A stretch of DNA of 64,000 nucleotides from Endomicrobium sp. Lineage in GTDB: Bacteria > Elusimicrobiota > Endomicrobiia > Endomicrobiales > Endomicrobiaceae. Below, one piece after another: positions 1-64,000 of the stretch. A program made the translations under genes and the position numbers. The number at the start of each line of letters is the position of its first letter. Position 1 is the first letter of the stretch. The notes beneath the pieces were generated by a model. That model saw nothing but the letters and a program-made list of their open reading frames with translations. It was not told where the DNA came from and ran no database searches. The stretch covers positions 1 to 64,000 of the forward strand of contig JAISLA010000015.1 of the NCBI GenBank assembly GCA_031260705.1. The letters are read 5' to 3'.

Positions 1-288
1 AAGCCGCATAAGAAGTTTAAGGGACAGGTATATGTGCTGACGAAAGAAGAAGGAGGGAGGCATACGCCGTTTTTCAATGGGTATCGTCCGCAGTTTTATT
101 TCAGGACGACGGATGTGACAGGGATAGCGCATCTGCCTGAAGGAGTGGAGATGGTGATGCCTGGTGACAATGTGACGATGGATATAGAATTGATAATGCC
201 TGTGGCGATGGAGACGCAGTTGAGGTTTGCGATAAGGGAAGGCGGGAAGACGGTAGGTTCTGGTGTTGTTACCGAGATAGTTGAATAG
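1..288 (+). CDS. tuf: Elongation factor Tu, C-terminal part (5' end outside window)
   Basis: The reading frame is open from the first base and encodes the last 95 residues of EF-Tu, the GTPase that delivers aminoacyl-tRNA to the ribosome. Seen here is domain 3, with the conserved GGRHTPFF and [14 protein letters not shown] segments and the usual GSGVV end. The GTPase domain lies upstream of the window. It is followed 174 bp later by rpsJ, so this is the common str-S10 junction. Nothing looks damaged. Confidence 0.96.
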
Positions 289-423
289 AAGAGAGTGGGG
301 TTTTTTTGTATTATGTTTGCGTGAGCGAAAGATTTGGGTGGAGAAATTGTTGAATTTGATAAGAAAGAAGTTTTTATTATTTGGATACGGCTTGAACGCA
401 AAATAATCGACGCTTAAGTGTTA

Positions 424-432
424 TGTTATAAA
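424..432 (+). promoter_or_regulatory. Possible extended -10 promoter element before rpsJ
   Basis: The tuf-rpsJ spacer contains TG-T-TATAAA, an extended -10-like element about 30 bp before the rpsJ start. No convincing -35 box sits at the right distance. It could give the S10 cluster its own promoter, but the evidence is only the short motif. Confidence 0.25.
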
Positions 433-462
433 ACAGAGATTAAATAAACAGGATTAAAATCT

Positions 463-789
463 ATGGTAAATGAAAAAACAGTACCGACTCAACGTTTGAG
501 AATTAAGTTGCGGTCGTATGATCATAAAATGTTAGATGATTCTCTTGCAAAGATCGTAGAAACGGCAAGGCGTACCGGTGCGGCTGTAACGGGACCTGTG
601 CTTTTGCCTACTAATATAAAGAAATATACAGTTAACAGATCCGTTCATGCCGATAAAAAGTCGCGTGAACAGTTTGAAATGAGAATTTATAAAAGATTAG
701 TTGATATTCGTGAACCTTCTCCAAAGACTGTGGAAGAACTTATGAAACTTGATTTGCCGGCAGGCATTGATATTGAAATCAAAATGTAG
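463..789 (+). CDS. rpsJ: Ribosomal protein S10
   Basis: This 108-residue protein is full length for S10 (usually 102-105). It carries the family core [12 protein letters not shown] at residues 11-22 and a KRLVDI segment near residue 88. It is part of the 30S head and also serves as NusE in antitermination. It is the first gene of the S10 cluster and lies 33 bp before the chosen rplC start. Confidence 0.97.
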
Positions 790-822
790 TCTCTAAAAAT
801 ATTTGAATTGCAGAGAGAAAAT

Positions 823-1506
823 ATGTTAAAATCTATCATTGGAAAAAAAATAGGTATGACGCAGGTTTTTGATGTAAAAAGAAATCTCGTGCCTGTAACA
901 GTAGTGGAAGCGGGACCTTGCGTCATCACAGATGTACGCACGGTTGAAAAAAACGGTTATTCTGCTGTTCAGCTTGGTTTTGGGGAAATAAAAGAAAAAA
1001 ACCTTAACAAAGCTCAAGCAGTCTTTTTTAAGAAAAACAATCTTTCATACAAAAGAACCCTCAAAGAGTTCAGAATCCCTGAAACGGTTGGATTTTCTGT
1101 CGGTCAGGAGATAAAAGTGGATGTGTTCAAAGCCGGTGATTATGTTGATGTTTCCGCAGTTACAAAAGGCAAAGGTTATGCCGGAGTTATTAAGAGACAT
1201 AATTTTGGTATGCAGCCTGTCTCTCATGGTCAGTCTGATAGAACCCGGTCGAGAGGTTCAAGCGGTGCGCAGGGTCCTCAGAAAGTTTTAAAGGGACTGA
1301 AAATGGCCGGACATATGGGCAATGAATATGTTATGGCGCAGAAACTGCTGGTTGTAAATGTTGATGCTGAAAAAAATATTCTGCTTATCAAGGGTTCAGT
1401 TCCTTCTGTTAACAGGGGAACATTATTTATAAGCAATACGCTTAAAAAAATTCCGAAAGTTCCTGTTACGGCAGCACATAAAGAAACAAAAGCTAAGAAG
1501 AAATAA
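823..1506 (+). CDS. rplC: Ribosomal protein L3
   Basis: L3 binds near the peptidyl transferase centre of the 50S subunit. The conserved start IIGKKIGMTQVF and the GKGYAGVIKRHNFG, SHG and GSSGAQGP segments are present. The ATG at 823 is preferred over an in-frame TTG at 808, because it follows a purine-rich stretch and matches the usual N-terminus. The protein is 227 residues, with a lysine-rich C-terminal tail longer than usual. An unusual 417-bp spacer separates it from rplD. Confidence 0.96.
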   Translation: MLKSIIGKKIGMTQVFDVKRNLVPVTVVEAGPCVITDVRTVEKNGYSAVQLGFGEIKEKNLNKAQAVFFKKNNLSYKRTLKEFRIPETVGFSVGQEIKVDVFKAGDYVDVSAVTKGKGYAGVIKRHNFGMQPVSHGQSDRTRSRGSSGAQGPQKVLKGLKMAGHMGNEYVMAQKLLVVNVDAEKNILLIKGSVPSVNRGTLFISNTLKKIPKVPVTAAHKETKAKKK

Positions 1507-1923
1507 TGGTATTACCGGCTTAGATTCGTACAAGAGTTGTCCTGAACTTGATTTAAGATTTGCAGTTAGTATGTTTTTAAGACGTTTTGCGGGAATAACT
1601 GTGCGGCATACTTTCCCGATTTGTCAGTCCAGTTCTGTTGTCCAAGATAGATAAAACCGAAAGTGGAGACGGCATATAACACTTTTGGAACGGCTCTCTT
1701 TCTTTTTGCAAAAGAGTAAATTGCGAAGTGAAAGAGTGCAGGAGATGTTAAATCGGCAGTTGAAAGATGCAGCTTAACGTAAAAGATAAGTATGCGTTTG
1801 ACAAATTTTCAGTGATGCTGCTGTAAATATAGTTCAGGCTTTAAAAAAACGGTTTATCATATTAAAAGTGGAACGATTTTTTCCCGAAAAGCGTTTGGGA
1901 TAAGATAAAAGAGAGAAAGTAAA
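1507..1923 (+). other. 417-bp non-coding spacer between rplC and rplD
   Basis: These two genes are normally adjacent. No open frame of useful length, tRNA or clear terminator was seen. The sequence is mixed and looks like decayed or inserted DNA. Nothing else was recognised. Confidence 0.6.
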
Positions 1924-2544
1924 ATGGAAACAACAGTTTATGATGCAAAGGGTGAGGAAAAAGGTAAAATAGAGCTTCCTGATTTTTTCGGTACGGAAGT
2001 GTCAATCGCACTTTTGCACGAGGTTACGACGGCGTATTTAAATAACCTAAGAGCCGGTACACATAAAACAAAAACGAGAGGTGAAGTGTCTTTTTCAGGA
2101 GCAAAACCCTGGAAACAGAAAGGTACGGGCAATGCCCGCGCAGGGCAGAAAAATTCTCCACTGTGGAGAAAAGGCGGTATCATTTTCGGACCGCAGCCCA
2201 GAGATTATTACACAAAAATGTCAAAACAGAAAAAAAGACTTTCTTTAAATATGGCATTTTCCGCGCAGCTTAAAAACGGCAATATAATTGTTGTCGATTC
2301 GGTGAAAGTCAGTGAAGTTAAAACAAAAAAAGTAATGGAACTCATAAAAAATCTTAAAGTCGGATGCAAGAAAATTGTCTTTGCTATTCCCAGCGATACG
2401 TATTTTAAAGTTGCGGCAAGAAATATAAAAAACGTCGTAGTTGAAAATATTAAAAATATTAACGCATATCAGGTTCTTTGGGCTGATAAACTGGTTATTA
2501 CTCCCGAAGCTGTTGATTTAATAAAAGAAAGACAATCTGCATAA
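1924..2544 (+). CDS. rplD: Ribosomal protein L4
   Basis: L4 is an early-assembly 50S protein lining the exit tunnel. The 206-residue product has the diagnostic loop with THKTKTRGEVSFSG and KPWKQKGTGNARAG (residues about 47-77), then SPLWRKGG. The start lies after a purine-rich AGAGAGAAAG site. In some bacteria L4 also represses its own operon; no such leader was identified here. Confidence 0.97.
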   Translation: METTVYDAKGEEKGKIELPDFFGTEVSIALLHEVTTAYLNNLRAGTHKTKTRGEVSFSGAKPWKQKGTGNARAGQKNSPLWRKGGIIFGPQPRDYYTKMSKQKKRLSLNMAFSAQLKNGNIIVVDSVKVSEVKTKKVMELIKNLKVGCKKIVFAIPSDTYFKVAARNIKNVVVENIKNINAYQVLWADKLVITPEAVDLIKERQSA

Positions 2545-2582
2545 GTTTGAGATAAATTGTCTTTTGTCATTTAGGAAATAAA

Positions 2583-2873
2583 ATGGATATCAGAAACATT
2601 ATTAAAAGATCGGTAGTAACGGAAAAAGCCGTACTTATGAAAGAAAAAGACAATAAATATACTTTTGCGGTAGATAAAAGCGCAAATAAATTTCAGATAA
2701 AATATGCTGTTGAAACTTTATTTAATGTAAAAGTAAAGAGTGTGCATACTTCAAACTGTGTAGGAAAAAGCCTGAAAGTCGGCAGGTATACCGGCGGCTA
2801 TAAAAGCGATTGGAAAAAAGCAATAGTAAAACTCGACAAAGGGCAGGAGATTCAATTAACCGACGGAGACTGA
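2583..2873 (+). CDS. rplW: Ribosomal protein L23
   Basis: This 96-residue protein fits L23, which sits at the tunnel exit and docks trigger factor and SRP. It has the family start IIKRSVVTEKA and the YKSDWKKAIVKL motif. It lies 38 bp after rplD, with an AGGAAAT site before the ATG. A 218-bp gap precedes the chosen rplB start. Confidence 0.96.
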   Translation: MDIRNIIKRSVVTEKAVLMKEKDNKYTFAVDKSANKFQIKYAVETLFNVKVKSVHTSNCVGKSLKVGRYTGGYKSDWKKAIVKLDKGQEIQLTDGD

Positions 2874-3091
2874 TAGCCTGATTTCAGGCGGTGCTTTATG
2901 AAGTAATACAAAAATGTATTGTATTTTTAATATATATCTTTCAAAATCTCATTTTGCATGCGCAGATAGGTGCGAGGTTTGAGGCATTGGAAGCATAGCA
3001 GAGCGAAACATCATTTGTTTTTAAAGAAGCAAATATGGGCGTAAATAAAATAAAAGTGTCTCAGACGTTACCCGATAATAGGAAAAAAGCA

Positions 3092-3919
3092 ATGTCGATT
3101 AAAACATTTAAGCCGTACACGCAGTCAAGAAGACATATGTCAGTTTCAAGTTTTTCGGATATTACAAAAACAAGTCCTGAAAAATCATTGACGAAAATAA
3201 TAAAGAAAAAAGGTGGCCGCAATAATACCGGGCAGGTAATGGTTCGTTTTAGAGGCGGCGGTCATAAAAGATTTTATAGAATTATTGATTTTAAGCGGGA
3301 TAAATTTAATATTCCGGCGGAAGTAATGTCAATAGAGTACGATCCTAACCGTTCAAGCCGAATAGCTCTTCTGCAGTATCTAGACGGTGAAAAAAGATAT
3401 ATACTTTACCCCGTAGGCGTAAATGTCGGGGATTTGCTTGTGTCCGGTCCGGATGCAGGTATAAAGCCGGGAAATTCTCTTCCTATTTCAAATATACCGC
3501 TTGGTACTTTTGTACATAATTTGGAGCTTGTGGCGGGTAAAGGTGGACAGTTTGTTCGTTCTGCCGGCGCTGCGGCGCAGATTCTTGCTAAAGAAGACGA
3601 TTATGCTCATATAAGAATGCCTTCCGGTGAGATAAGGCTTATCCGTGTGAAGTGTTATGCGACAATCGGTCAGGTGGGAAATTTAGACCACGAAAATATT
3701 ACGCTGGGTTCTGCGGGAAGAAGTCGCCACATGGGCAGAAAGCCTCATGTACGCGGAACTGCAATGAATGCCGTCGACCATCCTCACGGAGGCGGCAGAG
3801 GAAAATCAAAAGGCAATAATCGGCCCAGAAGTCCTTGGAACCAGCCTGCTAAAGGTTTTAAGACAAGACCTAAAAAAATCTGGGATTGGGTAATAGTTAG
3901 TCGCCGTAATAAAAGTTAA
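3092..3919 (+). CDS. rplB: Ribosomal protein L2
   Basis: L2 is a core 50S protein near the peptidyl transferase centre. The product contains the family start [12 protein letters not shown], the RNA-binding [15 protein letters not shown] segment and the C-terminal [10 protein letters not shown] signature with the conserved histidine. The ATG at 3092 is chosen over an in-frame ATG at 3035. It gives a 275-residue protein of normal size and follows AGGAAAAAA; the 19 extra codons do not resemble L2. Confidence 0.95.
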
Positions 3920-3942
3920 GAATTAATCGGGGGAAAAAATAG

Positions 3943-4227
3943 ATGAGTCGTTCAACAAAAAAAGGACCTTACGTAAATGAAAAGCTTTTTGAGAAAATGC
4001 AAAAGCTTAATAGAACCGGTGACAGAAAAGTTGTTAAAACTTGGGCGAGAGCAAGTGTTATAACTCCGGAATTTGTCGGACATACGATAGCGATACATAA
4101 TGGCAAAAAGTTTCTTCCGGTATTTATATCAGAACAAATGGTGGGTCACAAATTAGGGGAATTTGCTCCGACAAGGACTTTTAAAGGTCATGGCGGAATG
4201 ACAAAGCAAGAGACGTCTCTTGTATAA
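3943..4227 (+). CDS. rpsS: Ribosomal protein S19
   Basis: This is a 94-residue S19, a 30S head protein. The start [10 protein letters not shown] and the C-terminal [16 protein letters not shown] motif are both intact. It lies 23 bp after rplB with a GGGGG-rich site before the ATG. The 104-bp gap to rplV is longer than usual. Confidence 0.97.
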
Positions 4228-4331
4228 ACAGACGTGAACAAAAATGTGCATCGGCTACTACTTTTCAGAGATGCGATGTCAGCTGTTCTCTGCACGCGTA
4301 GTGTTATTGTTAAACATAAAAGGATATTGAG

Positions 4332-4724
4332 ATGGAAGCAAAGGCAACGACAAAGTTTGTCAGATATACCCCAAGAAAAGTAAATCAAGTTCTTGCGCTT
4401 ATAAGAAACAAAAAAGTTGAGAAAGCGTTTGAAATTCTTTCTTTTCTTCCAAAATCGGCTGCAGTGCTTGTTAAAAAAGTATTGAAAAGCGCGACGGCGA
4501 ATGCAGTAAAGCTTGAGGATTATTCAGGTCTTAAAGTGAAAGAAGCGTGGGTCGGAAACGGTCCGATATTAAAAAGAATGAGAGCGGGATCGAAAGGAAG
4601 AAGTATGCCTATAAAAAAAAGAACGGTTCATCTTACGATAGTTGTTACGGATGGTAGCGTATCTGCGGAAAAAATAAAGAAAAAAGCAGTTAAAAACGAA
4701 ATTGAAGTGAAAAAAGCGGAGTAA
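4332..4724 (+). CDS. rplV: Ribosomal protein L22
   Basis: L22 lines the 50S exit tunnel. The 130-residue product has FVRYTPRKVNQVL at its start, the ATANAVKL segment and the beta-hairpin region KRMRAGSKGRSMPIKKRTVHLTIVV. A lysine-rich C-terminal tail extends it slightly beyond the common 110-115 residues. An AGGA site precedes the ATG. Confidence 0.97.
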   Translation: MEAKATTKFVRYTPRKVNQVLALIRNKKVEKAFEILSFLPKSAAVLVKKVLKSATANAVKLEDYSGLKVKEAWVGNGPILKRMRAGSKGRSMPIKKRTVHLTIVVTDGSVSAEKIKKKAVKNEIEVKKAE

Positions 4725-4755
4725 GATAAAAATTTTTTAGGAAAGGTAAGGCAAA

Positions 4756-5469
4756 ATGGGTCATAAAATACATCCCAAAAGTATAAGATTAGGATATATC
4801 AAAGATTGGGAATCAAAATGGTTTAACTTGAAAGAGATGCCTAATTTTATTGAGGAAGATTATCGTATAAGAGTTTATTTGAAAAATAAACTTAAATTGG
4901 CTTCCGTGTCAAAAATTGTGATTGAAAGACCCGGCAAGTATTTACGCGTGAATATTTATACGGCTCGTCCGGGAATTGTAATCGGAAAAGGCGGGCAGGG
5001 CATTGAAAGTTTAAGAAAAGAAATTGAAACCATGACGGCAAAGAAAACTTTTGTAAACGTTATGGAAATTAAAAGACCTGAAATCGACGCTCAACTTGCG
5101 TCTGAGAACATTGCATTTCAGCTGGAAAAACAAATTGCTTTCAGAAGAGTGATGAAGAAAACAATAGAAAAAGCAATGACGGTGGGAGTGCAGGGAATAA
5201 AAGTGATGGTTTCTGGCAGGCTGGGCGGAACAGAAATTGCGAGAACCGAATGGCTTAAGGAAGGAAGAATTCCTTTGCAGACTTTCAGAGCCGATATTGA
5301 CTACGGCTTTTCGGAAGCTTGTACGACTATGGGTCAGATAGGCGTAAAAGTATGGATATTTAAAAGAGAATTTTTTAAAAAGACGGCTGAAGAATTGACT
5401 GAAAAGGCAAAAGTTATCGTTGATTTAGATACGGCAGCAAAACAGGCTCAGGCGATAGTGACGGAATAA
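4756..5469 (+). CDS. rpsC: Ribosomal protein S3
   Basis: S3 forms the mRNA entry channel of the 30S subunit. The 237-residue protein begins MGHKIHPKSIRLGYIKDW, has a KH-type GKGG motif at about residues 77-80 and the C-terminal domain with SGRLGGTEIARTEW. Length and motifs are normal. It follows rplV by 31 bp with an AGGAAAGG site. Confidence 0.97.
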   Translation: MGHKIHPKSIRLGYIKDWESKWFNLKEMPNFIEEDYRIRVYLKNKLKLASVSKIVIERPGKYLRVNIYTARPGIVIGKGGQGIESLRKEIETMTAKKTFVNVMEIKRPEIDAQLASENIAFQLEKQIAFRRVMKKTIEKAMTVGVQGIKVMVSGRLGGTEIARTEWLKEGRIPLQTFRADIDYGFSEACTTMGQIGVKVWIFKREFFKKTAEELTEKAKVIVDLDTAAKQAQAIVTE

Positions 5470-5508
5470 TCTAAACAGACTAAAACATAAAGTCAGAGGA
5501 TATTTATA

Positions 5509-5922
5509 ATGTTGATGCCAAAAAGAGTTAAATATAGGAAAATGCAGAGGGGAAGAATGAAAGGCAAAGCCAAAGGCGGAGCTTCTTTAGCTTTCGGCAA
5601 ATACGGACTTCAGGCTCTTGAACCTGTGTGGATAAACAGCAACCAGATAGAAGCGGCTCGTATTGCGCTGGCGAGATCTATAAAAAAAAGCGGAAAAGTT
5701 TGGATAAGAATATTTCCTGATAAGCCTGTCACAAAAAAGCCTGCTGAAACAAGAATGGGTAAAGGTAAAGGCGATCTGCAGTTTTGGGTTGCGGTAGTAA
5801 AATCCGGAAGAGTAATGTTTGAAATGGAAGGTATTCCGGAAGCAGAGGCAAAAAAAGCCCTGAGACTTGCTTCAAATAAACTTCCTATACATACAAAGAT
5901 TTTAGTCAGAGCCGATATTTGA
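5509..5922 (+). CDS. rplP: Ribosomal protein L16
   Basis: L16 is a late-assembly 50S protein at the A-site tRNA elbow. The 137-residue product starts [11 protein letters not shown] and has [21 protein letters not shown]. The ATG at 5509 is kept because AGAGG lies 9 bp upstream; the ATG at 5515 would be too far from that site. It lies seven bases before rpmC. Confidence 0.97.
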
Positions 5923-5929
5923 GGATGCG

Positions 5930-6133
5930 ATGAAAAGTAAAAATTGGAATGAAATGAAAAATATGACGAGACTTGAGTTAAATGCAAAACTTAACGAGTT
6001 ACAGGATAAAATTTTCAGGTTAAGATTCCGTCATTCGACGGTTCCTGTAAAAAATCCTCTTAAAATAAGAGAAATAAGAAAAGATATAGCGAGAATTCAA
6101 ACTCTTATTGCTCAGAAGAAAAAGGCTAAATAA
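5930..6133 (+). CDS. rpmC: Ribosomal protein L29
   Basis: This is a 67-residue L29, a small helical 50S protein at the tunnel exit. The family pattern LNELQDKIFRLRFRHST with a later IRKDIARIQTL segment is present. It is tightly linked to rplP, with a GAGG site at the end of that gene. Confidence 0.95.
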   Translation: MKSKNWNEMKNMTRLELNAKLNELQDKIFRLRFRHSTVPVKNPLKIREIRKDIARIQTLIAQKKKAK

Positions 6134-6168
6134 AGAGTCTGAATAAGAAAAAATAATAGGAAGGAATA

Positions 6169-6432
6169 ATGTCAGAACGTGGAAAACGCAAGTTCCGTAC
6201 AGGCGTAGTTGTAAGCGATAAAAGCAATAAGACAAGGCAGGTCTCTGTTGAGAGAACATACATCCATTCTTTATACGAACGTGTGCTTCGCAGTAAAAGT
6301 AAATTTATAGTGCATGATGAAAAAAATATCTCTCATGTAGGCGATACGGTCAAAATAATGGAGTCTAGACCGTTGTCTAAGACGAAAAGGTGGACATTGA
6401 TTGAAGTTGTAAATAAAATATCGGAAATCTAA
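6169..6432 (+). CDS. rpsQ: Ribosomal protein S17
   Basis: S17 is an OB-fold 30S assembly protein. The 87-residue product contains [25 protein letters not shown] split over its first half, then the HDEKN and [18 protein letters not shown] segments. The ATG follows AGGAAGGA. Confidence 0.96.
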
Positions 6433-6457
6433 AATAAGTTTTTCGAAGGATAACGGA

Positions 6458-6826
6458 ATGATTCAGGAAAGAACTATTTTGAATGTTGCAGATAATTCGG
6501 GAGCAAGAAAAATCCGTTGCTTTAGAGTTACTAAGGGATTAAAACGCCGGTATGCCAGCATAGGTGATGTAATTCATGCGTCGGTTCAAGATGCGTTGCC
6601 GCATGCAAATATTAAGAAAGGCGATGTCGTTAAAGCTGTAGTGGTGCGTACGGTAAAAGAGATACGCCGCGCGGACGGAACTTATATTAAATTCGACGAC
6701 AATGCAGCTGTTATTATCAATGACGAAGGTGAACCGAAAGGAACTCGTATTTTCGGACCGGTTGCGAGAGAACTCAGGGAAAACAATTATCTTAAAATAA
6801 TTTCTTTAGCGCCGGAAGTGATATAA
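6458..6826 (+). CDS. rplN: Ribosomal protein L14
   Basis: This is a 122-residue L14, a 50S protein at the subunit interface. The start [18 protein letters not shown] and the end [10 protein letters not shown] are canonical, and [13 protein letters not shown] is present. It is followed by a 202-bp non-coding gap before rplX, where the two genes are usually almost contiguous. Confidence 0.97.
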
Positions 6827-7028
6827 ATGTTTGTGCTTTTTATTTGTCTCTGCCTCTGTCCGGTTATTATATTGTAAATTGAAGAATGCGGGTTTCTGTC
6901 TGTCATCATTGTGAACGGACGGAATGAACAGTCCGGAAAAGCGAAAGATGCAGTAAAAATGTCAGGGTATTCCTGAAACGAAATGACTGCTTTCTCAACA
7001 TGTAGACGAAGAAAGGGAAATATAACAA

Positions 7029-7340
7029 ATGCTTAACATTAAGAAAAAAGACAAGGTATTAATTTTATCGGGAAAAGACAAAGGGAAAAAAGGCGAAGTC
7101 ATTTATGTTTCCCCTGATAAGGGCAAGGTTATCGTTACAAAAATAAATGTTGTCAAAAGACATACTAAACCTACTCGTAAAGATCCGGGAGGAATTCATA
7201 AAAAAGAAGCTCCTATTGCCATAAGTAAAGTTATGCTTATATGTCCAAAATGCAATCGGGGTTCAAGACCTAAATTTGATAAGCTTTCGGATGGGAAGAA
7301 GATAAGAGTGTGCCATCGTTGCGGTGAGATGATAATTTGA
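7029..7340 (+). CDS. rplX: Ribosomal protein L24 (zinc-ribbon type)
   Basis: L24 initiates 50S assembly. The 103-residue protein has the KOW region LSGKDKGKKGEVI and the KRHTKPTRKDPGGI segment. Its C-terminal half carries CPKC and CHRC pairs, which probably bind zinc as in many long L24 proteins. Gaps of 202 and 151 bp flank it. Confidence 0.96.
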   Translation: MLNIKKKDKVLILSGKDKGKKGEVIYVSPDKGKVIVTKINVVKRHTKPTRKDPGGIHKKEAPIAISKVMLICPKCNRGSRPKFDKLSDGKKIRVCHRCGEMII

Positions 7341-7491
7341 TGCGTTGTCTTTTGGTTTTTTTGAACTGTGAAATTTTTCCCGTCTGCAATTTTTAGCAGA
7401 CTTTTCCGGTTCTGTTTGGCAGAAAGCTCAAAATATTTCGTATTGTCGTGAAGCAGTCGAAAGTATAAAGGAAATAGATAAGGAAAGAATA

Positions 7492-8061
7492 ATGAATCAG
7501 CCTCGTTTAAAAGAATTTTATCGTAAGAATATAATGGCGGAACTTAAGAAACAGCTCAGCTTTAAAAATGTTCACCAGATTCCCAGACTTACGAAAATAG
7601 TCGTAAATATTGGACTGGGCGAAGCAAAAGAAAACATTAAAGTTTTGGACATCGCAGCTGAAGAACTTGCAGCAATTACCGGACAGAAACCTTTGATTTG
7701 TCGTGCAAAAAAATCGTTGTCAAACTTTAAAATACGGCAGGGAATGCCTATAGGCATTAAAGTAACGCTCAGAAGTGCTATTATGTATGAATTTTTAGAC
7801 AGGCTTATTAACGTTGCAATGCCGCGTATAAGAGACTTCAGGGGTATTGAATCTAGCAGTTTTGACGGAAAAGGCAATTTTAATTTAGGTCTTGCCGAGC
7901 AGTACATTTTCCCTGAAATAAACGTTGAAAAATCGGACAAAGCTAGAGGAATGAATGTTACTATAGTGACAACGGCGGAAAAAGACGAACATGCAAAAGT
8001 GTTGCTTGAGTCTTTCGGTATGCCGTTTAAGAAAAAGCTGATAAACAAAAACAACAAATAA
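7492..8061 (+). CDS. rplE: Ribosomal protein L5
   Basis: L5 binds 5S rRNA in the central protuberance. The 189-residue product shows IPRLTKIVVNIGLGEA, the GQKPLICRAKKSLSNFKIRQGMPIG region and a FPEI segment near the end. The start follows AAGGAAAG. The C-terminal tail is slightly long and lysine-rich. Confidence 0.97.
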   Translation: MNQPRLKEFYRKNIMAELKKQLSFKNVHQIPRLTKIVVNIGLGEAKENIKVLDIAAEELAAITGQKPLICRAKKSLSNFKIRQGMPIGIKVTLRSAIMYEFLDRLINVAMPRIRDFRGIESSSFDGKGNFNLGLAEQYIFPEINVEKSDKARGMNVTIVTTAEKDEHAKVLLESFGMPFKKKLINKNNK

Positions 8062-8079
8062 ATTAAAGGATATTTTTCT

Positions 8080-8265
8080 ATGGCAACAACTTCAGCAGAA
8101 GCAAAGATGCGTAAACCTCAGAAATTTGCAACGCGGTACAGGAATAGATGTCGTCTATGCGGAAGACCGCGCGGCTATTATAGAGATTTCGGAATTTGCA
8201 GAATATGTCTGCGCAAATTAGCGCACAATGGCGAAATACCGGGCGTCACAAAATCAAGCTGGTAA
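8080..8265 (+). CDS. rpsN: Ribosomal protein S14, zinc-binding short form
   Basis: This is the 61-residue type Z S14, with the zinc ligands as CRLC and CRIC pairs and the end GVTKSSW. The short form needs zinc, unlike the longer zinc-free paralogue of some bacteria. It sits 18 bp after rplE with an AAAGGA site. Confidence 0.97.
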
Positions 8266-8292
8266 TAACTTTTAAAAGAAGAGGTTGGTTGA

Positions 8293-8694
8293 ATGATTAT
8301 AGATCCAATATCAGATATGTTTACGCGCATTCGTAATGCAAATTTGAAACTGCACGAAAAAGTCGATGTTCCGTCTTCAAAATTGAAATTGAAAATTGCA
8401 AAGATTTTAAAAGAGGAAGGATATATCTCGGGTTACGAAATCAAAAACATTGAAAACCAAACTCAGAGTGTTTTGAGAATTCATCTTAGATATACATCTG
8501 AAGGCAAAGCAGTTATTCAGGGTATAAAAAGAGTTTCAAAATCAAGCTTGAGGATATATAAAGGTCATGCTGATGTGCCTAGAACTATCGGCGGTTTGGG
8601 CGTTACCATTATTTCTACATCTAGAGGTTTGATGACAGACAGACAGGCGAGAAAAGATAAGATCGGTGGAGAAGTAATAGGATGCGTTTGGTGA
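8293..8694 (+). CDS. rpsH: Ribosomal protein S8
   Basis: S8 is a primary 16S rRNA binder. The 133-residue product begins MIIDPISDMFTRIRNAN and ends with the GVTIISTSRGLMTDRQARK and GGEVIGCVW signature. An AAGAGG site precedes the ATG. The 99-bp gap to rplF has no recognisable feature. Confidence 0.97.
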   Translation: MIIDPISDMFTRIRNANLKLHEKVDVPSSKLKLKIAKILKEEGYISGYEIKNIENQTQSVLRIHLRYTSEGKAVIQGIKRVSKSSLRIYKGHADVPRTIGGLGVTIISTSRGLMTDRQARKDKIGGEVIGCVW

Positions 8695-8793
8695 GGGCAT
8701 GACAGGAAAGGGACGATAAACTGTAGTTGTGAAAGATAAAAAATCCTGAAAGATCCGGCGGTTTGGCAAAAAATTTATATTGAGGATCAAATA

Positions 8794-9360
8794 ATGAGTC
8801 GCTTAGGAAAAAAACCGGTTTGTATGCCGGAAAAAGTGAAAGCGGAATTTAAAAAAGGAATACTTGAAGTAACGGGTCCTGGCGGAAAGCTTTTGCAGGT
8901 AATTGATAAGAATATGAGCGTGAAAATTGACAAAAGCACTATCCTTGTCGAGGCTTTGGGAGATTCGCGCCGGCACAATATGCTGCATGGTCTTACAAGA
9001 GGCCTTGTTGTCAATATGGTTGAAGGCGTTACAAAAGGCTTTAAAAAGGAACTTGAAATAATAGGACTTGGTTACAAAGCAAACGTAGAAAGCGGAAAAA
9101 ATTTGGTTATGGCTGTGGGTTTCTCACATCTGGTAACTCTTCCTATACCTTGCACGGTAAAAGTTAATGCGTTTCTTACGCCCGATAAAAATACTTTAAT
9201 TACAGTAACGGGAATTGATAAATATGAAGTCGGAGCATTTGCCGCCCGGATAAGAGCTGTAAAACCGGCTGAGCCTTATAAAGGTTTTGGTATAAAATAT
9301 TCAGGTGAGAAGATTATAAGAAAAGACGGAAAAGCTGCGGCAGGTACAGGCAAGAAATAG
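8794..9360 (+). CDS. rplF: Ribosomal protein L6
   Basis: L6 lies near the factor-binding site of the 50S subunit. The 188-residue product has the start SRLGKKPV, the LEIIGLGYKA segment and the C-terminal RAVKPAEPYKGFGIKYSGE signature. It is eight bases before rplR. Confidence 0.97.
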   Translation: MSRLGKKPVCMPEKVKAEFKKGILEVTGPGGKLLQVIDKNMSVKIDKSTILVEALGDSRRHNMLHGLTRGLVVNMVEGVTKGFKKELEIIGLGYKANVESGKNLVMAVGFSHLVTLPIPCTVKVNAFLTPDKNTLITVTGIDKYEVGAFAARIRAVKPAEPYKGFGIKYSGEKIIRKDGKAAAGTGKK

Positions 9361-9368
9361 AGGATTAA

Positions 9369-9728
9369 ATGAAAGATTCAAATAAGAGATTTAATTATCG
9401 CGTAAAAAGAGTTAGAAGTAAAATTAACGGAACTCATGACAAACCGCGTTTAAGCGTTTACCGCGGACATAAACATATTTATGCGCAGATTATTGACGAC
9501 AGCAGAGGCGTCACCCTTGCTTCGGCATCAACATTGTCGCCGGAGCTTAAAGGAAAATTGAAAATTAACGATACTGTAGAAGCCGCTAAATCTATCGGCG
9601 GTTTGATTGCAAAAAAGGCAGTTGAAAAGGGTGTAAAGAAAGTTGTTTTTGATCGCAGGGGATATGAATATACGGGCAAGATTAAAGCGCTTGCAGATGC
9701 TGCAAGAGAAAGCGGACTTGAATTTTAG
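9369..9728 (+). CDS. rplR: Ribosomal protein L18
   Basis: L18 binds 5S rRNA. The 119-residue product contains [45 protein letters not shown] split into its usual blocks, and no frameshift. A 648-bp non-coding stretch follows before rpsE, which is striking inside the spc operon. Confidence 0.97.
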
Positions 9729-9949
9729 AAGCCTTTCCTCTTTAGCGAGGATTATTGCCTTTTTATCTGCAGAGCCTCTCTTTTTTGTCTTATTTTCTCT
9801 GCATAAAACTCCATTCCGTTTACGTACTTATCAAAAAATTAAAGAGTTGTTAAGTGAAATATTCTTTCTTATTTTTTACAACATGGAAATCCTTTTTTAT
9901 AATCTGACCGCTCTTCGTACGATTTTTAAATAAGTGTTAAACCGTCTGG

Positions 9950-10034
9950 TTTGAAATTTCGCTTTATACTGATTTTTTAATTCAGTTATTAATCAGTAAC
10001 TCAGGACGTTCGTCCTCTAAATTTCAAATTGTTT
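9950..10034 (+). ncRNA. Possible three-way-junction RNA element
   Basis: A perfect 10-bp outer pair (TTTGAAATTT at 9950-9959 and AAATTTCAAA at 10019-10028) encloses two hairpins. One pairs ACTGATT (9968-9974) with AATCAGT (9991-9997). The other is AGGAC-GTTC-GTCCT (10003-10016). A T6 run follows the outer stem. This is sequence symmetry read by eye. It could be a structured RNA, a processing site or an inserted palindromic repeat. It was not matched to any known family. Confidence 0.35.
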
Positions 10035-10074
10035 TTTACCACCAGAACAGAAATTGAAGCAACATTTTTTATAG

Positions 10075-10103
10075 TTGTGAAAAATATAAAAAAATGATAA
10101 AAT
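10075..10103 (+). promoter_or_regulatory. Sigma-70-type promoter before rpsE
   Basis: TTGTGA at 10075-10080 and TAAAAT at 10098-10103 are separated by exactly 17 bp. Both boxes are close to consensus and the surroundings are AT-rich. Transcription would start near 10110, inside the left arm of the adjoining hairpin, and would run into rpsE. It may provide a second promoter for the distal spc genes. Confidence 0.5.
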
Positions 10104-10105
10104 AA

Positions 10106-10183
10106 GAGAGGAATATATATTATATTCAGTTCCTGTACTAAAAGGTACATTCTAAGGGATGTAATAATTTCCTCTCCTTTTTT
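10106..10183 (+). terminator. Terminator-like hairpin with a competing downstream arm
   Basis: GAGAGGAA (10106-10113) pairs with TTCCTCTC (10169-10176), and C plus T6 follow. The loop contains a smaller TGTAC/GTACA stem. A second GAGAGGAA at 10199-10206 can pair with the same TTCCTCTC, which would destroy the terminator. This is the layout of an attenuator. It could act on transcripts arriving from rplR. No ligand or leader peptide was recognised. Confidence 0.4.
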
Positions 10184-10376
10184 CTCTGCCTATTGTAAGA
10201 GAGGAAAGAAGAAAGAATGTAATTTAGTTTTGGATATTGTCTCTCTTCTCCGCAATGCATTCTTATTTTTACTTGAGGATTTGTTGTCTGCCAGGATAGA
10301 ACGGACAGGACTAGTTATAAACGGATAAGCAAGCATATTACATGGATATAATGTGCAGTTTTAGGAGGAGGATAAG

Positions 10377-10883
10377 TTGGCTGAACGATCGGTAATACAA
10401 CAGCAAAATGACAATAGCTTAAAAGAAACGGTTGTTGCCGTTAACAGAGTTGCAAAAGTTGTTAAAGGCGGCAAGAGATTTTCTTTTAACGCTTTGGTGG
10501 TGGTAGGTAACGGAGCTGGAAAAGTAGGGTGCGGACTCGGCAAGGCAAATGAAGTGCAGTCGGCAATTCAAAAAGGCAGTGCGTATGCTTCAAAACATGT
10601 GATTTCTGCGCGGCTTAAAGGAAATACTATTCCCCATGAAGTAATCGGTATTTCAGGATCGGGAAAAGTTTTGTTGAAACCTGCTGCTCCCGGAACGGGT
10701 GTTATTGCGGGAGGAGCGGTAAGGGCAGTGCTTGAAGCGGTAGGAATAAAAGACATTCTTACAAAGTCAATGCGTTCTTCAAATCCTTTTAATGTAGTTT
10801 ATGCGACGGTTGAAGCTCTTAAAGAACTCCGTTCAAAGGAAGATGTGGCTAAAATCAGAAAGAAAGAGGTTGCGGATATATGA
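10377..10883 (+). CDS. rpsE: Ribosomal protein S5
   Basis: S5 is a 30S protein involved in decoding accuracy. The 168-residue product has the [19 protein letters not shown] start, [14 protein letters not shown] and the [12 protein letters not shown]-like region (here [16 protein letters not shown]). It starts with TTG, supported by a strong TTAGGAGGAGG site 7-15 bp upstream. It overlaps rplO by four bases; the usual rpmD (L30) between them is absent. Confidence 0.96.
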
Positions 10884-11329
10884 TAGGTTTGGATAATTTA
10901 AAACCTGCGAAAGGTTCAAAACACAGAAAAAAAATTGTTGGACGTGGGGTAGGCTCCGGTCACGGACGCACCTCTACGCGCGGTTGTAAAGGGCAAAAAT
11001 CGCGTTCAGGAGATGGATCGAAAAAAATAGGTTTTGAAGGCGGGCAGACTCCTATTTTCAGAAGGATTCCTAAGAGAGGTTTTAGTAATCATCAGTTTCG
11101 CAGAGAATATGAAATTATCAACGTTGATAAATTAAATAAGTTTGAGACGGGTGCTGAGATTACTCCGGCGTCGTTAAAAGAAGCGGGATTTGTTGCTAAA
11201 ACTAAACTTGTAAAAATTTTGGGCGGCGGTGATGTTAAAAAGTCTTTTACTGTAAAAGCTGTTGCTTTTTCAAAATCTGCGCTTGATAAAATTAAAACTG
11301 CCGGCGGAAAGGCTGAAATTGTTAAGTAA
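10880..11329 (+). CDS. rplO: Ribosomal protein L15
   Basis: L15 is a 50S assembly protein. The 149-residue product has the glycine-rich start [22 protein letters not shown] split around residues 21-41, [15 protein letters not shown] and a short C-terminal domain. Its ATG lies inside the end of rpsE, suggesting translational coupling. Confidence 0.96.
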
Positions 11330-11377
11330 GAAATGGTAAAGATGTGCTGTAATTATAAATAAGTAACGGAAAACAAT

Positions 11378-12724
11378 ATGCTGAAAAATTTTGCTGATAT
11401 ATTTAAAGTGCCGGAACTTCGGAAAAAAATTTTATTTACATTGCTTATAATTATTGCTTATAGAATAGGAGCTGTGCTTCCTATCCCGGGCATTAATGCG
11501 GAAGCGTTAAAATCTTTTTTTGCCGTACAGAGTAACGGTCTTTTGGGTTTTTTTGATATGTTTTCAGGCGGCGCCCTCAACAGGATGTCAATTTTTTCTA
11601 TGGGTATTATGCCTTATATCAACTCGTCTATTATAATGAGTTTGATGCAGGGCGCTCATATAATTCCTTATTTAGACAGGCTTGGAAGAGATGGAGAACA
11701 TGGTAGAAAAAAGCTTACGCAAATTACGCGGTACGGAATGGTGCTACTGAGTGCGTTTCAGTCTTTTGGTTGGATAATGATGATAATCAGAATACCTTCT
11801 CCGTCTAGAATACCTGTGGTTGTTGATCCGTCATGGTCATGGATTATTTTGGCGGGTTCGACTCTTGTCGCCGGTTCTGTCTTAATTATGTGGCTTGGCG
11901 AACAGGTCACGGAAAGAGGAATAGGCAATGGTATTTCTCTTATAATTTTTGCGGGTATTGTGGAAAGACTTCCTCATGCGGTGCTTAGCATTGTAAAGCT
12001 TATACAAATGGAAGAAATTTCGGTAATCCTTGCTTTAATGCTTGCCATTATTGTGATAATAGTTTTAGTTTTAGTTGTCTGGATTGAAACGGCGCAGAGA
12101 AAGATCCCTATTCATTACGCAAAAAAAATGATTGGCAGAAAAATGTACGGCGGTCAGACGTCTTTTCTGCCGATAAAAGTTGATCAATCAGGTGTTATTG
12201 CCGTGATATTTGCGGTTTCTGTTTTATCTGCTCCTTTAACTCTGGCTCAGTTTACTCCGGAATGGACGATATGGGGTTTTCCTATAGCCAGAAAAATTAC
12301 TGAGTGGCTTAGCGCTACCAATTCTGTAATATACAGTTTGGTTTATGCCTTTATTATTATTTTCTTCTACTATTTCAATAACTCTATATCTTTTGATCCC
12401 AAAGATTTGGCGGACAATATGAAAAAATCAGGCGGTTTCATACCGGGCATAAGACCTGGCGAACCGACTTCCGTATATATACAAAAAGTTTTGGAAAGAG
12501 TTACTCTTGTCGGAGCGCTGTTCGTTGCCTGTATCGCCGTTTTGCCGGATTATTTAAAGTCGGCACTTGGCGCCCCGTTTTTTTTCGGCGGAACATTGCT
12601 GCTTATTGTTGTGGGTGTTTCGCTTGACACTGCTGGGCAGATAGAGTCACATCTTATTATGCGTCATTATGAAGGGTTTATTAAAGACGGGCGTGTAAGA
12701 AGAAGATGGTTTAAAGTAAAATAG
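11378..12724 (+). CDS. secY: Preprotein translocase subunit SecY
   Basis: SecY is the channel-forming subunit of the Sec translocase in the inner membrane. The 448-residue protein has about ten hydrophobic segments. It carries the family signatures GALNRMSIFSMGIMPYI near residue 68 and the later YFYNFFNN-like stretch (FYYFNNSISFDPKDLADNMKKSGGF, split here). Length is typical. It is followed directly by adk, the common secY-adk-map-infA order. Confidence 0.97.
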   Translation: MLKNFADIFKVPELRKKILFTLLIIIAYRIGAVLPIPGINAEALKSFFAVQSNGLLGFFDMFSGGALNRMSIFSMGIMPYINSSIIMSLMQGAHIIPYLDRLGRDGEHGRKKLTQITRYGMVLLSAFQSFGWIMMIIRIPSPSRIPVVVDPSWSWIILAGSTLVAGSVLIMWLGEQVTERGIGNGISLIIFAGIVERLPHAVLSIVKLIQMEEISVILALMLAIIVIIVLVLVVWIETAQRKIPIHYAKKMIGRKMYGGQTSFLPIKVDQSGVIAVIFAVSVLSAPLTLAQFTPEWTIWGFPIARKITEWLSATNSVIYSLVYAFIIIFFYYFNNSISFDPKDLADNMKKSGGFIPGIRPGEPTSVYIQKVLERVTLVGALFVACIAVLPDYLKSALGAPFFFGGTLLLIVVGVSLDTAGQIESHLIMRHYEGFIKDGRVRRRWFKVK

Positions 12725-12727
12725 ATT

Positions 12728-13363
12728 ATGAATTATATAATTTTAGGACATCCCGGAGCAGGTAAAGGTACTCAGGCAAAAAAGATTGCCGTAAAGTTCG
12801 GTATGGTTCATTTATCTACGGGCGATATGTTTAGAGAAGCAAAAAAATCGGATGAATCTATAAATAAACTTCTTTCGTCGGGACAGCTTGTTCCTGATGA
12901 AATAGTTGTCAATATGGTAAGAGAACGGCTTGAAAAGAATGATATAGAAAAAGGGTTTCTTTTAGACGGATTTCCTAGAACCGTAAAACAGGCTGAAGAA
13001 TTAGACAGAATGCTTAGGTCTGAAAATATAAAAATGGATGGAATTTTTTTGATAAACGTGCCTTTTGAAGAATCGGTTAAAAGAATAGCGGGAAGAAGAG
13101 TTTGTGCGTGCGGGGCAAGTTATCATACGATACTACTTCCTCCAAAAGAATCCGGAAAATGCGACCGTTGCGGCGGAGTATTGTTTCATAGAAGCGATGA
13201 TAAAGAAGATGTCATCAGAGATAGATTTAGTGTTTATGAAAAACAGACTAAGCCTTTAATTGAATATTATAAAGAGAGCGGGCTGCTTATTTATATAGAT
13301 GGTTTGAAAAGCGAAAGCAGCGTATTTGAACAGATAAGAGGTTGCATTATAAGTGGACGATAA
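12728..13363 (+). CDS. adk: Adenylate kinase (zinc-LID type)
   Basis: Adenylate kinase interconverts ATP and AMP with two ADP in the cytosol. The 211-residue protein starts with the P-loop [11 protein letters not shown] at residues 7-17 and has the LLDGFPRT signature. Its LID domain has four cysteines (CACG and CDRCG), predicting a structural zinc. It overlaps the start of map by 11 bases. Confidence 0.97.
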
Positions 13364-14144
13364 ATTGTTTTTTAAAAAACAAAACATAGAATTAAAAACG
13401 GCAAAAGAAATTGAGAAAATTAGAACTGCCGGCAAGGTTGTAGGAGAAATTCTGCAAAAACTTTCCGAGGTAATAAAGCCCGGAATAACGACAAAAGATA
13501 TAGATATTTTTTCGGAAAAGTATATAAAGTCGCTGAAGATGATATCGGCGTTTTTAGGCGTGAAAGGAATAAGTTGTCCTTTTCCCGCTTCGGCTTGTGT
13601 ATCGGTAAATGATGAGGTAGTTCATGGAATTCCGAATACTTCGCGTGTGCTCAAATCAGGCGATATAGTTTCCGTAGATATGGGCGTGATTTATGAAGGT
13701 TATTATGGCGATGCGGCAATGACTTATGCGGTAGGCGGTATCTCCGTTGCCGCCGCAAAACTTCTTGAAATTACCGAATTGTCTTTGCAGAAAGGAATTG
13801 AACAGTCGTTATCGGGGAAAAGACTTGGCGACATTTCTTATGCGATTCAGAAAACGGCGGAAGATGCCGGTTTTTCCGTTGTAAGGGATTTTGTCGGACA
13901 CGGGATAGGAAGATCTTTACATGAAGATCCCCAGATTCCAAATTTCGGCAGAGCTGGTGTTGGTATTAAGTTGCTTCCCGGCATGGTGCTTGCGATAGAA
14001 CCTATGGTAAACGCCGGAAGTTATGAAGTCTGTATGTTAGATGATAATTGGACGGTTGTTACAAAGGATGGCGGATTAAGCGCCCACTTTGAACATACCG
14101 TCGCAATAACCGAAAATGGCTGTGAAATTTTAACAAAGGTATAG
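13353..14144 (+). CDS. map: Methionine aminopeptidase, type I
   Basis: This enzyme removes the initiator methionine from nascent proteins. The 263-residue product has the dinuclear metal ligands in [28 protein letters not shown] and HFEHTVA. The likely start is a GTG overlapping the end of adk, giving an N-terminal extension of about 15 residues over the shortest forms. It lies one base before infA. Confidence 0.96.
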
Positions 14145-14145
14145 A

Positions 14146-14364
14146 ATGGGTAAAGAAGAAAAGATTATTGTTGATGGAAAAATTTTAGAATCTCTGCCGA
14201 ATGCATTATTTAAGGTAGAAATTGAGGGGAAGCATATAATTTTGGCGCATATATGCGGTAAAATGAGAATGCATTACATAAAAATCCTTCCCGGCGATAA
14301 AGTAAAAGTTGAACTTTCTCCTTATGATTTAAAAAGAGGCAGAATAACGTACAGAGAAAAATAG
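14146..14364 (+). CDS. infA: Translation initiation factor IF-1
   Basis: IF-1 occupies the 30S A site during initiation. The 72-residue OB-fold protein has [42 protein letters not shown] in blocks, and RGRITYR at the end. It follows map without a gap. A 416-bp spacer separates it from rpmJ. Confidence 0.97.
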
Positions 14365-14780
14365 AAACCGCTTTAGATTTTATTATAGTTAAAATATAGA
14401 TAGCTATTCCTATTTCCCGGTAGTTTTCTACTACTGTAAGAACTTTTTATTTGTTATTGCAGCTGGTATCAGGCAATAGTCGTCGTCAAAATGGAATGCT
14501 GTCGCAGACAGCTTTAGGTGTTACGGTGGTTCTAATGTTGTCAAAACTTTTTGCGGAGTGCGTCAAAGTAAAGAGTCTCTTTTTTTTTAAATACTATCGG
14601 GTTTTGTGTCATAAAAACTGATTTCTTGACGGGTAGAGTTGCGATAAGTCTGGTGCCAAATATTTGAGATAAAATGACTTGGAATAAACTTCTGCCCTCT
14701 TTTTTTCCCTCTCCCGTTTTGTGCAATAGAGTTAGTTATAGCGGGCGGATACCAGATATAGAAATAAAACGGAGTACAAA
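14365..14780 (+). other. 416-bp non-coding spacer between infA and rpmJ
   Basis: No coding frame with family resemblance, tRNA or convincing terminator was found. T-rich runs occur near 14579 and 14699. The spacer resembles the other decayed spacers in this cluster. Confidence 0.55.
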
Positions 14781-14894
14781 ATGAAAGTCAAAGCGTCAGT
14801 AAAACCGATTTGTCAAAAATGTAGAGTAGTAAAACGCAAAGGCGTTGTAAGAGTAATATGTCAAGATCCCAGACACAAACAGAGACAGGGATAA
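14781..14894 (+). CDS. rpmJ: Ribosomal protein L36
   Basis: L36 is a 37-residue zinc protein of the 50S subunit. The sequence begins [14 protein letters not shown] and has the four expected ligands C-x2-C, C and H, ending in RHKQRQG. The length is exact for the family. A CGGAG site lies upstream of the ATG. Confidence 0.97.
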
Positions 14895-15018
14895 ATAAAG
14901 ACAGATTTAAGAGGGCGGAATTAACAAACGTCGACGAAAACTGCGGCATGTTCTTTCAGGATGGAATATCAGCAGCGTCAGAATTATTTCCGATAAACCG
15001 ATTTGGAGGAATAGATAA

Positions 15019-15408
15019 ATGGCTCGCGTAGCTGGAGTGGATTTACCGAAAAATAAAAGACTTGATATAGCGTTAAGATATATTTACGGTATCGGACCTA
15101 CCATATCAGACGAAATCATTAAGGAACTTTCTTTAGACCCCGCAAAGAGAGTTAAGGATTTGACAGAAGAGGAAGTCAGCAGGATAAATAATCTTATAAC
15201 GAAAAATCTTAAAGTTGAGGGAGATCTCAGAAGGGAAATCCAGTCAAATATCAAGAGACTTATAGAAATAGGAAGTTACAGAGGTTCGCGACATAGAAGA
15301 AATCTTCCCGTAAGAGGGCAGAGAACTAAGACCAATGCGCGCACAAGACGCGGTAAGAGAAAAACCATCGGTGCGGGTAAGGTGATGTCTCCCGGTAAAA
15401 AGGGTTAA
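15019..15408 (+). CDS. rpsM: Ribosomal protein S13
   Basis: S13 contacts tRNA and forms an intersubunit bridge. The 129-residue product starts [13 protein letters not shown] and ends with the [18 protein letters not shown] block followed by a short basic tail. A GGAGGAATA site precedes the ATG. It is followed by a 273-bp gap before rpsK. Confidence 0.97.
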
Positions 15409-15681
15409 GTAGTATGGCAGAAACAAGCAGTTTCCTGTCTGTTATTGTGAACTTAACGAGCAAGCGCTGAGCGAAGAATGCGGAAAAAAAGAAGTTATCG
15501 GGAGAGAGAATAAGAAAATCTCTGTATTGCGGAAATGGCAGTTTACTCCAAATAATCCGGCCTGCTGTAAAGCTTTATAGAAGTTATAATCAGTTATTTG
15601 TTTCTTTAGTCCTCAAACATTTGAAAGTGTGAAAATCTTGAACATTTAATATAGGCAGAGTAAATAAAACATGGAGGAAGT
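15409..15681 (+). other. 273-bp non-coding spacer between rpsM and rpsK
   Basis: These genes are usually adjacent. The spacer includes CCTGTCTGTTATTGTGAAC, loosely like the spacer sequence near 6900, which hints at old repeats. No gene was seen. Confidence 0.45.
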
Positions 15682-16074
15682 ATGACAGAAGAAAAGACTG
15701 CCGCCGGATCTAAAAAGAGGAAGTATGCCGGCGGAGTAGCAAAAGCTTACATATTATCGACGTTTAATAATACGATTGTTAATATAACAGACGAAAAGGG
15801 AAATACTCTTGCATGGGCGTCGGCAGGTGGCTCTGGATTTAAAGGTACAAAAAAGGGGACTCCTTTTGCGGCGCAGCTGACGGCGGCTTCGGTCGGCAGA
15901 AAAGTTGTGGGTATAGGCGTAAAACAAGTTGCGATTTTTGTAAAGGGTCCCGGACCCGGAAGGGAGACGGCGATAAGGGGTTTGCAGAGTTCAGGTCTTG
16001 GCATAACGGCTATAAAAGATATTACTCCCGTTCCTCATGACGGCTGCCGTCCGCCGAAACTTAGAAGGGTATAA
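15682..16074 (+). CDS. rpsK: Ribosomal protein S11
   Basis: S11 is a 30S platform protein. The 130-residue product has [37 protein letters not shown] and the canonical end [17 protein letters not shown] site lies just upstream. Confidence 0.98.
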
Positions 16075-16157
16075 TTTAAAAATGATGTTTGGCAAGCAGC
16101 GGATTGCTGTCGGGCATTTATTTAAAGTAATGTAAATAATCTGGAGGATTTTGATAG

Positions 16158-16784
16158 ATGTCACGTTATTTAGGGTCAGTATGTAAGTTGTGTCGCCGTG
16201 AAAAAGAAAAACTTTTTCTGAAAGGAGAGAGATGTTCTTCAAATTGCGCTCTTAACAGGAAAAGAGGTAAAAACAGTCCCGGACAGCACGGAACTTTGAA
16301 AGTTAAGATGTCTGATTACGCAAAACATTTACGTGAAAAACAGAAAGCTAGAAGAATGTACGGTTTAACCGAAGAGCAGTTCAGCAACTACTATAAAACG
16401 GCAGAAAGAATGAAAGGTTCTACCGGCGATAATTTGCTTAAACTTCTTGAATTGAGACTTGATAACGTAATTTACCGTCTCGGACTTGCTTCGTCAAAAA
16501 AAATGGCAAGACAGATTGTAAATCACGGCAATATTTTGGTTAACGAAAAAAAGATAGATGTTCCGCGCTACCGATTAAAAATTGGCGATGTTATAACGTT
16601 TCCTGAGAAGTATAAAGCAAATGCAGTTATAAAAAAACTTATTGAAAAAACGGTGTCAAGCGTTCCTGCATGGCTCAGTTTTGATAAAAGCAGGATTGCC
16701 GGAACAGTAGTAGGCGAGCCGTTTGCTGGCGAGACTTCTCATCCCATAAACAGTCATCTTATTGTGGAATATTATTCGAAATAA
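16158..16784 (+). CDS. rpsD: Ribosomal protein S4 (zinc-binding form)
   Basis: S4 nucleates 30S assembly and can repress the alpha operon. The 208-residue product has an N-terminal four-cysteine site (CKLC, then C and C by residue 31) and the S4 RNA-binding domain with RLDNVIYRLGLASSKKMARQIVNHGNILVN split over residues 97-128. A GGAGG site precedes the ATG. Confidence 0.97.
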   Translation: MSRYLGSVCKLCRREKEKLFLKGERCSSNCALNRKRGKNSPGQHGTLKVKMSDYAKHLREKQKARRMYGLTEEQFSNYYKTAERMKGSTGDNLLKLLELRLDNVIYRLGLASSKKMARQIVNHGNILVNEKKIDVPRYRLKIGDVITFPEKYKANAVIKKLIEKTVSSVPAWLSFDKSRIAGTVVGEPFAGETSHPINSHLIVEYYSK

Positions 16785-16824
16785 ACTAACCGCCGAAAGG
16801 CTTGTTGAGTGAGGTTATTGAAGA

Positions 16825-17790
16825 ATGAAAGTATTGGATTTAGAAAAGTTACGTAAACTTGTTTTAGACGAAAAGACTGCTACGGAATTTTACGGTCGTT
16901 TTAGTGCGGGACCTTTTGAACGCGGTTATGGACATACAATAGGCAATTCGTTGAGAAGAATTCTTCTTTCAAGTCTTGAAGGAGCTGCTATTACTTCCGT
17001 AAAAATTGCGGGAGCTCTTCATGAATTTGCAGTTTTGGAAGGCGTTAAAGAAGATGTAGCGCAGATTGTTTTAAATTTAAAAAGAATCAGAGTAAAACTC
17101 CACTCTGAATGTCCGGAAAAGCTTTATTTAAAAGTTAAAAAAGCCGGAAAAGTTACCGCAAAAGATATTGAAGCAAACGCAAGCGTTAAGATAATGAATC
17201 CTGAGCAGGAAATTGCAAATATAGACAACGGAACGACTCTTGAAATGGAATTAGAAGTTTCTCTGGGCAAAGGCTACGTTCTTGCCGAAGAAATGAAATC
17301 AAGCAATTCAGTAGGAACAATAATTCTTGATTCGTTGTTCTCTCCGGTAATAAAAGTTAATTACGAAATTGAAAATACGCGCGTGGAACAGACTCTCAAT
17401 TATGACAGGCTTATCATGGAAATATGGACCGACGGATCGGTATCTCCTAAAGATGCTTTGATGCAGTCTGCAAAAATATTGAGAAACAGTATTGTAATTT
17501 TTACAGACAGCGCATTTAAGGGTGATAAAGCTAAAGAAGTTTCCGCAGATGAAGAAGAACAAGATGTAGTTTTAAGCCAGCCGGTGAGCGTTATGGCTGT
17601 TTCAGCCAAAACTCTGAAAAGCTTGAGAAGCGCCGGTATTGAGACCATGGATGCTCTTGTCAGGATAAAAGAAGAAGATTTGCTGAATTTTAATAATCTA
17701 AGCAAACGGTCATTTGAAGAAATTAAAAATAAAGTTAAAGAGCTGGGCTTATCTCTTGGAATGGGAATTGAGAAGGGAGCAGGTGAATGA
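16825..17790 (+). CDS. rpoA: RNA polymerase alpha subunit
   Basis: Alpha dimerises to start RNA polymerase assembly. The 321-residue protein has the N-terminal domain with GPFERGYGHTIGNSLRRILLSSL at residues 29-51 (blocks) and the C-terminal helix-hairpin domain around SLRSAGIETMDALVRI and LSKRSFEEIKNKV. The start overlaps no gene; the end overlaps rplQ by four bases. Confidence 0.98.
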   Translation: MKVLDLEKLRKLVLDEKTATEFYGRFSAGPFERGYGHTIGNSLRRILLSSLEGAAITSVKIAGALHEFAVLEGVKEDVAQIVLNLKRIRVKLHSECPEKLYLKVKKAGKVTAKDIEANASVKIMNPEQEIANIDNGTTLEMELEVSLGKGYVLAEEMKSSNSVGTIILDSLFSPVIKVNYEIENTRVEQTLNYDRLIMEIWTDGSVSPKDALMQSAKILRNSIVIFTDSAFKGDKAKEVSADEEEQDVVLSQPVSVMAVSAKTLKSLRSAGIETMDALVRIKEEDLLNFNNLSKRSFEEIKNKVKELGLSLGMGIEKGAGE

Positions 17791-18140
17791 TAAAAACTTA
17801 TAACGGAAGCAAACTCGGAATTACAAGTTCGCATAGGAAAGCTTTGCTTCGCAACTTGGCAGCAGCGTTGTTTCTGCATGAAAAAATAACGACTACGCTG
17901 TCTAAAGCAAAAGAACTTGTAAGTTATTCTGAAAAACTTGTAACAAAAGCGAAAAAAGCCGATTTAGGTGCTGTGAGAGCAATAAACGGAGAAATAAACA
18001 GTAAGGATGCTGTAAAAAAAATTTTTGATGTTTTAGTACCGCGCTACAAAGAGAGGAACGGCGGCTATACGCAGATTTTAAAAATTGGAATGAGACGCGG
18101 TGACAATGCGGATATTGCCATAGTTAAACTTGTTACTTAA
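17787..18140 (+). CDS. rplQ: Ribosomal protein L17
   Basis: L17 is the last gene of the alpha operon. The 117-residue product has LGITSSHRKALLRNLAAALF, the KAKELVSYSEKLVTKAK region and a GGYTQILK-x-GMRRGDNA end. The family core is complete. Confidence 0.97.
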   Translation: MIKTYNGSKLGITSSHRKALLRNLAAALFLHEKITTTLSKAKELVSYSEKLVTKAKKADLGAVRAINGEINSKDAVKKIFDVLVPRYKERNGGYTQILKIGMRRGDNADIAIVKLVT

Positions 18141-18390
18141 AAACAGAATTGAGAATGTAAAAAGAAATTAAAGACAGCCGCATAAAACGGTTTAAGACTT
18201 TTTGTGCCTTTTTTCACCTTTGAATAATTTCTTATTCGTTGACCGTCAGCTTCTTAAAATAAATTCAGAGTGAGGGCGTAAAAAGACGAATAGAGAATCT
18301 GTTGTTGTAATATATTATCTTGAGAATCTTTAAGTCAGCTATTGCGGTTTACTCCGCTTTTTGCTTTCTTTTTTTCGCACTGAGGAAAAG

Positions 18391-19419
18391 ATGTTCAATT
18401 ATATTTTCGGATTGTTTTCAAATGATATGGGTATAGATCTCGGAACGGCTTCCGTTCTTGTTTTCATTAAAGGGCAGGACATTGTTTTAAGAGAGCCGTC
18501 TGTCGTGGCTATGGAACGCGATACAAAGCGCGTTCTGGCTATCGGCGTGGAAGCAAAAAAAATGCTTGGCAAAACTCCCGCAAATATTATTGCCGTAAGA
18601 CCTTTGAGAAACGGCGTTATTGCGGATTTTGAAGCAACTGAGAAGATGATAAGATATTTTATAAAAAAAGTTCACAAAAAAAGAGCGCTGCTTCATCCCC
18701 GGATAGTTATAGGCGTTCCTTCTGGAATTACTGAAGTTGAAAGAAGAGCTGTCAGAGAATCCGCAGAACAAGCCGGGGCAAGGGAAGTTTATCTTATCGA
18801 CGAGCCTATGGCTGCTGCAATCGGTGCTGGCATACCAATTCAGGAGCCTGAAGGGAGCATGATAGTTGATATCGGCGGAGGTACGACTGAAGTTGCCATT
18901 ATATCTTTAGGCGGTATGGTTGTTGCAAAGTCGCTTGATATTGCGGGCGATAAAATGGACGAAGCTGTAGTTCAGTATTTCAGACGGAAATATAATCTTA
19001 CTATAGGTGAAAATACGGCGGAAGGGGTTAAAATGAAAATAGGTTCCGTATTTCCGCTTGAAGAAGAACTGTCTGTGGATGTAAAAGGCAGGGATCTTCT
19101 TACGGGTCTTCCTAAAACAGTCAATGTTAGTTCGGAGGAAGTCAGGATTGCATTATCGGAGCCTATTAGAAAAATAATGGAAATTGTAAAAAATGTTCTT
19201 GAAGAAACTCCGGCTGAACTTTCTGCAGATCTTGTTGACCGCGGAATAATATTGAGCGGCGGCGGTTCTCTTGTAAGAGGACTTCCGGAACTCTTATCAA
19301 AAGAAACTGAACTTCCCGTAAATCGGGCAGATGATCCTCTCAGCTGTGTTGCAAAAGGAACAGGCGCATATTTGGAGGAACTGGATAACATAAAGAATTC
19401 CAAGAAAAGACGCATATAG
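18391..19419 (+). CDS. mreB: Rod-shape determining protein MreB
   Basis: MreB is the actin-like filament protein that positions lateral wall synthesis. The 342-residue product has the phosphate-binding [13 protein letters not shown] near its start, [11 protein letters not shown] and [18 protein letters not shown], and the [14 protein letters not shown] adenosine motif. The ATG at 18391 follows GAGGAAAAG and is preferred over an in-frame start at 18361. It heads an mre cluster, in the 250 bp after rplQ. Confidence 0.96.
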
Positions 19420-19473
19420 CTGAATCATCTGGCTGTGCAAATCCTTTTATGTTCTGCATCAGGTTTTGATAAA

Positions 19474-20307
19474 ATGTGCCGACACAAAGAATCAAAATAT
19501 GGAAATATCATCTTTGTAATCCTTCTTTTAATTGGGGTTTTTTTTATAGCCGGCAGACTTACTTCTCCTGTAAAACTTATAAAAAACCTTGTTTACTACA
19601 TTTCTTATCCTACTCTCCGGACGGCGGATTGTATTTTTCGTTCTATGGGAACTTTTGCCGACAATGTTAAAGCAATAGTTTATATGCATCGGGAAAATAT
19701 TGTCTTTAAGCAAAAAAATCAGGAACTTAATGATAAACTTCGCAATTATAATTCAATATCTGAAGAATGTAATAACCTATCAAGACTTTTAAAATTAACA
19801 AAAATAAAAAATATCATATACGTTTTTGCTGGAATTTCCTTTGGAGCGTCGGATGAACGGTATCAGTGGTGTATCTTAGATAAAGGCGGAGCGGACGGTT
19901 TATACAACGAACTTCCGGTGGCAATGCTTAATAAAGAAAACGACATATTATGTGCTGCGGGAAAAATAATAGAAACTCATAAGACTTCGTCAAAGGTTGT
20001 TTTGATAACAGATTCAATTTCTGTGATCCCGGTGGAAATTAAAGATAAAGGCATTAATTGTCTTGCCGAAGGATCTAATTCAAGCTTATTAAAGATTACC
20101 TATATTCCGTCCGATGCTGATGTTAAACCAGGCGACGAAATTGTTGTAAGCGGATTGAGCGCGGTTTTTCAAAAAGGTATGCCTGTGGGCGTTATTACGG
20201 AAGTATCGGAAGGAGCTTCTGCGGATTTTAAAACTGCAGCGGCTAAAGTTTTTTATGAAAATAATATTTTTAATAAAGTAGTCGTTCTTGTACCGCAAAA
20301 ACAATGA
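19474..20307 (+). CDS. mreC: Rod-shape determining protein MreC
   Basis: MreC is a membrane-anchored periplasmic scaffold linking MreB to the elongation enzymes. The protein has one N-terminal transmembrane segment (IIFVILLLIGVFFIAG), a coiled coil, then the beta domain with DKGGADGL and PGDEIVVSGL motifs and GVI repeats. The ATG at 19474 follows AGG at suitable spacing and gives 277 residues; an upstream GTG at 19435 would add 13. It overlaps mreD by four bases. Confidence 0.9.
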   Translation: MCRHKESKYGNIIFVILLLIGVFFIAGRLTSPVKLIKNLVYYISYPTLRTADCIFRSMGTFADNVKAIVYMHRENIVFKQKNQELNDKLRNYNSISEECNNLSRLLKLTKIKNIIYVFAGISFGASDERYQWCILDKGGADGLYNELPVAMLNKENDILCAAGKIIETHKTSSKVVLITDSISVIPVEIKDKGINCLAEGSNSSLLKITYIPSDADVKPGDEIVVSGLSAVFQKGMPVGVITEVSEGASADFKTAAAKVFYENNIFNKVVVLVPQKQ

Positions 20308-20813
20308 AAAAATTAATTTCTTATCTTTTCCTTTATTTTGTTTTCTGCATGCTTCAGTTTTTTTTCGGCAGATACATAAGCGTTTACGGAATTTTCCCAA
20401 ACTTTATACTGATTTTTGTCGTATATCTTGGTCTTTCAAAAGGAATAATAAATGCGCAGTTAATGGGTTTTCTGTTTGGCCTAACATGGGACGTTTTCTC
20501 AACGGACATTTTCGGCATAAGAACGGTAATGTTTACAGCTATAGGATATCTTGCCGGCAGGTTTTGCAAAGATTTTGACAGAGAAAAGATTTTTACGCAG
20601 ATTGTGATAATATTTTTTGCAAGTACTGTTTATTGGTTGGGTTTCGGTTTAATTTATTTTATTTTTCCGGATAATGGAAATTGTGCGTTTTCTTTTAGTA
20701 TTCTTTCGGTTTCTTCAAAAATTGTTGTTACAGCGATGTTTGCTCCCTTAGTATTTTATATTTTAGAAAAGATGGATATCATAAGAGGTCCCCGCGGCAC
20801 AACTGATAGATAG
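20304..20813 (+). CDS. mreD: Rod-shape determining protein MreD
   Basis: This 169-residue integral membrane protein has about five hydrophobic segments and the family pattern PNFILIFVVYLGLSKG followed by GFLFGLTWDVFSTDIFG. It probably joins MreC in the elongasome. Translation is likely coupled to mreC. The next intact gene, mrdA, is over 1 kb away. Confidence 0.93.
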   Translation: MKKLISYLFLYFVFCMLQFFFGRYISVYGIFPNFILIFVVYLGLSKGIINAQLMGFLFGLTWDVFSTDIFGIRTVMFTAIGYLAGRFCKDFDREKIFTQIVIIFFASTVYWLGFGLIYFIFPDNGNCAFSFSILSVSSKIVVTAMFAPLVFYILEKMDIIRGPRGTTDR

Positions 20814-20849
20814 AAAAATTGGTGTTTGACTAAACATTGCTTTTTATTT

Positions 20850-20865
20850 TGGCATAATAATTGCA
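20850..20865 (+). promoter_or_regulatory. Sigma-54-type promoter candidate
   Basis: TGGCA at 20850-20854 and TTGCA at 20861-20865 have the exact spacing of the -24/-12 consensus. The element lies 43 bp before the start of a decayed lipoprotein gene that has a good GGAGGAA site. No activator-binding site was recognised, and no rpoN gene is in the window. Confidence 0.45.
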
Positions 20866-20908
20866 TAGAAAACGCAATATTTACAAATGTCGGAGGAATA
20901 GCTAAAAG

Positions 20909-21308
20909 TGAAAAAAACAATGATACTTTTAATTGTAAGATTAATGGTGTTAACGTCTTGCGGAAAAGCTGAGAGAGTTATTAAACACCAACAAAGAGAC
21001 TGATAATAGCTCTCTTACAACTGCTGTAGATAAAGAAAAGCTAGCACAAATATTAAATTATATTCCTTTTAGAGATATAAGGATGCATGTGTTTTGGAGC
21101 GATACTGATGCTGGCTTGGCAAGATTGGCATCAAAAGCCACAGCAGTTGCTTGGTATGACTGAAGAGTTCACTCTTAGAGAAATCATTGCGTATTTCTTT
21201 AACACTTATTGGGTAGCCTGTGATCGAAAGTATCAGAATCCGGGTAGATACGCAACGGATATAACTGTTAATCATTATAAAAGCAATATAGATGTTAAGT
21301 ACGCATGA
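20909..21308 (+). pseudogene. Decayed lipoprotein gene between mreD and mrdA
   Basis: A GTG start with a GGAGGAA site opens a lipoprotein signal peptide ending in LTSCGK. The frame stops after about 31 codons, but a second frame continues with TDNSSLTTAVDKEKLAQIL and FWSDTDAGLARLASKA. A third runs from TEEFTLREIIAYFFNTYWVA to a stop at 21308. At least two frameshifts are needed to join them. The protein family was not recognised. A related start occurs on the minus strand near 57624. Confidence 0.6.
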
Positions 21309-21416
21309 CACATGTGATTTATAAAAAAAATAATTAGTATTTATGAGTATTTATGTTTTGATGTCTTTAGCGTTGTTAAGCTTTAGCGGTTGAGATAATA
21401 TAAGTCCGTCTATGAC

Positions 21417-21447
21417 AGCGAGGGTGAAGTTGCGAATTAGCAGTCAA
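21417..21447. repeat. 31-bp interspersed repeat, copy 1
   Basis: AGCGAGGGTGAAGTTG followed by CGAATTAGCAGTCAA. It matches 29 of 31 positions of the copy at 56550. A looser tandem relative begins at 21462 (AGCGAGCGTGAAATTG). Both main copies lie next to decayed lipoprotein genes. Confidence 0.65.
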
Positions 21448-21518
21448 TAATACTATATGATAGCGAGCGTGAAATTGTATAGTGTCAGTTAGAAATATTA
21501 CCTATGGGAAAAGGTCGT

Positions 21519-21584
21519 TGCCTGTCATATTGAGGGGACAGTGTCCCCTCAATATCCAATCTTTTATTATCCCCCCCCCCCCCC
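21519..21584. repeat. CCTGTCATATTGAG-type repeat with a C14 tract
   Basis: The unit reads CCTGTCATATTGAGGGGACA, then its inverted partner TGTCCCCTCAATATCC and AATCTTTTATTAT, and ends in 14 cytosines. The same words occur near 50170-50300 and 50420-50475. The C tract is a likely site of strand slippage. Confidence 0.6.
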
Positions 21585-21825
21585 AGATCTGACAAAAGTT
21601 GAAGAGAAGATGGAGTTTTAAGATTTGGCAGTTGACTATAAGTGAGGAAAAATAAGCAACTGCGGACGCTTTTAAACTTTGTCCATTTTCTAAATTTGAT
21701 ATATTTTGATATATTTTGTTTAAGAGTTTTATCCGCATTATTTAAAAAAGGTAAAATTTTCTGAAAAATTCAAACGGCAAGAGCGACTGTTATAAGGTTA
21801 GTTGGTTATAGGGCAGTGTGCAAAA

Positions 21826-23607
21826 ATGGTATGGCAGAAGGAAGATGAATCTGATTATGAAGCTTTTCTTAAAAAACACAAGATGATTCTTGTGTTTTTT
21901 GTATTTTTATTTATTTGTCTTTCTATACGACTTTTTTATCTTCAGATTATCAAGGGCGGTAGCTACCGAAAAATTTCGGAGCAGCAAAGAATACATAATA
22001 CGTACGAACGCGCTCCGAGAGGAATAATTTATTCTGCGGACAACGCCGTGCTTGCGGAAAATGAATTCTCTTACGTCGCTTTATTTTATCCTTTTGAGCA
22101 GCAGCGGGCTCCGTCAGACGAGAGCATAAGGGAACTCAATAAAATTTTAGGAAGAAATATAAAATTTACTGCAGATAAAAATTGGAGATACGGCACATTT
22201 GTAAAACTTGCAGATAACATCGCGATTGAAGAAATGTTTAAAATAAAGGAAAAGAAGTTGATTTTAAAAGATATTTCCGTCATAAAAAAGCCACATAGAA
22301 TTTATTATTATCCGGAAGTTGCAAGTCATATAATAGGTTATATAGGCGAAATAAGAGCTGATGAAATTGAAGAATTGTCGGAACAGGGATATAAAATAGG
22401 AGATTATATCGGCAGAGGAGGCATAGAACAGTCCTATGACAAGTATCTGCAGGGCAGAGACGGCGGCTGGCAGACTGAAGTAAACGCAAAAGGGTATAAG
22501 ATAAAGTCGTTTAAATATGTTCCGCCGGAAATCGGGGCAAGCGTTTACTCAACGGTGGATTTAAAACTCCAGAAAGCCGCTTACGATGCGTTAAAAAACA
22601 GCAGCACCGGTAGAGGAGCAGCGGTAGTGCTTGATACAAGAACCGGCGCCGTAAAAGCGTTGGTTTCGTGTCCGGGTTTTGATACAAATAAAGCTGGCAC
22701 TAAAGATTTCGGGATATATTTAAAAGATAAAAAGCTGCCGCTTTTTAACAGATCGCTTCAAGCCCTTTATCCTCCGGGTTCCGTATTTAAAATAATAACG
22801 TTTGCCGCAGCCGTAGAACTTTTAAGCGTTGATACTGAAAAAGCAATGCGTTGTGACGGCAGTTTTGAACTCGGCAACAGGCGTTATTCCTGCTGGTGTA
22901 AAACGGGTCACGGCGAAATGAATCTTATTTCCGCGACGGCGCAGTCGTGCAATATTTATTTTTATCAGTTAGGACTGAAACTTGGTATAAAAAATCTTGA
23001 AAAATATGCAAAAAAATTTTATCTCGGACAAAAAACGGAAATAGACTTGCCTAATGAGAAAAGAGGTTTTGTTCCCAGCCCGGAGTGGAAAAAATTAAAA
23101 TCAAAAGTGTCATGGCTTCAAGGTGACACGGTTATATTTGCAATAGGTCAGGGCGCGCTTTGGGTAACGCCTCTTCAGATGGCGTATATAGTGGCTGCCG
23201 TTGCAAATAAGGGCATATATTATAAACCTTATATTGTGGATAGAGTTGTGGATCTTAACGGCAATGAAGTGTATAAACATGCGTTAGAATGTGGCAAGCG
23301 GGCAGATTTGTCGGACAGGACGTGGGATCTGCTGCATAAAGCGCTTTTGGAAGCTGTTGAAAGCGGTACGGGAAGAAAAATCAGGCTTTCCGGTATTAAA
23401 ATTGCAGGTAAAACTGGAACAGCCCAAAACCCGCATGGAAAAGACCATGCTTGGTTTATTTCTTATGCGCCTGCCGATTCCCCTGAAATTGCAATAGTGG
23501 TTATTGTTGAAAACGGCGGCGTCGGCGGACTTAACGCCGTTCCCGTAGGCAGGAAAATATATGAAGCTTATTTTAATGTAGAGTCTGGAAAGGAAGAACA
23601 GCAGTGA
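21826..23607 (+). CDS. mrdA: Penicillin-binding protein 2 (elongation transpeptidase)
   Basis: PBP2 cross-links peptidoglycan during rod elongation. The protein has one N-terminal transmembrane segment, the dimerisation region with ERAPRGIIYSADN, and the transpeptidase domain. The active-site motifs are SVFK (serine 319), SCN and KTGTAQ. The ATG at 21826 gives 593 residues; a TTG at 21802 is the alternative. The stop overlaps rodA by four bases. Nothing suggests damage. Confidence 0.93.
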   Translation: MVWQKEDESDYEAFLKKHKMILVFFVFLFICLSIRLFYLQIIKGGSYRKISEQQRIHNTYERAPRGIIYSADNAVLAENEFSYVALFYPFEQQRAPSDESIRELNKILGRNIKFTADKNWRYGTFVKLADNIAIEEMFKIKEKKLILKDISVIKKPHRIYYYPEVASHIIGYIGEIRADEIEELSEQGYKIGDYIGRGGIEQSYDKYLQGRDGGWQTEVNAKGYKIKSFKYVPPEIGASVYSTVDLKLQKAAYDALKNSSTGRGAAVVLDTRTGAVKALVSCPGFDTNKAGTKDFGIYLKDKKLPLFNRSLQALYPPGSVFKIITFAAAVELLSVDTEKAMRCDGSFELGNRRYSCWCKTGHGEMNLISATAQSCNIYFYQLGLKLGIKNLEKYAKKFYLGQKTEIDLPNEKRGFVPSPEWKKLKSKVSWLQGDTVIFAIGQGALWVTPLQMAYIVAAVANKGIYYKPYIVDRVVDLNGNEVYKHALECGKRADLSDRTWDLLHKALLEAVESGTGRKIRLSGIKIAGKTGTAQNPHGKDHAWFISYAPADSPEIAIVVIVENGGVGGLNAVPVGRKIYEAYFNVESGKEEQQ

Positions 23608-24950
23608 TTGATAAAAAACAGTTTTTTCAGCATTTTATTTCAGATATAGATTGGTGGCTTATTTTTGTGATTTTGATTTTAATGCTGATAAGTTTTATTG
23701 CAATATATTCCGCAGGCGTTAATTACGGAATGTCGTTTAAGTATCTTTCAGTTCAGTTTTTAGCGGCTGGAATAGGTTTTATATGGCTTTTTCTTTTTGC
23801 GGGTTTTAATTACCAGTATTATAGGCATTTTGATAAGTTTATTTATATTTCCTCTCTTGCGCTTTTAGTTTCTGTTTTGATTTTTGGTTCGGGAAAAAGG
23901 GGGACGAGAGGCTGGTTTGATTTCGGATTTATATCTTTTCAGCCTGTAGAAATTGCAAAAGTAATGTTTATTTTGGCGCTTGCTTCTTTCCTTGATAAGA
24001 GAGTAGAAGAATCGGAAAAAATATCTTTTTTAATTTCCGCATTTGCAATGCTTGCGGGTCATTTGGTGCTTATAATGATGCAACCTGATTTTTCTTCCAC
24101 ACTTTCTTATTTTCCTGTAACTTTAGTTCTTCTTTTTATGGTAGGTGTTAAACCTTTTTATCTGCTTTGCATCATTGTTTTAGGAAGTCTAGCCATAGGC
24201 ATACCTCTTTTAGAGACATTTCTGGATATGCGACTGAAATCTTTAGGAAGCGAAACATTTTTAACAAGTTTGGCAGTTTCTTTAAAGATCGGCTGGACAG
24301 GCATTTATATTATTGCGGCAGTACTGTTTCTGATAGCGGGCGGATGGTGTTTATTGTGGAAGTTTCGGGTTAAAATTCCTATTATTTATCCGGCTATTTT
24401 GTGTGGTGCGATACTGATTGGCTGTGCGGTTTCTATACCTGTAGAAAAGTCGTTAAAAGACTATCAAAGAAAAAGACTTGTGATGTTTTTAAATCCTAAG
24501 GTTGATCCGCGGGGAGCTGGCTACAATATAATACAGTCTAAAATAGCCATAGGTTCAGGCAGATTTACGGGAAAGGGGTTTAAAAGAGGAACGCAGACTC
24601 AGCTGGGTTTTCTACCGGAGCAGCATACGGATTTTATTTTCTCGGTTATCGGCGAAGAAGGCGGTTGGATTATGTCGCAGCTTACTCTCTTTTTATATTT
24701 TCTTTTTATTTGGCGGGCTCTTGCTATAGCAAAGGAAGCTCGTGACAGATACGGATCTCTTGTTGCGGCGGGATTTGCCGCAATGTTTTCGATTTATGCG
24801 GTTATCAACATAGGCATGGTTATGGGTATAATGCCTGTAACGGGTATGCCTCTGCTTCTTCTCTCTTACGGCGGTTCATCAATTTTTTCATCGCTGTGCG
24901 CTATTGGTATTTTGTGTTCTATTCACATGAGGAGACATACCTATTATTGA
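23604..24950 (+). CDS. rodA: Rod-shape peptidoglycan glycosyltransferase RodA
   Basis: RodA is the SEDS-family polymerase that works with PBP2. The 448-residue membrane protein has about ten hydrophobic segments. It contains GTRGWFDFGFISFQPVEIAKV (blocks), the FLPEQHTDFIFSVIGEEGG signature and the end loop PVTGMPLLLLSYGGSS. FtsW is the nearest alternative, but its position next to mrdA favours RodA. Confidence 0.94.
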   Translation: MIDKKQFFQHFISDIDWWLIFVILILMLISFIAIYSAGVNYGMSFKYLSVQFLAAGIGFIWLFLFAGFNYQYYRHFDKFIYISSLALLVSVLIFGSGKRGTRGWFDFGFISFQPVEIAKVMFILALASFLDKRVEESEKISFLISAFAMLAGHLVLIMMQPDFSSTLSYFPVTLVLLFMVGVKPFYLLCIIVLGSLAIGIPLLETFLDMRLKSLGSETFLTSLAVSLKIGWTGIYIIAAVLFLIAGGWCLLWKFRVKIPIIYPAILCGAILIGCAVSIPVEKSLKDYQRKRLVMFLNPKVDPRGAGYNIIQSKIAIGSGRFTGKGFKRGTQTQLGFLPEQHTDFIFSVIGEEGGWIMSQLTLFLYFLFIWRALAIAKEARDRYGSLVAAGFAAMFSIYAVINIGMVMGIMPVTGMPLLLLSYGGSSIFSSLCAIGILCSIHMRRHTYY

Positions 24951-25075
24951 TGTTTTCTTTTTCTTAGCTCTTTTCTTAAAATATACGCCGTTTGGGGATT
25001 AACTGTATAGATTTGCAAAAATATAGTAAAAAATATAAAATTACTAATACGGAAGACTAAAAGGAGAAATAAAAA

Positions 25076-25267
25076 ATGAAAAAACTAGTGTTATTTGTAG
25101 CATTAGCGGCAGTGTTTGGGTTATCATTTGTATCTTGTAGTAGTGGCAAGTCAGAAGATACTACGACAGAAAACAATACTGAAAACGTTCAAGAGGCAGG
25201 TGATTTAGGTGCTGCAGATGTGCCGCAGCAAGGGACACAATCGCAGCAACAGCAAGGGGTGGCATAA
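25076..25267 (+). CDS. Small lipoprotein of unknown function
   Basis: The 63-residue product has a lysine start, a hydrophobic core and a lipobox FVSC with cysteine 21. The mature part is about 43 residues rich in Asn, Glu and Gln, ending in glutamine runs. A GGAGAAA site precedes the ATG. It probably sits in a membrane as a lipoprotein. No family was recognised, and the low complexity of the mature part limits inference. Confidence 0.7.
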   Translation: MKKLVLFVALAAVFGLSFVSCSSGKSEDTTTENNTENVQEAGDLGAADVPQQGTQSQQQQGVA

Positions 25268-25563
25268 TAAAAAATACATAGATTACCAATAGATAAATGT
25301 ATATCATCCAGAAGCAACTGCAAAACTGCTTTAGTGGTTATTATCTCTATGATATGTTTTGTTTCTTTATCTGATAACTAGCTACTGCCTTTAAAAGATG
25401 GGATTGTTTTTCTGTAAAGATACTTTTAGTTGTAAATTACCTTGAAATGAGACAGTAGTAAACGCCGAGATTTTGTGAGAAGTTGTTTACATCTCAAATA
25501 AAAAATAAAAGAGGCTGTCTTTGAAGCGGACAGCCTCTTTTATTTATACGGTGCTTTATAAAC
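25268..25563. other. Spacer after the small lipoprotein gene
   Basis: No gene is seen except the strong hairpin at 25503-25545, listed separately. The first 230 bp contain stop codons in all frames and no recognisable element. Confidence 0.5.
25503..25545. terminator. Strong bidirectional terminator
   Basis: AAATAAAAGAGGCTGTC pairs perfectly over 17 bp with GACAGCCTCTTTTATTT around an 8-9-base loop. A-runs and T-runs flank the GC core on both sides. It can end the lipoprotein transcript from the left and the porin remnant transcript from the right. Confidence 0.85.
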
Positions 25564-25766
25564 TTAAAAAGTAATGGAAATTCTTATTCCATTAACTAAA
25601 GCTGATAATTTTTTTGTCTTGATTTCTAAAATACTGGATAACTGGAGCGATAGAGATGTAGTCATTTACCGCAAAGTTATAATACAATTCTATTTGTATT
25701 TCGCTGTTATTTTTGTAAGTTTCTGTGTTACAATAGTATCCTAAAGAAAAAATCCGGCGCTAAAGA
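25564..25766 (-). pseudogene. C-terminal remnant of an outer-membrane porin gene
   Basis: Read on the minus strand, the sequence gives FSLGYYCNTETYK, then SEIQIELYYNFAVNDYISI and APVIQYFRNQDKK. After a slip in an A7 run it continues LVNGIRISITF and stops. This matches the last strands of OprB-like carbohydrate porins, including the final Phe. The 5' part is missing: the frame meets the truncated ATPase gene near 25741-25766. The terminator at 25503 lies just behind it. Confidence 0.6.
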
Positions 25767-26979
25767 GTACAATGCTTTATCGTCTGCGGTAATTTATGGT
25801 CCAAATGCCGCCGGCAAGACAAATATAATTGAAGCAATGGAGGATTTTAAAAGAATAATATTATCTGCCAATATATTAAATAATCCTGTATTGCAGGCTA
25901 CAAGCAGGCATGGCGGAAGCCTTGAGTTTATTCCAAACGTTATATCTGCAGATGACTTGCCGACAGATTTTAGCATTGAATTTATTTCAGAAGATAGAGA
26001 AAATAAAAAAAACTATGTTTTTAAATATAATTTATCTGTTCAATTGGGAAAATTTGCAAAACCAGATTATCAAAGGAAGATACTTCTCGAAGAATTGTTT
26101 ATCGGGGGGAAAGAAATATTTACAAGGAAAGAGAATAAAATAGAATTGAATTTTAATAAATTAAAACGATTCCTTCCCTATAGCTTTAAAAAAACTGAAT
26201 CTAAAAATATAATGAAAAGGTTAAACGAGAATTTAGTGCAGACTGATTTATTTTTAACTTCGGGTTTTAAAAATATCTGTAGCAGTCAGTTAGTTGAAAT
26301 TTTTAAGAATTGGTTTTTAAACAATTTTAAAATTATTTGCAACGCAAATAAGGTTGAAGTTTTTCCGCCCGTGTCAGTCTTAAAAGAAGCAAAAGATAGA
26401 AAGTTTGTTAAAAATTCAGTTTTAGATAAGATTTTAAAAAAACTTGGAATTGTTTCTGATGTAGGTTATGGCTTTAATAAGTTTAAGAATTATTGTGAGC
26501 TTGCATCTCTAATAAAAAATGATAATAATTCAACGAATGTAATAGTGCCGTCTAGAATTTTTGAATCATTGGGAACTTTAAGATTATCTAGTCTGATTAT
26601 AATATTGTATAATGCTATTAAGTCGGGGCTGACTATTGTTATGGATGAATTTGATGCTTCAATTCATCCTATGATAATAATGAATATTATAAATCTTTTT
26701 CACAATGATGAGATTAATAAAAATCATGCGCAGCTGATATTCAGCACGCACAATCCGATTTTTTTAAAAAGTTCATTATTTAGAAGAGATGAAATCAAAT
26801 TTGTTGACAAAGAGGAAAATTCAAATACAAGCATTTTATATGCACTGTCTGATTTCGGTACAAATAGCAGAAAACCTGTGAGGAAAACTACAGATTATAT
26901 GAAGAATTATTTCATTAATCGCTATGGAGCTGTAAGAGATGTTAATTTATCCGACGTGTTCAAGGAATATTATAGATAG
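25741..26979 (+). pseudogene. RloA-like AAA ATPase, 5'-truncated
   Basis: The frame is open from about 25650, but the protein-like part begins near 25741 with no ATG before 25837. Codons before that ATG encode the Walker A motif GPNAAGKT (25798-25821). Walker B (TIVMDEFDASIHP) and the FSTHNPIFL histidine loop follow in frame. Starting at 25837 would lose Walker A, and the first 40 or so residues usual for AAA15-type ATPases are absent. It precedes an rloB-like gene by six bases. The rest of the frame is intact. Confidence 0.65.
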
Positions 26980-26985
26980 AGAGCG

Positions 26986-27651
26986 ATGAAAAGAAAGGAA
27001 AATAGAAAATTTTATCTTTCAGTGGAAGGTGAGACAGAAAAGTGGTACTTTGAACATCTTAAAACTCTTATAAATAAAAGTGAATACGGCGGATATAAGA
27101 TATCGTATAATCTCGAGATAGAAAAAAACCCTGTAAGTTTTGTTAAGAGTGTAAATATTTTGAGTGATAAGGCGTTCCACATATTTGATTATGAAAGTAA
27201 TAATAAAGAACATGTTGCTGTATTTAATAATACTCTTCAAAAGATTAAAGAGGCAGAGAAATTGAGAAGTGAAATAAAATATAAAATAGGATACTCAAAT
27301 CAAAGTTTTGATTTGTGGATTATTATGCATAAAAAGAAGCTGACATGTCTAATTACAGAAAATAGCGATTATTTAGAACACATAAATAAAGCGTATAACA
27401 CAAATTTTAAAAACTTTGACAAATATAAACAAGAAGATAACTTCAAAAAGCAGATATTGTCTGAAATATCTTTGAAAGATGTATTTTTTGCAATTGAATC
27501 TGCAAAAGGAATTAGAGAAAATAATGAAAAGAATTCAAAAAAGTCAGAGAAATTTAATGGTTTTAAATATTATCCAGATAATCCCGATTTGACTGTTCAT
27601 GAATGCGTTAAAGAGATGTTGTCGGAATGTGAATTTAAAGATGAGCAGTAA
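26986..27651 (+). CDS. RloB-like Toprim-fold protein
   Basis: The 221-residue product starts with FYLSVEGETEKWYFEHL, the RloB signature with Glu14 and Glu18, and has FDYES near residue 67, a likely metal-binding acidic pair of a Toprim-like fold. RloA-RloB pairs occur inside restriction loci and are thought to act in phage defence. Here the ATPase partner directly upstream is damaged, so this gene may be an orphan. There is no terminator between them. Confidence 0.7.
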   Translation: MKRKENRKFYLSVEGETEKWYFEHLKTLINKSEYGGYKISYNLEIEKNPVSFVKSVNILSDKAFHIFDYESNNKEHVAVFNNTLQKIKEAEKLRSEIKYKIGYSNQSFDLWIIMHKKKLTCLITENSDYLEHINKAYNTNFKNFDKYKQEDNFKKQILSEISLKDVFFAIESAKGIRENNEKNSKKSEKFNGFKYYPDNPDLTVHECVKEMLSECEFKDEQ

Positions 27652-27716
27652 ATAGTATCGGATAAAACTTTTGCTTCAAAAAAAATGGAGTTTATCATCG
27701 GAGTCAGTGGGATATG

Positions 27717-27745
27717 TTGACATTGAAATTGTTTTTTTATAGCAT
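27717..27745 (+). promoter_or_regulatory. Promoter of the trp operon
   Basis: TTGACA (27717-27722) and TAGCAT (27740-27745) are 17 bp apart. The -35 box is perfect. Transcription would start near 27752, just before the T-box leader. Confidence 0.6.
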
Positions 27746-27751
27746 AATTAA

Positions 27752-28091
27752 AACTTAATATGTTTTACTTGAAACCGTTGATGTGGAAATAACGGTAATC
27801 GTGCAGTTACAGAGAGCGGGCGCAGCTGAGATTCCCGTACGACGCAGATTGTCAAATGGACCACGGAGGGCGCGGTTAAAAGGATTAAGAATTACGGTTT
27901 ATGACTGTTTGGCTGTAATGTCCCTAGTATTCCGCGACGCATAGCAAGCGTTATTTGCGATGAGCGTGTCAGCGCTCTTAAAGAGTTCGGGTTTGGCTTT
28001 TGCTGTTCCCGTAAATCAAGGTGGCACCGCGGATATTTCATACGTCCGTCCTTGACATATATTTTTTATGTCATGGGCAGGCGTTTTTTTA
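27752..28091 (+). promoter_or_regulatory. T-box leader specific for tRNA-Trp
   Basis: The leader has the stem I word CAGAGAGCGG with a GCAGCTGAGA segment downstream, a specifier region AAATGGACC in which TGG (27857-27859) is followed by A, and the T-box AAATCAAGGTGGCACCGCGG at 28013-28032. The UGGC bulge would pair with a 3' GCCA, fitting the G73 discriminator of tRNA-Trp. TCAAGG (28016-28021) can pair with CCTTGA (28050-28055) as antiterminator, in competition with the terminator arm. Uncharged tRNA-Trp should therefore switch on trpE and downstream genes. Confidence 0.92.
28043..28090 (+). terminator. T-box regulated terminator before trpE
   Basis: CGTCCGTCCTTGACA (28043-28057) pairs with TGTCATGGGCAGGCG (28069-28083), with two mismatches and two wobble pairs, and a T7 run follows. 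Its 5' arm shares CCTTGA with the antiterminator. Confidence 0.88.
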
Positions 28092-28110
28092 TTTTACATA
28101 GGAGGGAAAA

Positions 28111-29586
28111 ATGATTAGACCTTCGTTTGAAGAGGCGAAAAAGTTTTTTAAAGATTACACTATAATTCCAGTATGTACAGAAATTTTTGCGGATATTAGA
28201 ACGTCTGTTGAAATCCTCAAAATTTTTACGGCGGGAAATAAAAAATGTTATCTGCTTGAAAGCGTCGAGAGTTTTGCTTTCGGCGAGACTTGGGGAAGAT
28301 ATTCTTTTCTTGGCTGCGACCCAAAACTTACCGTCAGGTGCAACAATAATAAAGTTTTTATAGATAACGGCAAAAAGAAAGAAATAATGACGGATAATCC
28401 TGTAAAAATATTGAGAGATATCATTTCGGAATATAAAAGTCCTAAGATAGAGTATATGCCTCCGTTTACGGGCGGATTGGCGGGATACTTTTCTTATGAT
28501 TTTGTTAAGTACGGTGAGAAATCTTTAAATCTTTCAAATTTAAATGACGAAAATTTTGATGATTTTTATCTTATGCTTTTTGATACGATTATAGCTTTTG
28601 ACCATTTAAAACAAAAAATTTTTATTGTAGTAAACGTTCCCGTGAGAAATTTTGAAAAGAATTTTATAAAAGCGGAAGAAAAACTCAAGAAAATGGAAGA
28701 CCTTATAAAGAGCGGTGTGACAAAAAAAGAGCAGAAATCGGAACTTAAGTCGGACTTCAAGATGCTTCATGATAAAAAAGAGTTTATGAATATGGTTGAA
28801 AAAGTGAAAGGACATATACGCGAGGGCGATATTTTTCAGGCTGTGATATCAAACAGAGCTGAGGCGGATTTCAGCGGCAGTCTTATACAGACATATAGAG
28901 TTTTAAGAACTACAAATCCGTCGCCGTATATGTTTTATTTCAATTTCGGCGATGTTGAGATTGCCGGTGCTTCGCCTGAGACGCTTGTTACTTTAAAAAA
29001 TAAAAAAATAACAAATTATGCTCTGGCTGGAACGTGCAGACGTGGAGCGAACGCCGCCGAAGACGAATTTCTTATCTCGCAGCTTTTAAGCGACGAAAAA
29101 GAACTTTCGGAACACAATATGCTTGTGGATTTAGGAAGAAATGATTTAGGCAAAGTCAGCAGGTTCGGTTCTGTAAAAGTAGCGGAATATATGAAAATTT
29201 TGAAATTTTCGCATGTAAGCCATATAGCGTCGGTAATAAGTTCAACTATAGAAGACGGTTATGATCATCTTGACGCTTTGTTGGCGGTTCTTCCGGCGGG
29301 AACTTTATCCGGCGCTCCTAAAAAGAGAGCTTGCGAGATTATAAACGATTTGGAGAAACATAAACGCGGGACATACGGCGGTGCGATAGGCTACATAGAT
29401 TTTACGGGAAATATGGATATGTGTATTGCAATAAGAATGGTAAAACTGCAAAACGGGAAAGTTTATGTTCAGTCCGGCGCGGGTGTTGTTGCAGACAGCG
29501 ATCCGGAAAAAGAATATAACGAGTGTAGTCAAAAAGCGCGGGCGGTTATTAATGCGCTCCAGATTGCGCAGGAGGAGAAAATATGA
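28111..29586 (+). CDS. trpE: Anthranilate synthase component I
   Basis: TrpE converts chorismate to anthranilate using ammonia from TrpG. The 491-residue protein has the LLES tryptophan-binding motif at about residues 48-51 (CYLLESVES). Its chorismate-binding domain shows IREGDIFQAVISNR, PSPYMFYF, DLGRNDLGKVS, LPAGTLSGAPKKRACEII and GGAIGYIDF. An AGGAGGG site precedes the ATG. The stop overlaps trpG by four bases, and the T-box leader lies directly upstream. Confidence 0.97.
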   Translation: MIRPSFEEAKKFFKDYTIIPVCTEIFADIRTSVEILKIFTAGNKKCYLLESVESFAFGETWGRYSFLGCDPKLTVRCNNNKVFIDNGKKKEIMTDNPVKILRDIISEYKSPKIEYMPPFTGGLAGYFSYDFVKYGEKSLNLSNLNDENFDDFYLMLFDTIIAFDHLKQKIFIVVNVPVRNFEKNFIKAEEKLKKMEDLIKSGVTKKEQKSELKSDFKMLHDKKEFMNMVEKVKGHIREGDIFQAVISNRAEADFSGSLIQTYRVLRTTNPSPYMFYFNFGDVEIAGASPETLVTLKNKKITNYALAGTCRRGANAAEDEFLISQLLSDEKELSEHNMLVDLGRNDLGKVSRFGSVKVAEYMKILKFSHVSHIASVISSTIEDGYDHLDALLAVLPAGTLSGAPKKRACEIINDLEKHKRGTYGGAIGYIDFTGNMDMCIAIRMVKLQNGKVYVQSGAGVVADSDPEKEYNECSQKARAVINALQIAQEEKI

Positions 29587-30161
29587 TTTTGATTATAGAT
29601 AATTACGACAGTTTTTCTTATAACCTTTATCAGTATGTCGGAACTATAAATAAGGATGTAAGAGTTATAAAAAATGATGAAATGACGGTTAAGGAAATAG
29701 AGGAATTAAATTCGTCACATTTGATTATTTCACCGGGTCCGGGAAGACCAGATGCCGCGGGAGTATGCGAAGAAGCGATAAAATATTTTAAAGGAAAAGT
29801 ACCGATACTGGGAGTTTGTCTGGGACATCAGGCGATATGTGAAGTGTTTGGCGCAAAAATTACGTATGCAAAAACATTAAAGCACGGCAAAACTAGCGAT
29901 ATACATATTGCTAACGGCAGCCCTGTTTTTAAAGGACTTTCTCCTGTTCTTAGAGCTGCAAGGTATCATTCCCTGATTGCAGACAGAGCGACTATTCCCG
30001 ATGAGCTGCTTGTGATAGCCGAAGATGAAGAATCGCAGGTAATGGGCGTAAAACATCAGGACTGCGATCTTTACGGACTGCAGTTTCATCCGGAATCGGT
30101 GCTTACAAAAAACGGAATGACGATAATTGAAAATTTTCTCGATTTGAGGGGGACAAGATGA
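29583..30161 (+). CDS. trpG: Anthranilate synthase component II (glutamine amidotransferase)
   Basis: TrpG releases ammonia from glutamine for TrpE. The 192-residue class I amidotransferase has DNYDSFSYNL at its start, ISPGPGRP, the nucleophile motif GVCLGHQA and the C-terminal FHPES histidine-glutamate pair. It overlaps both neighbours by four bases, which suggests coupled translation. Confidence 0.97.
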   Translation: MILIIDNYDSFSYNLYQYVGTINKDVRVIKNDEMTVKEIEELNSSHLIISPGPGRPDAAGVCEEAIKYFKGKVPILGVCLGHQAICEVFGAKITYAKTLKHGKTSDIHIANGSPVFKGLSPVLRAARYHSLIADRATIPDELLVIAEDEESQVMGVKHQDCDLYGLQFHPESVLTKNGMTIIENFLDLRGTR

Positions 30162-31168
30162 TACGGGAAGCTATTTATGAAATCGTAAACAGGAATAATC
30201 TTACAATAGATAAAACAAAAGAAGTGATGAACCGGATAATGGACGGCGGAGCTACCGATGCGCAGATTGCGTCTTTTCTTACGTCGCTAAGGCTTAAAGG
30301 CGAGACTATTGAAGAGATAACAGCTTGCGCAATGGTTATGAGAGAAAAATGCCAGAAATTGAATCCCGAATTTGATGTGCTTGATATTGTGGGAACAGGC
30401 GGCGACGAACTTGCGACATTTAACATTTCAACAATATCGTCTTTTATCATTGCGGCGGCTGGCGTGCCGGTTGCAAAGCACGGCAACAGAAGCGTATCGA
30501 GCAAATGCGGAAGCGCGGATTTGCTTGAAGCTTTAGGAGTAAATATAATGCTTACCCCGCAGCAGTGCGAAGCGATATTAAAGAAAGTTGGGATGTGCTT
30601 TTTAATGGCGCAGACATTTCATTCGTCAATGAAATATGTGGCTAAAGTAAGAAAAGAGCTTGGCATAAGAACGATATTTAATATTTTAGGACCTCTTGCA
30701 AATCCGGCGAAAGCAAGCTATGAGCTTATCGGCGTTTACGATGAAAATCTTGTGGAACCTATAGCGAGCGTACTTGTAAATCTAGGCGTAAAAAGAGCGA
30801 TGGTAGTACACGGGCATGACGGACTTGATGAAATAACGTTGTCCGACACTACGACTATTTGCGAAGTAAACAGCGGCAGATTGAACAGTTTCTTTATTAC
30901 GCCGGAACAGTTTGGATTAAAAAGATGTAGCTTGTCTGAACTGATAGGCGGAACGCCTCAGGAAAACAGAGAAATAGCGTTAAATATTTTAAACGGCGAG
31001 CAGGGAGCTAAAAGAGATACCGTCGTTTTGAATTCCGCTGTGTGTTTGTATATGTTTTACGATAATATGACGCTTAAGCAGTGTTTGAAAATGGCTCAGG
31101 ATATGATTGACAGTAAAAAAGCGTTAAATAAACTTGACGAGTTTATAAAAGCATCGCATGAGGCTTAA
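30158..31168 (+). CDS. trpD: Anthranilate phosphoribosyltransferase
   Basis: TrpD attaches phosphoribose to anthranilate. The 336-residue protein has the PRPP-binding GTGGDELATFNIST motif near residue 80, KHGNRSVSSKCGSADLLEALG, and a full C-terminal domain with VHGHDGLDE. It is a stand-alone gene rather than a trpGD fusion. A 341-bp spacer follows. Confidence 0.97.
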   Translation: MIREAIYEIVNRNNLTIDKTKEVMNRIMDGGATDAQIASFLTSLRLKGETIEEITACAMVMREKCQKLNPEFDVLDIVGTGGDELATFNISTISSFIIAAAGVPVAKHGNRSVSSKCGSADLLEALGVNIMLTPQQCEAILKKVGMCFLMAQTFHSSMKYVAKVRKELGIRTIFNILGPLANPAKASYELIGVYDENLVEPIASVLVNLGVKRAMVVHGHDGLDEITLSDTTTICEVNSGRLNSFFITPEQFGLKRCSLSELIGGTPQENREIALNILNGEQGAKRDTVVLNSAVCLYMFYDNMTLKQCLKMAQDMIDSKKALNKLDEFIKASHEA

Positions 31169-31509
31169 AGGAAAAGGAATGTAGCCTGTGCGGCGGTCTG
31201 CCTTGCTATTCGTTTGAGAGATGTCGTCTGTCGAGGTAATGCCGGATAGAGCAGTCAAAAGTGGCGGGATTTAATCGCTGCGGAGGGGGGTTCTCTTATT
31301 TCTTTTTCTTCATACTTTGAGAGAGCGGATTGAGATAAGGGTCGGAAAGTGTTGATAATCAAAGATTAAAAACTTCGGATTGCCGTGAAAGTTGAGGGGT
31401 ATAAAAAAATTGATGATAAGCCATCGTTTCTTCATTGTCCTGAAAAGTGGAAAATGTTTAAACGGGAGATTTATTTTTGTAAAAGCGTTAACGAGGTATA
31501 ATAATAAAA
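31169..31509 (+). other. 341-bp spacer between trpD and trpC
   Basis: No gene or clear terminator is seen inside it, so trpC is probably still in the operon. A G6 run occurs near 31288. A GAGGTATAATAAT string lies just before trpC. The spacer resembles the decayed spacers elsewhere in this window. Confidence 0.5.
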
Positions 31510-32283
31510 ATGATATTGGATAAAATTGTTGCGGCAACAAAAGTAAGAGTGGAAAAAGCAAAGCTTCAAAAATCTTTTGAAACAATGAAAAGAGAAGCCT
31601 TAAATAAAAACGAGAATTTTACTTCTTTTAAAAAAGCATTATCAAAAGCGGGAATAAATTTTATTTGCGAAGTTAAAAAGGCATCGCCGTCAAAAGGGCT
31701 GATTTCGCCTGACTTTAAATATAAAGAAATTGCTCTGGAATATGAAAAAGCGGGAGCTAACGCTGTTTCCGTTCTCACCGAACCGGATTTTTTCCTTGGC
31801 GGTATAAAATATTTGCAGGAGATAAAAAGTATTGTTAAAATACCGGTTTTGCGCAAAGATTTTATAATAGATTCTTACCAAATATATGAATCGAGAGTCA
31901 TCGGCGCGGATGCGGTTCTTTTAATATGTGCTGTTTTATCATACGGCGTTTTGAAGGAATTTTTAGAGACGGCGCAGGGACTCGGTATGTCTTGTCTTGT
32001 TGAAGCTCATGATGAGGAAGAAATTGAGACAGCGTTGAAAGCTGGTGCGGAAATAATAGGTGTAAATAACAGAAATCTTAGAACTTTTGAAGTTGATTTT
32101 TGCAACAGTATGAAACTCCGCAGACTTGTGCCGGACGATAAAGTTTTTGTTTCAGAAAGCGGGATTAAAACGAAAAAGCATATAGACATTCTTAAAGCAA
32201 ATAGCGTTAATGCGGTTTTGATAGGCGAAGAACTTATGAAAAGCAGAAATATTGCGGGACGTCTTAGAGAATTGAAAGACTGA
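31510..32283 (+). CDS. trpC: Indole-3-glycerol phosphate synthase
   Basis: TrpC closes the indole ring from CdRP. The 257-residue TIM barrel has CEVKKASPSKGLI (catalytic Glu and Lys), LRKDFIIDSYQIYESR, GVNNRNLRTFEVD and SESGIKT. It is not fused to TrpF. The spacer to trpF is 204 bp. Confidence 0.97.
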   Translation: MILDKIVAATKVRVEKAKLQKSFETMKREALNKNENFTSFKKALSKAGINFICEVKKASPSKGLISPDFKYKEIALEYEKAGANAVSVLTEPDFFLGGIKYLQEIKSIVKIPVLRKDFIIDSYQIYESRVIGADAVLLICAVLSYGVLKEFLETAQGLGMSCLVEAHDEEEIETALKAGAEIIGVNNRNLRTFEVDFCNSMKLRRLVPDDKVFVSESGIKTKKHIDILKANSVNAVLIGEELMKSRNIAGRLRELKD

Positions 32284-32487
32284 AAAAGAACTAACTGCTG
32301 TCTGCCGTCGGGGCTGATAAATCTGTCGGCGGGCGCAGAAAATAAGAAGCGGTTTCTGCTTGGTATTGGAGACAATTGCGGTCTTTTTGCAGTTTTTGCG
32401 GTAGTCTTGACGGTTTGATTTGATACAAAACAGCGAAAACCGGGGTGTCCGGTTTTAGGTGATAAAGTCAGTGGGAGAATTGCAGTT

Positions 32488-33090
32488 ATGCCGAAAATAA
32501 AAATATGCGGGCTTAAAAGAGAAGAGGACGTAAACTTTGTAAACGCTGCATGTCCGGATTATGCCGGTTTTGTTTTTGCAGGCGTAAAGAGAAAAATAGA
32601 TTTTAATACTGCTGCAAAATTCAGATCTTTGCTTGATGATAAAATTCAGTCGGTCGGTGTTTTTGTAAACGATGAAATTGATAATATTGTAAATTTGTGT
32701 AATGATAAAACCATAAATTTGGTTCAGCTTCACGGCGGAGAAGATGAATCTTATATAGGCAGATTGAAAGAGAGAATTAAAAATACGGTTGTAAAAGCTG
32801 TGAGAGTAAAAGATAAAATTTACAGCGTCGCGACAAAAGCAGATTTTGTGCTTTTTGATACCTATAGTAGCTCTGAATATGGCGGTAGCGGTAAAGTTTT
32901 TGATTGGGATTTGCTTAAAGAGTGCAGAAAACCGTTTTTTCTTGCGGGCGGACTGAATAAAGATAATATGGCGGTAGCGGTAAAAAAGTTGAATCCTTAT
33001 TGCGTTGATTTAAGCAGCGGTGTTGAAACGAATGGCGTAAAAGATTTGAATAAAATTATTGAGACGGTAAAAATTTTAAGAAGTTTATAA
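32488..33090 (+). CDS. trpF: Phosphoribosylanthranilate isomerase
   Basis: TrpF isomerises PRA to CdRP. The 200-residue barrel starts KIKICGLKREED with the catalytic cysteine, has VQLHGGED, LFDTYSSSEYGGSGKVFDW with the catalytic aspartate, and AGGLNKDN near the end. Its place between trpC and trpB fits the pathway. Confidence 0.96.
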   Translation: MPKIKICGLKREEDVNFVNAACPDYAGFVFAGVKRKIDFNTAAKFRSLLDDKIQSVGVFVNDEIDNIVNLCNDKTINLVQLHGGEDESYIGRLKERIKNTVVKAVRVKDKIYSVATKADFVLFDTYSSSEYGGSGKVFDWDLLKECRKPFFLAGGLNKDNMAVAVKKLNPYCVDLSSGVETNGVKDLNKIIETVKILRSL

Positions 33091-33220
33091 AAACTGGGTG
33101 AAAATCAAAACAGGCGGCAGGGTTGCGGATGTAAAAATGCGGATTTTTGTGGTTTTAAATAAAAAAATTCTTCAGGTTTTTGGTTTTCAGAATGACAATC
33201 ATACAGGAAGGAGATAGACA

Positions 33221-34405
33221 ATGACAAAAGGAAAATTTGGGATTCATGGCGGGCAGTATGTTCCAGAAACTCTTATGAATGCCGTGAACGAACTTGAATC
33301 GGCTTATAACTGTTTTAAAAATGACAGACATTTTAACGAGGAGCTTACTTCTCTGCTCAACGGATATGCGGGAAGACCTTCGGAATTATATTATGCCGGA
33401 AATGTTACCGAGAAACTCGGCGGGGCAAAAATATATTTAAAAAGAGAAGATTTAAATCATACCGGCTCGCACAAAATAAACAATGTTTTGGGGCAGGCTC
33501 TGCTTGCCAAAAAGATGGGCAAAAAAAGAATTATAGCGGAAACCGGAGCGGGGCAGCATGGAGTTGCGACTGCGACTGCCGCTGCGCTGCTTGGCATGGA
33601 ATGCGAAATTTTTATGGGCGAAGAGGATACTGAAAGGCAGGCTTTAAATGTTTTCAGAATGCAGCTGCTTGGCGCGGAAGTTCATCCTGTAAAAAGCGGC
33701 ACGAAAACTTTAAAGGATGCCGTAAGCGAAACTATGAGAGAGTGGAGCAAAAGAATTGATGACACGTTTTATGTTTTGGGTTCGGTAATGGGACCGCATC
33801 CATATCCGCAGATTGTGAGGGATTTTCAAAGTGTTATAAGCAAGGAAATAAAAGAACAGTTGATGAAAAGAGAATCTGCTCTTCCGTCTGCCGTTGTAGC
33901 CTGCGTCGGAGGAGGGTCAAATTCAATAGGCGCTTTTTACAATTTTATAGACGATAAGGAAGTCAGGCTTATAGGATGCGAAGCTGCTGGTAAAGGTGTT
34001 GATACTTTTGAAACCGCGGCTACAATTGCAAAAGGCAGACTTGGAATATTTCACGGAATGAAATCGTATTTCTGCCAGACAGAAAAAGGACAAATTGCGC
34101 CTGTATATTCGATTTCTGCAGGGCTTGATTATCCGGGCATAGGTCCGGAACATGCATACCTGCACGATACAAAAAGAGCGCAATATGTCCCCGTTACCGA
34201 TGATGAAGCTGTCGGAGCGTTTGAATTTTTATCAAAAACCGAAGGGATTATTCCCGCAATAGAATCTGCACATGCAATGCATTATGCAATGAAGATTGCC
34301 CCTGAAATGAAAAAAGACGAGATAATAGTTGTCTGTATTTCTGGCAGAGGCGATAAAGATGTTGCAATGATTGCCAAATACAAGGGGGTAAATATTAATG
34401 AATAA
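33221..34405 (+). CDS. trpB: Tryptophan synthase beta chain
   Basis: TrpB condenses indole with serine using PLP. The 394-residue protein has the PLP lysine in HTGSHKINN at about residues 82-90, [21 protein letters not shown] for phosphate binding, and SGRGDKD at the end. An AAGGAG site precedes the ATG. It overlaps trpA by eight bases. Confidence 0.98.
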
Positions 34406-35210
34406 TATCCGTTCTTCCGCTGCCGCCTCAAAGAGCAGGGGGCTTATCACAGAAATATTTAAAAATGGAAAAGCTCTGATAACGTATCTTACGGCTGGGG
34501 ATCCGTCTCTTGATAAAACTGAAGACTACGTTTTGACAATGGCTGAAAATGGATCTGATTTAATAGAAATCGGCATACCTTTTTCGGACCCTGTGGCAGA
34601 GGGAGAGACAATACAAAATGCAATGATAAGAGCGTTGTCAAAAAATATAGATTTAGATGGTATTTTTAATGTGGTTGCAAACGTCCGAAAAAAGTCAAAA
34701 GTTCCGCTTGTATTTATGACGTATTTAAATCCTTTATTTTCTTACGGATATGAAAAGTTTTTTAAAAAGTGTGCCAGTACGGGAATAAACGGCATAATCG
34801 TTCCAGATATGCCTTTTGAAGAGCAGGGCGAAATCAAAGGTTTTACTGATAAATACGGCATAACGGTTATTACGCTCATAGCTCCTACGTCTAAAGAGAG
34901 AATAAATGTTTTGGCAAAGCAGGCGGAAGGTTTTATATATCTTGTTTCATCGCTTGGCGTTACGGGAGTGAGAAGCAGGATAACCACAGATATTGATGCT
35001 ATAGTGTCTGAAATAAAGAAAGTGACGGATACGCCTGTTGCCGTAGGATTTGGGATTTCTACTCCCGAGCAAGCAAAAAAAGTGACAAAGTCTGCTGACG
35101 GCGTGATAATCGGAAGCGCTGTTGTAAAAATAATTGCGGAGTATAAAGAAAATGCCGCTCCCAAACTTGCGGAATATGTTTCAGAAATCAAGAGAGTTAT
35201 ACAGGACTGA
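34398..35210 (+). CDS. trpA: Tryptophan synthase alpha chain
   Basis: TrpA releases indole, which passes to TrpB. The 270-residue TIM barrel has the catalytic Glu in [13 protein letters not shown], the catalytic Asp in VPDMPFEE, and GVTGVRS and GFGIS for phosphate binding. It completes the pathway from chorismate. A SEC-C gene begins 22 bp later, without a terminator. Confidence 0.97.
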
Positions 35211-35231
35211 GATAAAATATGCTGGAAAATA

Positions 35232-36782
35232 TTGTGTAAAGAGAATAATTTGGAAAAAATAAAAAAATCTGAAGGAGTGAATGAAAGTGAAAGGATGCTG
35301 GTTAAATTAGGCAAAAAAGTCTTTCTGGAATTATGGAGTTATCCAAATGTGTATTATGAGCCAGGAAAAGAATTAACTGATTTATTAGTTATCTGTGATA
35401 ACTATATTTTAATATTCTCAGATAAAAAAGTAAAATTTGACGACTCTAAAGATTTGAAACTTGCTTGGCAAAGATGGCATAACAGAGCAATCATAAAATC
35501 TATAAAACAATTAAGAAAGGCAGAGCATAGAATTAAAACTTTTCCGAATAATCTCTTTTTAGATTCCAAGTGCAAACAAAAACTGCCTATTTCGCTTCCA
35601 TCTCTTAATGATATGGAAATTCATTTAATTTGTATTGCTAATGGGGCAAAAGATGCTTGTAAGAAGTATTTTGGAGAAGGATGTACAGGCAGTCTGAGAT
35701 TTTCAACAGATCTTTCTGAATTGAAAGATTTACATTTACCAACAGAATTTTGCGTTACTGATGATAAAACACAAACATTCGTTCATATATTTGATGACTT
35801 CTCTTTTCCTTTTATTTTGAATGAGTTAGATACATTAACGGATTTCGTAAACTATCTTGAAGAAAAAGAAGTATTTATCAGAAAAGCCAAAGGAGTATCA
35901 TATACTGGAGAAGAAGATTTATTATATAATTATGTCAAAAATTTAGACAATAAAAGAAATCGGCATACCTTTATCTCTGAAGATAAAAAAATAGAAGATA
36001 CTTTCTTTTACTTTCCTGAGGGAAATTGGAACAATTTAAAGGAAAATCCTCAATACAAAGCCCGAAAGCAAGCTGATGAAATTAGTTACTTATGGGATGA
36101 TTTAATACAAAAAACCGGATTAAATAAATTAAACGGAACTATAATTTCAGAGAAACCTGCAGGGAGTACTCATGAAGGCGCACTTAGATATATGGCTTTA
36201 GAGAATAGGGTATTAAGGAGAGATTTGGCCTTAAAAATGAAACAGGCATTTGATTCGTATCCGAGTCACTTATCATGTGAATCAAGTTTTTCATACGTGA
36301 GATATAAAGAAACTTCTTTCCGTCCGTATGCAAGTCTTTCATACGTGTGTCAAAAATCTGAACAAGCTTATTTCTTTTTACAATTAAAACCATTAGTCTC
36401 TGAATCATATAACGATTACAGGCATAGGCGCAAAGGATTACTTGAAATTTATGCAATCTGTTTAAAAGCAAAATTTGTTTGTGAATTACCTGAACGTCCA
36501 TTGAAAAGAATAATCGGTATTGGTATGGAACCGCCAAAATACTCAGATACGATATCAGAACAGTTTTTATTATTAGATTGTTCTGAGTGGACTGACGAAC
36601 AGCAAGCAGAATATAGCAATTGGAGAAGCCGTCTGAATATTTGGAGAACCCCGCTAAAGCAAGCTAATAAAGTTCACATTAAGGAATATCCTGAAATACA
36701 AAAACGAAAGAAAATAGGCAGAAATGATCCTTGCCCTTGCGGGAGCGGTAAAAAATATAAAAAGTGTTGTTTAAATATTTAA
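35232..36782 (+). CDS. SEC-C motif protein, possible nuclease-like N-terminus
   Basis: The 516-residue protein ends with a SEC-C zinc motif, [18 protein letters not shown], which in SecA and others binds zinc and nucleic-acid partners. The N-terminal part has [21 protein letters not shown] and then [11 protein letters not shown]. This spacing of Glu, Asp and DxK loosely resembles a PD-(D/E)XK nuclease, but the assignment is an inference. The start is uncertain: a TTG is used here, and ATG at 35295 is an alternative. It lies between trpA and a type III R-M locus. Confidence 0.6.
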
Positions 36783-36855
36783 TTTTGGAATATAGTTAAT
36801 TATTTTTATTAGAGCGAGTCAGAGTCAGAATTTTATATATAGTTAAGGAAAGCAG

Positions 36856-39315
36856 ATGCAAAATATTAATGAAACTAAATTTTATCAGGCGTTAGAAAAT
36901 ATTTTTACAGGAGCGAAAATAGATGGGGGTGGGGGGGGGTATGTAAACCTCTTAAAAATAAAATATTCTTATTATAAACTTATTCTTAAGCAGTTTAAAG
37001 AAGATTTAGATGCAGAAAGCGGTATTATTAAAGACTCGTTTAAAGAAGAGTTTTTTGACAAACTGTATTCTTTTTTTGAAAAATATTTTTCTGAGAGTGG
37101 AAGTGTCTATTTTGTAAAAACGGCTGATTGGCAAAGAGTATATGAGCAGGTCTACACGGACAATAAAGACGTAATCTTGTTTTGGAAAACTCATATGCTT
37201 TACTATGTAAAAAGTGATATTCTATTCCATGATATTTCAACTGAAATACCGGACGAACAAGATGGACGGGTTTATAACTTTTATTTTGACGTCGGAACTC
37301 TTAAAAACAAACAAAATAACGAAAAGAAAAATCTGTTTTTTGACTTTTTTAAAGAAGAACCATCAGAAAAAGACGGTAAAAAAACCTATATTTTTAATGT
37401 TAATTACTCTGAAGGCGGCAAAAAGACAAAGACTTCAGAAATAAGCAGAAAGCTTAAAATTAAAGAAGATATTTTAGAAAAAGCTTTTGCCGTATTTAAA
37501 AAACAATCAGAGGTAGATTTTTTTATAAATAAAAACGCCAATGCGTTTTTGAATGAGCAGTTAGATTTATACTTACATCAAATATTATTAAATACAGAAA
37601 ATAAATTTGACCAAGAAAGGCTTGATCAGTTAAAAACAATCAAAGTATTTGCTGAGAAAATTATCAGTTTTATAGCGCAGTTCGAGGACGAACTTGTCCG
37701 AATTTGGAATAAGCCTAAATTTGTATTAAACAGCAGTTATGTTATAACGTTTGATAAGCTAACGGATGAAATAATAAACAAATTATCAAAACATTCAAAC
37801 CTAAAAGAGCAGATAAAAGAATGGCAGGAATTGGGAATGGCAGATAACAATTTTAATTTTTCCGAAAGATCAGAAGCGCATAAATATTTACCGGTAGATA
37901 CAAAATATTTCAAAAATTTAGAATTAGATATTTTAGCCTTATTTGATAATTTAGACGAAGCATTGGACGGCAGGTTAATACACAGCGAGAACTATCAGGC
38001 TCTTAATACTTTGCAGGAAAAATACAAAGAAAAAATACAGTGTATTTATATCGACCCGCCTTTTAATTTAGATAAAAATGCGAGTTTTGATTATAAGGTG
38101 AATTATAAAGACGCTACATGGGCTACTATACTTGAAAATAGATTGAAAATAGCAAAAAATTTCCTAAAAGATACCGGAAGCATATTTGTTAGAAGTGATT
38201 ATAATGGGAACTTCATTGTTAGATGTTTGCTCGATAATGTTTTTGGGAAAGAGAATTTTAGGAATGAATTTATAGTTAATACTACGCAAAAATTTTTTGA
38301 AGGTTCCCAAAGATACAACATAGGAACAAACTCTCTTTTTTGGTACTCAAAGCAAGAAAAAGATTTTTGTTTCAAAATACAAACAAAAAAAAGAGCAGAA
38401 AAGAAATGGATGGAAGCACACTCAGGAGGCGAAAGAAGACCACCTGAAAGAATAATTTTAGGTGAAAAAGTATATCCTCCAAAAGGTAGACATTGGACAT
38501 TTATACAAGAAAAAATAAATGTAATGGAAAAAGAAGGAAGGATACGGTGGAAAGAAAAAGAATATATAGATTATAATGGAGAAAAACAATATAAAATTGC
38601 TGAATATCTATTTGCGGATGAAAAATTTTTAAATTCAAATTGGACAGATATATCAGGTTATTCTTCAACAACAGGATTCCAAACAGAGAATTCAGAGCTT
38701 CTACTGCAAAGAGGCGAACTAACTGCCTCCTCAAAAAATGATATCGTTTTAGATTTTTTCATGGGAAGTGCGACTACTCAAGTAGTTGCTCAAAAACTTA
38801 GCAGAAAATGGCTTGGCATTGAAATGAGTGAACAATTTTTTAAAGTGAATATTCCAAGATTAAAAAGAGTAATATCTGGAATACAGCAGGGAATTTCAAA
38901 AGAACTAAAAGAAAAATATAATGGAAGTGGTTTCTTTAAGTATTATTCTTTAGAACAATACGAAAATACTTTAAGTAAGATAAGAGATAAGTATTCAAAG
39001 AATACTCCGTCTACTCTATGGGATAACAAAAATCCATTTGAAACTTATATTTTTAAAGCAGACGAAAAATTTGCCGATGTATTAAGCATAGAAAGCGAAA
39101 TCTTGGAAGTTGATTTTGACAAATTATACAAAGACATAGATTTTGCAGAAACAATATCTAACCTTAAGGGATTATCTATAGAGAGAATAACTAAGACAGG
39201 CGTATTATTAGACGGTGAAAGCAAAGAGATAAGAACTGATTATAAAAATATGACGAATTCTGAAAAGCTTGAATTCATAAGACTGTTAAAACCTTTGCTT
39301 TGGTGGGGCGAATAA
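36856..39315 (+). CDS. mod: Type III restriction-modification methyltransferase, Mod subunit
   Basis: This 819-residue protein is an N6-adenine methyltransferase of the beta class. The catalytic motif DPPF lies at residues 400-403, and the SAM-binding motif LDFFMGSATT near residue 633. TGFQTENSE precedes motif I as in type III Mod proteins, and the variable centre would be the target-recognition region. A GGGGGTGGGGGGGGG tract at 36925-36939 encodes a Gly run near residue 26 and could switch the gene on and off by slippage; the frame is open here. An rloC-like gene and res follow. Confidence 0.9.
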   Translation: MQNINETKFYQALENIFTGAKIDGGGGGYVNLLKIKYSYYKLILKQFKEDLDAESGIIKDSFKEEFFDKLYSFFEKYFSESGSVYFVKTADWQRVYEQVYTDNKDVILFWKTHMLYYVKSDILFHDISTEIPDEQDGRVYNFYFDVGTLKNKQNNEKKNLFFDFFKEEPSEKDGKKTYIFNVNYSEGGKKTKTSEISRKLKIKEDILEKAFAVFKKQSEVDFFINKNANAFLNEQLDLYLHQILLNTENKFDQERLDQLKTIKVFAEKIISFIAQFEDELVRIWNKPKFVLNSSYVITFDKLTDEIINKLSKHSNLKEQIKEWQELGMADNNFNFSERSEAHKYLPVDTKYFKNLELDILALFDNLDEALDGRLIHSENYQALNTLQEKYKEKIQCIYIDPPFNLDKNASFDYKVNYKDATWATILENRLKIAKNFLKDTGSIFVRSDYNGNFIVRCLLDNVFGKENFRNEFIVNTTQKFFEGSQRYNIGTNSLFWYSKQEKDFCFKIQTKKRAEKKWMEAHSGGERRPPERIILGEKVYPPKGRHWTFIQEKINVMEKEGRIRWKEKEYIDYNGEKQYKIAEYLFADEKFLNSNWTDISGYSSTTGFQTENSELLLQRGELTASSKNDIVLDFFMGSATTQVVAQKLSRKWLGIEMSEQFFKVNIPRLKRVISGIQQGISKELKEKYNGSGFFKYYSLEQYENTLSKIRDKYSKNTPSTLWDNKNPFETYIFKADEKFADVLSIESEILEVDFDKLYKDIDFAETISNLKGLSIERITKTGVLLDGESKEIRTDYKNMTNSEKLEFIRLLKPLLWWGE
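36925..36939 (+). repeat. G5-T-G9 tract inside mod
   Basis: A run of nine guanines (36931-36939) directly follows GGGGGT within codons about 24-28 of mod. Gain or loss of one or two bases would shift the frame and stop translation early. Simple repeats of this kind drive phase variation of type III mod genes in other bacteria. Confidence 0.85.
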
Positions 39316-39340
39316 CAAATATAGAATATCTAAAAAAACA

Positions 39341-41528
39341 ATGATTACTAAAATAAATAAGATAAAAGATTTCGGGGTTTTTAAAAACTTCAAAAATAGC
39401 GGAACAATTCCAGAATTTAAGAAATTCAATCTTATTTATGGCTGGAATTATTCAGGCAAAACTATGCTTTCAAGAGTGTTCAGGTGTTTAGAAAAAGGCG
39501 AAATACGACAATAATTTTTCATTACCAAAACCCAATATCCGCGTTTTCAATTCTGATTTCATAAAAGAAAATCTAAAATGGGATACGGATACAGAAAATA
39601 TTGAACCTATATTTATATTAGGCGAAGAAAACATTAGACTGCAAACAGAGTTAAAAGAAAAAGAAGAAGCATTAATAAAAGCTAAAGAGGGATTCGAAGA
39701 ACTTCAACAAAAACAGAAAGACATAGATAAAACAGCTACAGATAAAGCAAGAGAAATTACAAACACACTAAGTTTAGGAAGAGATTTTAACAAAAATGAT
39801 TTGAAACAAATTATTGAAAAAGTAAAAAAGAATATTTCAGAATATATTTTATCAAAAGCTGATTTTGATAGATATAGAACACAAGCGCTGTCAACGGAAC
39901 AAAAACCACCTATTGAGAAAATAACATTTAATATTAAAGATCTGGAAATACTAAAAGAAAAAGCTGAGGAAAAATTACACCGGCAGGCAGCTTCTAATAA
40001 AATTGAGAAATTACTTAAAAACCCGAAAATCAGCAGTTGGGTGGAAACAGGCAAAAGTCTGCATAAGGGTAAAACAGATTGTGAATTTTGCGGAAACAAG
40101 CTGCCAATAGATCTGCTGCCTAAATTAAATGAGCACTTTTCTGAAAATTATGAGTTGTTAAAAAAAGCTATTGCAGCCCTATTGGAAGAATTAAATACCT
40201 CTAAAATAAATTTAAATTTGTTGCTGGCGGAAACTGCTTTTTATAAAGATATTCAGTCAGATTTTAAACAAGCCAAACCTATTCTTGAAAAAGAAATTCG
40301 TAATTTTAACGATGCTGTAAGTTCATTAATTAACGATTTGGAAACAAAGCAGAAAAAACCTTTTGATAAATTAGAAGTTACTCAGTTTGTAAATAACGCA
40401 AAAGAATTAGAAAAAGCTTTAGCAGGCTTTAACGCTGTCATAAGCAAAAATAATGATAGAACAGTTAATTTTGAGAGAGAGAAAAACGCCGCAGTTGAAA
40501 AATTAAAAGAACATTTTGCAGCAGAGTTTGAAAAGAATGAAAAGTATTCTGAAAGGCAGACGCAGTTAGAAAATGAACAAACAAATATTAAGAAAGATAT
40601 AGAAATGCAAAAACAAGAAATCGACAAAATAAAAGCACAATTAGATGAAAGCGTTAAAGGCGCTGAAAAAGTAAATGAATACTTAAAAATATTTTTTGAA
40701 AAAGACGATATTAAGATTATAGCAACAGATGATAAAAAATTTAAGATGGTTCGCGGAACAGAAGCAGCAAAGAATTTAAGCGAAGGGGAGAAAACAGCAA
40801 TTTCATTTGCCTATTTTGTAGCAAAGCTTGGAGAACAAAATAACACTATAGCTGATACAATAATTTATATTGACGACCCGGTCTCAAGTTTGGATTCAAA
40901 TCACTTGTTCAATATTTATTCTTTTATAAAAGATATATTTTATGAGCGCAAAGATCTGCAAAGCAATAAATATACTTGCAAATGCAGGCAGTTATTTATT
41001 TCAACTCATAATATTGAATTTTATAATTTAGTTTGCGATTGGTCTGAAAAGCAAAGTTATTTAATTAAAAGAATAAAAAATTCGCATAATGATGAATCTA
41101 TATTAACTAAAAGCGATGATTTGATTAAGGAATATAAGTCTGAATATGTTTATTTATTCTCATTGATAAATGAATTTTATAACAAGTCAGAAGACACTTT
41201 TGAACATCTATATTATTTACCTAATATCTTAAGGAGATTTGTTGAGACATATTTGAGTTTTAAATATTTGTCCGGAAGTATTACTAATAGTATTCATTAT
41301 TTGATTCCTGACTCAGTTAAATGTGAAAGAGCAAAAAAATTTATGCATTATTACAGTCATAGTTTAACGACCAATAACTTAATAGGATTCCCGGATTTAG
41401 CTGAATGTGCTGCTGTCGTTAATATTATAATAGATGCCGTGCAACAAAACGACCGGACGCACTATAATTCATTAGTCGAAGCAGTAAAAAAATTCACAAT
41501 TAAAAATACAACCAGAGAAAAAAAATAA
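39341..41528 (+). pseudogene. RloC-like anticodon nuclease with one frameshift
   Basis: An ATG at 39341 opens an ABC ATPase N-terminus with Walker A GWNYSGKT, but a stop follows at about 39512. The +1 frame, open from 39492, continues with NNFSLPKPNIRVFNSDFI to 41528; the phase appears to break at or near the A5 run at 39492. The second frame holds a coiled coil with a CEFC pair (40080-40091) like the RloC zinc hook, the LSEGEK signature, IIYIDDPVSSLD Walker B and STHN. At its C-terminus R-x3-E (41232-41246) and a YYSH histidine resemble the PrrC/RloC tRNase triad. Its stop overlaps res. Confidence 0.72.
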
Positions 41529-44302
41529 TGAAAATCATTCTTGAAAAGATTTTAGAACAAATAGATTATGAGCAATTAAACAATTGGCAGCTTCCTAATA
41601 TCTCTTGCTTTTCTGAAAATAAGAATTTAGACGAGTTTCCATATCAAAAAGAAGCGCTTAAAAATATAACAAAAACGCTTTATTTATCTTTTAAAAATTT
41701 TCAAAACGGCGATACAAGCCCCGATAAACAAACTCTCCATAAAAAATATAAAGAATACGGACTTGAAGAGAAAGCTTTTGCTGTATGTAAATTTACAAAC
41801 AATAAAGATAAAAGCATAGGCAATGCAAGCAGCAGATTTAAGTTTTTTCAAAATTATTCAAAAGATTATAAAGTTTTAGGAGAAGGAACTGAAGAATATG
41901 TTGCAGATGCCGCTTTTTTAAACAGGGCTTGTTTTTGGATGGCGACAGGTTCGGGAAAAAGTATTGTTTTGATAAAAACTATTGAACTTTTAGATCATTT
42001 ACAGAAACAAAACCTTATCCCAAGAAAAGAAATAATGCTGCTGCTTCCAAGAGAAGACTTGATAAAGCAGTTTAAAGTAGAAATAGAAGGATTCAACAAA
42101 AGCAGAGAAAGAAAAATTGAACTTATAAATCTTATAAACTATGAGGATGATAAACAAGGTTTTAATTACGACTATTCCATAAAGGTTTATTATTATAGAA
42201 GCGATTTGCTAAGAGATGAACGCAAAGAAAGTATTTTAGACTACAAAAATTACGATAACAAAGGAAACTGGTATATATTTCTAGACGAAGCGCATCGCGG
42301 CGAAAAAGAAAATTCCTCAATGCAGAATTATGTTTCTGTTTTATCAAGAAACGGATTTTTATTTAATTTCTCTGCAACTTTTACAGAGAATATAGATTAC
42401 TTAACCACTTGTTTTAATTTTAATCTTGAAAAATTTATCTCAGAAGGATACGGAAAAAATTTATATTTAAGTTGTACTTATTTTAATTTTGCAGACGAAA
42501 AAAACGAATTAAGCGAAATAGAAAAGCAGAAAGAAGTCTTAAAATCTTTACTCGCTTTTACTTTAATCAAGAAATCAAAAAAACAAGAATATTATCACAA
42601 TCCTCTGCTTATAACTCTGGTAAATTCAATAAATACAGACGACTCTGACTTACTTTTATTTTTTAAGAAGATAGAAGAGATAGCAGCCGGCAGTATCACA
42701 TCTCAAATTTTTGATAATGCAAAAAACGAGTTTGGACAAGAACTATTAAACAATAAAAAATATATATTGGGACGAGAAGAACTTTCTTTTGATATAAAGT
42801 TGTTTGACAAAATTATTCTTAAAGATTTGTTAGAAAATATTTTTAATACTAAGAAGCACGGTAAAATTGAGCTTTTAGAAGGCGAAAAGGAAAAAGAAAT
42901 AATATTAAAATTAGAAACAACAGATAAACCGTTTGCGCTCATTAAAATAGGCGATGCTAGAAAGTTTCAAAGGGAAAAACTGGGCGGTAATTATCAATAT
43001 ATAATTTCTCCTGAAAAAAAGACTATATTTCAAGGGATAAATGAAAATGAGGATATAAATCTTTTGCTCGGAAGTCGTAGTTTTTATGAAGGCTGGGATA
43101 GTAATAGACCGAATGTGATAAATATGATAAATATCGGCGGAAAAGAGGCTAAAAAGTTTGTTTTACAAAGTATAGGACGAGGCGTTAGAATAGAGCCTGT
43201 AACAGGCAGAAGAAAGAGATTATACGCAAATGATACAAATAAAAATATACTTTTAGAAACGCTTTTTATTTTTGCAACCGATAAGAATTCTATAGCCAGT
43301 ATTGTTGAGACAATTAAAGAACAGAAAACAAAAGGCGAAGAGTTAAAAGGTATTTTTAAAAATACATCCCCTTTTGAATTATATATTCCCGAATATAAGG
43401 AAGAAGCGCCAAGAAATAATTTTACAAAGTTTAATCTTTCAAAGAAAACATTAGAAAACATAAGAAAATATATTAAAGATTTCAATAAAAACCTTTTATT
43501 GTTAAAGCACGATATATCTTTAGAAAATCTCAATCTTTTACTTGAGAAAATTGACGACGATAATTCTTTTCAGGTAAAAGAGGATAATGACTATTATAAT
43601 ATGGATTTTTTGTTTAACAGATTGATTTCTCATACTGCTGTAAAAAATAAAATATTTTCTAGACCTAAAGAACTTGAGGACGAAATAATACATTTTAAGC
43701 ATATAAAAATATCTAATCTAGGAACTGAAGATATTAAGTTGTTAAACTCAGAAATTGAAAATGTAAAAACAGGCAAAAAGAATGAGGCTGAATTTAAAGA
43801 ATTAAAAATAAAAAATATAGCGAAACATTATTATCTGCCGTTAATTTATTCAAGAACAGAGAAAATAGATTATATAAACCATATAATAGTAAATGAGAGC
43901 GAAGTGAAATTTATTCAGGATCTTGAAAAATATATAAATCGAGAAAATATATCATCAGAATGGATGTTTAGCAAAATAGACGAAACTTTGGACGAAGAAA
44001 TTGGAATACCGTATTTTTACAGAAAAGATAACAGATACAGAAAATTTTTTCCTGATTTCATCTTTTGGATTAAAAAAGGAAATGATTACAAAATTATATT
44101 CATAGATCCTAAAGGAACAAGCCATACCGATTATGAGAACAAAGTTGATGATTTTGAAAAACTGCTCCTCAATCTCAATATTCCCTATAAAGGACTAAAT
44201 ATTAAATTTGATTTAAGATTTTATAGTGATGATATCAGTCCCATAGGGGAAAAATATAAGAAACATTGGTATCCTTATGGAGATTTTTCTTTTCTGAAGT
44301 AA
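41528..44302 (+). CDS. res: Type III restriction enzyme, Res subunit
   Basis: Res is the ATP-dependent translocating endonuclease subunit that works with Mod. The 924-residue protein has Walker A ATGSGKS near residue 140, the DEAH box (FLDEAHRG), FSATFTEN, a C-terminal helicase half with GRGVRIEP, and an end domain with PDFIFWI and FIDPKG, which fits the PD-(D/E)XK nuclease. Its ATG overlaps the stop of the rloC-like gene. The frame is intact. Confidence 0.9.
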   Translation: MKIILEKILEQIDYEQLNNWQLPNISCFSENKNLDEFPYQKEALKNITKTLYLSFKNFQNGDTSPDKQTLHKKYKEYGLEEKAFAVCKFTNNKDKSIGNASSRFKFFQNYSKDYKVLGEGTEEYVADAAFLNRACFWMATGSGKSIVLIKTIELLDHLQKQNLIPRKEIMLLLPREDLIKQFKVEIEGFNKSRERKIELINLINYEDDKQGFNYDYSIKVYYYRSDLLRDERKESILDYKNYDNKGNWYIFLDEAHRGEKENSSMQNYVSVLSRNGFLFNFSATFTENIDYLTTCFNFNLEKFISEGYGKNLYLSCTYFNFADEKNELSEIEKQKEVLKSLLAFTLIKKSKKQEYYHNPLLITLVNSINTDDSDLLLFFKKIEEIAAGSITSQIFDNAKNEFGQELLNNKKYILGREELSFDIKLFDKIILKDLLENIFNTKKHGKIELLEGEKEKEIILKLETTDKPFALIKIGDARKFQREKLGGNYQYIISPEKKTIFQGINENEDINLLLGSRSFYEGWDSNRPNVINMINIGGKEAKKFVLQSIGRGVRIEPVTGRRKRLYANDTNKNILLETLFIFATDKNSIASIVETIKEQKTKGEELKGIFKNTSPFELYIPEYKEEAPRNNFTKFNLSKKTLENIRKYIKDFNKNLLLLKHDISLENLNLLLEKIDDDNSFQVKEDNDYYNMDFLFNRLISHTAVKNKIFSRPKELEDEIIHFKHIKISNLGTEDIKLLNSEIENVKTGKKNEAEFKELKIKNIAKHYYLPLIYSRTEKIDYINHIIVNESEVKFIQDLEKYINRENISSEWMFSKIDETLDEEIGIPYFYRKDNRYRKFFPDFIFWIKKGNDYKIIFIDPKGTSHTDYENKVDDFEKLLLNLNIPYKGLNIKFDLRFYSDDISPIGEKYKKHWYPYGDFSFLK

Positions 44303-44831
44303 AACCTTTTTAGGAGCAGACGATAAGATTCTTTGATCAGCGAAGCTCGCAATAATTTCACTGGAGAAAGCAAACATCAAAAATAAGCAAAATATATACG
44401 CATATTATGGTTACTTGTAAGAGTTTAAACAATAAAGTCCTGCTCTCTCATAAGAATTTAAAAATCAAATTTAACCGGTATTAAATAGAAATATTCTTTG
44501 TGTATGATTTAGAATGCGGGATGGCAGGCGTAAGTGAATTACTATATCTTGCGTAAACTAAAGTTGATAGGGGAAAGATAGTGGTTTTGAGACTATAATA
44601 TACCGCCGCGTTGTTTTGCCATTTCTAAGCTTTTCGTAAATATAAGTAAAATTAAAAAACTGAGATTGTTTGTAACATTGAGAAATTTCTCATAAGCAGC
44701 GGGACAAATTTTTCTCCCGGCAGAATAATTTTTTCTGATATTATCTCTGCAACAGAAAGGCACATTTTTATAATTTGTCGCAGGAATGCGATTAAACAAA
44801 GAGTAACGCATAAAGCCGTAAATCTGATATT
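44303..44831. other. 529-bp spacer between convergent res and a radical SAM gene
   Basis: No gene with family resemblance is seen. A 72-codon minus-strand frame at 44593-44811 was considered and left out. No clear terminator was found in this convergent spacer. Confidence 0.5.
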
Positions 44832-47297
44832 TTACGGTTCATATATTTTTCCGCTTTTTGTTTCAATATATAAATTAGTTCTTTCAACAGCATATATTTC
44901 TCCGTATTTATCTTGACTTCCCATCAGTTTTTTTAAAACTGTTTCAGGTCTTACGGATTTGCCGCTGCTAAAACGAAGCTGTAATTTCAAAATGCCGTTT
45001 TCATTTTTTAAAGATTTTATTAAAGGTTTAACGTCAATCTCAACGGTTTTTCCTTTTTTCATTTTCTCCACTATAATTAAGTCTTGAGATAAAAGCTTAT
45101 CAATTTTTTCCTGAGCGATATTTGTATTTTTTATTTTGTACTCTGAAATGTTTGACAGAATGCTTATAGACGGAAAATTTAAAGGTACTTTTTTTACGTC
45201 GAGTAATCTAAATCCATCTGGCAGCGCTTTTGAAAATTCCAGTTTAACATTTTCAATATTCACTTTCTGCGTAAAATATAATTCCATATATTCGCTTGAA
45301 CTTTCTTGACCTACAGAAAGCGGCGGTCCGTAAGATGATTTAACTTGAGGACTGAAACCTGAAGTAAATGCTACGGGAAGTCCGGAACGTCTTGCGGTTC
45401 TGCGGAATACTTCAACCTGTTCTAAATGAGACACGAATCTGACCGCGCCTTTTTTTGAAAAACGAAGTCTTAAGCATACAACAGGCGCAGCTGCTAAAAT
45501 TTTAATCTCCGCATAATTTTCAGGCAGAATATACTGCGCTTCATAAGGTTGTACCGCCGCAATGTCGCCCGTTTCATTTATGCCTTTGATGTATTCTTTA
45601 TACAGCGCTTTTTTTGACACGCCGAAATTCAGATGCTCCCACGGCAGAGTTTCGTCATATTTTATATTTCTGTATACATAAAAATTTAAATCAATTCTGC
45701 TTTCAGCGAGAGCCTCATCCCATATATCGCTGACAAACTTGTCAGCCCACTGGTCAAACCTCGCACCTTTCCGCCACGCTTTATAAATTACAGATGAAAG
45801 CCGTCTGTCGCCTTTTGCAATTAAAGCCTCTAAAATACTTGCTCTGCGGTTATGCGTTTTTATATTTGCTGGAAGCAGTTTATTTAAAATATCAATTTTT
45901 CGTTTTATTTCGTTCTCGTCTGCCATCGGCGTCCATTGAAAGGCCGTCTGGGCTTTCGGGACAAAAGGCGAAACAGTAATATTAAAATTTAAATCTTTTG
46001 CTTTTTTTCTGACAAGTTTTACAAGACGTTCTATACCCGCTATATCTTCATCGGTTTCCGTAGGGAGACCTATCATAAAATAAAGTTTTATGACTTTCCA
46101 TCCCATAGCGCTTGCGGTAAGCAGAGTTTCAACTATTTGTTTTTCAGAAAGATATTTACCTATTACATTACGCATTCTCTCCGTGCCTGCTTCAGGCGCA
46201 AAGGTGAGCGTAGGTTTTTTGCTTGTGTTGACATAACGTGCTGCTTTAAGAGAATGTTTGTTGCATCTTAAAGACGGCAGCGAAATGCTGAGATTCGATT
46301 TGCCGTACAAATTGTTTGTTTCAATTAATAACTCGTCTAAATTTTTGTAATCGCTGCACGAAAGAGACGAAAAAGAAATTTCTTCAAAACCTGTAGATTG
46401 TACACCCTTTTTTACGAGATCAAGCAGTTTTTCAAGCGATCTCTGCCTCCAGGGACGGTAATATTTTGACGCTTGACAGAAACGGCATTGTCCGGGACAT
46501 CCTCTTGCCACTTCAATGTTCAATCTGTCATGCACAGTCTTTACAAAAGGGATTATTTTTTTTTCCGGGAAATACGCATTTTCAAGGTTTAAAATTCTTT
46601 TTTTAACAACCGGTTTTATATCTTCTGATACGGGAATTACAGATTTTACAGTATTATCGTCATTATATTTGACATTATAAAACGACGGCACATATACGCC
46701 GTCTATTTTTGACAAATTTTTTACAGTTTCTAATCTTGAAAGCCGGGCTTTCTTGGATTCTTTACATACGTTTATTATATCTTCTATCACTTCTTCGCCA
46801 TCGCCTAAAACAAACATATCAAAAAAATCGCAGAAGGGTTCGGGATTAGTCAGAGCGGGTCCGCCGGCGATTATCAGTGGTTCGTCGTCTTTTCTGTCTT
46901 TTGAAAATATGGAAATGTCCGATAAGTCAAGAATATTGACAATGTTTGTCGCAACAAGTTCGCACTGAATTGTAAAGCCCAGAATATCAAAACTTTTTAA
47001 ATCGCTGCCGGATTCCAACGAGAAAAGACTAAGTTTTTTTTCTTTTAAAAGCAGTTCCAGATCGATGTCCGGAGCAAACACTCTCTCGCAGCGGGCAAGC
47101 TTTTTTTCATTAATTAAATGGTAAAGAATTTCAATCCCGAGATTAGAAGCGCCGACTTCGTAAATATCAGGAAAACATAAGACTACCGAAAAATCCATAG
47201 ACATATCGGCGGGATGCGAATTTAACTCGCTGTTTATATATCTTGCGGGTTTTTTCACAATATTTAATATTTCGTTAATTTTGGACAGTTTTTTCAT
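44832..47297 (-). CDS. B12-binding-like radical SAM protein fused to DUF2344
   Basis: The 821-residue protein has an N-terminal Rossmann region (FPDIYEVGASNLGIEILYHLI, blocks), then a radical SAM domain with the CxxxCxxC cluster motif GCPGQCRFCQ near residues 264-271. A C-terminal DUF2344 domain begins near RLRFSKKGAVRFVSHLEQVEVFRR. Such fusions are widespread in bacteria, and their reaction was not known to me. It is intact and alone; no partner gene is adjacent. Confidence 0.85.
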   Translation of the reverse strand: MKKLSKINEILNIVKKPARYINSELNSHPADMSMDFSVVLCFPDIYEVGASNLGIEILYHLINEKKLARCERVFAPDIDLELLLKEKKLSLFSLESGSDLKSFDILGFTIQCELVATNIVNILDLSDISIFSKDRKDDEPLIIAGGPALTNPEPFCDFFDMFVLGDGEEVIEDIINVCKESKKARLSRLETVKNLSKIDGVYVPSFYNVKYNDDNTVKSVIPVSEDIKPVVKKRILNLENAYFPEKKIIPFVKTVHDRLNIEVARGCPGQCRFCQASKYYRPWRQRSLEKLLDLVKKGVQSTGFEEISFSSLSCSDYKNLDELLIETNNLYGKSNLSISLPSLRCNKHSLKAARYVNTSKKPTLTFAPEAGTERMRNVIGKYLSEKQIVETLLTASAMGWKVIKLYFMIGLPTETDEDIAGIERLVKLVRKKAKDLNFNITVSPFVPKAQTAFQWTPMADENEIKRKIDILNKLLPANIKTHNRRASILEALIAKGDRRLSSVIYKAWRKGARFDQWADKFVSDIWDEALAESRIDLNFYVYRNIKYDETLPWEHLNFGVSKKALYKEYIKGINETGDIAAVQPYEAQYILPENYAEIKILAAAPVVCLRLRFSKKGAVRFVSHLEQVEVFRRTARRSGLPVAFTSGFSPQVKSSYGPPLSVGQESSSEYMELYFTQKVNIENVKLEFSKALPDGFRLLDVKKVPLNFPSISILSNISEYKIKNTNIAQEKIDKLLSQDLIIVEKMKKGKTVEIDVKPLIKSLKNENGILKLQLRFSSGKSVRPETVLKKLMGSQDKYGEIYAVERTNLYIETKSGKIYEP

Positions 47298-47851
47298 AAG
47301 TTGTGTATAACAGCTACTTTTCTCTCATACTTTCCAGCAGTTTTCTGCCGTTGTATTTTCTTTTCACTTTTCCTCTTTTTATGCCACCTTTTTTAACTAC
47401 AAGTGCGGAGAAAGAGGAATTTAACCTGCTCCTAAACTCTTAGCTTTTATTCCTTTGCTTATTATTCTATTTATTCAGGGAAAATCAAACTGAAAAGTAT
47501 ATCCGATAGCAGTCCCAATAACAAAAAAAGGATTTGCCAGCAAATAAAGTGATAGTTAGATATTTTGCCGGACATAACGCCAAAAACCAATCAGTACAAA
47601 ATTGCAACAAGTAGCTCTCTGAAATATCTTTTTTTAATTTAGTAATTTTTCTGGAAATTCGGTATATTATACACAATTTGCACACAAAACAAATCTTTCT
47701 TTACTTTGCGTTTCAATGTATTTTGGCAGTATTTGTGAAGACTGCCCGTTAAATAATATAGATAGAAGTCCGCAATAAAAACCTAAGGATGGACATATAA
47801 AAAGATTGTTAAATTTTATGTTATAATATCGCAAACTTCTAGGGGTTTTAA
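47298..47851. other. 554-bp divergent spacer between radical SAM and antiporter genes
   Basis: This region must hold the promoters of both flanking genes. Only the plus-strand element at 47819-47827 is convincing. No gene was recognised. Confidence 0.5.
47819..47827 (+). promoter_or_regulatory. Extended -10 promoter of the antiporter gene
   Basis: TGT followed by TATAAT gives an extended -10 element 24 bp before the ATG. No -35 box is evident, which is common with extended -10 promoters. Confidence 0.45.
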
Positions 47852-49627
47852 ATGCATGAATATCACTTACTTGAAATTATGGCAATAGGCTTTACCTTTG
47901 CTCTTGCGCTTGGTTTTATAACGCAAAAACTGGGACTTTCTTCCATTGTTGGATATCTTTTAGCTGGATTTTTTATAGGTCCTGCTTCTCCCGGATTTGT
48001 TGCAAATTACGGTTTAGCATCCCAGCTTTCAGAAGCCGGCGTCATTCTTTTGATGTTCGGCGTAGGATTACACTTTAAAACAGACGATCTTGTAGCGGTT
48101 AAAGGCATCGCTATTCCGGGGGCTATTATACAAAGTGCTATTGCAACCGTCAGCGGAACATTGGTCGGCACTGCTTTAGGCCTTGATTTAAAATCAGCGC
48201 TTATACTCGGTTTTGGTCTTGCCGTAGCAAGCACTGTCGTGCTTTTAAGAGTTTTAAACGATAATGATATTGTCGGCACCGTACACGGACACGTAGCTAT
48301 CGGATGGCTTGTTGTAGAAGACATTTTAACCGTATTAATACTTGTCGCTCTTCCCAGTCTTATTATGATATTGTCCAATACGGGGAATGCAGTAGGAAGC
48401 ATTGAAATACTTAAGGCAATAGGAATTGCTCTGGCGCGCCTTGTTTTATTGTGGATTTTGGTTATGAAAGTCGGAGGACGGTTTGTTCCGTGGTTTTTGT
48501 CAAAAATTGTAAAGGTCCGTTCGGGAGAACTTTTTACGCTTACGGTTTTAGTTATAGCTTTTTTAACGGCAGTTCTCGCGGCAACCGTGTTTCAGGCATC
48601 GTTTGCACTGGGCGCATTTTTGGGCGGCATGGTTGTAGGGAAAAGTAAACTAAGCCATCAGGCAGGTGCTGATATTCTTCCGTTAAGAGACGCTTTTGCA
48701 GTTTTATTTTTCCTTGCAGTCGGCATGCTTTTTGACTTTAAATTTATAGTTGAATATCCCCTGCTTATATGTGTATGTCTTGTCATTGTTTTGCTTATAA
48801 AGCCTCTAACCGCTGTATTTACTGTTTCAGTTTTAGGGTATTCCGTAAGAACCGCCCTTACGGTTGCCGCGGGACTGGCACAGGTCGGAGAATTCTCATT
48901 TATACTGGCTCAGGAAGCGAAACGGTTAAATCTTGCCGGAGATATTGTTTACAATACGATAGTCGTATGTTCTATCTTATCAATAACTTTAAATCCGTCG
49001 TTATTTAAAAAAGTTCCGGCAGTTGAAAAATTTCTGCGTTCCAGAAAAAAACTGTGGAAGATTTTGAATTTTGCAACTGACAGAAGAAAAAATAAAAGCA
49101 ATAAAAATAAAGAGATTGCGAAGAATTTGCTTCCCACCGAAGAATATCTTACGCAAAAAACAAGTATAGTAGTAGGCTACGGACCTACCGGTAAAAAAGT
49201 TACGGATGCATTGATAGAATATGGCGTAAAACCTATTGTTGTTGAAATAAATGTTGATACAGTTAACAGTTTGAGTTCGCAGGGACAAACGGTAATTTAC
49301 GGGGATTCGGCAAAAAAAAATATTTTACTTGCGGCGGGCATAAAAAGCGCAGATTATTTAATTATTACAGTCCCTTCTTTACAAGTGACGTTAGAAACCG
49401 CTTTGCTTGCGTCTGCCTTAAACCCAGAAACGCGCATACTTGTAAGAGCGCGCTTCCTTGACAGTAAAGAGACCTTAAAACAAGCGGGCATATCGGGAAT
49501 AGTTTTTGAAGAAGAAGAAGTTTCAAATGCCCTGGCTTCTTTACTGCTTGATGATTTAGAAAAGCAGAGCTTGCTTGCGATAGCTTCGGAAATTGCGGAG
49601 CAGTCAGTCGACGAAGAATGGAAATAA
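47852..49627 (+). CDS. YbaL/Kef-type cation:proton antiporter with TrkA-N domain
   Basis: The 591-residue inner-membrane protein belongs to the CPA2 family. About twelve hydrophobic segments occupy residues 1-390, including VGYLLAGFFIGPASPGFV and GVILLMFGVGLHF, which closely resemble YbaL. A cytosolic TrkA-N domain follows, with the NAD-binding GYGPTG near residue 440 and YGDSAKKNIL. It probably moves K+ or Na+ against protons. No KefF-like partner is nearby. Confidence 0.88.
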   Translation: MHEYHLLEIMAIGFTFALALGFITQKLGLSSIVGYLLAGFFIGPASPGFVANYGLASQLSEAGVILLMFGVGLHFKTDDLVAVKGIAIPGAIIQSAIATVSGTLVGTALGLDLKSALILGFGLAVASTVVLLRVLNDNDIVGTVHGHVAIGWLVVEDILTVLILVALPSLIMILSNTGNAVGSIEILKAIGIALARLVLLWILVMKVGGRFVPWFLSKIVKVRSGELFTLTVLVIAFLTAVLAATVFQASFALGAFLGGMVVGKSKLSHQAGADILPLRDAFAVLFFLAVGMLFDFKFIVEYPLLICVCLVIVLLIKPLTAVFTVSVLGYSVRTALTVAAGLAQVGEFSFILAQEAKRLNLAGDIVYNTIVVCSILSITLNPSLFKKVPAVEKFLRSRKKLWKILNFATDRRKNKSNKNKEIAKNLLPTEEYLTQKTSIVVGYGPTGKKVTDALIEYGVKPIVVEINVDTVNSLSSQGQTVIYGDSAKKNILLAAGIKSADYLIITVPSLQVTLETALLASALNPETRILVRARFLDSKETLKQAGISGIVFEEEEVSNALASLLLDDLEKQSLLAIASEIAEQSVDEEWK

Positions 49628-49717
49628 ACAGTAAAAAATATGCATTTGCATTAGACAGGTAGATTTTTATTTGGCATGACGGGGAATGGAAATAATTTTA
49701 TCAGGAAAATTTACAAT

Positions 49718-50029
49718 TTACTTTTTCTTTTTTTCGGATTTATGCAGCTGCGATTTGAGTTTTTCTATTTCGTTTTTAAGATTATCAGTCTCTTTATGCA
49801 TTGTAAAACCAATTTTATTGGCTGTTGTTTTTACAGTTTTATTAATTTTTTTTGACAATTCATTTTTTGTTGTTTCAGCGTATTTTATGGTTTTATCAAT
49901 AAACTTTTTGCCTTCCTCAGCTTCCCTTTTGTTATTTTCAACAAACTTTCTTGCCACTTCTTCTACTTTCTTCTTGCCTTTTAATGCTAATCCTATACCT
50001 GTATAAAACACTTTTTTCAAGTCTGCCAT
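49718..50029 (-). CDS. Phasin-like coiled-coil protein
   Basis: The 103-residue product starts MADLKKVFYTGIGLALKG and is then almost entirely charged amphipathic helix, like proteins annotated as PHA granule-associated phasins. The ATG at 50029 is preferred over an upstream start at 50077 because AGGGAG lies seven bases before it. Many such short proteins have no link to polyester storage, and no PHA genes are in the window. Confidence 0.6.
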   Translation of the reverse strand: MADLKKVFYTGIGLALKGKKKVEEVARKFVENNKREAEEGKKFIDKTIKYAETTKNELSKKINKTVKTTANKIGFTMHKETDNLKNEIEKLKSQLHKSEKKKK

Positions 50030-50165
50030 AATTTCTCCCTTTGTCATAAGCTGATACATTGTAAAATTATCAGACAATAAAGCTGTAATTTTTATTTTTC
50101 AATTTTACGCTTCTTTTTAAAAAGTTTTTAATATTATACAAAAATATTTAAGTTTTACTATGTTG

Positions 50166-50300
50166 TAGTCTGTCGTATTGAGGGGGGGGGACAAAGTCCT
50201 CACAACTTTCAAGTTTGATTGGTACGAAGCCTGTTGTAGCCTGTCATATTGAGAGAACGAAGTCCTCGAAATATTCAGTCTTTTATTTTTCTTTTTAGGA
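50166..50300. repeat. CCTGTCATATTGAG-type repeats, two copies, with a G9 tract
   Basis: Copy one reads GTCTGTCGTATTGAG, G9 (50182-50190) and ACAAAGTCCTC. Copy two reads GCCTGTCATATTGAG, AACGAAGTCCTCGAAATAT and TCAGTCTTTTATTTTTC. The shared words show one repeat family that also occurs at 21519. Confidence 0.6.
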
Positions 50301-50405
50301 TTATATCAACCATCAACATCTTATTATCTTTCTATTAATAACAATTTTTCTGTTGGGAAAGAGGTTCCCAGTTGATATATTTCTGTAGTTTGGAACAATC
50401 CAGTC

Positions 50406-50473
50406 CTTGTTTGTCCCAGCCTCCACTAAGGAGGCAAAGTCCTCGAAATATCCAGTCTTTTATTTTTCTTTTC
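50406..50473. repeat. CCTGTCATATTGAG-type repeat, further copy
   Basis: This copy has CAAAGTCCTCGAAATATCC then AGTCTTTTATTTTTCTTTT, nearly the same as the copy ending at 50300. The 5' part differs (CCTCCACTAAGGAGG, an inverted pair). Confidence 0.55.
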
Positions 50474-50514
50474 CGGGACTGTCAAAATCTTCGCTTTTTT
50501 AGAATGACAGCAGT

Positions 50515-51999
50515 TCAATATGCTTTCAGTTTTTCCAGCAGAATTTTGTTGACAAGCTGCGGGTTTGCCTTTCCTTTTGACTTTTTCATCACAAGACCGA
50601 CAATTGCTCCGATTGCTCTTTCTTTTCCTGACTTAAATTCTGCAACAGCTTTAAGGCTTTCAGAAATAGCTTCTTCGCATATTCTTAAAATAGCCGACTC
50701 GTCAGAAATCTGCATAAGTCCTTTTTCTTTTACTATTTTTTCAGGATCTGCTGATTTTTTGTACATTTCTTCAAAAACGGTTTTCGCAGTTTTTCCCGAA
50801 ATGGTTCCGTCTAAGATAAGAGAAACCAATTTTGCCAAATTTTGGCTTGGAACGGGAGCTTCTGCAATACAGGTTTTTGAAGCATTAAGTTTTGCGTTCA
50901 ATTCTGTAGAAATCCAGTTTGCAAGAAGCTTAGCCGCAACGGCAAAATTTCCGGATAAGCTGTCGGATTTTTTATCTTTTAAAGCGTTAAACGCTTTTTC
51001 ATAATAATCTGCAATCATTCTGGCTGAAGTTAAATAATCCGCATCGTATTCCGACAGTCCGTAATCTTTTATAAATCTCGCTTTTCTTGCTCGCGGTAGT
51101 TCCAGAATCTGTTTTTGCAATTCTTCAATAAAAGAGTCCGGTAAATTAAAAGGAACCAGATCTGGCTCAGGAAAATATCTGTAATCTAAAGTGCCTTCTT
51201 TTGAACGCATTGATTTTGTTATTCCCTCTTCCGCTTCCCAAAGTCTTGTCTCCTGCGTAAGTTTGCCGCCGGAATTAAGAACTTCTTTTTGTCTTTCAGC
51301 TTCATAAGCTATCGCATCTCTTACGCCTGATATTGAATTCATATTTTTAATTTCAACTCTCGTTCCAAGCTCTTTCTGCCCTACAGGGCGTATGCTTACG
51401 TTTACATCGCAGCGCATTTTACCCTCTTCCATGCTGCACTTTGAAGTTCCCAAATATTCAACAATATTTTTGAGTTCTTTTAAAAATTCCAACGCTTCAT
51501 ACTGAGAAGTAATTTCCGGCTCAGTAACAAGTTCCATTAATCCTACGCCGGCTCTGTTTAAATCAAGAAGAGAATAATCAAGTTTTTTGCTGCCTATTTC
51601 ATGGACAAGTTTTCCGGCATCTTCTTCAAGATGTATTCTTGTTATGTTTATAATCTTTTCTTTCCCGCCGACGGTTATCGCAAGTTTTCCTCTAGAACAC
51701 AAAGGTGGTTCGGACTGAGTTATCTGATAGTTTTTGGGGACATCAGGATAAAAATACTGTTTTCTCGCAAAAGTACACCGTTCATTTATAGTAAAGTTCA
51801 GTGCAAGCCCCGTTTTAACTACAGCTTCAACCGCTTTTTTGTTTAATATCGGAATTGCTCCCGGCTGGGACGTGCAGATTACGCACGTATTTGAATTCGG
51901 CTCGGCGCCGAACTGTGTAGAGCATTCGCAAAAAACCTTTGATTTTGTGTTGATCTGCATGTGGACTTCAAGTCCTACCACCGTTTCATAATCAGCCAT
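50515..51999 (-). CDS. gatB: Aspartyl/glutamyl-tRNA amidotransferase subunit B
   Basis: GatB phosphorylates and amidates Glu-tRNA-Gln or Asp-tRNA-Asn with ammonia from GatA. The protein begins [12 protein letters not shown] and has the cysteine pairs near CECSTQFG and CVIC, the [16 protein letters not shown] signature and a C-terminal YqeY-like tail domain. ATG at 51999 follows AAGGCGG and gives 494 residues; the upstream start at 52044 is less likely. It is 500 bp downstream of gatA. Confidence 0.95.
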
Positions 52000-52503
52000 T
52001 GTTTTCCGCCTTTTGTAGCTGCCTATATTTTTAAACCCAATCAAAATGCCCGTTTGGAGTACATCTTATGCTTACTTCTCCCAAACTACATGTTCGTTTA
52101 TACCGTTTGTTTCTTTTTTCTGCTGGGAACTGAAGTTCTCTAACTCTTTTTGTTTAATTACTTTTGACCGCTCTTGAATTGTGTCTGTAAACTCCCTTTA
52201 TACTCAATCCCGGTATTATGCGGCGGGGAAGTCACAGAAATTGCTTTCAAAATTATATAGATTAAGAACATCACCTTTATATAAAATGGCATTATTAAAT
52301 TAAAAAAACGGTCTCATTTTATAGTTGTTTCCTTCTGTCTTAGATAAGCAGTAACTAAGTCTGCTATTTATACTTTTGCTTCATAAATTTTTATAAGATC
52401 TTTTAAAGACGGACGGGGTCATCTGACAGTTTTCTGGAACATCGGGATAAAATAGGAGCGTATAAGTTTTTCCGCTGCGGCAGCTCAGAAGCTAAAATCT
52501 TTG
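52000..52503 (-). other. 504-bp spacer between gatA and gatB
   Basis: gatA and gatB are usually adjacent. No gene, terminator or repeat was recognised here. It is another decayed-looking operon spacer. Confidence 0.5.
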
Positions 52504-53973
52504 CTAAAGGTTTGGATATTTATTTATATCAAAACCCGATATTCTTTCAAAAGCGTCAGTAATCTGAAAGAGTTTTGCATCAGAAAAGCGTGATCCCATA
52601 AAATGCACTCCCATCGGCATGCCTGAACTTGTAAAACTGCACGGAACAGTAATACCGGGAAGTCCCGCAAGATTTGCCGCCGTAAGGAAAATATCGCATT
52701 CTTCCGAAAGCTTCTCGCCAAATTTTACAGGCATCTGCAAAGTTGCCGGTGAAAATATAAAATCGCATTTTTTATATGCATCGGTTATCTGGTTTATGAG
52801 AAGAGTTCTGACTCTTTGAGCCTGATGATAACATCTGTAATAATTTTTTGCACCTAAAACGTAAGTTCCAAACAATATTCTTTTCTTAACTTCGTACCCG
52901 AGCGATTCCGCGCGAGATTTCGCATATTCGTCGTTTAAATTTCTGCCGTTTGACGATCTGTATCCGTAACGGATTCCGTCAAAAGTCGCAATATTTGCAG
53001 AAACTTCAGCGCACATTATGACTTCGTATAATGCAGGAACATATTTGTAAGCCGGAATATCAATCTCTACTGCCGCGACGCCTTTAAGTTTGAGTTTATT
53101 TACAGCTTCGCCGAAGTATTTTGTTATTTCCTCATCTGCCTTATAGTTTGAAAGCTGTTTGGGTATGCCTATTCTCACAGTTTTCAATATATCTGGATTG
53201 TAAATACCGCACGCATAATCAGTCTGTTCTCCTGTCTCGCAGACCGGATCTCTGTAGTCTCCGCCTGCTATAACGCTTGTAAGCACAAATGCGTCTTTTA
53301 CGGTTTTTGAAAACACTCCTATCTGGTCAAAAGAAGACGCTAAAGCGCATGCGCCGTACCTGCTTATCAATCCGTAAGAGGGTTTATAACCTACTATGCC
53401 GCAAAAACCCGCAGGCTGTCTTATTGAACCGCCGGTATCAGAACCCAATGCAAAAGGCACCATGCCCGAACTTACGGCTGCCGCGCTGCCGCCAGAAGAT
53501 CCGCCCGGAATATAATCGATATTCCATGGGTTTGCAGTTTTCTGGTAAGCCGATGTTTCCGTAGAACCGCCCATCGCAAACTCATCCATATTTGTTCTCC
53601 CTACAAAAATTGCGCCTGCTTCTTTAAGTTTTTCTATAACAGCGGCATCGTAAGGAGAAATGTAATTTTCAAGATATTTGGAAGCGGAGGTCATACTCTC
53701 ACCTTTTATCATAATATTATCTTTTATGCCGATGGGAACTCCTTCAAGAGATCCGCATTCCGCACCTGTTTTTATTTTGCCGTCAATTTGGGCAGCCTGT
53801 TTTAAAGAATGTTCTTCATTTAATTTAAGAAACGCTTTTACTTTCGGATCGATTTCTTTAATGCGTTTAAAACAGGCTTTGACAATTTCTATGCTTTTTA
53901 TCTGTCCGGAACGAATTTTTGTACACAAATCTTTTACTCTGGTTTTTAAAATCTCATCCATACTCAAAACCAC
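52504..53973 (-). CDS. gatA: Aspartyl/glutamyl-tRNA amidotransferase subunit A
   Basis: GatA is the glutaminase subunit of the GatCAB amidotransferase. The 489-residue amidase has its Ser-Ser-Lys triad in GIKDN, PGGSSGGSAAAV and DTGGSIRQPA. It starts with GTG at 53973 or ATG at 53961; the two cannot be separated here. It overlaps the end of corA by up to 10 bases, which suggests that gatC, corA and gatA are co-transcribed. Confidence 0.95.
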   Translation of the reverse strand: MVLSMDEILKTRVKDLCTKIRSGQIKSIEIVKACFKRIKEIDPKVKAFLKLNEEHSLKQAAQIDGKIKTGAECGSLEGVPIGIKDNIMIKGESMTSASKYLENYISPYDAAVIEKLKEAGAIFVGRTNMDEFAMGGSTETSAYQKTANPWNIDYIPGGSSGGSAAAVSSGMVPFALGSDTGGSIRQPAGFCGIVGYKPSYGLISRYGACALASSFDQIGVFSKTVKDAFVLTSVIAGGDYRDPVCETGEQTDYACGIYNPDILKTVRIGIPKQLSNYKADEEITKYFGEAVNKLKLKGVAAVEIDIPAYKYVPALYEVIMCAEVSANIATFDGIRYGYRSSNGRNLNDEYAKSRAESLGYEVKKRILFGTYVLGAKNYYRCYHQAQRVRTLLINQITDAYKKCDFIFSPATLQMPVKFGEKLSEECDIFLTAANLAGLPGITVPCSFTSSGMPMGVHFMGSRFSDAKLFQITDAFERISGFDINKYPNL

Positions 53974-54956
53974 TTTTTCTTTTTAAAATATATAAGCATA
54001 ACTATTATGCTGACAAGCATCAAACACACCGCAAAAACCCATAATTCTCTTTCTCCGAAAATTGAATATTCCGGAAACTTTATGTTCATTCCATAATATC
54101 CGGATATAATAAGAACAGGCATTAAAACCGTCGCTATTACCGTCAAAAATCTCATAGCTTCGGTAAGTCTTAACGTTACACTCGACATATAAACTTCAAG
54201 CAGGCTTACAACCATCTGGGTTCGCATAGTTATCGACCTATTCACTCTTGCGCACTGCGTATAAATATCGCGGAAATACACAAAATACTCTTCTGAAATT
54301 AAATTATTGTTTGGTCTTGTAAAATAAATATATGTCGTCTGTTGTGTTTCGGATGTTTTTCTCATTGCAAAAATTACTTTTTTGATATTGAGTATTTCTT
54401 CCATATTTACAGTTTCCGGTTCTTCAAGAATGTCATCTTCCAGATTTTCCATTTTATCGTCAATTTTTTCCAGAGTAAACTCGTAACTGGAAACAACTTT
54501 ATTGAAAATATTGTAAAGCAGATTTTCAAAACTTTTCATTTCAACCTGCGGTCTTGTTTTTGCTTTTTCAAAAAGGGTTTCAAGAAAAAACAGTTCTTCC
54601 GCATGCACGGTGACTACAAAACCTTTACCTACAAAAATGTCTAATTCGTAAATGCTGTCATCAAATTCCTGAAAATAATGAGGTTTAAGCTGTATTCCAT
54701 GCACAGCAGTAAAAACATAATTTCCAAATTCTTCTATTTTCGGATATTGAGGAAATAAACAGTCCTCAATTGACATCTCGTGAAATTTAAACGATTCTGA
54801 AAGAAGCAGGGTCTCTTCCTGTTCTAACTCGTGGTTTTCTAAATAGATGTCAATCCATATAAGATTGGGCCTTTTCTTCTTATAATCTTCCGAAATTTCT
54901 AATGCTTTATACTTGGTAGTAATTGTGCCGTCGATAGAATAGATTGCTTTTATCAT
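53964..54956 (-). CDS. corA: CorA-type magnesium/cobalt channel
   Basis: The 330-residue protein has a large cytosolic N-terminal domain and two C-terminal transmembrane helices. The hallmark GMN loop motif (SGYYGMNI) lies between them, with a basic end KKKKWF. It forms a pentameric Mg2+ channel in the inner membrane. Its place between gatC and gatA is unusual; no functional link is known to me. Confidence 0.93.
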   Translation of the reverse strand: MIKAIYSIDGTITTKYKALEISEDYKKKRPNLIWIDIYLENHELEQEETLLLSESFKFHEMSIEDCLFPQYPKIEEFGNYVFTAVHGIQLKPHYFQEFDDSIYELDIFVGKGFVVTVHAEELFFLETLFEKAKTRPQVEMKSFENLLYNIFNKVVSSYEFTLEKIDDKMENLEDDILEEPETVNMEEILNIKKVIFAMRKTSETQQTTYIYFTRPNNNLISEEYFVYFRDIYTQCARVNRSITMRTQMVVSLLEVYMSSVTLRLTEAMRFLTVIATVLMPVLIISGYYGMNIKFPEYSIFGERELWVFAVCLMLVSIIVMLIYFKKKKWF

Positions 54957-54985
54957 AATAAAACCCGTCCTGTATCCGCACTGAA

Positions 54986-55282
54986 TTAAGATGTGCCCGC
55001 TATAACTTTTTTAATTTTATAAAAAGTTCCTTCTTTAGCGGGCGCACTATCAAGCATTTGGTCTATAATTTCTTTAGGACAAGGTTTTACAACGTCCTCT
55101 CTCCAGATATTTCTTAGCTTAGTAACATGAGTTGTAGGCTCTAAATCAGCTATGTCAGGTTCCTGTAAAATTTCAATATAGTCAAACATTATGTTTAAAT
55201 CTGCAAGATATTTTTCTTTTTCATCTTCTTTAATGTGTATTCTTGCAAGAAAAGCGGTAGTTTCAAGTTCTTCTTTTAGCAT
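54986..55282 (-). CDS. gatC: Aspartyl/glutamyl-tRNA amidotransferase subunit C
   Basis: GatC is the small stabilising subunit that wraps around GatA and GatB. The 98-residue product has FLARIHIKEDEKEKYLADLN, the EPTTHV segment and the WREDVVKPCPKEI region. It is the first gene of the gatC-corA-gatA group on the minus strand. Confidence 0.93.
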   Translation of the reverse strand: MLKEELETTAFLARIHIKEDEKEKYLADLNIMFDYIEILQEPDIADLEPTTHVTKLRNIWREDVVKPCPKEIIDQMLDSAPAKEGTFYKIKKVIAGTS

Positions 55283-55660
55283 AAAAACACCTTATCATTA
55301 GATCAGATTTTAAAATTGTACAAAAATCAAAAATTTTTAACAATGAGTCTGTATAAGCGATATAGCGCTTCTTTCGCAGAAACATATCCTGCTCTGATAA
55401 TAGCTTTAAGGATAATAAACGAAACGAAAGACTATAACACTATTGTTGTTTTTTTAATCGCGTCCGGCTTGAGAAAACAAGCAAAATAATAGTACAATTA
55501 TTTTGAAATATAAAATGAATAGCGAGTGTAAAAAAGCGAAAGGCAGAAAATCGCTAAAAGCAGATGATATAAAAATTGGGGTTATAGGACTGACTTAACA
55601 ATAGTGTTCTGCCGCAACTGGTGTTTTACGTAATGGAAATCGGAGTAAAAAGTTGGAATA
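55283..55660. other. 378-bp spacer upstream of gatC
   Basis: It separates the minus-strand gatC from a plus-strand small ORF. It holds ATAGCGAGTG near 55515, a weak echo of the AGCGAGGG repeat. No gene was recognised. Confidence 0.45.
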
Positions 55661-55837
55661 ATGAAGAAGTGTTTACTGATAATTATAGCAATTATATTCT
55701 TGATGACGGGAACTGGTTACGGAAGTGAAAAGATAATTGACTCGCAGGACACTGAAATCAGGCAGGAAACATTTTGGGAAAGGTGCGAAACTTTGAGGGA
55801 AGTTGTCGGAGGACTTGCAGTATTTTTTTTGTGCTAA
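55661..55837 (+). CDS. Small exported-protein ORF, possibly a gene remnant
   Basis: The frame encodes 58 residues with a good signal peptide, MKKCLLIIIAIIFLMTGTGYG, then an acidic stretch and a stop. No strong ribosome site precedes it. A decayed copy of its first 70 bases lies at 56034-56105. It may be the 5' end of a once longer exported protein. No family was recognised. Confidence 0.35.
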   Translation: MKKCLLIIIAIIFLMTGTGYGSEKIIDSQDTEIRQETFWERCETLREVVGGLAVFFLC

Positions 55838-56033
55838 TTTATGCTTCCGCTGAATATTGGTTTAAACGATCATCAATGGTTTTTTCTACTCTTTTAATTT
55901 TTGGTAAAATATGCGGTATCCCTGTGATTAATCCCTAACGTGACATCTGTCTGAATATGCTGGATGTATTGTGTGGAGTGTGTGAGACTCAAGGATATAG
56001 AGAGCTTCAAAAATAGGGGAAAAATAACAATTT

Positions 56034-56105
56034 GGAAAGTTGGAATAAATAAAGAAGTATTCAGTAATAGTCATAACAGTAATGTTCTTGATAACGGGAA
56101 TTGAG
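56034..56105 (+). pseudogene. Decayed copy of the 55661 signal-peptide ORF
   Basis: AGTTGGAATAA-TAAAGAAGTAT and TTCTTGATAACGGGAATTG match the 55649-55716 sequence closely (AGTTGGAATAATGAAGAAGT and TTCTTGATGACGGGAACTG). The ATG has become ATA, and the frame stops shortly after the signal-like segment. This shows an old duplication about 390 bp apart. Confidence 0.5.
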
Positions 56106-56549
56106 ATTTGACGTGGTGAAGACTGTAAGAAAGCTGATATCAGTATACATAGAAAGAAAGATAAAAAGAATGGAAATTAAAGAAACCTTAAAACGTGCAT
56201 TAGAAATAATTAACAAGTCAGAAGGAACAGGTCAGACGCAGTTAAATGTACTGTATGAAAAGGCATTGAATGCTCATTCCCTAAAAACCTAAAACGCTTT
56301 AAAATTTATTTAAAGCTTAAATGCCAAAACGAAAGTAGTTGGAAGTTTGTTGAGGATTGGAAATCTAAAATGAAAATGGGTTATGACTTTCTTAAGGTTT
56401 GGAAAAAAAGTTTTTGAAAAGAAATGCTTAAAGATATTGACCTTTCCTTTTTCTAAGGTACCAGCTGGAAGTGGTTAGGGGTACAAAAAGAATGAAAAAA
56501 ATAATGATATTTTTAACAGCTTAGTAAAGAAATGATAGTGCCATAAAAT

Positions 56550-56580
56550 AGCGAGGGTGAAGTTGTGAATTCGCAGTCAA
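56550..56580. repeat. 31-bp interspersed repeat, copy 2
   Basis: AGCGAGGGTGAAGTTG followed by TGAATTCGCAGTCAA differs at two positions from the copy at 21417. It lies between decayed lipoprotein leaders. Confidence 0.65.
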
Positions 56581-56839
56581 ATTTCCATATCATGCTTTAT
56601 ATTCCTCTCTCTGTTGTAATTTTAGTGTTGGCCAGAAAACTAGAAGAACAGAAAAAACTCTAATCTAATAAATGAACTTGTGATACAGAGAGACTACTTG
56701 TTGCGTTCACCTGTTTTTGACGATTCATCTCCTCTAGGCTGAATAGTTGAGTCGCACTCAATTTGCACAATGATGCACCTAACAGATGTGGGGGGCAATG
56801 CTATAAAGATGTACAAAAGATAAAATAAAAATTTTAAAG

Positions 56840-56877
56840 AAAGATTGTCTGCTGGGCTTTCAGCGGACATAGTCTTT
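56840..56877. terminator. Hairpin terminator in the decayed region
   Basis: AAAGATTGTCTGCTG and CAGCGGACATAGTCTTT form a long stem with small bulges around GGCTTT. It has A-rich and T-rich flanks. It may be left from a lost gene. The GGCTGTC/GCGGACAGCC words recall the terminator at 25503. Confidence 0.5.
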
Positions 56878-57000
56878 AATAGCCGTAATAGAAATAGAGA
56901 GTATGCAAAATTCTTATTTATCAGGCTTTTTCGCCTTTTTTAAATATGTAGCAACACACATATTTATAACGTGTACAAACACATAAAGCAAGCAAAAAGA

Positions 57001-57028
57001 AAGAGCCTGCAATTTCTTGTAAGCTCTT
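57001..57028 (-). terminator. Terminator behind the minus-strand pseudogene
   Basis: Read on the minus strand, AAGAGCTTACA pairs with TGCAGGCTCTT around a six-base loop, and TCTTTTT follows. It lies about 50 bp past the last stop of the pseudogene at 57077-57624. Confidence 0.5.
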
Positions 57029-57076
57029 AATAATAATCTAAGCCGCTGGATGCCATTCCACAGTACCAACGGATGT

Positions 57077-57624
57077 TTATATCAACCTAAAGCAATGTAA
57101 TAACTTCATTAAAACATTGTCAAAGGGTAGTATAGCATTTCCCAAAGTATAAAATTTAACGCCAAAAGCTTCTAATTGCTGTTTTATTAAAATTTCCCAG
57201 CCCAGATGTGTTCTTTTATCATTGAAAAGTTTTATTATAGAAGCAACGCCAGAAGGAGCATTAATCTTAAACTCAGAACCTTCCGGCGGTGTATTCTCGT
57301 AAGGATTGTCAAAACTCGGCTTTTTATAAATCCATTTTCTTACGCCAGAGCCTACCGCGCAATAACCGCAACTGCTATAAAGATCGCATGATGATCATAT
57401 ACAAAATTGTAGTCGAGTGCCAGTATTTTTTTGTCGTATCTGTCCACGACTTTTTTTCCTTGTTATTATTATTTATTTCTTGCGATAGATTTTTTATCTA
57501 CATCAGTTGAAAGGGATTTTTGCTATCAGCTTTTTTATTGCTGTTTAATAATCCTTGTCAGCTTTCCGCAGGATGTTAACATCAATTGATACTGCCATTA
57601 AAAGTAGTATTATTATTTTTCAAT
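57077..57624 (-). pseudogene. Decayed lipoprotein gene, relative of 20909
   Basis: On the minus strand the start region aligns at base level with the 20909 gene: both encode LM-(V)-LTSCGK, then R-x-IK-x-QQ, and share GATGTAGATAAA further on. Frames shift several times. The 3' part reads VRKWIYKKPSFDNPYENTPP and FKINAPSGVASIIKLFNDKR to a stop at 57077 and does not resemble the 20909 copy. The family was not recognised. A terminator lies behind it. Confidence 0.5.
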
Positions 57625-57703
57625 TTTAAACCCTCAAACTCCGTCTTAATGGGTTAAGTCACAATGTTTGTTGCTGGTTTGAGAACTGTAAAAAATTTTT
57701 GCT

Positions 57704-60505
57704 TTATGTGCATATATAAAAATATTTGCATGTTTTACAGTTAACTTTGTCCTCTTCGTCAAATTCAAAACTTTCTCCAGCATTTATTTCGTCAAGCAGT
57801 GACCTGACTGCATCAATGCATTTATCATATATTTCTTTTCCTTCAGGAAATTTAATAATTTCAGCTTTTTTTATATCGTAAATTCCGCATTCCAAAACGG
57901 CAAAACCTGTTTCTTCCTCAAATATATTTTTATATAACGGAAGCTGCATAGAGCTTACAGCTTTTTTTATATTTTTCCTGTCAAAATTATTTGACATCAG
58001 ATCAAAATATTTGTTTGAAACAATAGTATCCGGAGCAGCGCCGGTTTTGTAATCAAATATCATATAATTTTTACCGTCCGTATCTATTCTGTCGATTCTG
58101 CAGTTAAATTTATAAGTTTCTCCTGCCGCCGTTTTAATATTTGAAGAATATTTTTTCTCGCAGCCATAAATATTTTTATAAGATCTCAGCTTTTCATAAT
58201 ATAAAAAGTTTTTCATTCTATATAGTAAAACTTCTTTTATCATAAAAGCGTCTTCCCTGAACTTAAAATGTGGGGAATTATCAAAACTGTTCTCAAATTT
58301 TTTAAAATACTCTTTTTCAAATTCTAAAGTCTGCAGTTTTTTACTGTCAAGTTTTTCATAGAGAGCGTCTTTTAAGAAACTGTGCACAAAATTTCCTATA
58401 TCGACGGCGGAAAGCTCCTGTCCCACTTTCGTTCTTTCATCAAGCATGAGCACGTACATAAAGTAAAACTTAAGTCTGCAGCTTAAATAGGTATCAATTT
58501 TGCTGTATGTATAAGACATATTTTTAAGATATTCCATAATCTCTTTGGTTTTTGTATATTTTCTTTTTGCAGGCTGTTTCGCCAAAAATTTAGGCAGAAC
58601 AAATTTATTTATTTTTACGATATTAATGTCTTTATTTTCAAGCTGCTTATTCCAAATAAGAGATTCGATAAATCTGCTCTTTTCATCTTTATCATTGTCA
58701 GGATAAATAAGATTTAAATTTTTTGCGCCTGCAATAAGCCTGTCAAAATGATACTGCTGTATTTCAAATTCTTTCTTTGCTATTTCAATCCCTAAAGCGT
58801 ACATTATATCTTTGGGTATAAGGGAATATTCTTTTTTTACGTCAGGTATTGCCGAATCTGTCATACCCGCTATGAAAACATTTTCAAATGAAAGATTTCT
58901 TGATTCTAAGAGTCCTAAAATCTGCAGTCCTTTAAGAGGTGATCCCGGCAACGCAATTCTTTTATTTTTAATCAGTTTTTTAAAAATGTTTAGAACATCT
59001 TCATTTTGAAATTTTGCTTGCGATAGTTCTCCAAATTTCAGCTCTTTTGCCAAAGACAACAACAGTTCCGCAGCTTCAGCATTTAATGAATAATTGCCAG
59101 CTGCGCTTAAAGAATATATTTTCTCCAACAATTCAGACAAAACATAAGATAGATTATCTAGAGTTTCAATCTTTTCCCACGATATGAAGAAAACGTCGAA
59201 AATCTCTTTTAACATTTTCATAATTTCTTCGGGGGAAGTATATTTCCAGACTTCGTTTACGGCAAGACTTATTTCGTCAATAAGTTGTTTTTCACCGATA
59301 ATTTCTTTAAAAGAAACAAACATTCTGCCGCTTAAGCAGCTTCCTGAATTCTGATTCAAAGCTTCCTCAACTTTGTAAACAGCAGTCCTTGATATTGAAC
59401 TTTCTCCGAGAAATTCCATATTTTTTACAAGAGGATTAGTCAATACTTTCATAACGTCTTTTGAATAGTAATATTGTCCTTTTCTTGAAAGCTGCGCTTT
59501 TATAATTGCGTTGAGCAAAGAAAAGACAGGCGTTTTTTCCGCAGGATATCCTGCCGAAACATTATATCGGTCTGTAATTATTGAAATTTCAGATATTACA
59601 GATTGCAGCATTTTGGAATCCGGCACAATAACAGCCGTTTTATCTAAATCATTTTCAGAATAACCGCTGATAAGATTTTTAAGCAGAGCGCCTTGAGACT
59701 GATCGTCAAAAGCAGAATATATATTTAATTTGTACTCCTCTTTTTTATTTTCTATATCCGGCGGTGGCTCACCGAATGCAGAATATATGCGCATTAAAAT
59801 TTCGTATTTTCCGGGATTTCCCTGAATAAATACAGTAAGTTTTCCGGCATTGTAAATCTTCTTAAAAATTTCAATTTCAACTTTGTGAAGATAAAACGGT
59901 GCCATTAATATTATTTCATCAAAATTCCCCGCCAGCAGGTTTGATTCTAGCGCCGCAGCTTTTAAAAAATTGTGTCCCTTTGTAGTTTTTGACGATTTTT
60001 CCAGACTGCCGGAAAAACTCTTTTTTATTTTGAAAATATTTTTTAACAGGCTGTTGATATTTTCAGGAACATCGTAGCCTATTTCAGCGTTTGCTTTTAC
60101 AGCTTTAAGCTTATCTTCGGAAACATTTTCCAAGTCCAGCTGTTCTATAAAAGACAAAATTTCAAAAGACCATTCCATAAAAGACGCAAAAGAAGTTTTA
60201 TCTTTTAAAAGCTGAGGCGATTCATTTTTAACGGTTTCAAATATCATAAACGCCGCTTCAATATTCGAAATTTTTATAAGTTCCGTGTTATCAAAAATAA
60301 TTTCCTCGATAAATTCGTCATTTGTAAAGAATTCCGGAGGGAAAAAAGCTTTTTTCTGTTTTTCGGCAAGTTTCTTCTTAATAAACAAAAAAGGTCTTCG
60401 TCCTCCGCTGATCAAAGCGGTTTTTTTGTCTGATTTGAAAATGTAATCGGCTGTAAAATCTATTATATTTTCATGAATGCCTATATTTAATATTTTGCCT
60501 GACAT
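57704..60505 (-). CDS. addB: AddB-like nuclease subunit of a helicase-nuclease
   Basis: The 933-residue protein resembles AddB/RecB-type subunits that process double-strand breaks with AddA. Its N-terminal SGGRRPFLFIKKKL replaces the Walker A box, so ATPase activity is unlikely. The C-terminal nuclease domain has YSKIDTYLSCRLKFYF, GNFVHSFL, CRIDRID and FDYKTG. A final C-x2-C-x5-C pairs with the earlier cysteine as an iron-sulphur staple. The helicase gene lies 348 bp upstream. Confidence 0.78.
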   Translation of the reverse strand: MSGKILNIGIHENIIDFTADYIFKSDKKTALISGGRRPFLFIKKKLAEKQKKAFFPPEFFTNDEFIEEIIFDNTELIKISNIEAAFMIFETVKNESPQLLKDKTSFASFMEWSFEILSFIEQLDLENVSEDKLKAVKANAEIGYDVPENINSLLKNIFKIKKSFSGSLEKSSKTTKGHNFLKAAALESNLLAGNFDEIILMAPFYLHKVEIEIFKKIYNAGKLTVFIQGNPGKYEILMRIYSAFGEPPPDIENKKEEYKLNIYSAFDDQSQGALLKNLISGYSENDLDKTAVIVPDSKMLQSVISEISIITDRYNVSAGYPAEKTPVFSLLNAIIKAQLSRKGQYYYSKDVMKVLTNPLVKNMEFLGESSISRTAVYKVEEALNQNSGSCLSGRMFVSFKEIIGEKQLIDEISLAVNEVWKYTSPEEIMKMLKEIFDVFFISWEKIETLDNLSYVLSELLEKIYSLSAAGNYSLNAEAAELLLSLAKELKFGELSQAKFQNEDVLNIFKKLIKNKRIALPGSPLKGLQILGLLESRNLSFENVFIAGMTDSAIPDVKKEYSLIPKDIMYALGIEIAKKEFEIQQYHFDRLIAGAKNLNLIYPDNDKDEKSRFIESLIWNKQLENKDINIVKINKFVLPKFLAKQPAKRKYTKTKEIMEYLKNMSYTYSKIDTYLSCRLKFYFMYVLMLDERTKVGQELSAVDIGNFVHSFLKDALYEKLDSKKLQTLEFEKEYFKKFENSFDNSPHFKFREDAFMIKEVLLYRMKNFLYYEKLRSYKNIYGCEKKYSSNIKTAAGETYKFNCRIDRIDTDGKNYMIFDYKTGAAPDTIVSNKYFDLMSNNFDRKNIKKAVSSMQLPLYKNIFEEETGFAVLECGIYDIKKAEIIKFPEGKEIYDKCIDAVRSLLDEINAGESFEFDEEDKVNCKTCKYFYICT

Positions 60506-60853
60506 TTTGATATTCCAATGTATATTTTAACGATAGAGTATTTTTATTATACTGCATATTCGGTCAGCAAAGTTATTCCAAAATCCAGATACTCGTTTTC
60601 GTAATAATGATGTAGCAGTGATTCTGGCAGCAGAAGCGGACAAATGATGAGATGGCAAAGTGCGAGCTTGACGCAGATGAATTTCCCGTTTACGCTTTTG
60701 GATACCTTAACGTGCCAGCAAAGCAGACTGAAAAATTTTATCTCTTGTTTGTCATATAAGCGGACTTTAACACTGAAGTGGCTTTTCTTTTGTTCTTTCT
60801 AAATTTCTAAAAAAACTATTAAAATTACTTAAACTGCAAACTCTCCTCCGTTT
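60506..60853 (-). other. 348-bp spacer between addA and addB
   Basis: On the minus strand a TATAAT box (60546-60551) lies about 45 bp before the addB start, without a clear -35 box. It may give addB its own promoter. Nothing else was recognised. Confidence 0.4.
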
Positions 60854-63800
60854 TTAAAATAGTAGCGTTTGTTGTTTCAATAACAGACAATCTACATTTT
60901 CAATATCTGCAATATAAGTTGATATCTTTTTACCGGGATAAATTTCAGAAATGAGAGCGTCGCGGCGCTTCGCCTGCTCTTTATTTTTTTCTTCTCTGCC
61001 GTTTGAAATTTGAAAATCTGCTGTTATAATTTCATCGTCAAGCACTATCAGCTTATCAATCCTGAAAGTTTCGCCTGCCGAATTTACGATTTCTTTTTCG
61101 TTGCAAATATCTTTTTCGTCATGCATAAACAAATCTAGAATTTTTTCCGCCGCAAATAATCTGTTAAGTTTTTCTCTGCAGAATTCAACGTCTTCAAAGA
61201 AAAATTTTCTTTTTGTAATCTTGAGTGCATAACCGATACAGTCGTTTATATTTTTATTTTTTAATGATGTTATCTTTGACAAGGCATAACGTATAATTGA
61301 ATTTTTTTTACTACTGTTGTTTATATCAAGCGCCGTTTTGTCTGTGTTTTTTAAATATTTTTGTATATCTTTATACCCGAAGTCAAAAATATCTTTAACA
61401 ATGTGGTCTTTTCCATCGTTGTCCTGAGCGTATGTCTGCTTAACGCCTGAAGTGAGAACGTTGTTTTTCAACAGCACCGGAATCGCATTACTTGAAATGC
61501 CTGCTTTCGGCGGAACTATCGCATAAAGTTCATATTTGGCTCTTGTCATTGAAACGTACGCCACATTGAGTTCAGACAATAAAGAATTTATCTTTTCTCT
61601 GTCGCATATTTCCTTAGCTTTGTGTGAAAACTTTGTAATGTTTTTCGATATGTTAAACAGTTTTATTTTATCGTCTGAGCTGTCAAAATACGGTTTTCTG
61701 GTAGGCTTTACTGAAAGTTTGAGAAAAGGAATTATCACTACAGGAAATTGAAGTCCTTTTGCTTTATGCACCGTCATAACTTTTATACCGTTTCCGAGAG
61801 AGCTTTTTATATATAAAGATTTTTCGTTATCTTTTAAACTGTCGAAATATTCTAAAAAGTTTTTAATTCCCGAATCCTGCGTTTCAAAATCTTTTACAAG
61901 TTCCAAAAAGCGCATTATAAACGCTCTGCTATCAGAAAAATTATCCGTAACTTTAAACTTTTCAAGCGCTGCAAGAGTTAACTCATAAACAGGTGCGAAA
62001 CCGACTTTCACAAAAAAATCTTTAAAATACTCGTTCCACAGATTTTCATATCTGTCTTTGAAAGTTTTATAAAAAGTTCCGACTCTGTTTCTTTTGTTGC
62101 AGGCAAAAATCAACTTTTCAAATTCAGCGCTTTCAATACCTGAAATTTTACTGAAAATATCTCCAAGGATAAAAGAGGAGAAAGACAGCGCATCTACGGG
62201 AGAGTTAATAAACATAAGCAGCGATATAATCTGTTTTATAACGCTGTTGTTTCTTATATTTAAAGTCTGCGACGATTCTACGTCAAAATCGTTCTCCAAA
62301 AGCCATGAACTTACCGTAGACACTTCATCGTTTGCTCTGCATAAAACGGTTATGTCTTTGGGGTTAAATCTTTCCGATACCTGACCAATGCAGTTTATAA
62401 ATCTTTGTTTTATTTCTTTTTTAACGTTTTCGCAGGTTTTATCTATTATGTCTATTTTAATATAACCGTAATTATGCTCTGCCGGCGTTTCCTGACGGAG
62501 GGAATAATAAGTTTCGATAAACTTTGAAAAATCGCATTCAATATTTTTCTTTTCGTAAAATTCGTTTAAGAATCTCTCGATATTTTCTTTTGAAAAAATA
62601 TCGTTGTTAAAATCTACGATGATCCTGCCGCTTCTGAAATTTTGGTTGAGGGTCTTTATGTTAACATTCGCAGAAAGAAATTCTCTTGACGGCGCATCAA
62701 AAATCTCGGGTTTTCCGCCCCTGAAAGCGTATATTGCCTGTTTTATGTCGCCGACGTAGAAAAACGTTCCTCCTTCAGCAAGGCTTTCTTCCAGAAATCT
62801 TTTGATTCCCATCCACTGTACGAGACTTGTATCCTGAAATTCGTCAATTAAAAAATGCTTATATCTTTCTGATAATCTGTAATATACTTCCGGCATAACG
62901 GCGTTATCTCTTTCAAAAAAACCGACTGTTTTTTTATTTATTTCATTTAAAAACACGATGCCATCTTTTTTTGACCGCAGGTCAAACTCAAGAGCGACTT
63001 TTGAGTATATATAGGAATAAATGCCGTAATAGTTTTCCATATAAAAATCGCATAGAGATTTAATGTCTTTGTTTATTTCGCTCCAAAGTTCGTCTGCTTC
63101 GGCGTTAATTTTGGCGTCTTTTATGTACTCAATGGTTTCGTATGCGAACTTTGCGGGAATATCCATTGAGAAAAATATTTTTCTACCTGTGCTTAAAACT
63201 TTTTCAACGGCATCCGAATAACATTTCTTTACCTGAATATTGGGAAGAAGTTCTGCAAATCTTTTAATTTTTCTGATAACTGCCTCGCTTCTTGAAGCAA
63301 TTTCATCTCTGAAAGGTACTCCTTCGTACGGCAGAATATCTTTTCCGGTATTTCCAGACTCTTTAAAGACTTTTTCAATTTCGTTATAGATATTGTTTTT
63401 AGAAAACCAGTCTGAGTCTTTCATTAAATACTGAGACAGATATTGCAATACAATGTTTCTCAGGTTTTCCGAGTCCCGCGCTTTTTGCAGAAAGATTTCT
63501 AAGGAAAACAAAAGATTGTCCGAATAATCTTGCTCTATAACGAAGTTCGGTGAAATATCAATGCTCATAGCGCAGGATTTTAAGATACGGTTTTTAAAAC
63601 TGTCTATGGTACTTATGTTAAAGTTATCGTAAAACTTAAAAATATCTTTTAAAACTGCGACGCTTCTTTGGGCTATTTCGTCTTTTGTAAGTTCTAACTC
63701 GTCAAAAAAACCGCCGGTATCCAAAGACAAAGCTGCTTTTTTAAGATAATCTATGACTCTGTACTTCATTTCTACAGCCGCTTTGTTAGTAAAAGTTACG

Positions 63801-63928
63801 GCTATTATATTTTTTATACTGGTATTATTGTCGGAACTGAGCAAAAGATAAAGGTATCTTTTTGCAAGATTATAAGTTTTGCCTGTTCCTGCGGACGCCA
63901 GCACTGAAATTATTTGAGATTTGTTCAT
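60854..63928 (-). CDS. addA: AddA-like UvrD-family helicase with an altered nuclease domain
   Basis: The 1024-residue protein has Walker A SAGTGKTYNLAKRYL near residue 12, AVTFTNKAAVEMKYR, DEFQDTS, VGDIKQAIYAFRGG, VMTVHKAKGLQFPVVI and AYVSMTRAKYELY, a full UvrD-type helicase. The C-terminal RecB-like nuclease region has FRIDKLIVLDDEIITADFQIS, where family members have D-x-K; the lysine is Gln here. Cutting is then probably left to the AddB-like partner. The paired gene lies downstream. Confidence 0.83.
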   Translation of the reverse strand: MNKSQIISVLASAGTGKTYNLAKRYLYLLLSSDNNTSIKNIIAVTFTNKAAVEMKYRVIDYLKKAALSLDTGGFFDELELTKDEIAQRSVAVLKDIFKFYDNFNISTIDSFKNRILKSCAMSIDISPNFVIEQDYSDNLLFSLEIFLQKARDSENLRNIVLQYLSQYLMKDSDWFSKNNIYNEIEKVFKESGNTGKDILPYEGVPFRDEIASRSEAVIRKIKRFAELLPNIQVKKCYSDAVEKVLSTGRKIFFSMDIPAKFAYETIEYIKDAKINAEADELWSEINKDIKSLCDFYMENYYGIYSYIYSKVALEFDLRSKKDGIVFLNEINKKTVGFFERDNAVMPEVYYRLSERYKHFLIDEFQDTSLVQWMGIKRFLEESLAEGGTFFYVGDIKQAIYAFRGGKPEIFDAPSREFLSANVNIKTLNQNFRSGRIIVDFNNDIFSKENIERFLNEFYEKKNIECDFSKFIETYYSLRQETPAEHNYGYIKIDIIDKTCENVKKEIKQRFINCIGQVSERFNPKDITVLCRANDEVSTVSSWLLENDFDVESSQTLNIRNNSVIKQIISLLMFINSPVDALSFSSFILGDIFSKISGIESAEFEKLIFACNKRNRVGTFYKTFKDRYENLWNEYFKDFFVKVGFAPVYELTLAALEKFKVTDNFSDSRAFIMRFLELVKDFETQDSGIKNFLEYFDSLKDNEKSLYIKSSLGNGIKVMTVHKAKGLQFPVVIIPFLKLSVKPTRKPYFDSSDDKIKLFNISKNITKFSHKAKEICDREKINSLLSELNVAYVSMTRAKYELYAIVPPKAGISSNAIPVLLKNNVLTSGVKQTYAQDNDGKDHIVKDIFDFGYKDIQKYLKNTDKTALDINNSSKKNSIIRYALSKITSLKNKNINDCIGYALKITKRKFFFEDVEFCREKLNRLFAAEKILDLFMHDEKDICNEKEIVNSAGETFRIDKLIVLDDEIITADFQISNGREEKNKEQAKRRDALISEIYPGKKISTYIADIENVDCLLLKQQTLLF

Positions 63929-63960
63929 AGGTTTTTGCTGGTCTGCCGGGATTATCCGTA

Positions 63961-64000
63961 TTAATATTCTCTTGCCATTTCTCTTTCAATATCTTTTTTC
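63961..64000 (-). CDS. C-terminal end of an upstream gene (cut by window)
   Basis: The minus-strand frame entering from the window edge encodes KKDIEREMAREY and stops 32 bp before addA. The charged helical tail looks coding, but 12 residues do not allow a family assignment. Confidence 0.3.
   Translation of the reverse strand, partial: KKDIEREMAREY

Follow-up and report, generated by a model that had tools for sequence, protein, structure and literature searches.

An RloC-type anticodon nuclease gene, probably inactivated recently, within a type III restriction-modification operon of an Endomicrobiellum symbiont

We analysed a window of 64,000 nucleotides (the whole stretch of DNA considered here, on contig C4) from the draft MAG of an uncultured symbiont (990 kb, 17 contigs, 81 % complete), most closely related, among named organisms, to Ca. 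Endomicrobiellum agilis TA26, hereafter agilis, which is hosted by the termite-gut flagellate Trichonympha agilis (PMC8809381). The gene order within the window is trpF-trpB-trpA, one SEC-C ORF, a type III DNA methyltransferase gene (mod), an rloC gene lying in two frames and the gene for a type III restriction subunit (res), with mod, rloC, res and all their features given below on the forward strand. mod (36856-39315) is open over 819 aa, with a Pfam N6_N4_Mtase match at 2.6e-32 and a match to the PADLOC MTase_III profile at 3.5e-238 covering positions 3-792 of 816. res (41528-44302) is open over 924 aa, with a ResIII helicase match at 1.5e-16 and a PD...DPK nuclease motif (PDFIFWIKK...IIFIDPKG) at its C-terminus. 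A beta-class N6/N4 methylase in mod, and a ResIII helicase together with a C-terminal nuclease in res, identify the pair as type III restriction-modification (R-M) genes, and the nesting of an RloC-like gene between the two, proposed in an earlier note on this DNA, is borne out by Pfam and PADLOC for these type III partners. The stop codon of rloC overlaps the start codon of res in the sequence TAATG (41526-41530), as read directly from the DNA. The SEC-C ORF (35232-36782) sits between trpA and mod, encodes 516 aa from a TTG start with the SEC-C motif at its C-terminus, and is unmatched at this locus in agilis and in G065, a nearer relative of the source genome. An AAA_21 ORF of 380 aa (25837-26979), encoding an AbiEii-like ATPase, lies amid cell-shape and division genes of the window.

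The 5′ fragment of rloC (39341-39514) comprises 57 codons and a stop, its translation ending in EIRQ, matches AAA_13 at 1.7e-13 and contains the Walker A motif GWNYSGKT (39440-39463), which is conserved in alignments of relatives. The 3′ part (39492-41528, open to 41525) matches AAA_13 at 2.1e-115 and is without Walker A in its frame; with 678 open codons at E = 2e-115 the match is far from chance level. The two frames overlap at 39492-39514 and are collinear in Pfam, covering AAA_13 positions 2-45 and then 60-691 of 713. Both also match consecutive parts of PADLOC PDC-S06, which aligns with the intact ortholog over its full length at 4e-162. Joined, they correspond to intact orthologs that are 748-769 aa long, and the 3′ part shares 74-77 % identity with the unbroken ortholog of agilis. 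Within the 3′ part we identified the CxxC zinc-hook motif CEFC (40080-40091), the ABC signature LSEGE (40776-40790) and Walker B IDDP (40869-40880), both located from the alignment of relatives, and the switch histidine region STHN (41001-41012), a motif named in PMC2610378. These are followed by the Arg and Glu of the ACNase triad in RRFVE (R-x3-E, 41232-41246) and by its His in YYSHS (41349-41363; SH 41355-41360, His 41358-41360).

RloC has been defined as an ABC ATPase with a CxxC-bearing coiled-coil insert and the residues R-x3-E-x36-52-(S)H, in proteins of 658-897 aa (PMC2610378). Conservation of these features was read from a 31-row alignment of relatives, made up of the agilis protein and the full-length hits of two scans, one over phage contigs and the other over genomes. 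Both hook cysteines, the triad Arg and His and the core ABC residues are invariant over the 31 relatives, while the triad Glu and the Ser preceding the His are each present in more than 90 % of them. The triad reads R-x3-E-x37-SH in the window copy and has x38 in agilis, both within the RloC range and in its SH form. All of the RloC ABC motifs (Walker A, signature, Walker B and switch His) were found, distributed over two frames here and contained in one in agilis, so that the ABC ATPase and the C-terminal R-x3-E...H arrangement noted earlier were both recovered, the former with an AAA_13 match. At 748 aa the intact ortholog falls within the RloC lengths, as does the window copy, which is however split. 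The CxxC-bearing insert, the triad with its spacing and the length range are shared with RloC of the Geobacillus kaustophilus and Acinetobacter baylyi types. Searching both frames against profiles, as had been proposed, returned AAA_13, PDC-S06 and a PrrC profile reaching into the C-terminal part (1.6e-12 for the window copy, 4e-16 for a second copy in the same genome). AAA_13 and PDC-S06, the best profile matches, are broad sequence families whose names state no tested function, and the call of an RloC-type protein is supported by the CxxC and the R/E/H triad. The likeness to PrrC of EcoprrI extends to the same triad, the same ABC motifs and nesting within an R-M operon. PrrC is however about half the size (341-416 aa versus about 750 aa), has no coiled-coil insert and no zinc hook, spaces Glu and His by x31 (PMC2610378) compared with x37 here, and belongs to type Ic hsd loci, whereas the window gene is in a type III operon. 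With the rloC product as query, NCBIfam gave a sub-threshold SMC-related match and nothing else, and a phmmer search of the PDB yielded no match at E up to 0.01.

An AlphaFold2 model of the agilis protein (mean pLDDT 85.5, pTM 0.56) has a long helical, coiled-coil insert at residues 110-469. The CxxC is placed in the turn between helices 245-257 and 275-304, a putative zinc hook in the position that the earlier note had supposed for the CEFC pair. In the same model the triad Arg and Glu lie one turn apart on a helix, with the His directly after a later helix. The C-terminal domain modelled in isolation is all-helical (pLDDT 83), and Foldseek of this domain against the PDB gave no match, HEPN or other, with E < 1 (none below 5). 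Of two profile searches against the PDB, one (A7) returned designed or unrelated chains only and no nuclease, and the other (A5) returned AriA, RecF and similar proteins over the N-terminal ATPase, together with coiled-coil proteins, again with no nuclease. The C-terminal nuclease of RloC has been assigned to HEPN (PMC3710099), and that membership rests on the literature and is not claimed from this analysis. Foldseek of the whole agilis model retrieved Rad50 and SMC heads (7zr1 at 1.2e-7) as well as LmuB. The LmuB fold matches, the unmatched C-terminal domain and weak profile matches (LmuB, and AriA in the case of the second copy) could point to some other SMC/Rad50-like defence ATPase (LmuB, AriA or OLD-like) with no anticodon nuclease. 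Such an identity appears very unlikely given that the PrrC profile extends into the C-terminal part of both copies and that R, E and SH are conserved at RloC spacing in the 31 relatives; LmuB and AriA are not known to have such a C-terminal domain.

The earlier note had placed one frameshift at an A-run within 39480-39520. The frame break and its position stand, but not the cause. A three-way DNA alignment with agilis and G065 ruled out a one-base slip in the A-run, and comparison of the A-run between sisters uncovered instead a private deletion of 53 bp, which are kept in agilis and in G065 and are missing from the window copy alone. The junction (39499-39504) lies on GAAA at 39500-39503, the gap falling between ...AAAAAGGC and GAAATACGAC. 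As GAAA is present at both ends of the 53 bp in G065, slippage or a microhomology deletion is the likely origin of the loss. Seventeen codons are gone shortly after Walker A and, 53 not being a multiple of three, the frame is shifted into a stop at 39512-39514, interrupting the frame that a functional RloC requires. With mod and res open and rloC split, the description of intact R-M genes around an out-of-frame tRNase holds at this locus.

Long collinear frames overlapping at 39492-39514 might also reflect programmed frameshifting or re-initiation, by which a functional protein would still be made from both. This is scarcely credible: no start codon occurs in the second frame before a TTG at 39801, already past Walker A; intact relatives do without any shift; and the 17 codons kept in those relatives are deleted here. 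A further alternative is an assembly or amplification artefact, in which rloC would be intact in the population and the 53-bp gap would represent a chimera or a minor variant. The source is a draft MAG of an uncultured symbiont, a whole-genome-amplification chimera is able to mimic a short microhomology deletion, and the remaining 2 kb of the gene are open and reject neutrality (see below), so are without other marks of decay. A 53-bp gap is however unlike a one-base homopolymer slip, and an end repeat of 4 bp is not long enough to mislead an assembler. Elsewhere in the window ten long genes, including mreB, ftsW, gatB and a uvrD-type helicase, are open over their full length, which counts against poor assembly, and frame breaks are often seen in the same operons of sister genomes. 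We consider an artefact unlikely.

The age of the break was approached through substitutions in the second rloC frame, where 61 nonsynonymous and 28 synonymous changes were assigned to the window lineage (w about 0.51), compared with w of 0.42-0.53 in intact rloC copies. The 61:28 ratio is lower than neutrality would predict (p = 0.003) and fits w = 0.45, about the value of the intact copies (p = 0.35), although with such small counts the test is coarse and relaxed selection used as a clock provides a bound only. Since the broken frame still rejects neutrality, rloC appears to have been constrained over most of the window branch and to have been broken recently.

Our preferred explanation, to which we assign a probability of roughly 0.84, is that of a recently inactivated rloC amid the type III mod-rloC-res operon of an Endomicrobiellum endosymbiont of termite-gut flagellates, as one of several independent component losses. 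Judging from characterised RloC proteins, an intact product would be a Rad50-like ABC ATPase whose coiled coil bears a zinc hook and whose C-terminal part is an anticodon nuclease. By analogy the protein's ATPase and hook would themselves keep it silent until DNA ends arising at phage attack or DNA damage switched it on, and the activated enzyme would cut tRNA and so stop translation. Following the deletion at the GAAA microhomology, the window locus would be predicted to yield only a stub of 57 residues, from which an active nuclease is not expected, while the open mod and res probably still perform plain restriction-modification. The setting would be one of decaying, horizontally exchanged defence operons.

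That the tRNase was switched off and restriction kept, as the earlier note had proposed, agrees with this operon but not with the genome as a whole or with its sisters. A family search identified a second AAA_13 gene in the same genome, flanked by type III mod and res genes that are both open (G000:C16:67224-74147; L175:9225-16148). In this second mod-rloC-res operon mod (637 aa), rloC (772 aa) and res (889 aa) are all open, and every motif is present in rloC, including CQFC and R-x3-E-x38-SH. Because the operon is fully open the cell would still have RloC-type defence, and the loss at the window locus is not a cell-wide change from suicide to restriction. A third type III mod/res pair in the same genome is without rloC. 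Adjoining this third pair is an SMC-like ATPase of 509 aa with a CPLC motif (G000:C1, L196 5431-6960).

The sister genomes display other combinations of open and broken components. In the first operon of agilis, mod and rloC are open and res is frameshifted at about aa 820, which puts its nuclease motif in another frame (L006 11056-13808), whereas in G065 all three genes of this operon are broken, by frame breaks of its own. In the second operon, G065 has an open rloC (778 aa) next to a mod broken into two pieces and a res broken into three, while in agilis mod and res are adjacent, 2 bp apart, and rloC is absent, so that rloC would be an optional insert between the two. Selective disarming, in which the tRNase is dropped as toxic or useless and restriction is retained under selection, is compatible with the window operon, where mod and res are open but rloC is not. 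We regard it as quite unlikely in view of the intact rloC in the second operon of the same genome, the opposite retention of rloC beside a broken res in agilis or a broken mod and res in G065, and the breakage of all three genes in the first operon of G065, a pattern of undirected component-wise decay. Retention of rloC next to such damaged R-M genes indicates that the parts of these operons decay independently and in no set direction. Degraded R-M loci in Ca. Endomicrobium trichonymphae, from the same lineage, show the same defence-gene decay and R-M mobility. Zheng in 2016 and Izawa in 2016 are said to have described R-M mobility and decay in these endosymbionts. In a further genome (G006:C9, L070 60-5274), a res homolog (57-59 %) is preceded by genes for a predicted SMC-like ATPase and an AlbA_2-like protein with no rloC, and no match was found when the stretch around this res was read for mod.

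Divergence between the window genome and agilis was compared for the first-operon segment (38932-44427) and the neighbouring radical-SAM gene (44832-47297). Values of dS are 0.26-0.29 in the second rloC frame and res of the first operon, against 0.65 in the radical-SAM gene; the second operon gives 0.60-0.63, and the first 54 rloC codons taken by themselves give 0.66, on few sites. The middle of mod, at about 38180-38931, is without a DNA match in agilis, with both sides 86-87 % identical. The low dS of the first operon, combined with the unmatched central mod, makes it seem that the operon passed between the lineages after their split with its recognition region swapped. Among 93 loci around relatives (on phage contigs, plasmids and genomes) only a handful have type III mod or res nearby, making R-M embedding the exception. 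Of 72 RloCs surveyed in the literature, only 8 were at a type I or III locus (PMC2610378, PMC3874168), and the window copy is both type III-embedded and broken. Strong RloC-type matches are patchy within the class Endomicrobia, a distribution that fits lateral spread of RloC-type genes.

The host R-M system keeps PrrC silent, and a cell losing that system might be expected to release the toxin. RloC is regarded as having a switch of its own; for the RloC of Acinetobacter, mutants of unlinked R-M changed nothing (PMC3874168). The two cases of an intact rloC beside dead R-M suggest, in agreement with the Acinetobacter protein, self-control of an RloC nuclease that is silent without need of host R-M, with the reservation that sister assemblies may contain errors. 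We tentatively propose, at somewhat short of even odds, that the mod/res junction is an optional slot, occupied by rloC, by an SMC-like ATPase with an AlbA_2-like protein or by nothing, and that rloC within it is unchecked by the host R-M. If this were true the genus would constitute a natural knock-out series for the control of R-M-embedded RloC. The natural Endomicrobiellum combinations are both intact, RloC only broken, R-M only broken, all broken and slot empty, and the two cases of dead R-M with intact RloC support self-control for embedded RloC too. The window locus matters mainly as one state in this operon series; the rloC observation is real and correctly named and is otherwise mostly ordinary. 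Independent decay of such parts has already been treated in the literature on these endosymbionts. Two agilis contigs (G025:C17 and C23) hold pieces of other AAA_13 genes, some of them interrupted by stops, which suggest additional decayed copies in that genome.
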